This document shows, piece by piece, positions 1-35,428 of a stretch of DNA of 35,428 nt. Made by a program: the position numbers and the translations under genes. A model generated the notes under the pieces. It was not told the DNA's origin, made no database searches, and saw only the letters and a list, made by a program, of their open reading frames with translations. This DNA is from Mesorhizobium sp. (GTDB lineage: Bacteria > Pseudomonadota > Alphaproteobacteria > Rhizobiales > Rhizobiaceae): contig NZ_JAFKID010000043.1 of assembly GCF_017306545.1 (NCBI RefSeq), positions 1 through 35,428 on the forward strand. The letters are read 5' to 3'. Each line of letters begins with the position of its first letter. Positions within the stretch are counted from its first letter, which is position 1.

Positions 1-49
1 GACGGATTGCCTCTGTCGTCGTGGCGCTGCCGTGTAGAATTTGGCCCAT
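1..49 (-). CDS. IS481-type transposase, N-terminal fragment (cut by window edge)
   Basis: Only the first 16 codons are visible, starting from the ATG at 49-47. They read MGQILHGSATTTEAIR, which I recognise as the usual opening of a widespread rhizobial IS481-type transposase/integrase (a helix-turn-helix followed by a DDE integrase core in complete copies). A strong Shine-Dalgarno GGAGGG lies 7 nt upstream of the ATG. The rest of the gene lies outside the window, so it cannot be judged intact or broken. The identification rests on remembered family sequence, not on a search. Confidence 0.65.
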   Translation of the reverse strand, partial: MGQILHGSATTTEAIR

Positions 50-106
50 AGTGCATCCCTCCATGCCGAAGAGAAGATTGCACCATCAAAATCCGGGATC
101 AAACAG
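1..106 (-). mobile_element. End of an IS481-family insertion sequence (partial)
   Basis: The 57 bp between the transposase start codon and the mgtE stop codon should contain the left terminal inverted repeat of the element. Reading on the minus strand, the segment near 106-75 begins TGTTTGATCCCGG, which fits an IS end. The exact boundary and any target duplication cannot be fixed because the other end is not in the window. If the boundary is right, the element inserted within a few bases of the mgtE stop codon without damaging that gene. Confidence 0.45.
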
Positions 107-1525
107 CTAGCCAATCCCCAGCCACCACGTCGCCAGGCTGAGAAACGCCAGAAAGCCGATGACGTCGGTGATCATGGTCGTGAAAATGGAGGACGAAATC
201 GCCGGGTCGGCGCCAAAACGATCGAGCAGCAGCGGGATAAGAATGCCGCCCAGCGCCGCCGCGAGCATGTTGATGACCATGGCGGCAGCGATGACAATGC
301 CGAGGTCGGCATTGTGGAACAAGGTGCCTGCGGCGACGCCCAGCAGACTGGCGATCATGACGCCGTTGAGCAGCCCGACCGTCAGTTCGCGGCGGATGAC
401 GCGGCCGGCATTGTAGATGTCGAGGTCCTTTGTCGCCAAGGCGCGCACCGTCACAGTCATGGTCTGCGTTCCGGCATTGCCGCCCAACGACGCGACGATC
501 GGCATCAGCGCCGCCAACGCCACCATCTGCTCGATGGTGGCGCCGAACTGGCCGATGACCGTCGCCGAAATGAAGGCCGTGGCCAGATTGACCAGCAGCC
601 ACGGCACGCGCGAGCGGGAGATGGACAGCACCGAGTCCGACAATTCCTCATCACCGACGCCGCCCATGCGCAGAAGATCCTCTTCCGCCTCCTGCTGGAT
701 GACGTCGACCACGTCGTCGATTGTGAGCACGCCGACCAACCGCTCGTTCTCGTCGACAACGGCTGCCGACAGAAGGTCGTATTGCTCGAATTCGCGCGCC
801 GCCTCTTCCTGGTCCATCGTTGCAGGGATGGCGTGGCGCGTCTCGTGCATCACCTCTTCGACCTTGATGGCGCGCTTGCTGCGCAGGATCTGGTCGAGAT
901 CGACGGCGCCGAGCAGCTTGAAGGTCGGGTCGATGACGAAGATCTGGCTAAACCGGTCAGGCAGGTTCCTGTCCTCGCGCATATAGTCGATGGTCTGTCC
1001 GACGGTCCAGAACGGCGGCACGGCGACGAACTCGGTCTGCATGCGCCGGCCGGCCGTCTCTTCCGGATAATCAAGGGCACGCCGGAGCCTGATGCGCTCG
1101 GTGAACGGAAGCTGCGAGAGAATCTCGTCCTGGTCTTCCTGGTCGAGATCTTCCAGGATGTAGACCGCGTCGTCGGAATCGAGTTCCTGCACCGCCTGCG
1201 CGATCTGCTCGTTGGGCAGGTTGTCGACGATGTCGAGGCGGATCGCCTCGTCCACTTCCGTCAGCGCCGAGAAGTCGAAATCGGTGCCGAGCAATTCCAC
1301 AAGCGCGCGCCGCTGTTCCGGCGACAGCGCCTCCAGAAGATCGCCCAACTCGGACTGGTGCAGGTCGCCGACGTCTTGCTTCAGCGTCAGCGTGTCGCGG
1401 TCGGCGATCGCCGCGCCGACATGGACCAGGAACGATTGCCGGATCACGCCGTCCTCGTCGTAGATGTCGGCATGCTGGTCTTCGGCGGGCCGGGCGTCGT
1501 GGGTCTGTTCGTGCTGGCCTTGCAT
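107..1525 (-). CDS. mgtE: Magnesium transporter MgtE
   Basis: This 472-residue protein has the full MgtE plan. An acidic N-terminal MgtE domain spans about residues 50-155, two CBS domains about 157-280, and a C-terminal membrane part of about five helices 305-472. The family signature PIVASLGGNAGTQT sits at 342-355, and a late TTMITDVIGF segment carries the conserved pore aspartate. MgtE is an inner-membrane Mg2+ channel gated by Mg2+ binding to its cytosolic N and CBS domains. The start was chosen at the ATG preceded by GGAGA five bases upstream. The N-terminal 25 residues are polar and variable. The gene stands alone: an IS element abuts its 3' end, and a divergent tRNA gene lies upstream. 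No Mg riboswitch was recognised in the 270 bp before it. Confidence 0.95.
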   Translation of the reverse strand: MQGQHEQTHDARPAEDQHADIYDEDGVIRQSFLVHVGAAIADRDTLTLKQDVGDLHQSELGDLLEALSPEQRRALVELLGTDFDFSALTEVDEAIRLDIVDNLPNEQIAQAVQELDSDDAVYILEDLDQEDQDEILSQLPFTERIRLRRALDYPEETAGRRMQTEFVAVPPFWTVGQTIDYMREDRNLPDRFSQIFVIDPTFKLLGAVDLDQILRSKRAIKVEEVMHETRHAIPATMDQEEAAREFEQYDLLSAAVVDENERLVGVLTIDDVVDVIQQEAEEDLLRMGGVGDEELSDSVLSISRSRVPWLLVNLATAFISATVIGQFGATIEQMVALAALMPIVASLGGNAGTQTMTVTVRALATKDLDIYNAGRVIRRELTVGLLNGVMIASLLGVAAGTLFHNADLGIVIAAAMVINMLAAALGGILIPLLLDRFGADPAISSSIFTTMITDVIGFLAFLSLATWWLGIG

Positions 1526-1733
1526 CGGCGTCTCCGGCTGCCGCGATCCGGGAAAGAGTGCGGGTCAGGTCTAACGCGCAACGCGCGGGAATATCAAACG
1601 AATTAAGCCCCGGCGAAATGCGGCGCGCCGCATCGGCCGGCGTAGGCCACCACGTCGCGCCCCGTCGACCCCCGATGAAAATGCGGCGCTTGTGACGAGA
1701 GCATGAATTGCAGCGAATATTGCCGAACTCGCA

Positions 1734-1762
1734 CTTGTTTCGCCTTGGGCGATTTGCTACAC
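1734..1762 (+). promoter_or_regulatory. Putative sigma-70 promoter of tRNA-Leu
   Basis: CTTGTT at 1734-1739, then a 17-bp spacer, then CTACAC at 1757-1762. This resembles the rhizobial housekeeping consensus CTTGAC-N17-CTATAT. The predicted start near 1769 would leave a short leader before the tRNA at 1797. Assigned by eye. Confidence 0.45.
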
Positions 1763-1796
1763 GCCGCGGGCCGGCACCGTCCGGCTCCTACCACGT

Positions 1797-1881
1797 GCGG
1801 TCGTGGCGGAATTGGTAGACGCGCAGCGTTGAGGTCGCTGTGGGGCAACCCGTGGAAGTTCGAGTCTTCTCGACCGCACCA
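1797..1881 (+). tRNA. tRNA-Leu (anticodon GAG)
   Basis: The acceptor arm GCGGTCG (1797-1803) pairs perfectly with CGACCGC (1871-1877), followed by discriminator A and an encoded CCA (1879-1881). The D arm is GCG...CGC with the usual GGTAGA loop. The anticodon stem CAGCG/CGCTG encloses loop TTGAGGT, giving anticodon GAG, which reads CUC and CUU leucine codons. A long variable arm (GGGG CAA CCC type) marks it as a class II tRNA, as expected for leucine. The T arm contains TTCGAGT. No clear intrinsic terminator follows. Confidence 0.97.
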
Positions 1882-2120
1882 ACGCTTTTCTCGGAAACTC
1901 GCTATTTTTTGGAGCTTTGCGGCCGCTTCTTGCGGTATCCGGGGAAGCGTCACACCTCTTCCGTAAGCCTGGGCACCGATCTCGATGCTTTACGTGCGGC
2001 CCGCGCAGCCCGCCTGGATACAGGCGGATTCAGCCTTACCTCGCCGGTGAGTTGGAAAGCTCTCTCCATCCCTGCGGGCATGATGACGCCCGACCGTGCG
2101 AATCCGGCCGAAGTGCCGCC

Positions 2121-2300
2121 TCAGCGATGGTCGATGGAACCGGTCTGCACCGCGTCGAGGCCTTGCGGCGGAACATGAGCGGAAAGGCCGGCCAGCACCA
2201 GCATGCAAAACGCGATCGGCACGAAGATCGCGCCGATTTGCAGCAAGGCGGCGCCGATCGCGCGCCAATCCGATCGCTTGGTGTCGTTCTCTTCGACCAT
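2121..2300 (-). CDS. Small hypothetical membrane protein, 59 aa
   Basis: This 59-codon frame begins MVEENDTKRSDWRAIGAALL and has a charged N-terminus. One strongly hydrophobic helix spans about residues 16-40 (QIGAIFVPIAFCMLVLAGLS), followed by a short polar tail ending in GSIDHR. It therefore looks like a single-pass inner-membrane protein. An AGGG sequence about six bases before the ATG can serve as ribosome-binding site. The gene is divergent from lipB, with 144 bp between the two starts. I do not recognise a named family. The sharp hydrophobic block flanked by polar residues, with nothing comparable in the other frames, argues for a real gene. Confidence 0.6.
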   Translation of the reverse strand: MVEENDTKRSDWRAIGAALLQIGAIFVPIAFCMLVLAGLSAHVPPQGLDAVQTGSIDHR

Positions 2301-2444
2301 GTCCAGCCCTATGCGCCAGAAGCGTCAACCGGCCGTTAATCGGCCTGTCGCAAACCCGACGCATCGGCCTGGTCGCGCCGGGTCCGGCGGCGCTCTGGAC
2401 CTTTGCCCCGATTGCGGCCATATCAAGGGCAAACGAGATCAGCC

Positions 2445-3188
2445 ATGCTCGAACGCAGCCAGTTCGCCACGTCTTTCCTGCCGGTATCCGGATCGGCTCC
2501 GGTCGAATGGCGCATCGAACCCGGCCTGACGGACTATGCGGCGGCGCTGGCCTTCATGGAAGCGCGCGCCGGGGCGATCCGCGCCGGCACCGCCGACGAA
2601 ATGGTGTGGCTGGTCGAACATCCGCCGCTCTACACCGCCGGCACCAGCGCCCAGCCCGCCGACCTGATCGACCCCGACCGCTTCCCCGTTTATGCGGCGG
2701 GCCGCGGCGGCGAATACACCTATCACGGCCCCGGCCAGCGCGTTGCCTACGTCATGCTCGACCTGAAACGCCGGCGCGAGGACGTGCGCGCCTTCGTCGC
2801 GGCGCTTGAGGCATGGATCATCCAGACTCTGGCCGCCTTCTCCGTGCGCGGCGAGCGGCGCGAGGATCGCGTCGGCGTCTGGGTTGTGCGGCCCGACCGC
2901 CCGCCGATGCCGGACGGAACACCTGCCGAAGACAAGATCGCCGCCATCGGCATCCGGCTGCGCAAATGGGTGAGCTTCCACGGCATCGCCATCAATGTCG
3001 AACCGGACCTGACACATTTCGGCGGCATCGTCCCCTGCGGCGTCGCCGACCACGGCGTCACCAGCCTCGTCGACCTCGGCCTGCCGGTGACGATGGCCGA
3101 TCTCGACCTGGCCCTGAAGGCTGCCTTCGAGATCGTGTTCGGTCCCGCCGCGTCCTCCAAGGCCCTCCCCGCCCGCAAGGCCGGCTGA
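2445..3188 (+). CDS. lipB: Lipoyl(octanoyl) transferase LipB
   Basis: LipB moves octanoyl groups from acyl carrier protein to the lipoyl domains of 2-oxoacid dehydrogenases, in the cytosol. The 247-residue protein shows the BPL/LplA/LipB fold motifs: [10 protein letters not shown] near 57-66, [13 protein letters not shown] at 87-98, the catalytic lysine in [10 protein letters not shown] (K164), and the catalytic cysteine in [10 protein letters not shown] (C198). The start at ATG 2445 was preferred over an upstream TTG at 2403, because family members begin close to this point and the upstream extension is basic and unconserved in character. The Shine-Dalgarno is weak. A GC hairpin (3180-3196) overlaps the stop codon but has no T-tract. 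Confidence 0.95.
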
Positions 3189-3286
3189 CCGCCGGCGCCC
3201 TATCCGTTTCCCGTATTTTCCTTCGACGGCGCCGCCGTCATGGGGTGGCGCCACTTCCCAAGCCGATGCGCCGCACCGGCCCGTTC

Positions 3287-3373
3287 TCACATCGCGCCGA
3301 TCCACATCGCCATCGAGACGAGAAAGGTGCTCATGCAAACCAGCGAGACGACATCGTGAACCAGATCGGTCAT
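3287..3373 (-). CDS. 28-aa membrane micro-peptide, putatively SOS-regulated
   Basis: The frame encodes 28 residues: a short acidic head (MTDLVHDVVS) and then one hydrophobic segment (LVCMSTFLVSMAMWIGAM, residues 11-28) long enough to cross the inner membrane. A perfect Shine-Dalgarno AGGAGG (3384-3379) sits five bases before the ATG, one of the best in the window, which is strong evidence that it is translated. Directly upstream are three tandem GTTC half-sites of the alphaproteobacterial LexA box, so induction by DNA damage is likely. Size, topology and apparent control match SidA of Caulobacter, a 29-residue SOS-induced division inhibitor, though I claim analogy and not homology. It is downstream of lolD on the same strand but 320 bp away, and converges on lipB. 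Confidence 0.68.
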   Translation of the reverse strand: MTDLVHDVVSLVCMSTFLVSMAMWIGAM

Positions 3374-3692
3374 AATTCCCTCCTGTTTTTAATATGTTCG
3401 TAATTTGTTCTATTTTTGTTCAAATGTCAAACGAACAGAGGGCACAAAATCGCCGGCGGCGGTTTCGCGCGTCGCAGAGTTAAGAAAAGGTTGCAGGGCG
3501 GTTTCCCGACCGCGGCGAAGCGGCCGGACAGGCAACGGCTACGGTCCGTCGCAAACCCTTACAGAATTCGCCGCGGGAGCATGTGGCGTGGATTTTCGGG
3601 AACCGACGCGGCACACATAAGGACATGTGAGCACCGAAAACGCACAAAACCGCGCCTGATGTCCGCAACGGCGGAACTGTCCAACGGGGCTC
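3374..3692. other. Gene-free 319-bp gap upstream of the micro-peptide gene
   Basis: Apart from the Shine-Dalgarno, the AT-rich leader, the LexA boxes and a possible -35 element (all within 3374-3436), I see no gene, repeat or terminator here. The open frames in 3405-3668 have no ribosome-binding sites and no family resemblance. Confidence 0.6.
3396..3421 (-). promoter_or_regulatory. Tandem LexA (SOS) boxes
   Basis: On the plus strand GTTC occurs at 3396-3399, 3407-3410 and 3418-3421, each pair separated by exactly seven bases. The alphaproteobacterial LexA operator is the direct repeat GTTC-N7-GTTC, so this site contains two overlapping operators. The bases around them (TTGTTC, T-rich spacers) also match the usual form. 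A -35-like TTGACA lies on the minus strand at 3430-3425; the -10 is not clear but would fall inside the boxes. The nearest start codon is that of the micro-peptide, 23 bases away. Confidence 0.72.
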
Positions 3693-4391
3693 CTAGAGCT
3701 GGGCGGCAGGCAGCGGCACCACCCTGCCCTCGGCCAGCGTCACGCGGCGGTCCATGCGCGCGGCGAGTTCATGGTTGTGGGTAGCGATCAGCGCCGCCAG
3801 TCCCGACTGGCGCACCAGCGCCTCCAGCGCGTCGAAAACATAAGACGCGGTGGCCGGATCGAGATTGCCGGTCGGCTCGTCGGCGAACAGCACCAGCGGC
3901 GCATTGGCCACCGCGCGCGCGATCGCCACGCGCTGCTGCTCGCCGCCCGACAGTTCGGACGGGCGGTGCTGCGCGCGCTTGCCGATCTGCATGTAGTCGA
4001 GCAGTTGGGCCGCGCGCTCGCCCGCCTCCTTGCGCCCCAACCCCTTGATGAGCTGCGGCATCATGATGTTTTCCAGCGCCGAGAATTCCGGCAGCAGATG
4101 ATGGAACTGGTAGACGAAGCCGACATCGTTGCGGCGTATGGCGGTGCGCTCCTCATCCGACAGCCGCCCGCAGGCGCGCCCGGACAGGATGACGTCGCCG
4201 GCGTCGGGCCGTTCCAGCAGGCCGGCCGTATGCAGCAGCGTCGACTTGCCGGTGCCGGACGGCGCCACCAGCGCCACCATCTCGCCGCGATGCAGCGAAA
4301 AATCGGCGCCGTTGAGGATCGTCAGCCGCCGCGGCCCCTGCACATAGTGCCGCTCGACGCCCCGTAATTCGATAACCGTCGGCGCCGCCAT
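3693..4391 (-). CDS. lolD: Lipoprotein-releasing ABC transporter, ATPase LolD
   Basis: LolD powers extraction of mature lipoproteins from the outer face of the inner membrane and their transfer to LolA. The 232-residue protein has a Walker A motif APSGTGKST at 43-51, a Q-loop near [20 protein letters not shown] (93-112), signature LSGGEQQR at 147-154, Walker B LVLFADEP at 166-173 with catalytic E172, and a switch histidine in ATHN. The [11 protein letters not shown] stretch is typical of the LolD/MacB branch. The start ATG overlaps the lolC stop (ATGA), so translation is coupled. It is the last gene of proS-lolC-lolD. Confidence 0.95.
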
Positions 4392-5695
4392 CACTCGTAC
4401 CTCAGGGCTTCGACCGGATCGAGCCGCGCCGCCCGCCATGCCGGAAACAGCGTGGCTAGGAACGACAGCACCAGCGCCATGGCGATGACCGACAGCGTTT
4501 CGCGCAGGTCCATGCGCGCCGGAAGTTGCGACAGGAAATAGAGCTCCGGATTGAACAGCACCGTGCCCGACAGCCACGAGAAGAACTCGCGGATGCGCTC
4601 GATGTTGAGGCACACCACCATACCGAGAAGAACCCCGGCGACGGTTCCAACGACGCCGATCGCCGCCCCCGTCATCAGGAAGATGCGCAGGATCGCGCCG
4701 CGCGTCGCCCCCATGGTGCGCAGGATAGCGATGTCGTGCCCTTTGTCCTTCACCAGCATCACAAGGCCTGAAATGATGTTGAGCGCCGCCACCAGAACGA
4801 TCAGCGTCAGGATCATGAACATGACATTGCGCTCGACCTCCAGCGCGGAGAAGAAGGTCTGGTTGCGCTGGCGCCAATCGGTCATGTAGATCTGCCGCTG
4901 CGCCGCCGCCTCCACCTTCGGCTTCAACGCATCGACATTGTCGGGATTGTCGACGTAAATCTCGATGCTCTGCGCCTTGCCTTCCATGTTGAAGTAGAGC
5001 TGGGCTTCCGAGAACGGCATGTAGATGATGGAACTGTCGTATTCCGACATGCCCACTTCGAAGATGGCGGCGACCTTGTAGCCCTTCAGCCGTGGCGTGG
5101 TGCCGAGCGGCGTCACGTCGCCATCCGGCGAGATCAGCGTGATGGTGTCGCCGACGACCAGACCGAGCGCCTCGGCCATGCGTGTGCCGATGGCGACGCC
5201 CTCGCCGCCGTCGAAGCCTTCCAGCGAACCCTGCTTGATGTTGCTTGCCACCAGGGTCATTTTTTCGAGATCGGCGCCGCGGATGCCGCGCACCAGTGCG
5301 CCGGTGCCCGAGCCGACATTGCCTTGCGCCAGCACCTGCCCGTCGATCAGCGGGATGGCGTATTTCACGCCCTGCACCTTGTTGATGCGGTCGGCCACCG
5401 CCGCGTAATCCTCCAGCGGCATGTCCACCGGCGTGACGATCAGATGGCCGTTGATGCCGAGGATGCGGGTCAACAGTTCGGCGCGAAAGCCGTTCATCAC
5501 CGCCATGACGACAATGAGGGTTGCGACGCCCAGCATGATGCCGAGGAAGGAGATCGAGGCGATGACCGAGATCACCGTCTCCTTGCGGCGTGAACGCAGG
5601 TAGCGCCACGCCACCATCCGCTCGAAGCCGGAAAACGCGCCGGCGCCGGCCTTGCCCTGCTTCGCCGGCGCGGCGGCTGCGGCGGCGTTGCTCAC
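4391..5695 (-). CDS. lolC: Lipoprotein-releasing system permease LolC/E (LolF type)
   Basis: This 434-residue inner-membrane subunit has a first transmembrane helix about residues 42-68 (after the [20 protein letters not shown] motif of LolC/E), a large periplasmic MacB-PCD domain to about 275, and three C-terminal helices forming an FtsX domain ending in [17 protein letters not shown]. Only one permease gene is present, so the complex is probably a homodimer as in many alphaproteobacteria. The start is GTG at 5695-5693, overlapping the proS stop in GTGA. An Ala/Lys-rich N-terminal tail of about 20 residues precedes the conserved region, so a later start is possible, but the overlap favours this one. 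Confidence 0.94.
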
Positions 5696-7020
5696 GCCCC
5701 TGTCTCCACGGAAGCCAGCAGGTCTTCCACCTTCCGGACCTCGCGCTCGCCGGTTCTGCGGTTCTTCACCTCGACCGTGCCGTCGCCGACGCCGCGCGGC
5801 CCGACGATCACCTGCCAGGGCAGGCCGATCAGGTCGGCGGTGGCGAACTTGGCGCCGGGGCGCTGGTCGGTGTCGTCGTAGAGCACGTCGCGCCCGGCTT
5901 TCTCATAGGCGGCGTAGAGCTTCTCGCAGAGCGCGTCGCAACCCGCCTCACCGGGCTTCATGTTGATCAGCCCGACGTCGAACGGCGCCACGGCCTCCGG
6001 CCAGATGATGCCGTTGTCGTCGTGGCTGGCCTCGATGATGGCGGCGATCAGCCGCGACGGCCCGATGCCGTAGGAGCCCATGGAGACGAAATGGTCCTTG
6101 CCGTCCGGCCCCGTCACCTTGGCGCCCATCGGCTTGGAGTACTTTTCGCCGAAATGGAAGATGTGGCCGACCTCGATGCCGCGCGCGGAAAGCTTGTGCG
6201 CCTCCGGCACCTTGGCCCAGGCCGCCTCGTCGTGCATCTCGTCGGTCGCCGCATAGGGCGTCGTCCATTCCTTGACGATGCCGCCGATCTCGGCGTCGCT
6301 GGTGAAATCGGTGTCCTCGCCCGGCACCCGCAGCGCAAGATAGTCGCGGTCGCAGAACACCTGGCTCTCGCCGGTCTCGGCCAGGATGATGAATTCGTGA
6401 CTGAGGTCGCCGCCGATCGGGCCGGTGTCGGCGCGCATCGGAATCGCCTGCAAGCCCATGCGCGTGAAGGTGCGCAGGTAGGACACGAACATGCGGTTAT
6501 AGGCCGCCTTCGCGCCCTCGTAGTCGATATCGAAGGAATAGGCGTCCTTCATCAGGAATTCGCGTGAACGCATGACGCCGAAGCGCGGCCTCACCTCGTC
6601 GCGGAACTTCCACTGGATGTGGTAGAGGTTGAGCGGCAGGTCCTTGTAGGAACGCACGTAGGAGCGGAAGATCTCCGTCACCATCTCCTCGTTGGTCGGA
6701 CCGAAGAGCATGTCGCGCTCGTGCCGGTCCTTGATGCGCAGCATCTCCTTGCCGTAGTCGTCGTAGCGGCCGCTTTCGCGCCACAGGTCGGCCGACTGGA
6801 TTGTCGGCATCAGGATTTCCAGCGCGCCGGCCCGGTTCTGCTCCTCGCGCACGATGCGGCAGACCTTGTCCAGCACCTTCTTGCCGAGCGGCAGCCAGGA
6901 GAAAGAGCCGGCAGCCTGCTGACGGATCATGCCCGCGCGCAGCATGAGGCGATGCGAGACGATCTCGGCCTCACGGGGATTTTCTTTAAGAATAGGCAGG
7001 AAGTAGCGCGACAGACGCAT
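5692..7020 (-). CDS. proS: Prolyl-tRNA synthetase
   Basis: The enzyme charges tRNA-Pro. From the ATG at 7020 the protein is 442 residues, the standard length of the compact alphaproteobacterial ProS that lacks the inserted editing domain. The class II motifs are visible: GPTNEE at 107-112, motif 2 [10 protein letters not shown] at 139-148, and a late motif 3 [16 protein letters not shown], followed by a C-terminal anticodon-binding domain containing [19 protein letters not shown]. The frame stays open for 44 codons further upstream to 7152, but that stretch is basic, unlike the family, and overlaps an inverted repeat. It is first of three coupled genes with lolC and lolD. Confidence 0.97.
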
Positions 7021-7098
7021 GGAAGGTTCCGTGAGAGAGGCAACGCGCGCCAGAATCGGCGCGAAGCAGGCTGTTTGCCTGGGCTTCATAGCCATTTC

Positions 7099-7149
7099 AT
7101 GGCCGAATGGAAACCCGCACGAACGCCGCCGACGGCAGCATTCGGCCAT
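7099..7149. repeat. 11-bp perfect inverted repeat in the proS leader
   Basis: ATGGCCGAATG (7099-7109) and CATTCGGCCAT (7139-7149) are exact reverse complements with a 29-nt loop. The dyad lies 79-129 bases upstream of proS and could form a stem in the leader mRNA. No T-box elements were recognised. Confidence 0.6.
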
Positions 7150-7196
7150 CACGACGGTCGCGTTTCAACAAGACGAGCAAGACCAGCGAAGAATGA

Positions 7197-7217
7197 CGAA
7201 CTCCGGCCCGGAGTTCG
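7197..7217. repeat. 21-bp palindrome between proS and the small-RNA promoter
   Basis: CGAACTCCGG and CCGGAGTTCG flank a single central C, giving 10-bp perfect arms. A one-base centre suits a dimeric DNA-binding protein better than an RNA hairpin. No T-tract follows on either strand. It lies between the divergent proS and small-RNA transcription units. Confidence 0.55.
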
Positions 7218-7277
7218 CTCCCGCCTCTTCATTGTGCATTGCAGCACATGATTGCCTGTTTCAAGGCAAAATTTTTC

Positions 7278-7307
7278 GTGACATTTTCAGCGCGCGTGGT
7301 CTAGTGT
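7278..7307 (+). promoter_or_regulatory. Putative promoter of the small RNA
   Basis: GTGACA (7278-7283) is followed by 17 bp and CTAGTG (7301-7306). This resembles the rhizobial CTTGAC-N17-CTATAT consensus and places the start near 7314. Confidence 0.45.
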
Positions 7308-7313
7308 GCCTCG

Positions 7314-7463
7314 ATAACCGAGAGGGCAGAAAACAATCTGCCTTCCTACGCGGTCAAAGTCTTGGGAGGATGCGATCTAGGCGCGGTTACTCGCAGCCGC
7401 CGGAAACCCGGAAAGCGGATCGGACGCGTTTAATTGCAAGGCTTTATGCCTTGCATTTTTTTT
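7314..7463 (+). ncRNA. Trans-acting small RNA, probably alpha-r9 (Smr9C) family
   Basis: No protein is supported in 7021-7547, but a transcript of about 150 nt is. A promoter-like pair ends at 7307. The body then shows successive hairpins: CTCG/CGAG, GGCAGA-AAACAA-TCTGCC (7325-7342), CCGG-AAAC-CCGG (7400-7411) nested in CCGC/GCGG, and a terminator ending at 7463. From memory, Sinorhizobium Smr9C, the founder of alpha-r9, is about 149 nt and lies beside proS and a DUF1467-type gene, which is the context here. The name therefore rests on synteny and length. The existence of a structured RNA rests on the sequence. Confidence 0.62.
7435..7463 (+). terminator. Intrinsic terminator of the small RNA
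   Basis: TGCAAGGC (7435-7442), loop TTTAT and GCCTTGCA (7448-7455) form a perfect 8-bp stem followed directly by eight T residues (7456-7463). This is the best rho-independent terminator in the window. Confidence 0.88.
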
Positions 7464-7547
7464 GGAAAATCAACTGTCACGGATAAAGAGTTCACGCGCG
7501 GCTTTAAGATTCAAGCCAGCGGCCATGAACAGACGTCGAAGAGCGGC

Positions 7548-7844
7548 TTACCGGTTGTACTCGGGCAGGATTTGCGGCAAGTCGTCGACGCTGAAGCCAA
7601 GCCAGGCCGTCACCGCATAATAGGTGCCAAGCACGATAATCGCCCAGATGCTCGTCCACACGACGATATAGAGAAGGCGCGGCTTCTTGGGCGCGCTGGA
7701 ATGGGTGCCCGGCACGACCTCCTCCTGCTCGTCCTGGGCCTGGAAGCTGAAAGGCAGGATTGCGAACAGCGTGATCCACCAGACCACGAAATAGACCGCA
7801 ACCATGGAAATCCAGTTCCAGGTGGGAGTGCTTCCGCCGCTCAT
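7548..7844 (-). CDS. DUF1467 family membrane protein
   Basis: This 98-residue protein has two transmembrane helices, about residues 12-33 (SMVAVYFVVWWITLFAILPF) and 57-80 (LYIVVWTSIWAIIVLGTYYA), with an acidic linker between them. The length, the VYFVVWWITLFAILPF motif and the position next to mce identify the DUF1467 family of alphaproteobacterial inner-membrane proteins, whose function is unknown to me. The start overlaps the mce stop (ATGA), so the two are translationally coupled. It is the last gene of the long minus-strand array that begins at nuoA. Confidence 0.85.
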   Translation of the reverse strand: MSGGSTPTWNWISMVAVYFVVWWITLFAILPFSFQAQDEQEEVVPGTHSSAPKKPRLLYIVVWTSIWAIIVLGTYYAVTAWLGFSVDDLPQILPEYNR

Positions 7845-8245
7845 CTCTGCTCCAGTTCAACCAGTGTGCCGGAAAAGTCCTTCGGGTGCAGGAAGAGCAC
7901 CGGTTTGCCGTGCGCGCCGATCTTCGGCTCGCCGTCGCCGAGCACGCGCGCGCCGGCCGCCTTGAGCCGGTCGCGGGCCACAAGGATGTCGTCCACCTCG
8001 TAGCAGACGTGGTGCATACCGCCGGACGGATTCTTGCCCAGGAACGCCGCGATCGGCGAATCCTGCCCCAGCGGCTCCAGCAATTCTATCTTGGTGTTGC
8101 CGACATCGACGAACACCACCGTCACACCGTGCTCCGGTAACACTTGCGGCGCGCTGACCGCAGCGCCCAGCGTGTCGCGATAAGTGGCCGTCGCCGCGTC
8201 AAGATCGGGCACGGCTATGGCGACATGGTTGAGACGGTCGAGCAT
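7841..8245 (-). CDS. mce: Methylmalonyl-CoA epimerase
   Basis: This 134-residue VOC-fold metalloenzyme interconverts (2R)- and (2S)-methylmalonyl-CoA in propionyl-CoA breakdown. The expected metal ligands and catalytic residues are in place: H7 (LNHVAIAVPDL), E54 in KIELLEP, H78/H79 in SGGMHHVCYEV, and E130 near the C-terminus (TLVELEQ). GGMHHVCYEV and VLFLHPKDFSGTLVELEQ are characteristic of the family. GGAG precedes the ATG at 8245 by seven bases, immediately after an inverted repeat. It follows rnj on the same strand and may be read from it or from its own promoter. Confidence 0.93.
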   Translation of the reverse strand: MLDRLNHVAIAVPDLDAATATYRDTLGAAVSAPQVLPEHGVTVVFVDVGNTKIELLEPLGQDSPIAAFLGKNPSGGMHHVCYEVDDILVARDRLKAAGARVLGDGEPKIGAHGKPVLFLHPKDFSGTLVELEQR

Positions 8246-8257
8246 GAGCGCTCCGTA

Positions 8258-8312
8258 AGTAAGGCAGTACGGTACTAAAGCAGCAGGAAAAACAATTTCA
8301 TACTGCCTTACT
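8258..8312 (-). repeat. 12-bp perfect inverted repeat between rnj and mce
   Basis: AGTAAGGCAGTA (8258-8269) and TACTGCCTTACT (8301-8312) are exact reverse complements around a 31-nt A/T-richer loop. On the minus-strand transcript the stem would form between the rnj stop and the mce ribosome-binding site. No T-tract follows, so it is not a classical terminator. It may be a processing or attenuation structure. Confidence 0.6.
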
Positions 8313-8337
8313 ACCCTATTCCCCTACCGCCCAAATT

Positions 8338-10008
8338 TCACCTCGTCACGAACACCGTCACCAGCGGCTTCTTGCCCCAGGCCTCGTTGGCCGCGGCGCG
8401 CACCGCGCGGCGCACGGATTCCTGCACGAGATCGAGGTCTTTTCGCCGCTGACGGGGGATCGAGTCCACCGCGCCGACGGCCGCATCGAGCATGAGGTCC
8501 TCCAACGTCTCGCCGCGGGCATCCGCCTCCGCCACGCCGATGGCGACGAGATCGGGATCGCCGGCCAGCTCGTACTTCTCGTCCAGCACGACATTGACGG
8601 CGACATGCCCGGCAAAGGAAAGCTTGCGCCGGTCCTTGATGCCCATCTCCTCGTCGGAACCGGTCAGCCTGCCGTCCTTGTAGATGCGGCCGAACGGCAC
8701 CTTATCGATGATGGTGGCTGCACCGGGCCAAAGCCGCAGCATGTCGCCGTCGCGGATCTGCGCCACCTGGCCGATGCCCGACATCGCCATCAGCGAGCCT
8801 TGCGCCACCAGATGCGCGGCCTCGCCATGCACCGGCACGCCGATCTTCGGCCGCACCCATTGATACATCTGCCTCAACTCGCTCCGGCGCGGGTGGCCGG
8901 AGACATGCACCAGCGCGTCGCCGTCCTCAATGATCTTCATGCCGAGGTCGATCAGCCGATTCTTGACCTCAAGGATCGCCTTCTCGTTGCCGGGAATGGT
9001 GCGGGACGAGAAGATCACCGTATCGCCGGCCGTCAGCGCCACTGACTTCATTTCGTCGCGCGACAGCTTGGCAAGTGCGGCCAGCGGCTCGCCCTGGCTG
9101 CCGGTGCAGATGACGACGAGGTTGTCGCGCGGAATGAAGCCGTAGTCCTCCTCGGCGATGAATTCCGGCAAGCCGTCCAGATAGCCGAGTTCGCCAGCCA
9201 CATCGACGACGCGTTTGAGTGAACGGCCGAGCAGCAAGCACTGGCGCCCGGCGTCGCGCGCGGCTTCGGCGATGGAACGGATGCGTCCGACATTGGAGGA
9301 AAAGGTGGTGACGGCCACCCTGCCCTCGGCCTTGCTGATGATCTCCTTCAGGCTGGCGCCCACCGCCTGCTCGGTCGGCGATTCGCCTTCCCTGAGCGCA
9401 TTGGTGGAATCGCAGACCAGCGCCAGCACGCCCTTGTCGCCATAGGCACGGAAGCGCGCCTCGTCGGTCTTCGGCCCGATGGCCGGCGCTAGGTCGATCT
9501 TCCAGTCGCCGGTGTGGATGACGGTACCGGCCGGCGTGGTGATCCCCAGTGAGAACGGCTCGGGGATCGAATGCGCCACCGGGATCGCCTCGATCTCGAA
9601 CGGCCCGAGTGTGAACTTTTCGCCGGCACGGTAAACCGTCACCGGGATTTTCGGCGCGCCCTGCTCGCCCTGCCGCTTGGCCTCCAGCATGCCGGCGGTG
9701 AACGGGCTCGCCCACACCGGCACCTTCAGCTTCGGCCAGATATCGTGCAGCGCGCCGTAATGGTCCTCATGCGCGTGGGTGATGACGATGCCGCGCAGGT
9801 TGGCCAGCCGCTCCTCGATGAAGCGGGTGTCGGGCAGGATGAGGTCGACGCCGGGATGCGCCGCGTCGGGAAAGGTGACGCCGACATCGACGACGATCCA
9901 CTCGCGGTTGTCTGCCGGGCCGTAGCCGTAAAGGGCGAAGTTCATGCCGATCTCGCCGACGCCGCCGAGCGGCACGAAGACGAGTTCGGCGCTATTCGCA
10001 TTCGCCAT
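8338..10008 (-). CDS. rnj: Ribonuclease J
   Basis: RNase J is a metallo-beta-lactamase/beta-CASP ribonuclease with 5'-exonuclease and endonuclease activity in rRNA and mRNA processing. The 556-residue protein carries the zinc-binding HAHEDH at residues 78-83 (VITHAHEDHYGAL), a second site HTGDWKID, and CDSTNA. The beta-CASP part includes the HVSGHPRRSEL motif, and a C-terminal domain completes the usual length of about 550. The start is the ATG at 10008, 15 bases after birA ends. Many Rhizobiales use one RNase J rather than a J1/J2 pair. The position after birA in the nuo array is conserved in the order. Confidence 0.95.
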   Translation of the reverse strand: MANANSAELVFVPLGGVGEIGMNFALYGYGPADNREWIVVDVGVTFPDAAHPGVDLILPDTRFIEERLANLRGIVITHAHEDHYGALHDIWPKLKVPVWASPFTAGMLEAKRQGEQGAPKIPVTVYRAGEKFTLGPFEIEAIPVAHSIPEPFSLGITTPAGTVIHTGDWKIDLAPAIGPKTDEARFRAYGDKGVLALVCDSTNALREGESPTEQAVGASLKEIISKAEGRVAVTTFSSNVGRIRSIAEAARDAGRQCLLLGRSLKRVVDVAGELGYLDGLPEFIAEEDYGFIPRDNLVVICTGSQGEPLAALAKLSRDEMKSVALTAGDTVIFSSRTIPGNEKAILEVKNRLIDLGMKIIEDGDALVHVSGHPRRSELRQMYQWVRPKIGVPVHGEAAHLVAQGSLMAMSGIGQVAQIRDGDMLRLWPGAATIIDKVPFGRIYKDGRLTGSDEEMGIKDRRKLSFAGHVAVNVVLDEKYELAGDPDLVAIGVAEADARGETLEDLMLDAAVGAVDSIPRQRRKDLDLVQESVRRAVRAAANEAWGKKPLVTVFVTR

Positions 10009-10023
10009 GAAAAGTCCTTTCGT

Positions 10024-10851
10024 TCAGGTCGCGCCGGCCGAGGCCACCGCACCGAAATGCACGTCGCCGGCGGCGATGGTCAGTCGCGCGCCGCTTTCAT
10101 CGCGGATCACGAAACGGCAGTCCTCGTCAATGGTTTCAAAGGTGCCGCGCACCACATTGCCGTCAATCCTGACAGCAACCTCGCCGCCGAGCCCCGCCGC
10201 ACGATCGAGCCAGCGGCGCCGGATCGATGACAAACCGTGCCCGCCGTCCCATAGCCGCGCGTTCACGCTCCAGGCGTCGGACAGCGCGAGGAACAGCGTC
10301 TCGGCGTCGCAGGAAGAACCGAGCGCGGCGAGCGACGTCGCCGGATAAGGCAGGTCCTCCGGATGCGCCACGACATTGACGCCGATACCGACGGCCACCG
10401 CGAAGCGGCCTTCGCCGAGCAGCGTGGATTCCAGCAGAATGCCGGCGAGCTTGGCACCGGAAGCGAGCACGTCGTTCGGCCATTTCAGCTCGAAGCGGTT
10501 GCGGCCGGAACCGGCACCGTCCAGCCCGACCGAGATGCGACTGCCCGGCACGACCGCGTCGAGCGCATCGGCCAGCGCCAACCCGGCAACGAAACCGAGC
10601 GTGGCGGCACCCTTGAGATCGCCGTCAATGACGACCAGAAGCGTCGCGGCGAGATTGCCCTGTGGCGTCGCCCAGACGCGTCCGCGCCGGCCGCGCCCGC
10701 TTTCCTGGCGTTTCGATACGATCCACAGCCTGCCGGGATCGCCGGCCCGCGCTTGGTCCAGCGCCAATGCGTTGGTCGAGCCGACGACGTCATGGGCTTC
10801 GAAGCGAAAGCCTTCGGAGGCCGCCGTAGGCGCAAGCTGGAAACCAGCCAT
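10024..10851 (-). CDS. birA: Biotin--[acetyl-CoA-carboxylase] ligase
   Basis: This enzyme attaches biotin to the carrier lysine of biotin-dependent carboxylases through biotinyl-AMP. The 276-residue protein contains the biotin-binding GRGRRGRVWATPQGN motif, the catalytic KWPNDV and the GIGVNV stretch, plus a small C-terminal beta domain. It lacks the N-terminal helix-turn-helix of the E. coli repressor form, so it is a class I, ligase-only enzyme. The start at ATG 10851 was chosen four bases after the nuoN stop. The frame extends 12 codons further into nuoN but without family character. Confidence 0.93.
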   Translation of the reverse strand: MAGFQLAPTAASEGFRFEAHDVVGSTNALALDQARAGDPGRLWIVSKRQESGRGRRGRVWATPQGNLAATLLVVIDGDLKGAATLGFVAGLALADALDAVVPGSRISVGLDGAGSGRNRFELKWPNDVLASGAKLAGILLESTLLGEGRFAVAVGIGVNVVAHPEDLPYPATSLAALGSSCDAETLFLALSDAWSVNARLWDGGHGLSSIRRRWLDRAAGLGGEVAVRIDGNVVRGTFETIDEDCRFVIRDESGARLTIAAGDVHFGAVASAGAT

Positions 10852-10855
10852 CCGG

Positions 10856-12292
10856 TTAGAAGAACGACTTCGCAGCCGCCTCGGCATAGGCGGCGATCGG
10901 ACCGCCGATCAGCACGTAGAACAGCACGAAGGCGCCGGACAGGCCAAGCACGACGCGCAACTCGCCCGCCATCGGCTGGAAGCCGCCGGCCGTCTCGTCG
11001 AACCACATGATCTTGATGATGCGCAGATAGTAGAACGCCGCCACCACCGAGGTGAGCACGCCGATGATGGCGAGCGGATAGAGTCCGGCATTGATGGCGG
11101 CGAGGAAGACGTACCACTTCGCCCAGAAACCGGCGAGCGGCGGAATGCCGGCCAGTGAAAACAGCAGGATCGTCAGGATCGTCGCCATGATCGGATTGGT
11201 GCCGGCTATGCCGGCGAGGTCGTCGATGCTCTCGACCTGTTGGTCGTTGCGCCGCATGGCGAGGATGAAGGCGAAGGTGCCGAGCGTCATGGCGACATAG
11301 ATCAGCATGTAGATGGCGACGCCGCGCACGCCCTCCTGGCTGTTGGCCGCCAGCCCGACGAGACAGAAGCCCATATGGCCGATGGAGGAATAGGCCATCA
11401 GCCGCTTGAAGTTGCGCTGGCCGATCGCCGCGAAGGAGCCGAGCGCCATCGAGGCGATGGAGATGAAAACGATGATCTGCTGCCAGTCGGCGGCGGCCGG
11501 GTGGAACGCGTCCATCGTCACGCGCAGGATCAGCGCCATCGTCGCCACCTTCGGCGCCACGGCGAAGAAGGCCGTCACCGGAGTCGGCGCGCCTTCGTAG
11601 ACGTCGGGCGTCCACATATGGAAGGGCACAGCCGAGATCTTGAAGGTCAGGCCGGCGAGGATGAAGATCAGCCCGAACAGCACGCCGAGCTGCCGCTCGG
11701 AGCCGCTGATGGCCGCCGCGATCTTACTGAAGTCGACGCTGCCCGTATAGCCGTAGGTGAGCGAGATGCCGTAGAGCATCATGCCGGTACCGAGCGCGCC
11801 AAGGACGAAGTATTTCAGCCCCGCCTCGCTGGAGCGGGCGCTCTCACGGTTGATCGCGGCCACGACGTAGAGCGCCAGCGATTGCAGTTCGAAGCCGAGA
11901 TAGAGCGAGATCGTGCTGTTGGCCGAAATCATCACCATCATGCCGAGCGTCGACAGCGTCACCAGCACCGGATATTCGAAATTGGCGTAGCGCTGCGCCT
12001 TGGCGTAGCCGGCCGACATGACCAGCGTCACCGCCGAGCCGAGCAGCGTCACCACCTTCATGAACAGGGCGAAGTCGTCCTGCACATAGGCGCCGCCATA
12101 GGCGCTGCCGCGCGCGCCCGACAGAAGCATCCAACCGCCGGCGGCGGCGAGCACCACCACGGCGAGCCCGGTGACGAGCGTGCTTGCGCCTTCGCGCGAA
12201 TAGGCGCCGATCATAAGGAGCATCATGGCGCCGACGGCGAGGATCAGTTCCGGCGTGGAGAGCGAAAGGCTGGCGATAAGGTCCGGCGTCAT
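10856..12292 (-). CDS. nuoN: NADH-quinone oxidoreductase subunit N
   Basis: NuoN is one of three antiporter-like proton-pumping subunits in the membrane arm of complex I. The 478-residue protein is hydrophobic throughout, about 14 helices. It contains the shared antiporter motif [19 protein letters not shown] with the conserved lysine in [11 protein letters not shown] before it and PK after it, and a discontinuous-helix region around [17 protein letters not shown]. It starts 11 bases after nuoM ends and stops four bases before birA. Length and gene order are normal for Rhizobiales. Confidence 0.97.
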
Positions 12293-12303
12293 GGTTCTCT
12301 CGA

Positions 12304-13809
12304 TCAGTTCGCCGCCGCGGTCTGCGCGGAGCCGATGGAAGCGGTGACGTCGGTGACGAGTGCCTTGACCGACTGGGCGGTGGCGTCGAACACCGGCGCG
12401 GGATAGACGCCGAAGAAGATGATCAGCACGATCAGCGGATAGAGAATGGCCTTCTCGCGCGTCGACAGGTCGAGCATGGACTTCAGGCTGTCCTTGACCA
12501 GCGCGCCGAAGATGATCTTGCGATAGAGCCACAGCGCATAGGAAGCCGACAGGATGACGCCGGTGGCGGCGAAGACGGCCACCCAGGTGTTGGCCCGGAA
12601 GGCGCCGAGCATCGTCAGGAACTCGCCGACGAAGCCGGACGTGCCCGGCAGGCCGACATTGGCCATGGTGAAGATCAGGAAGGCCACGGCGTATTTCGGC
12701 ATGTTGTTGACCAGCCCCCCATAGGCGTCGATCTCGCGCGTGTGCAGCCGGTCGTAGATGACGCCGACGCACAGGAACAGCGCGCCCGAGACAAGGCCGT
12801 GCGACAGCATCTGGAAGATCGAGCCCTGGATGCCTTCCTGGTTCAGCGCGAAGATGCCCATCGTCACGAACCCCATATGGGCGACGGAGGAATAGGCGAT
12901 CAGCTTCTTCATGTCCTCCTGCATCAGCGCCACCAGCGAGGTGTAGATGATGGCCACCACCGACAGCGTGAAGACGAAGGGCGCGAAATAGGCGGAAGCG
13001 TCCGGGAACATCGGCAGCGAGAAGCGCAGGAAGCCGTAGCCGCCCATCTTCAACAGGATGCCCGCCAGGATGACCGAACCGGCGGTCGGCGCCTCGACGT
13101 GCGCATCCGGCAGCCAGGTATGCACCGGCCACATCGGCATCTTCACCGCGAAGGATGCGAAGAAGGCCAGCCACAGCCAGGTCTGCATCGACACCGGGAA
13201 ATCGTGATGCAGCAGCGTCGGGATATCGCTGGTGCCGGACTGGTAGAGCATCGCCATGATGGCGAGCAGCATCAGCACCGAGCCGAGCAACGTATAGAGG
13301 AAGAACTTGAACGAGGCGTAGACGCGCCGCTTGCCGCCCCACACGCCGATGATGATGAACATCGGGATCAGGCCGGCCTCGAAGAAGACGTAGAACAGAA
13401 CGATGTCGAGCGCGCAGAACACGCCGATCATCAGCGTTTCGAGGATGAGGAAGGCGATCATGTAGGCCTTCACCCGCTTCTGGATCGATTCCCACGAAGC
13501 GAGGATGCTCAGCATCATCAGGAAGGTGGTGAGGATGACGAACAGCATCGAGATGCCGTCGACGCCCATGTGATAGGAGATGCCCGAATCCAGCCAGCCG
13601 TGCTTCTCGACGAACTGGAAGCCGGCCTGGCTGTTGTCGAATCCGGTCCAGATGAACAGCGAGATGACGAAGGTGATGATCGTCGTCCACAGCGCGATCA
13701 TGCGGATGTTCTTGCGCGCGTTCTCGCTCTCGTCCCGCACGAACAGGATGAGCAGCACACCGACCAGCGGCAGGAACGTGACCGTAGAGAGGATTGGCCA
13801 GTCGGTCAT
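12304..13809 (-). CDS. nuoM: NADH-quinone oxidoreductase subunit M
   Basis: This is an antiporter-like membrane subunit of complex I. The 501-residue protein carries the key charged residues of the proton channel: E144 in [13 protein letters not shown]223 in [10 protein letters not shown] and K254 in [12 protein letters not shown], with the shared motif [13 protein letters not shown] at 230-242. The start ATG shares one base with the nuoL stop (TGATG), so translation of the two is coupled. The N-terminus [20 protein letters not shown] is a first membrane helix, which supports the chosen start. Confidence 0.98.
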
Positions 13810-15782
13810 CAGAGCATCATCCAGGTGACGAGAGCGGCAACGCCGATCAGCATGGCGAAGGCGTAGTGGTAGAGATAGCCGGTCTGCAACTTGACCACGC
13901 GGTTGGTGACGTCGATGACCCGCGCCGACACGCCGTCAGGCCCGAGGCCGTCGATGATCGCGCCGTCGCCCTTCTTCCACAGCGTGGTGCCGAGCCACTT
14001 GGCGAAGCGCACGAACAGGAAGTCGTAGACCTCGTCGAAGTACCACTTGTTGAGCAGGAAGGCGTAGAGGCCGCGATGCCGCCCGGCCAGTTCCTTCGGC
14101 GCCTGCGGATTGCGGATATAGAACTGCCAGGCGACCAGGAAGCCGATGACGGTGACGACGATCGGCGCCAGCTTCACCCACAGCGGCACACTCTCCATTT
14201 CGTGCAGCACATGGTTGTCCGGCAGCGTGAACAGCGAAGCCTTCCAGAAGTGCTCGTAGCCCTCGCCGACGAAATAGTAGGAGAACAGCACGCCTGCGAA
14301 GATCGCGCCGGCGGCCAGCACGTAGAGCGGCACCAGCATGACCGGCGGCGATTCATGCACGTGGTGCATCACCTCGTGGCTGGCGCGCGGCTCGCCGTGG
14401 AACGTCATGAAGATCAGCCGCCAGGAATAGAAGGAGGTGAAGGCGGCGCCGATGACCAGAAGCACGAAGGCGAAGGTCGCCACCGCGTTCTGGCCGACGA
14501 ACGAAGATTCGATGATGGCGTCCTTGGAGAAGAAGCCGGCGAAGCCGACCAGCGTCATCGGAATGCCGACGCCGGTCAGCGCCAGCGTGCCGACCACCAT
14601 CATCCAGTAGGTGTTGGGAATGAGCTTGCGGATGCCGCCCATCTTGCGCATGTCCTGCTCGTCCGACATGGCGTGGATGACAGAGCCGGAACCGAGGAAC
14701 AGCAGCGCCTTGAAGAAGGCGTGCGTGAACAGGTGGAAGATCGCCGCGCCATAGGCGCCGACGCCGAGCGCCACGAACATGTAGCCGAGCTGCGAGCAGG
14801 TCGAATAAGCGATGACGCGCTTGATGTCGTTCTGCACCAGGCCGACGGTGGCGGCGAAGAAGGCGGTGATGGCGCCGATGAAGGTGACGACCGTCAGCGC
14901 CGTATGCGACAGCTCGAACAGCGGCGACAGGCGCGCCAACATGAACACGCCGGCCGTCACCATGGTGGCGGCGTGGATCAGCGCCGAGACCGGCGTCGGG
15001 CCTTCCATGGCGTCCGGCAACCAGGTGTGCAGCGGCACCTGCGCCGACTTGCCCATGGCGCCCATGAAGAGCAGCAAGCACACCACCGTCATCGCCGCGC
15101 CCTTGTCCAGCGCATGGCCGAGGAAGGTCAGCACCGTCGCACCTTCCGGAGTGCCCTGCGCCGGCAGATAGGTCGCGGCATTGGCGAAGATAGTGGTCAG
15201 GTTGACCGAGCCGAACAGCACGAACACGCCGAAGATGCCGAGGATGAAGCCGAAATCGCCGATGCGGTTGACGACGAAAGCCTTGATGGCGGCGGCGTTG
15301 GCCGACGGCTTCTTGTACCAGAAACCGATCAGCAGGTAGGACGCGAGGCCCACGCCCTCCCAGCCGAAGAACATCTGGATCAGGTTGTCGGCCGTCACCA
15401 GCATCAGCATGGCGAAGGTGAACAGCGAAAGGTAGGCGAAGAAGCGTGGCCGGTTCGGGTCGTGGTGCATGTAGCCGATGGAGTAGATGTGCACCAGCGA
15501 CGACACGGTGTTGACCACCACCAGCATCACCACCGTCAGCGTGTCGATGCGCAGCGCCCATGAGGTGTCGATGCCGCCGGACTGGATCCAGCGCAGCACC
15601 GGCACGGTGAACACCTCGCCCGAGCCGAACGCCACGGTAAAGAAGGCGATCCACGACAGCACCGCCGAAATGACCAGCAGGCCGGAGGTGATGAACTCCG
15701 ACGCCTTGGCGCCCAGCGAATTGCCGAACAGCCCGACGACCAGAAAGCCGATGAGGGGAAGGAAGACGATGGCCTGATACAT
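13809..15782 (-). CDS. nuoL: NADH-quinone oxidoreductase subunit L
   Basis: NuoL is the distal antiporter-like subunit of complex I and carries the long lateral helix along the membrane arm. The 657-residue protein has E142 in [18 protein letters not shown], the shared motif [28 protein letters not shown], and a C-terminal extension of about 150 residues containing the amphipathic segment and a last anchor helix ([18 protein letters not shown]). It lies ten bases after nuoK. Confidence 0.98.
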
Positions 15783-15792
15783 GAAACGTCCC

Positions 15793-16101
15793 TCAGCCCT
15801 TCATCATGTTCACGTCTTCGACCGCGATGGTGCCGCGGTTGCGGAAGAACACCACCAGGATGGCGAGCCCGATCGCCGCCTCCGCCGCCGCCACCGTCAG
15901 CACGAACAGCGTGAAGACCTGGCCGACCAGATCGCCGAGCGCCGCCGAGAAGGCGACGAAGTTGATGTTGACCGACAGCAGGATCAGCTCGATCGACATG
16001 AGCATGACGATGACGTTCTTGCGGTTCAGGAAAATGCCGAACACGCCGAGCGTGAACAGGATCGCCGAGACGGTGAGGAAATGCGCGATTCCGACAGTCA
16101 T
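15793..16101 (-). CDS. nuoK: NADH-quinone oxidoreductase subunit K
   Basis: This small membrane subunit of complex I has 102 residues and three helices. The two buried glutamates needed for proton pumping are E38 ([12 protein letters not shown]) and E74 ([11 protein letters not shown]). The ATG at 16101 gives the family length. The frame remains open upstream into nuoJ with a basic stretch that does not belong to the family, so the longer start was rejected. It begins one base after the nuoJ stop. Confidence 0.97.
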
Positions 16102-16102
16102 C

Positions 16103-16723
16103 TCAGATGCCCTTCCCCGTCTCGACCTTTTTGATTTCCATGGCCGTCGCCGGCGTGCGGGCAACCTGTTCGGCGATCGACTGCCGCTTGACGTTCGGCT
16201 TGTGGCGAAGCGTGAGCACGATCGCGCCGATCATCGCGACCAAGAGCACCATGCCGCAAATCTGGAAGTAGTAGAGATAGTCGGTGTAGATGATGTCGCC
16301 GAGCGCCGCCGTGTTGGAGCGCGCCAGGAGGTCCGGGATCGGATGCGCCGCCGCCGCGCCGAGTTGCGGCGCGAAGGTATAGCCGCCGAGCACGACCAGC
16401 AGTTCACCCACCAGGATCAGCCCGACGAGAGCGCCGATCGGCGCATATTGCAGCGCTCCCTGTTTCAGTTCGGCGAAATCGACGTCGAGCATCATGACGA
16501 CGAACAGGAACAGCACCATCACCGCGCCGACGTAGACGACGAGCAGGATCATCGCCAGGAACTCGGCGCCGGTGAGCAGGAAGAGGGCGGCCGCGTTGAA
16601 GAAGGTGAGGATGAGGAACAGCACCGAATGCACGGGATTGCGCGCGGAGATGACCATGAAGGCCGCCGCCACCGCGATGAAGGCAAAGAGGTAGAAGAAG
16701 GCTGCCTCTAGTCCGCTCAACAT
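16103..16723 (-). CDS. nuoJ: NADH-quinone oxidoreductase subunit J
   Basis: This membrane subunit of complex I has 206 residues and five helices. The conserved early region [19 protein letters not shown] and the helix 3 segment [17 protein letters not shown], with its pi-bulge glycines, are present. The C-terminal tail is polar and basic. Unlike its neighbours it is not tightly packed against the upstream gene: 343 bp separate it from nuoI, largely filled by palindromic repeats. Confidence 0.96.
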
Positions 16724-16856
16724 GGGTCTGTCCCCGGTTCCTTTTGCGACTGACCGGGCGCTTCAGCATCCGATCCAGTCCGACTCCGTCCCGCCTCCGG
16801 GCGAAATCGCGTGTTCCTTAGACGAGCCGTTGCGACACGTCCATGTTTCCTGTCTT

Positions 16857-17063
16857 CCTTCTCCCCGTTAACGGGGAGAAGGTGGCCCGAGGGGCCGGAT
16901 GAGGGGCAGCGCCGCACTTGGACAAGTTTATCCCGCCCCTCACCTGCCTGCCGGCTCTGCCCCTCGCTACCGCTCCGGGCGTTCGTCTCTCGAAAAGCCC
17001 ATTCAGGGGCTTTTCGTCCGCTTCGCGGACCGTTCCTCACCCCCGTAAACGGGGAGAGGAAAT
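16857..17063. repeat. Mosaic palindromic repeat inside the nuo operon
   Basis: This lies in the 343-bp gene-free gap between nuoI and nuoJ (16724-17066). It opens with CCTTCTCCCCGTT/AACGGGGAGAAGG (16857-16882), followed by a GGCCC/GGGCC-type spacer and GGATGAGGGGCAGCGC (16897-16912), the same terminal block as the cobG element. Further hairpins follow: CGAAAAGCCC/GGGCTTTTCG (about 16991-17016), GTCCGC-TTC-GCGGAC (17017-17031), and CCCCGTAAACGGGG near 17041-17054. This matches the intergenic mosaic palindromes common in rhizobia (RIME/ABC-like). It holds no gene. It may change mRNA folding or stability between nuoI and nuoJ. Confidence 0.8.
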
Positions 17064-17066
17064 CCT

Positions 17067-17558
17067 TCACCTGTACGGCGCGTCCAGTTCCATGTTGCGC
17101 GCGATCTCGCGCTCCCACCGGTCGCCGTTGGCGAGCAGCTTGTCCTTGTCGTAGTAGAGTTCCTCGCGCGTTTCCGTCGCGAACTCGAAATTCGGGCCTT
17201 CCACGATGGCGTCCACCGGGCAGGCTTCCTGGCAGAAGCCGCAATAGATGCACTTCACCATGTCGATGTCGTAGCGCACCGTGCGGCGGGTGCCGTCGTT
17301 GCGGCGCGGGCCGGCCTCGATGGTGATGGCCTGCGCCGGGCAGATCGCCTCGCACAGCTTGCAGGCGATGCAGCGTTCCTCGCCGTTGGGATAACGGCGC
17401 AGCGCATGCTCGCCGCGGAAGCGCGGAGAAAGCGGCCCCTTCTCGTGCGGATAGTTGATCGTCTCCTTCGGCGCGAAGAACTGCCGCACGCCGAGAATAT
17501 AGCCGGCGACGATGTCCTTGAGCAGCAGGCCCTTGGCGGCTTGTGACAGAGCACCCAT
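17067..17558 (-). CDS. nuoI: NADH-quinone oxidoreductase subunit I
   Basis: This peripheral-arm subunit of complex I holds clusters N6a and N6b. The 163-residue protein has two 4Fe-4S motifs, [12 protein letters not shown] (C63, C66, C69, C73) and [12 protein letters not shown] (C103, C106, C109, C113), with an N-terminal amphipathic helix. The ATG overlaps the nuoH stop by one base (TGATG). Length is normal for alphaproteobacteria. The frame continues upstream into nuoH, but that stretch is a shadow of the membrane protein. Confidence 0.97.
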
Positions 17559-18604
17559 CAGGCAAGTCCCGTAATCTTGAGGAAGGCGGCGGTGGCCACG
17601 ACCATGAACAGCGAGATCGGCAGGAAGACCTTCCAGCCCAGCCGCATCAGCTGGTCGTAGCGGTAGCGCGGCAGCACCGCCTTCGCCATCGAGAAGATGA
17701 AGAAGACGAAGCACAGTTTCAGCACGAACCAGATCACCCCCGGCACCCAGGTGAAGGGCGCCACGTCCACCGGCGGCAGCCAGCCGCCGAGGAACAGGAT
17801 GGTGGTCAGCGCGCACATCAGCACGACGGCGACATATTCGCCGAGGAAGAACAGAAGGAACGGCGTCGAGGAGTACTCGACCATATGGCCGGCGACGAGT
17901 TCCGATTCGGCTTCCACCAGGTCGAAAGGCGGGCGGTTCGTTTCCGCCATGCCCGAGATCATGAAGATGATGAACATCGGGAACAGGCCGAGCCAATGCC
18001 AGTCGAGCAGCGTGTTGACCGGCAGACCGAGATGCGTGCCCAGCCCATCCTTCTGCGACAAAACGATATCGGACAGGTTGAGCGAGCCGACACACAAAAG
18101 CACGGTGACGATGACGAAGCCGATGGAGACTTCATACGACACCATCTGCGCCGCCGAGCGCAGCGCGCCGAGGAACGGGTATTTCGAGTTCGACGCCCAG
18201 CCGCCCATGATGACGCCGTAGACCTCGAGCGAGGAGATAGCGAAGACGTAGAGGATGCCGACATTGATGTTGGCGATCGCCCAGTTCTCGTTGACGGGGA
18301 TGACCGCCCAGGCCGAAATCGCCAGCACCGCCGAAACCAGCGGTGCCAGAAGGAAGACGCCCTTGTTGGCGCCGGACGGAATGACCGGCTCCTTGAAGAC
18401 GAACTTGAACAGGTCGGCGAAAGCCTGGAACAGCCCCCACGGCCCGACCACGTTGGGGCCCCGCCGCAACTGCACCGCCGCCCAGATCTTGCGGTCGGCG
18501 TAGAGGATATAGGCGACGCCGATCAACAGGATGACGATCAGCACGACGGACTTGATCAGGATGATCAGCGCCGGCAGCACGTAAGTTGCGAAGAAATCTT
18601 CCAT
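17558..18604 (-). CDS. nuoH: NADH-quinone oxidoreductase subunit H
   Basis: NuoH forms the quinone chamber and links the peripheral and membrane arms of complex I. The 348-residue protein has about eight helices. It contains the signature [21 protein letters not shown] and the acidic loop [19 protein letters not shown] that lines the quinone site. The start ATG at 18604 gives the usual N-terminus ([13 protein letters not shown]). An extension of 21 codons upstream overlaps the intergenic gap and looks unlike the family. Confidence 0.97.
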
Positions 18605-18621
18605 CTGTTCCGCCGCCTGCC

Positions 18622-20703
18622 CTATTCCGCCGCCTGTTTGAAGCCGCCCTTGGCGAGCGCCGAGCACTCCGCCATCACCGCGGAAGCCCGCGCGATCGGG
18701 TTGGTGAGGTAGAAATCGCGCACCGGCGACACGAAGGCGCCCTTGGTCAGCCGCCCGCCGAGTTTCGCGGCCTTCGCCACATCGTCGGCGCTGCCGGCCT
18801 CGATCTGGTCGATGCGCGCCAGATGCGGGACTTCGCCATAGAGCTTGGCGCGCAGCTGCGCCAGCGAATCGAACGGCAGCTTATGGCCGAGAACGTCCGA
18901 CAAGGCGCGGATGACGGCCCAGTCCTCGCGCGCCTCGCCCGGCGCGAAGCCGGCGCGGCTGGTCATCTGCACGCGCCCTTCCGTGTTGACGTAGGTGCCG
19001 GACTTTTCCGTGTAGGCCGAGGCCGGCAGGATAACGTCGGCGCGGTGCGCGCCGGCATCGCCATGCGTGCCGATATAGACGACGCAGCCGGCCGAGACCT
19101 TGCTCATGTCGAGTTCGTCGGCGCCGAGCAGGAACAGAACGTCGCTGTCGGCCGTCATGGCGGCGACGTCCTTGCCGCCCTCGCCCGGCACGAAGCCGAT
19201 GTCGAGGCCGCCGACGCGCGCCGCCGCGTGATGCAGCACGGAAAAACCGTTCCAGCCGTCCTTGACCGCGCCCACTGCCTGCGAAAGCTTCGCCGCAAGG
19301 CCCAGCACGGCAGCGCCATCCGAACGCCCGAGAGCGCCCTGCCCGACTATGATGAGCGGCTTTTCGGCCTTCTTCAGCGCCTGGAAGAACTTGCCGTTGC
19401 CGTCTGCGAGGTCCTTCAGCGTCTCCGGCCCGGCGCCCAGCGCCTCGTAGTCGTAGCGCAGGTCGCCCATCTCGCCGATGACGCCGATCGGCAGCGGGCC
19501 GGCGCGGAAACGCTTGCGGATGCGGGCGTTCAGCACCGAGGCCTCGAAGCGCGGATTGGCGCCGACGATGAGGATGGCGTCCGCCTGCTCGATGCCTTCG
19601 ATGGTCGAATTGAAGATGTAGCTGCCACGGCCCAGCGCCGGATTGAGCGCGGCGCCGTCCTGCCGGCAATCGATGTTGGCCGAGCCCAGCGAGGCCATGA
19701 GCAGCTTCAGCGCATACATTTCCTCGACGGCGGCGAGATCGCCGGCGATGGCGCCGATCTTGTCCGGGCTCGCCTTGCCGACCGCATCCTTGATCGCGGC
19801 GAAGGCTTCGCCCCAGCTTGCCGGGGCGAGCTTGCCGTTCCGGCGCACATAGGGCCGGTCGAGGCGCTGCGTGCGCAGTCCGTCCCAGATGAAGCGGGTC
19901 TTGTCGGAAATCCACTCCTCGTTCACGGCGTCGTTGTTGCGCGGCATGACGCGCATGACTTCACGGCCGCGCGTATCGACGCGGATGGCCGAGCCGACCG
20001 CGTCCATCACGTCGATGGATTCGGTCTTGTCCAGTTCCCACGGCCGCGCCGTGAAGGCGAACGGCTTCGACGTCAGCGCGCCGACCGGGCAGAGATCGAT
20101 GACGTTGCCCTGAAGCTCCGAGGTCATCGCCTGTTCGAGATAGGTGGTGATTTCGGCATCCTCGCCGCGGCCGATCAGGCCAAGCTCGGAAATGCCGGCG
20201 ACTTCCGTGGTAAAGCGGACGCAGCGCGTGCAGTGGATGCAGCGCGTCATGATCGTCTTGACCAGCGGACCGATATACTTGTCCTCGACCGCGCGCTTGT
20301 TCTCGTGGAAGCGCGAGGAATCGACGCCGAAGGCCATCGCCTGGTCCTGCAGGTCGCATTCGCCGCCCTGGTCGCAGATCGGGCAGTCGAGCGGATGGTT
20401 GATGAGCAGGAACTCCATCACCCCTTCGCGCGCCTTCTTCACCATCGGCGAATTGGTGAACATCTCCGGCGGTTCGCCGTTCGGGCCGGGGCGCAGGTCG
20501 CGCACGCCCATGGCGCACGATGCCTGCGGCTTCGGCGGGCCGCCCTTCACTTCGACAAGGCACATGCGGCAGTTGCCGGCGATCGACAGCCGTTCGTGGA
20601 AGCAGAAGCGCGGCACTTCCGCGCCGGCCGCTTCCGCCGCCTGCAACAGCGTGTAGTGATCGGGGACTTCGATCTCTTTCCCGTCGACCTTGAGCTTTGC
20701 CAT
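18622..20703 (-). CDS. nuoG: NADH-quinone oxidoreductase subunit G
   Basis: This is the large iron-sulfur subunit of the complex I peripheral arm. The 693-residue protein has a 2Fe-2S ferredoxin domain (C34, C45, C48, C63), the His-Cys3 cluster motif [14 protein letters not shown] (H103, C107, C110, C116), a further 4Fe-4S site (C155, C158, C161, C205 in LCPVGAL), and then a long degenerate molybdopterin-oxidoreductase domain. The cysteines for the extra N7 cluster of some bacteria were not seen. Length matches alphaproteobacterial and mitochondrial homologues. It is separated from nuoF by an extra gene. Confidence 0.97.
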
Positions 20704-20768
20704 TCGCCTAAACCCCTGCGGTAAACCGCAATTCTTTTTCGGACGCGATCAAACCGCCCGTATTTCGT

Positions 20769-21425
20769 TCATTGCTTCGCGGAACGATCCGCAAGTTCCG
20801 CCGCTTGTCCGGTCCAGCCGTCACGCCCGATGCGACCGTTGAAGCCCAGATGCTCGTCCACCCAGGCGATCTCGTCGGCCGACCAGCCCGCGACCTGCGC
20901 ATAAGTCCAGATGCCCAACCCGTTCAGCACCTGCTCCAATTTCGGACCGATGCCGGAAATCGCCTTGAGGTCGTCCGGGACCGATGGCCGTTCGAGCGCC
21001 TGCGGCTTGCGGGAACCGGCCGCCCGGCTCTCCGCCTTAGCGACGGCCGGCGCCGGTGCCACGATGCTCGCTGCGGCTTTCGCCCGTCCGGCTTCCGGCT
21101 TCTTCAGCGCTGGCGCAATGCTGCTCCTGGCCGCCGGTTCCGCGACCTCGCGCGCGAGCGACTGCGCCTCTTCCATCATGCTTCTGGCACGGGCGCGCAC
21201 CTTCGCCGGAACGCGGCCGCCCTCGCCCGCCTCGGAAACCGAGCGCAACAGGCGCTCCGATGCTTCCGCGGCCCCCGCAAGGGTCCCCATCCACAGACCG
21301 AGCGCCTGGCTGGCGACGCCGAAACCGATCGCCGACAGCGTCGCGGCGCCGGCCAGCGGATGCACCATCAGGTTGACGGCGCTGGCCATCTCCTGCGGCA
21401 AGGACTTGTCGGCGCGCTCGGCCAT
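20769..21425 (-). CDS. Helix-hairpin-helix protein between nuoF and nuoG (COG3743-like)
   Basis: The protein has 218 residues in three parts. Residues 1-65 are helical and hydrophobic, phasin-like in appearance (VHPLAGAATLSAIGFGVASQ). Residues 70-148 are an Ala/Lys/Pro-rich linker. Residues 150-212 form a helix-hairpin-helix domain with the ISGIGPKLEQVLNGLGI signature, then AQVAGW and AWVDEHLGFNGRI. This last domain closely matches the C-terminal extension of NuoE two genes upstream ([37 protein letters not shown]). Such domains are often labelled predicted 5' DNA nuclease, but no catalytic residues are evident. The gene starts five bases after nuoF and is co-transcribed with complex I. A structural or assembly role is an inference. 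Confidence 0.8.
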   Translation of the reverse strand: MAERADKSLPQEMASAVNLMVHPLAGAATLSAIGFGVASQALGLWMGTLAGAAEASERLLRSVSEAGEGGRVPAKVRARARSMMEEAQSLAREVAEPAARSSIAPALKKPEAGRAKAAASIVAPAPAVAKAESRAAGSRKPQALERPSVPDDLKAISGIGPKLEQVLNGLGIWTYAQVAGWSADEIAWVDEHLGFNGRIGRDGWTGQAAELADRSAKQ

Positions 21426-21430
21426 CCTGC

Positions 21431-22735
<1,305 letters not shown>

Positions 22736-22748
22736 CTCTTCTCGCTCC

Positions 22749-23807
22749 TCAGACCGGCTTCTTGCCGAAGACGCGGATGTATTCGGCCACGCCGCCCTTG
22801 GCGAGCGCCTTGGCCTGCTTGACCCAGTCCTCGCGCTCGATGCGGCCGTGGAAATTCAGGTAGGCGTCGACCCACGCGCGCTCGGCCTTCTTCCACGCAG
22901 CCACCTGCGCGAAGGTGAAGATGCCGAGATCGTGCAGGATCTTCTCGTTCTTCGGCCCGACGCCGGAGATGAGTTGAAGATCGTCCACCGCCGCCGGCTT
23001 TGCGATGCCCGCCGGCCGGTTCTTGTCCTCCAGCGACGGCTTGGCGGCGGCAGCCGCCTTTTTCGCGGTAGGCTTGGCCTCGTCCTTGGCCGGCACGGCA
23101 GCAAGCGACGCAGGCGCGGACGCAGCGGCCGACGGAGCCTTTGCAGCCTTGGCGGTGGCTTTCGCGTCCTTGTCGCGCGTCGCCTTCAGCACCGCTTTCT
23201 CGTCTTTCAGCGCGGTGAACCCGCCTTCCGGCGCCGAATAGAAACGGTCGATCTGCGGGCCGGGCTTGACGGAGGCGCCCTTGCCCCCCTCGAAAGCGTC
23301 GATGATCTCGGCCAGACGCTCGGGCGTCAGGTCCTCGTAGGTGTCCTTGAACACCATCACCATCGGCGCGTTCACGCAGGCGCCGAGGCATTCGACCTCT
23401 TCCCACGACAGCGTGCCGGCGGCATTGGTGTGGAACTGCTCGTGATGGATCTTGGAGCGGCACACGTCCATCAGTTCGCCGGCGCCGCGCAGCATGCAGG
23501 GTGTCGTGCCGCAGACCTGGATATGCGCGCGCGTGCCGACCGGCTTCAACTGGTACTGCGTGTAGAAGGTCGCGACTTCGAGCCCACGGATATAGGGCAT
23601 GTCGAGCATGTCGCAGACGGACTCGATCGCCGCCTTCGTGACCCAGCCTTCCTGCTCCTGCGCCAGCATCAGGAGCGGGATGATCGCCGACTGCTGCCGG
23701 CCCTTCGGATATTTGGCGATCCACTTCTTCGCCGCCGCGGTGTTCGCCTTGTTGAAGGCGAAACTGGCGGGCTGGACGCTGGCTTCTGCGAGACGACGTA
23801 CGGACAT
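22749..23807 (-). CDS. nuoE: NADH-quinone oxidoreductase subunit E with C-terminal HhH extension
   Basis: NuoE holds cluster N1a. Residues 1-200 are the conserved thioredoxin-like 2Fe-2S subunit with ligands C99, C104, C140 and C144. The protein then continues to 352 residues, about twice the E. coli length. Residues 202-272 are an Ala/Lys-rich, low-complexity linker, and 274-340 a helix-hairpin-helix domain ([18 protein letters not shown]) that is clearly related to the separate protein encoded between nuoF and nuoG. Extended NuoE is, to my knowledge, common in Rhizobiales; the role of the extra domain is unknown to me. The gene abuts nuoD with no spacing. Confidence 0.95.
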
Positions 23808-24998
23808 TTAGCGGTCAACCTCACCGAAAACGATGTCGAGGGAGCCGAGCACGGCGGTGACGTCGGCCAGCATGTGGCCGCGGCACAGGAAATCCATCGC
23901 CTGCAAATGGGCGAAGCCGGGCGCGCGCAGCTTGACGCGATACGGCTTGTTGGTGCCGTCGGCCACCAGATAGACGCCGAACTCGCCCTTCGGCGCCTCG
24001 ACGGCGGCATAGACCTCGCCAGCAGGCACGCGATAGCCCTCGGTATAGAGCTTGAAATGGTGGATCAGCGCTTCCATCGAACGCTTCATCTCGCCGCGCT
24101 TGGGCGGCACCACCTTGCCGTCGAGGTTCGAAACCGGCCCGCCGCTCTCCTTGCCGAGCAGCAGGTCGAGGCACTGGCGCATGATCTTGGCCGACTGGCG
24201 CATCTCTTCCATGCGGATCAGATAACGGTCGTAGCAATCGCCGTTCTTGCCGATCGGGATATCGAAATCCATCTCGGCATAGCACTCGTATGGCTGCGAC
24301 TTGCGCAGGTCCCAGGCCGCGCCCGACCCGCGCACCATGACGCCCGAAAAGCCCCAGGCCCAGGCATCCGCCAGCGACACCACGCCGATATCGGCGTTGC
24401 GCTGCTTGAAGATGCGGTTTTCCGTCAGCAGTTCGTCGAGATCGTCGAGATTCTTCAGGAACGGATCGATCCAGCGGCCGATGTCTTCCAGAAGCTGGTT
24501 GGGCAGGTCCTGGTGCACGCCGCCCGGCCGGAAATAGGCCGCATGCATGCGCGAGCCGGAGGCGCGCTCGTAGAACACCATCAGTTTCTCGCGATCGACG
24601 AAGCCCCACAGCGGCGGCGTCAGAGCGCCGACGTCCATGGCCTGCGTCGTCACGTTGAGGATGTGGCTCATGATGCGGCCGATCTCGGAATAGAGCACCC
24701 GGATCAGTTGCCCGCGCTTCGGCACCTCGATGCCCAGCAGCCGCTCGACGGCCAGCGCATAGGCATGCTCCTGGTTCATCGGCGCGCAGTAATCGAGACG
24801 GTCGAGATAGGGCACGGCCTGAAGGTAGGTCTTGGCTTCCATCAGCTTCTCGGTGCCGCGATGCAACAGCCCGATATGCGGATCGACCCGGTCCACCACT
24901 TCGCCGTCCAGCTCCAGCACAAGGCGCAGAACGCCGTGCGCGGCCGGATGCTGCGGCCCGAAATTGATGTTGAAATTGCGGACGGACGTCTCGGCCAT
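23808..24998 (-). CDS. nuoD: NADH-quinone oxidoreductase subunit D
   Basis: This 49-kDa-type subunit of complex I helps form the quinone-binding site. The 396-residue protein has the conserved GPQHPAAHG at 14-22, HRGTEKLME, and the C-terminal [37 protein letters not shown]. NuoD is encoded separately from NuoC, as in most alphaproteobacteria. It starts eight bases after nuoC ends, and its stop is immediately followed by the nuoE ATG. Confidence 0.98.
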
Positions 24999-25006
24999 GA
25001 TATGCC

Positions 25007-25612
25007 TCAGTTCGTCTTCGCCTTCTCATCCCCCGGCAGCACGTAGTCCGTACCTTCCCACGGGGACAAAAAGTCGAAGTTGCGGAATTCCTGCTTCAGT
25101 TCCACCGGCTCGTAGATGACCCGCTTGGCCTCGTCGTCGTAGCGCACTTCGACGAACCCGGTGAGCGGGAAGTCCTTGCGCAACGGATGGCCGTCGAAAC
25201 CGTAATCGGTGAGCAGGCGTCGCAGATCCGGATGACCGGAAAACAGCACGCCGTAAAGATCGTAAGTTTCGCGCTCGTACCAGTCGGCGCCCGGCCATAC
25301 GCCGGTGACCGACGGCACCACCGTCTCCTCGTCGGCATGCACCTTGAGCCGCACGCGCAAATTCTGCGTCGGCGACAGCAGGTGATAGACGACGTCGAAA
25401 CGCTGCTCGCGATAGGGATAGTCGGCGCCCGAAACGTCGATGATCGACACGAAGCGGCACTTCGCATCGTCGCGCAGGAACGTCGCAGCCTTGACGATAT
25501 CGCCCGGCGCCACCCTGACGGTCAGTTCGCCGAAAGCCATGCCGGCCTCGATGACGACGTCGCCGAGCTTGCCCTTGATGTGATCGGACAGTGCGCTGAG
25601 AGCTTCGCTCAT
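25007..25612 (-). CDS. nuoC: NADH-quinone oxidoreductase subunit C
   Basis: This 30-kDa-type subunit of complex I has 201 residues. The family signature [20 protein letters not shown] is present, followed by [20 protein letters not shown] and a C-terminal tail. The start ATG at 25612 lies five bases after the nuoB stop. Frames continuing further upstream are shadows of nuoB and were not used. Confidence 0.97.
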
Positions 25613-25617
25613 ATCAC

Positions 25618-26193
25618 TCACCGTTCGATCGTGCCGGTGCGGCGGATCTTCTTCTGCAAGAGAAGAAGGCCGTAGAGCAGCGCCTCGGCGCTCGGCGGAC
25701 AGCCGGGCACGTAGATATCGACAGGCACGATGCGGTCGCAGCCGCGCACCACCGAATAGGAATAATGATAGTAGCCGCCGCCGTTGGCGCACGAACCCAT
25801 CGAGATGACGTAGCGCGGCTCCGGCATCTGGTCGTAGACCTTGCGCAGCGCCGGCGCCATCTTGTTGGTCAGCGTACCGGCGACGATCATCACGTCGGAC
25901 TGGCGCGGCGAGGCGCGCGGCGCAATGCCGAAGCGCTCCGAGTCGTAGCGCGGCATGGCTGAGTGGATCATCTCGACAGCGCAACAGGCGAGGCCGAACG
26001 TCATGTACATCAGCGACCCGGTGCGCGCCCAGGTGATCAGCGCATCGACCGAAGTGACGAGAAAACCCTTGTCGGCGAGTTCGTCGTTGATCTCGACGAA
26101 GAACGGATCGGTCGAGCCGACGGGCTTGCCGGTTGCCGGATCGAGGATGCCTTTCGGCTTCGGGGCGACGAGCGTTCCGGGGTTCAATCCCAT
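25618..26193 (-). CDS. nuoB: NADH-quinone oxidoreductase subunit B
   Basis: NuoB carries cluster N2, which passes electrons to quinone. The 191-residue protein has the tandem cysteines [10 protein letters not shown] (C70, C71), [27 protein letters not shown] with C135, and [15 protein letters not shown] with C165. The ATG at 26193 was chosen because it gives the usual length and overlaps the nuoA end by ten bases. An upstream start would add 37 residues that are merely nuoA read in another frame. Confidence 0.97.
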
Positions 26194-26549
26194 TCCAGCG
26201 CTCCCTTCTTCCATTCGTAGACGAAACCGATGGTCAGGACGCCCAGGAAAACCATCATCGACCAGAAACCGAGCATGCCGATTTCGCCGAACGAGACGGC
26301 CCACGGAAACAGGAACGCCACTTCAAGGTCGAAGATGATGAACAGGATCGACACCAGGTAGAAGCGGATGTCGAACTTCATGCGGGCGTCGTCGAACGAG
26401 TTGAAACCGCACTCGTAAGCCGACAGCTTTTCCGGGTCGGGGTTGCGGTAGGCGACCAGGAACGGCGCCACGATCAGCGCCAGCCCGACGACCAGCGCCA
26501 CCGCGATGAAAATCACGACGGGCAGATAAGAGCCGATGAGTGCGTTCAT
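26184..26549 (-). CDS. nuoA: NADH-quinone oxidoreductase subunit A
   Basis: This is the first gene of the complex I operon. The 121-residue membrane subunit has three helices, with the conserved loop [20 protein letters not shown] between helices 1 and 2 and the segment [22 protein letters not shown] promoter and a leader of about 110 nt precede it. Confidence 0.97.
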
Positions 26550-26622
26550 GCTCCGACTTTCCCTGAGCAGTCACCTGCTGCAAAACCTACAGCACCGAAC
26601 CCGTAATGCGGAAGCGCCGTGT

Positions 26623-26634
26623 TTTAGCGCTAAA
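26623..26634. promoter_or_regulatory. 12-bp perfect palindrome in the nuo leader
   Basis: TTTAGCGCTAAA is its own reverse complement. It lies about 30-40 bases downstream of the predicted nuo start point and 74 bases before nuoA. It could be an operator for a dimeric regulator. No regulator is identified. Confidence 0.35.
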
Positions 26635-26669
26635 CCGTTTGAAAAAAGCCCATGCTGCAACGCGGCGAG

Positions 26670-26698
26670 GGTTAGCGCAGCGATCCCCCCGAAGCAAG
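26670..26698 (-). promoter_or_regulatory. Putative promoter of the nuo operon
   Basis: On the minus strand CTTGCT (26698-26693), a 17-bp spacer and CTAACC (26675-26670) fit the rhizobial CTTGAC-N17-CTATAT pattern. An overlapping TTGACT (26702-26697) has a poorer spacing. The start would be near 26662, giving a leader of about 113 nt. Confidence 0.45.
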
Positions 26699-26883
26699 TC
26701 AAACATTCGCCAAAATCGCCCCTTGGCCGGCAGATCACGCAAAACTGTGCCGATCCGCTCTCGTTTGATTTCCTTCGTATTTTACTCCAGTTTTTATCCT
26801 GACAGGAAAGCCGGCGGCCGCCTGCTACGATGGCCGGAATCAGTTGGCGGCAAGGTGCCTGGCCAAGCCGGAAATCGGTATTG

Positions 26884-28137
26884 ATGACGGAAAAGATTTC
26901 GCTCGCCGCGGCCCGCCGCATCGCCCTTGCGGCGCAAGGGTTTGCGGACGCCAGGCCGGGCTCCATTCCCGACCGGCGCCACCTCAGGCGCGTGCTGGCG
27001 CGCACCGGCCTGTTCCAGATCGATTCCGTCGCGGCCGTGGTGCGCGCGCATTATATGCCGCTTTATTCGCGGCTTGGCCCGTACCCCGTTTCGCTGCTGG
27101 ACGACGCATCGGCCGGCCGCAAGCGGCTGCTCTTCGAATACTGGGCGCACGAGGCGTCGCTTTTGCCGGTGGAAACCTGGCCGCTGCTGCAATGGCGCAT
27201 GGAGCGCGCACGCGCCAACGACACCGGCGAAATCTACAAGGGGCTGGCGCAATGGGCCGAAAGCAATCGCGCCTTCATCGACGACATTCACGAAGAGGTG
27301 AAGGCCAACGGCCCCATCCCGGCCTCCAGCATCGAGGGTCACAAGGGCAAGGGCGGCTGGTGGGGCTGGAGCGACGCCAAGGCGGCCTTTGAGTGGCTGT
27401 TCTGGGCCGGCCTCATCACCACCCATTCGCGGCGCGGCTTCGAACGCTATTACGACGTGCCGGAACGGGTGCTGCCGAAGGCCATCCTCGACCTGCCGGC
27501 GCCCTCGGCGCGGGACGCCCATCGCGAGTTGCTCGCCATTTCCGCCCGCGCCCACGGCGTCGGCACCTATGCCTGCCTGCGCGATTATTTTCGCCTCGCC
27601 CCCGAGGAGACGAAGACGGCTTTGGACGAACTGGTCGAGGCCGGCACGCTCAAGCCGGTGCGCGTCGAGGGCTGGAACCGGCCGGCCTTCCTTCACAAAG
27701 ACGCCAGGATGCCGCGCCGCATCGAAGCGCGTACCCTGCTCGCTCCCTTCGATCCCGTCGTCTTCGAGCGCGCCCGCGCCGAGGCGCTGTTCGGCTTCCG
27801 CTACCGCATAGAGATCTACACGCCGGCCGAAAAGCGGCAGTACGGCTATTACGTGCTGCCGTTCCTGCTCGGCGACCGCATCGTCGCCCGCATAGACCTG
27901 CGCGCCGACCGCCCGGCCGGCGTGCTGCGCGTCCACGCCGCCTATGCCGAAGAGGCAGCGCCCGCAGACACCGCCGCCCATCTTTTCGAGGAAGTGCAGC
28001 GCATGCAGGGCTGGCTCGGCCTCGAACGGCTGGAGATCACGCCGGCCGGCGACCTCGGTCCGGCGCTGCTAGATGCGGCCGGGCAAAAAACCCCTTCAGA
28101 AAGCCGAACTGTTGCCACCGGGCGCCGGAGCCTGTAG
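26884..28137 (+). CDS. Winged-helix DNA glycosylase-like protein (YcaQ/AlkX family)
   Basis: The 417-residue protein belongs to the HTH_42 superfamily, which includes the interstrand-crosslink glycosylases AlkZ and YcaQ/AlkX. The catalytic region GLFQIDSVAAVVRAHYMPLYSRLG shows a Q-x-D pair (Q45, D47), the form seen in the YcaQ/AlkX branch rather than the QxQ of AlkZ. Tandem winged-helix parts follow, with GKGGWWGWSDAKAAFEWLFWAG typical of the family, and a C-terminal beta region (LLAPFDPVVFERARAEALFGFRYRIEIYTP). The ATG at 26884 was preferred. A second ATG at 26830 would add 18 residues of poor character. The cluster-mates give no hint of its substrate. Confidence 0.88.
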   Translation: MTEKISLAAARRIALAAQGFADARPGSIPDRRHLRRVLARTGLFQIDSVAAVVRAHYMPLYSRLGPYPVSLLDDASAGRKRLLFEYWAHEASLLPVETWPLLQWRMERARANDTGEIYKGLAQWAESNRAFIDDIHEEVKANGPIPASSIEGHKGKGGWWGWSDAKAAFEWLFWAGLITTHSRRGFERYYDVPERVLPKAILDLPAPSARDAHRELLAISARAHGVGTYACLRDYFRLAPEETKTALDELVEAGTLKPVRVEGWNRPAFLHKDARMPRRIEARTLLAPFDPVVFERARAEALFGFRYRIEIYTPAEKRQYGYYVLPFLLGDRIVARIDLRADRPAGVLRVHAAYAEEAAPADTAAHLFEEVQRMQGWLGLERLEITPAGDLGPALLDAAGQKTPSESRTVATGRRSL

Positions 28138-28210
28138 GCGCTCCGTCTGCCGGCAGGTCCGTTCGACGGCCGGCATTGTACCGCCACCATTCCGATCCAC
28201 ATAGATCGCG

Positions 28211-29107
28211 ATGCAGGACGATAAACCGGAACCGCACTGGCTTTCGAAACTGGCCTTTCCCCTCTCGGCCGGGCTGCATTTGGCTATCATCGCGCTGCTG
28301 ATTTTCGGCCTGCCGCACCCGCTTCCAACGCCGGAAAAAGACCAGGCCATCGACGTCGCCATCGTCCCGCCACCGGAGCCGCCGCCGAAACCCAAGAAGG
28401 AACCGCCCGCCCCGCCGCAAGCCGAGAAGCCGCCGCAGAAGAAAGCCGAGCCGCCGCCGCCCGCGAAAGAGGCGCCGGCCCCGCCAAGCCCGGCCCCCAG
28501 CTTCAATCCCGTCGTCCAATATGGAGAGAAGGACAGCGGGCCAAAAAAATCCCTTGAAGGAAACAGCGCGACGCAAGAACCGGAGACGCCGGCGGAACAG
28601 CCGAAGCAAACCGACAAGGTCGAGGCAGAGGCGCCGAAGGACACGCCGGCGGCAGCCGATGCCGCGGCCGCCGTTTCGTTGCCGGATGCAGCCGCGGTAC
28701 CGGCCGCCAGGCCGGCGGAAGCCGCAAAGCCGCAAACCGTGGCAAAACTCAAGCAGGCGAAAAAACTGTTCTCGCCGGCGGCGACCGGTGCTGCGGCGGC
28801 GACCACGGCGATGGGCGGCCTGCCGCGCAGCGCGCGCGGCGCCACGCTCTGCGTCAGCGAACTGCGCGAGCAGCTGCTGCGCAACACCCCGCCTTATTTC
28901 GCCGACCTCCTGCCGTCCTCACCGCTGAAGGAAGGCACGGTGATCGACGTGCCCGGCGTGGCGTTCCGTGCCGACGGCCAATGGCGGGATTTGAGCTACC
29001 GTTGCGAAGTCGATGCGGATGCGACCAAGGTCGTCTCCTTCGCCTTCCGGATCGGAGAACCGATCCCGCCCAGCGAATGGCAGCAGCGCGGCCTGCCCTC
29101 GCGTTGA
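28211..29107 (+). CDS. TonB-like DUF930 protein
   Basis: The protein has 298 residues: a short cytosolic tail, one membrane helix about residues 15-35 (AFPLSAGLHLAIIALLIFGL), then a long Pro/Lys/Glu-rich periplasmic spacer (40-110), an Ala/Glu-rich stretch (110-200), and a compact C-terminal domain from about 208 (ATLCVSELREQLLRNTPPYF to PPSEWQQRGLPS) that I recognise as DUF930. The two cysteines of that domain (LCVSEL and YRCEVD) may form a disulfide. Anchor plus proline spacer resembles TonB, but the TonB C-terminal fold is absent. The stop is 27 bp before the promoter of the B12 riboswitch. Any link to corrinoid uptake is inference from position only. Confidence 0.8.
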   Translation: MQDDKPEPHWLSKLAFPLSAGLHLAIIALLIFGLPHPLPTPEKDQAIDVAIVPPPEPPPKPKKEPPAPPQAEKPPQKKAEPPPPAKEAPAPPSPAPSFNPVVQYGEKDSGPKKSLEGNSATQEPETPAEQPKQTDKVEAEAPKDTPAAADAAAAVSLPDAAAVPAARPAEAAKPQTVAKLKQAKKLFSPAATGAAAATTAMGGLPRSARGATLCVSELREQLLRNTPPYFADLLPSSPLKEGTVIDVPGVAFRADGQWRDLSYRCEVDADATKVVSFAFRIGEPIPPSEWQQRGLPSR

Positions 29108-29134
29108 GCGCCGTCCGCTCGCACAAGGCCGTCA

Positions 29135-29163
29135 TTGACAGGCTGCGCGTGCACGGCCTAAAT
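29135..29163 (+). promoter_or_regulatory. Sigma-70 promoter of the cobalamin operon
   Basis: TTGACA at 29135-29140, exactly 17 bp, then CTAAAT at 29158-29163. The -35 is a perfect consensus and this is the best promoter in the window. It places the transcript start near 29170, just before the riboswitch. Confidence 0.75.
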
Positions 29164-29169
29164 CGCGCC

Positions 29170-29345
29170 CGGATGGTCTTCTTCCCCAACAGGAAGAAGC
29201 TAAGAGGGAATGCGGTGCGGGATCGACAGGTTCCAAAGCCGCGGCTGTCCCCGCAACTGTAAGCGACGAGCCCGCGCCGAAAGCCACTGGAGAATTCCGG
29301 GAAGGCGGCAAGGGCGACGACCCGCAAGCCAGGAGACCTGCCGTC
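29170..29345 (+). promoter_or_regulatory. Cobalamin riboswitch
   Basis: The conserved core is easily read: GGAATGCGGTGCGGG, then GCGGCTGTCCCCGCAACTGT, GCCACTGG, GGGAAGGCGG and the B12 box GCCAGGAGACCTGCC at 29328-29342. These occur in the order and spacing of the class I cobalamin aptamer. It controls the DUF1636-cobW-cobN-cobG operon, presumably turning it off when adenosylcobalamin is abundant. Both edges are approximate. Confidence 0.95.
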
Positions 29346-29363
29346 CAAACGAAGAATCCGACC

Positions 29364-29389
29364 GTCCGGCGGGTGTCCCGGACAAGGAG
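29364..29389 (+). promoter_or_regulatory. Expression-platform hairpin and Shine-Dalgarno of the DUF1636 gene
   Basis: GTCCGG (29364-29369) pairs with CCGGAC (29378-29383) directly before a strong ribosome-binding site AAGGAG (29384-29389). The SD is free in this fold, but alternative pairing with the aptamer could hide it, which would fit translational control. The SD is six bases before a TTG codon at 29396 and decides the start of the next gene. Confidence 0.5.
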
Positions 29390-29395
29390 CCCGAT

Positions 29396-29833
29396 TTGGA
29401 CCGCGACGGCATTTTCCCGGCTGAACCGGCGGACCCTGTGTCCGAAAGCAACGCTCCCGCCATGGGCGGCGTTACCATCCTCGTCTGCGCGACCTGCCGC
29501 GACGAAACCGGTTCCGATACCCATCCGCGCGCCGGCGCGCTCCTCGCGCACGACGTCCGCCGCGCCGCAGCCGACGCCGATATCCGCGTGCGCACCGTCG
29601 AATGCCTCGGCAACTGCAAGCGCCGGCTGTCGGCAGCCCTGCTGCGCGACGGTTGCTGGAGCTATGTCTTCGGCGATCTCACGCCTGACAGCGGCCCCGA
29701 TCTCGTCGCCGGCGCCCGGCTTTTCTCGACCTCCGAGGACGGCCTGATCCCCTGGCGCGGCCGCCCCGATTCGCTCAAGCGCGGACTCGTCGCGCGCATT
29801 CCGCCCCTGGCTTCCACAAAGGACGTTCCATGA
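29396..29833 (+). CDS. DUF1636 family metal-binding protein
   Basis: From the TTG at 29396 the protein has 145 residues. The start is set by AAGGAG six bases upstream. The only nearby ATG (29462, 123 residues) lacks an SD but begins right at the conserved region. That region reads VTILVCATCRDE, later VRTVECLGNCKRR and AALLRDGCWSYVFGDL. The cysteine pattern resembles a thioredoxin-like 2Fe-2S ferredoxin, and I recognise the DUF1636 family commonly found beside cobW and cobN. It is the first gene behind the B12 riboswitch and overlaps cobW by four bases (ATGA). The biochemical function is unknown; a role in metal handling for cobaltochelation is an inference. Confidence 0.82.
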   Translation: MDRDGIFPAEPADPVSESNAPAMGGVTILVCATCRDETGSDTHPRAGALLAHDVRRAAADADIRVRTVECLGNCKRRLSAALLRDGCWSYVFGDLTPDSGPDLVAGARLFSTSEDGLIPWRGRPDSLKRGLVARIPPLASTKDVP

Positions 29834-30867
29834 CCGCTTCCGCCGCCCGCGTTCCCTGCACCGTCGTCACCGGTTTCCTCGGCGCCGGCAAGACGACACT
29901 GATCCGCCACCTGCTCGAAACCGCCAAGGGCAAGCGCCTCGCCCTGGTCGTCAACGAGTTCGGCGACGTCGGCGTCGACGGCGAAATCCTCAAGGGCTGC
30001 GGCATCGACACCTGCCCCGAGGAGAACATCGTCGAACTATCCAACGGCTGCATCTGCTGCACCGTCGCCGACGACTTCGTGCCGGCGCTGGACCAGATCC
30101 TTTCCCGCACGCCGAAGGTCGATCATATCCTGATCGAGACCTCCGGCCTCGCCCTGCCCAAACCATTGGTGCAGGCGTTCCAGTGGCCGAGCGTGAAAAG
30201 CCACGTCACGGTCGACGGCGTCGTCGCCGTGGTCGACGGCCCGGCGCTCGCCGCCGGCCAAGTGGCGTCCGACATGGAAGCGTTGGCCGCCCAACGCGCC
30301 GCCGACGGCAGCCTCGATCATGACGACCCGGTGGAGGAAGTGTTCGAGGACCAGGTCGCCTGCGCCGACCTGATCATCCTGTCCAAGAGCGATCTGATGG
30401 ACGGCGCCGCATCCGCCAGGGCCCATGCCATGCTGGGCGGGCATGTCACGCCAGCGGTGAAGATCGTGCCGGCCTCGCAGGGCAAGGTCGATCCCTCCGT
30501 GCTGCTCGGCCTGGCGCTGGCGGTCGAGGACGACATCGAGAACCGCAAGAGCCATCACGACGGGCTGGGCGATCACGAGCACGACGACTTCGACACTTTC
30601 GTGGTCGAAATTCCCTCGATCGGCGACCCGGACGAACTGGCAAAGCGTGTCGCCGCCGCCGCCGAAGCCGAGAACGTGCTGCGCCTGAAGGGCTTCGTCG
30701 AAGTCGCCGGCAAGCCGATGCGGCTTCTCGTGCAGGCGGTCGGCCCGCGCGTCAACCACTACTACGACCGTGCCTGGGCGCCCGGCGAGGATCGGCGCTC
30801 GCGGCTGGTGATCATCGGCCTCAAGGGCCTGAACCAGCCGGCCATCGAGAAGATATTGGTTGGGTGA
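29830..30867 (+). CDS. cobW: CobW, GTPase of the cobalamin pathway
   Basis: This 345-residue G3E-family P-loop GTPase is thought to deliver cobalt to the CobNST chelatase. It has a Walker A GFLGAGKTT at 15-23, the family metal motif C-x-C-C (C74, C76, C77 in NGCICCTV), a Walker B-like LIETSGLALPKPLVQAF region and the guanine-binding SKSD. A histidine/aspartate-rich loop (SHHDGLGDHEHDD), likely metal-binding, precedes the CobW C-terminal domain. It is translationally coupled to the DUF1636 gene through ATGA. A palindromic repeat separates it from cobN. Confidence 0.95.
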   Translation: MTASAARVPCTVVTGFLGAGKTTLIRHLLETAKGKRLALVVNEFGDVGVDGEILKGCGIDTCPEENIVELSNGCICCTVADDFVPALDQILSRTPKVDHILIETSGLALPKPLVQAFQWPSVKSHVTVDGVVAVVDGPALAAGQVASDMEALAAQRAADGSLDHDDPVEEVFEDQVACADLIILSKSDLMDGAASARAHAMLGGHVTPAVKIVPASQGKVDPSVLLGLALAVEDDIENRKSHHDGLGDHEHDDFDTFVVEIPSIGDPDELAKRVAAAAEAENVLRLKGFVEVAGKPMRLLVQAVGPRVNHYYDRAWAPGEDRRSRLVIIGLKGLNQPAIEKILVG

Positions 30868-30876
30868 TGGCGATAG

Positions 30877-31002
30877 CCCCCCTCTCCGTCGCGCTTCGCG
30901 CGCCACCTCTCCCCCGTTCCGGGGGCGAGGAACTTGGCGCCTTTCCTCTCCCCCGCAGCGCGGGGGAGAGGTGTCGAGGCAAAGCCGAGACGGAGAGGGG
31001 GA
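30877..31002. repeat. Palindromic repeat between cobW and cobN
   Basis: Terminal inverted repeats CCCCCTCTCCGTC (30878-30890) and GACGGAGAGGGGG (30989-31001) are exact. Inside are further hairpins, CTCCCCCG...CGGGGGCGAG-type (about 30908-30929) and CCTCTCCCCCGC/GCGGGGGAGAGG (about 30945-30971). It begins ten bases after the cobW stop and ends 32 bases before cobN. It may act on mRNA stability within the operon. Confidence 0.8.
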
Positions 31003-31033
31003 TGCGCCCTTCCGATAAAATGGTCAGGCGCCC

Positions 31034-34000
31034 ATGCACATCCTGACCACCACATCCGCCTCGCTGGACGACATCGCCGAGCCGGTCGATCTCAGGCAGC
31101 AGCCGGCCGACATGGTGGCTCTGTCCTTCACCGACAGCGATCTGGCCGGTCTGGCGGCGGCATGGAAGGCGGAAGCCGGCGCCCTGCCCTCGATGCGGCT
31201 GGCGGCACTGCGCGACCTGCGCCACCCCATGTCGGTGGACCTGTGGCTGGACAGCGTGGCCGCACACGCCAAGATCATCCTCGTGCGCATCCTCGGCGGC
31301 CACGACTGGTGGCCCTATGGCTGCGACCGGCTGGCCGCGCTGGCGCGAGAGAAGAACATCAAGCTGGCGCTCCTGCCCGGCGAGGACCGCGACGCCGATG
31401 CCCGCCTCGCCGAAGCATCGACCTTGCAGCCCGCCGAACTCCTCGCCTACTTCCGCCAAGGCGGCCCGGACAACATGAAGGCACTCGTGCGCCGCATGGC
31501 CGGACTGGCGGGACACGATGTCGAGGTCGCTGCTCCGGCAGAGGCGCCGAAAGCGGGATATTACGAACCGGGCATGGAAGTGATTTCCCTCCCCCTTGAG
31601 AGGAGGGTGGCCGCGGAGCGGTCGGGAGGGGTCATCGCGGCAGCGCTCCAACATCGAAAGGCAGCCGCTGAAAAAGTTAGTGGGGTTGAGATCCCTCCCT
31701 CCGCCGCCTTCGGCGGCACCTCCCCCTCGACGGGGGAGGAAAGCCCCGTCGTCCCCATTCTTTTCTACCGTTCCATGCTTCTGGCGGCCGACGCAGCCCC
31801 CATTGATGCGCTGACGCAAGCCCTGCGCGACAAGGGCATGGTCCCGGTGCCGATCTTCGTCTCCTCGCTCAAGGACCCCGCCTCGCTGGCCTTTGTCGAG
31901 GCCGCGCTGGCCGACCTGAAACCCGCGGCAATCGTCACCGCCACGGCCTTTGCCTCCGGTGCCGAACCCGGCGCCGAGACGCTGTTCGACCGCTCCGGCG
32001 TGCCGGTCTTCCAGATCATCGTTGCCACGACACGGCGCGAGGCGTGGGAGAAGAACCAGCGCGGCCTCGCCCCCGCCGACCTTGCCATGCACGTCGTCCT
32101 GCCGGAACTCGACGGCCGCATCCTCGCCGGCGCGGTCTCCTTCAAGGCGGAAGGCGAAACCGACGCCGAACTCGGACTCCGCGCCGTCGCCAACCGTCCA
32201 GAACCCGACCGCGTCGAGCAGATCGCCAATCGCATCGAAGCCTTCCTGCGCCTGCAACGCACGCCGCGCGAAGACCGCCGCCTGTGCGTCCTTATTCCGG
32301 ACTATCCCAGCGCGCCCGGCCGCACCGGTTATGCGGTGGGGCTCGACGTGCCCTCCAGCGTGCTCGCCATGCTGCACGACTTGAAGGACGCCGGCTATGC
32401 GGTCGAAGGAATTCCGGATTCGCCGCGCGACCTGCTGGATTTGCTGGAGCAAGGCAGCAACGGGTTGAATCTTGAAGACTACCGCAGTCATTTCACCGAT
32501 CTGCCCGCCGCCGCGCGCGAAGCCATGGAACAGGCATGGGGCGATATCGAGGCTTTGCGCTGCCCCTCATCCCCTGCCGGACCTTCTCCCCGTGAAGAAC
32601 GGGGAGAAGGAAGAGATTCCAACGCCGGCGCGCCCCTCTCTCCGTCCCTACGGGGAGAGGGTAAGGGTGAGGGGCAACCGCACTTCACCGTCCGCGCCTT
32701 CACCTTCGGCAACGTCACCGTCGCCCTCGCCCCCGACCGCGGCCGCTCCGAGGACCGCCGCGCCGATTACCACGACCCGACGCTGCCGCCGCGCCATGAA
32801 CTGGTCGCCTTCGGCCTGTGGCTCCGGAAAAAGCTCGACGTCCACGCCATCGTCCATGTCGGCGCGCACGGCACGCTGGAATGGCTGCCGGGCAAGACCG
32901 TGGCGCTCGGACAAAACTGCTTCCCCGAGATCGTCACCGGCTCGCTGCCGGTCGTCTATCCCTTCATCGTCTCCAACCCCGGCGAAGCGGCACAGGCCAA
33001 GCGCCGCATCGGTGCCGTCACCCTCGGCCACCTGCCGCCGCCGCTCAGCGCGGCCGGCCTCGACGAGAACCAGCAAAAGCTGGAGCGGCTGGTCGATGAA
33101 TACGCGCAGGCCGACGGCCTCGACCGCCGCCGCCGCGACCGGCTGGCGAAGCTGATCGTCGAGACGGCGCAGGCATCCGGCCTGTCCGCCGAGGTCGGCG
33201 TGGCGAAAACCGACGCACCCGACGAGGCGCTGCGCCGCATCGACGCCTGGCTGTGCGACCTGAAGGATTTCGCCGTCAAGGACGGGCTGCATATCTATGG
33301 CCGCCCGGCCGAGGGCGAAGCCGACCCCCAGCGCCTCGCCAGCGCCGCGGCCGAGCGGCAAAACCTGCTCGCCGCGCTCGATGGCAGGCACATTCCCGCC
33401 GGCCCCTCCGGGGCGCCGGCGCGCGGCCGTAGCGACGTGCTTCCCACCGGCCGCAACATCTTCACCGCCGATCCGCGCACCATGCCGACACCGACCGCCT
33501 TCGATCTCGGCAAGGCGGCGGCCGAAGAGGTGGTCACGTCCTGGCTGCAAGCGCATGGCGACTGGCCGCGCGCGCTGGTCATCGACCTGTGGGGCTCGGC
33601 CTCGCTGCGCACCGGCGGCGAGGAGATCGCGCAAGGCCTGGCGTTGATGGGCTGCCGGCCGCAATGGGATGCCGCCACCGGCCGCGTCACCGGCATCGAA
33701 GTGCTGCCGCCGGCTTCGCTCGGCCGGCCGCGCATCGATGTCACCTGGCGCATTTCCGGCCTGTTCCGCGACATGTTTCCGACCCAGATCGCACTGATCG
33801 ACGCCGCCGCCCGCGCGGTCGCAGAACGCGACGAGGACGATTCGGAAAACCCGCTGGCGGCCGCGCGCCGCGCCGCCGGCAAGGTCGGGCCGCGCATCTT
33901 CGGCTCTTCGCCCGGCACCTACGGCGCGGGGCTGGAAAGCCTGCTCGCCGGCGGACAGTGGGAGCGGCGCGAAGACCTCGGCCGCGCCTATCTCGACGCC

Positions 34001-34621
34001 GCCTCGCACGCCTTTGGAGGCGCGGAAGGAGAAGGCGTTTCGGCTCCCAATGCCTTCGCCGGACGGCTCGCCGAGGCGGACCTGCTCGTCCACAGCGGCG
34101 ACGACCCCGGCCGCGACATCCTCGAAGGCTCGGCCGACGTCGCCTTCATCGGTGGTTTTTCGGCGGCGGTCGCCGCCCTTGGCGGCAAGGCCGACGTCAT
34201 CGTGCTCGACACGACCGATCCGCTAAAGCCGAAGCCGCGCTCGGTGGCCGAGGCTGTCGGCCGCGTGGTGCGGGCGCGTGCCGTCAATCAACGCTTCATC
34301 GACGGTCAGATGCGGCACGGTCCGCGCGGCGCCTCCGAATTCGCCGAGACGGTGGACAGGCTGGTCGGCTTCGCCGAGACGACGCACGCCATCCCCGGCG
34401 CCTTGATCGAAGCGGTGCACGACGCCTATGTCGGCGACGAGGCCGTGCGCGCCTTCCTGCTCAGGGAAAATCCGGCCGCTGCGAAAGTCATCGCGGAACG
34501 CTTCCTGTCTGCCCGCCGGCGCGGGCTTTGGCATCCGCTGCGCAATTCGATCGATGACGATCTGGCGGCGCTGATCGCGGAAGCGGAAGGGCGAGCTAAA
34601 TCACCCGAGGCGGCCGAATGA
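31034..34621 (+). CDS. cobN: Cobaltochelatase subunit CobN, carrying two in-frame repeat insertions
   Basis: CobN is the large subunit of the ATP-dependent CobNST complex that inserts cobalt into hydrogenobyrinic acid a,c-diamide. The 1195-residue frame starts in the usual family manner (MHILTTTSASLDDIAEPVDL) and contains ILFYRSMLLAADAAPIDAL, the chelatase motif HVGAHGTLEWLPGK near residue 610, and a C-terminal region with DTTDPLKPKPRSVAEAVGR. Two stretches do not belong to the family. Residues about 184-237 and 508-548 are low-complexity peptide encoded by GC-rich palindromic repeats, both read without a stop. Core motifs lie outside them, so the enzyme may work with these as surface loops. 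The stop overlaps the cobG start (ATGA). Confidence 0.93.
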   Translation: MHILTTTSASLDDIAEPVDLRQQPADMVALSFTDSDLAGLAAAWKAEAGALPSMRLAALRDLRHPMSVDLWLDSVAAHAKIILVRILGGHDWWPYGCDRLAALAREKNIKLALLPGEDRDADARLAEASTLQPAELLAYFRQGGPDNMKALVRRMAGLAGHDVEVAAPAEAPKAGYYEPGMEVISLPLERRVAAERSGGVIAAALQHRKAAAEKVSGVEIPPSAAFGGTSPSTGEESPVVPILFYRSMLLAADAAPIDALTQALRDKGMVPVPIFVSSLKDPASLAFVEAALADLKPAAIVTATAFASGAEPGAETLFDRSGVPVFQIIVATTRREAWEKNQRGLAPADLAMHVVLPELDGRILAGAVSFKAEGETDAELGLRAVANRPEPDRVEQIANRIEAFLRLQRTPREDRRLCVLIPDYPSAPGRTGYAVGLDVPSSVLAMLHDLKDAGYAVEGIPDSPRDLLDLLEQGSNGLNLEDYRSHFTDLPAAAREAMEQAWGDIEALRCPSSPAGPSPREERGEGRDSNAGAPLSPSLRGEGKGEGQPHFTVRAFTFGNVTVALAPDRGRSEDRRADYHDPTLPPRHELVAFGLWLRKKLDVHAIVHVGAHGTLEWLPGKTVALGQNCFPEIVTGSLPVVYPFIVSNPGEAAQAKRRIGAVTLGHLPPPLSAAGLDENQQKLERLVDEYAQADGLDRRRRDRLAKLIVETAQASGLSAEVGVAKTDAPDEALRRIDAWLCDLKDFAVKDGLHIYGRPAEGEADPQRLASAAAERQNLLAALDGRHIPAGPSGAPARGRSDVLPTGRNIFTADPRTMPTPTAFDLGKAAAEEVVTSWLQAHGDWPRALVIDLWGSASLRTGGEEIAQGLALMGCRPQWDAATGRVTGIEVLPPASLGRPRIDVTWRISGLFRDMFPTQIALIDAAARAVAERDEDDSENPLAAARRAAGKVGPRIFGSSPGTYGAGLESLLAGGQWERREDLGRAYLDAASHAFGGAEGEGVSAPNAFAGRLAEADLLVHSGDDPGRDILEGSADVAFIGGFSAAVAALGGKADVIVLDTTDPLKPKPRSVAEAVGRVVRARAVNQRFIDGQMRHGPRGASEFAETVDRLVGFAETTHAIPGALIEAVHDAYVGDEAVRAFLLRENPAAAKVIAERFLSARRRGLWHPLRNSIDDDLAALIAEAEGRAKSPEAAE
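31584..31743. repeat. Palindromic repeat inserted in cobN (first)
   Basis: The two ends are imperfect inverted repeats: TTTCCCTCCCCCTTGAGAGG on the left against TTTCCTCCCCCGTCGAGGGG read back from the right. Inner hairpins include CCGCCGCCTTCGGCGG (about 31701-31716) and TCCCCCTCGACGGGGGA (about 31721-31737). It is translated in the cobN frame as about 53 residues (SLPLERRVAAERSGG ... GGTSPSTGEES). The sequence belongs to a different subfamily from the cobG copy. Boundaries are good to a few bases. Confidence 0.75.
32557..32676. repeat. Palindromic repeat inserted in cobN (second)
   Basis: The left end GCGCTGCCCCTCATCCCC is identical to the left end of the cobG element. It then shows a degraded CTTCTCCCCGT-GAAGA-ACGGGGAGAAGG hairpin (about 32583-32610), a second hairpin CTCTCCGTCCCTACGGGGAGAG (32637-32658 region), and a right end TGAGGGGCA. 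It is translated as about 40 residues (CPSSPAGPSPREERGEG ...). It has one base fewer near its left end than the cobG copy, so the two copies are read in different frames beyond that point. Confidence 0.78.
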
Positions 34622-35428
34622 CCGCCCTTGCGCAAAGGCGCGGCGCCTGCCCTGCCCTGACCGCGCCGATGCGGACCGGCGACGGGCTGCTGGTGCGCCT
34701 CAATCCCATCGCGAGCGGGCAGGAAACCGGTGGACTTTCGCCCACTGCCCTGATCGGGCTTTGCCGATCCGCCTCCCGTCACGGCAACGGTATCCTCGAA
34801 ATCACCCAGCGCGGCTCGATCCAGATCCGCGGCCTGACGCCGGAGAGCGCCGGCCAACTGGCCGACGACGTGAACACGCTGCACATTGCCGTGCGCAGCG
34901 GCGTACCAGTCGAGACGAGCCCGCTGGCCGGGCTCGATCCCGACGAGATTGCCGATCCGCGCCCGCTGGCGCAGGCGATCCGGGCAGTTGTCTCGAATGC
35001 CGGCCTGTCACGCCGTCTCGGCCCGAAAGTGTCTGTCATCGTCGACGGCAGCGGCCACATCGCCATGGACAATCTTCTCGCCGACGTGCGGCTGACTGCG
35101 GTTCGGCAGGACAGCGAGACGCTCTGGCACATGGCCATCGGCGGCACCGCCACCACCGCGCGGTCGGTCGGCCTATTTGGTAGGGCGAACGCCGTTGCAA
35201 CGACCCTCGAAACTCTCGAAGCCATCGCAGCGCTGGGGCGCGAAGGACGTGGACGGGGCTTGGGCGATGACGACTTTGCCTGTCTACGTCAGCGCTGCCC
35301 CTCATCCCCCTGCCGGGACCTTCTCCCCGTAAACGGGGAGAAGGAAGAAGCTGAGACGGCGCAACCAGTTCCCTTCTCCCCGTTTACGGGGAGAAGGTCC
35401 CGGCATGGGGATGAGGGGCAGCGCGAAC
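34618..35428 (+). CDS. cobG: Precorrin-3B synthase CobG, N-terminal part (cut by window edge)
   Basis: CobG is the iron-sulfur monooxygenase that makes precorrin-3B in the aerobic cobalamin pathway. The frame starts at the ATG that overlaps the cobN stop and stays open for 270 codons to the window end. It shows the nitrite/sulfite reductase ferredoxin-like half domain: MRTGDGLLVRLNPI, then GNGILEITQRGSIQIRGLTPESA (read in two parts, about residues 56-78), and a later GLSRRLGPKVSVIVDGSG. From about residue 226 the sequence is palindromic repeat translated as CPSSPCRDLLPVNGEKEE and beyond, so the gene carries an insertion. Whether the cobG frame resumes correctly cannot be seen. The 4Fe-4S and siroheme cysteines should lie outside the window. 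Confidence 0.85.
   Translation, partial: MTALAQRRGACPALTAPMRTGDGLLVRLNPIASGQETGGLSPTALIGLCRSASRHGNGILEITQRGSIQIRGLTPESAGQLADDVNTLHIAVRSGVPVETSPLAGLDPDEIADPRPLAQAIRAVVSNAGLSRRLGPKVSVIVDGSGHIAMDNLLADVRLTAVRQDSETLWHMAIGGTATTARSVGLFGRANAVATTLETLEAIAALGREGRGRGLGDDDFACLRQRCPSSPCRDLLPVNGEKEEAETAQPVPFSPFTGRRSRHGDEGQRE
35292..35424. repeat. REPIN-like 133-bp element inserted in cobG
   Basis: Two 53-bp arms (35292-35344 and 35372-35424) are inverted copies that match at 52 of 53 positions; the mismatch is at arm position 19. They are separated by a 27-bp centre. Each arm contains its own palindrome CTTCTCCCCGTAAACGGGGAGAAG and ends in GCGCTGCCCCTCATCCCC. Two inverted REP-like units of this form are the layout of a REPIN. 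The near identity of the arms suggests a recent or actively maintained copy. It is open in the cobG frame. Confidence 0.85.

Follow-up and report, generated by a model that had tools for sequence, protein, structure and literature searches.

A 28-residue membrane peptide gene with conserved LexA-type boxes in Mesorhizobium is a probable orthologue of Caulobacter sidA

Introduction

Does a reading frame of only 28 codons downstream of a lolD-like gene in Mesorhizobium encode a checkpoint peptide of the SOS response? The question arises in the window, by which we mean the whole 35,428-nucleotide stretch of Mesorhizobium sp. DNA (contig NZ_JAFKID010000043.1) that was analysed, where the original prediction had proposed a LexA-controlled micro-gene resembling SidA of Caulobacter crescentus (CCNA_02004). 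SidA is described in PMC4211646 as a 29-amino-acid inner-membrane protein that interacts with FtsW. A literature search, which did not extend to the paper that first described SidA, found no publication on relatives of SidA in Rhizobiales; an earlier mention is possible.

Results

The peptide gene in the window

The frame had been described from the letters as 28 codons behind an AGGAGG that encode one membrane-spanning segment and lie next to three GTTC half-sites at 11-bp spacing, a description that proved exact. The gene and its ribosome site are:

3287..3373, minus strand: SidA-family gene for a 28-residue membrane peptide, ATG at 3371-3373 and TGA at 3287-3289, assigned from the substitution pattern and family searches
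3379..3384, minus strand: Shine-Dalgarno AGGAGG, 5 nt ahead of the peptide ATG

The 28 codons translate to MTDLVHDVVSLVCMSTFLVSMAMWIGAM, in which a single hydrophobic segment reaches a 17-residue Kyte-Doolittle maximum of 1.97; the Caulobacter peptide introduced below reaches 2.24. Among the 196 ATG-initiated frames of 24-48 codons in the window, 11 attain a hydrophobic maximum of at least 1.5, and one of these 11, the frame at 3287-3373, is preceded within 100 nt by an exact box. When the window peptide gene was compared with eight loci of the same genus, substitutions at codon positions 1:2:3 stood at 10:3:73, a sum over eight related and non-independent pairwise comparisons, and 3-4 of the 28 peptide positions differed. 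AGGAG or GGAG occupies the Shine-Dalgarno position in the eight same-genus loci printed, and the D, F and W positions are kept in all 12 rows of an alignment of relatives (A1). Searches of Pfam and NCBIfam returned no family for three family peptides, and a plasmid tblastn with peptide P0001 and one other gave no match. Computation supports both the gene and selection on its peptide; almost certainly, the frame at 3287-3373 on the minus strand is genuine and related to the gene for the Caulobacter division inhibitor SidA.

LexA-type boxes and promoter

Three GTTC half-sites stand in 11-bp steps at 3396-3421, upstream of the peptide gene, and form two overlapping boxes next to a promoter-like element:

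3396..3410, plus strand: LexA-type box GTTC-N7-GTTC, exact, reading GAAC-N7-GAAC in the direction of the gene and conserved in relatives
3407..3421, plus strand: second LexA-type box GTTC-N7-GTTC, exact, the middle half-site being common to both boxes
3425..3430, minus strand: TTGACA, a likely -35 element that directly precedes the boxes and is kept in same-genus loci

For Alphaproteobacteria the LexA motif has been published as GTTC-N7-GTTC (PMC3323433 and PMC12700426). Counted by themselves, the boxes lie close to chance expectation: the window has two matches against 0.98 expected, and 28 of 100 shuffled windows have at least two. The count as sole evidence was rejected as not significant, and the boxes are significant because they are conserved. 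Each of the eight same-genus loci keeps at least one exact box together with a GGAG-containing ribosome site, and TTGAC[A/T] stands at the same place in all nine printed loci (the window and the eight same-genus loci). No consensus -10 was found for the TTGACA at 3425-3430, and a promoter scan did not report this element. On both strands of the whole genome the motif occurs at 133 sites, against 83 for the reversed motif, and one hit to the LexA DNA-binding domain exceeded the cut-off. Binding of LexA at these boxes, and induction of the peptide gene by DNA damage, are predictions from the DNA.

Relatives within the order

At E≤1, a search with the single peptide sequence gave matches in 22 of 150 genomes, namely the window genome, three clear relatives of the same genus, and 18 genomes with 20 weak loci. 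In 9 of these 20 an exact box lies 39-61 nt upstream of the matched stretch, so part of the weak matches is real. The 12-row profile A1, built from first-round relatives, was used on 397 genomes of the order and matched 263 of them at E≤0.5, including 113 at E<1e-3, of which 12 had themselves supplied profile rows. We then fetched 60 further profile matches, picked by protein similarity only. The frame is at most 40 residues long in all 60, and an exact GAAC-N7-GAAC lies within 100 nt upstream in 42 (48 with one mismatch allowed); the reversed motif is found there in none exactly and in seven with one mismatch, and an exact box occurs in the 100 nt downstream in two. The proposal that the gene is a LexA target gains support from this conservation.

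In 12 of 15 named Rhizobiales-type genomes the peptide was matched, three giving no match. In all 12 members, which include Rhizobium tropici, R. tibeticum, Shinella, Allorhizobium, Microvirga and a Bosea MAG, dnaE is the next gene, and a box lies within 120 nt in 10 (exact) or 11 (at most one mismatch). The Rhizobium members printed have no Trp near the C-terminal end. Two dnaE-linked relatives, L446 and L458, have no box. The earlier expectation that the peptide and its GTTC repeats recur beside lolD in other genomes holds in that they are widely found, though they are not universal.

Two further observations concern individual lineages. In two genomes of family f44 the peptide is present as two diverged copies each (L082 and L102 in G084; L103 and L104 in G273), these four loci having no exact box within 200 nt; elsewhere in f44 an exact box stands at -153 (L064), and a one-mismatch site at -141 is seen in L080, L082, L094 and L109. 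A 1.4 Mb genome of the order, G003, carries the peptide with an exact box and dnaE next (L110 and L416).

The slot between lolD and dnaE

The neighbours of the peptide gene in the window are:

3693..4391, minus strand: lolD-like ABC ATPase, the upstream neighbour (Pfam ABC_tran)
4391..5695, minus strand: lolC-like permease (Pfam MacB_PCD and FtsX)
5692..7152, minus strand: proS-like class II aminoacyl-tRNA synthetase (Pfam tRNA-synt_2b, HGTP_anticodon)
2445..3188, plus strand: lipB-like gene, converging on the peptide gene (Pfam LplA-B_cat)

We take the ABC ATPase, the permease and the synthetase to be lolD, lolC and proS, respectively. The slot common to the family was read from 20 larger regions, hand-chosen, 14 within the order and six outside it: dnaE lies downstream on the same strand in 19 of the 20 and lolD upstream on the same strand in 16. 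The end of lolD is 0.2 to 3.6 kb from the peptide in these regions, so other DNA can intervene. In the window the lolD side of the slot is present and lipB stands on the other side, the side of dnaE in most relatives examined.

Nine close relatives (eight of the same genus, one of the same family) have no dnaE within the fetched 1.5 kb. The peptide and its boxes are kept in the window and in all nine of these relatives without an adjoining dnaE; lipB was seen by the peptide in five of the nine, and within 1.5 kb lolD was present in six, lolC alone in one and neither in two. The dnaE of the window genome lies on another contig, outside the lolD-peptide slot (L290, G000:C50:146409-146840), and in this one genome no exact box was found in the 500 nt upstream of it. 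In the one genome where both were placed, then, it is with the peptide, not with dnaE, that the box has stayed after parting. These results suggest that LexA sites in front of dnaE belong in the first place to the peptide gene; where peptide and dnaE adjoin, read-through into dnaE is likely.

The Caulobacterales peptide

When the order profile was run on 13 named Caulobacterales genomes it gave 22 weak matches, four of which (E 0.1-0.6) are frames of 29-32 codons with LexA-like boxes. The Caulobacter peptide is exactly 29 residues long, with lolD upstream and dnaE next. Used as a query, it matched 17 of 19 named genomes, Maricaulis and a Robiginitomaculum MAG being the two Caulobacterales-type genomes without a match. 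In all 16 printed Caulobacterales loci the peptide is preceded, at 28-77 nt, by two or three boxes, none with more than one mismatch, and dnaE follows it after 6-258 nt; at least one box is exact in nine of these loci. A pattern search for an exact box, GGAG and ATG in eight Caulobacterales genomes gave 22 matches, none of them the peptide, which was missed because in these genomes one mismatch in its boxes is frequent, or GGAG is absent from its ribosome site.

The likeness of the Caulobacterales peptides to the order profile is partly selected, as they were first found with that profile, and a rule blind to the peptide sequence was therefore applied: a box with at most one mismatch, followed by a hydrophobic frame of 24-48 codons, no more than 900 nt before dnaE. 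In 16 of 17 Caulobacterales loci the SidA-like frame was the only one that this rule chose, and the controls (reversed motif; antisense strand) chose nothing (0/17). The exception, L287, fails the rule despite having boxes, peptide and dnaE.

The identity of the Caulobacter peptide with SidA was approached through locus tags. Published tags are CCNA_02004 for sidA (PMC10769358), CC1926 for dnaE and CC1983 for recN (PMC1839093), and ccna_02062 for recN (PMC12700426). The recN tags are offset by 79, which places dnaE near CCNA_02005 or slightly below it, a position obtained by arithmetic, the cited passages stating no adjacency. CCNA_02004 falls about where dnaE must lie, and we therefore take the Caulobacter peptide as SidA. 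On length, slot, boxes and locus tags, rather than a named SidA sequence, the identification is almost certain.

A scan upstream of dnaE blind to the peptide sequence

A similar rule was applied more broadly. dnaE was located in 58 of 61 genomes of the order and in 75 of 96 genomes of the class, and 57 and 74 upstream stretches, respectively, were scanned for an exact box with a hydrophobic frame of 24-48 codons 25-100 nt after it. Among the 74 class stretches, L386 has a length of only 156 nt. The rule was passed by 26 of the 57 order loci (30 with one mismatch) and seven of the 74 class loci, and the controls with the reversed motif and on the antisense strand gave none in either set (0/57 and 0/74 each). 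Nothing passed in 27 of the 57 order loci, one mismatch being allowed, and in 67 of the 74 class loci. The genomes overlap those of the profile searches, so that the rule is blind and the sample is not. A comparison of boxes at dnaE loci with and without the peptide (25/30 vs 2/27) was discarded as circular because the first set had been chosen by the box. One locus, L323 in G058, has two exact boxes at 478 and 454 nt before the dnaE match, and what follows them is a frame of 103 codons, not a micropeptide.

Relatives outside the order

In most of the blind-scan frames from outside the order, a basic or polar residue and an Asp stand close to the N-terminus, and a Trp comes late. The order profile A2, run on 385 class genomes, gave five non-order hits at E≤0.01, against 3.9 expected by chance; two of the five have an exact box and dnaE. 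A broader profile, A5, which includes the non-order blind-scan frames, matched 32 of the 385 genomes at E≤0.02 (about eight expected by chance), comprising three in the order, 27 non-order matches that were examined and two that were left out. Seven of the 27 had supplied rows and 20 were new. Of the new loci 16 adjoin dnaE, and an exact box is present in 15; the 16 are not all independent, since seven are in row-supplying genera and three, from family f115, are similar to the Caulobacterales rows. The other four of the 20 are false, two lying in a long YidC-like frame and two having neither box nor dnaE.

Relatedness of the peptide profiles

Profile-profile comparison of the order set (A2) with the Caulobacterales set (A3) gave a score of 26.7 and a probability of 92%, and the set from other alphaproteobacterial families (A4) scored 37.6 with A2 and 27.4 with A3. 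In controls with columns shuffled within three blocks, which roughly keep the layout of charge and hydrophobicity, none of 200 reached the real score in any of the three pairs. With the first residue removed the scores were 24.1 for A2-A3 and 33.3 and 23.5 for the pairs with A4, and no control of 100 reached them in any pair. To avoid selection by the profile, A2 was also compared with six untrimmed non-order blind-scan peptides and scored 33.8 (controls 0/100); a seventh, from G400, was excluded, as it had already come up in a search with the profile. At the level of sequence, the order and Caulobacterales profiles are related beyond composition.

The match between the order and Caulobacterales profiles spans the first 21 residues only, and the ends differ; the surface that contacts FtsW may therefore not be kept. 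Since the Caulobacterales slot holds a 29-residue peptide and the profiles are related beyond composition, the window peptide is probably an orthologue of SidA and not merely SidA-like. The peptide in the Caulobacterales slot and the profile comparison carry the SidA-like reading further than it had been proposed.

Discussion

Comparison with known systems

The window peptide resembles SidA in size (28 against 29 residues), in its one membrane segment, in the GTTC-N7-GTTC-type boxes in front, in its place downstream of lolD and in an N-terminal pattern of a polar residue, D or E, then A/S-L or -F, with a Phe ten residues after the D/E. It differs in its diverged C-terminal half, in having lipB and not dnaE downstream, and in the arrangement of its boxes, which form an overlapping 11-bp triple in the window and are mostly pairs 17-18 nt apart, many with one mismatch, in Caulobacter and the other Caulobacterales loci (L271-L287).

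DidA of Caulobacter, a damage-induced small membrane division inhibitor, has 71 residues and is SOS-independent, under DriD (PMC4211646); with 28 residues and LexA-type boxes, the window peptide does not belong with it. The Gram-positive SOS division inhibitors YneA, SosA and ChiZ resemble the predicted working of the window peptide, being damage-induced membrane proteins that act on division. YneA, which carries an extra LysM domain, is described as acting on FtsW (PMC13396833, in part).

Very short SOS-controlled membrane peptides are also found in E. coli, as TisB and DinQ, which are toxic and under antisense RNA control. DinQ is reported as an SOS-controlled toxic peptide with a single membrane span and antisense RNAs (PMC3567139, in part).

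Proposed mechanism and alternatives

We consider it very likely that the window peptide gene is an SOS checkpoint gene of the SidA family. LexA would occupy the tandem boxes between TTGACA and the start codon and keep the gene off; upon DNA damage, RecA would trigger cleavage of LexA and a short transcript would be made, these first steps following from the boxes and the one LexA DNA-binding-domain hit. From the strong ribosome site the 28-residue peptide would be translated and its one helix inserted in the inner membrane. By analogy with Caulobacter SidA, from which FtsW contact and division arrest are transferred, the peptide may then act on the late divisome at FtsW and delay constriction until the damage is repaired.

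The alternatives concern what the frame is and what its product acts on. A chance frame beside chance GTTC repeats would agree with a box count near expectation in the window, and is already refuted by the conservation of peptide, boxes and slot, which leaves it a negligible probability. The position of most relatives examined directly upstream of dnaE would also suit a leader peptide of dnaE, the LexA boxes regulating dnaE and the peptide having no function of its own. We hold this to be very improbable: peptide and boxes persist in the window and the nine close relatives with no dnaE within 1.5 kb, the dnaE of the one window genome lacks an exact box in its upstream 500 nt, and the peptide is under selection, with the D, F and W positions present in every row of A1.

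Granted a functional SOS-induced peptide, it might depolarise the membrane in the manner of TisB or DinQ and leave the divisome unblocked. Its size class, SOS box and single hydrophobic segment fit such a role, which we nevertheless judge improbable given that the slot and the profile are common to the window peptide and the Caulobacter peptide. A SidA-family division inhibitor could also have as its target a divisome or elongation protein other than FtsW; the divergence of the Caulobacterales and order sequences after their common N-terminal half, and the missing C-terminal Trp of the printed Rhizobium members, speak for this possibility, and against it stand the interaction of SidA itself with FtsW (PMC4211646, in part) and the want of evidence for another target. 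We regard it as unlikely, and retain the SidA-family checkpoint acting on FtsW as the preferred reading.

Meaning for the family

For the family as a whole, SidA is likely to be no peculiarity of Caulobacter but an ancient alphaproteobacterial checkpoint micropeptide encoded between lolD and dnaE. Its sequence would have diverged while the LexA box stayed with it, across Caulobacterales, Rhizobiales and several other families, and the LexA sites credited to dnaE in such genomes would first be the promoter of this overlooked gene. If this is true, a likely division brake would be named for many bacteria of the soil and of plants, which form a large group, and its fixed place before dnaE would make it testable gene by gene. 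The divergent SidA peptides would offer a natural set for mapping the contact with FtsW, and the LexA sites in front of dnaE would be read differently.
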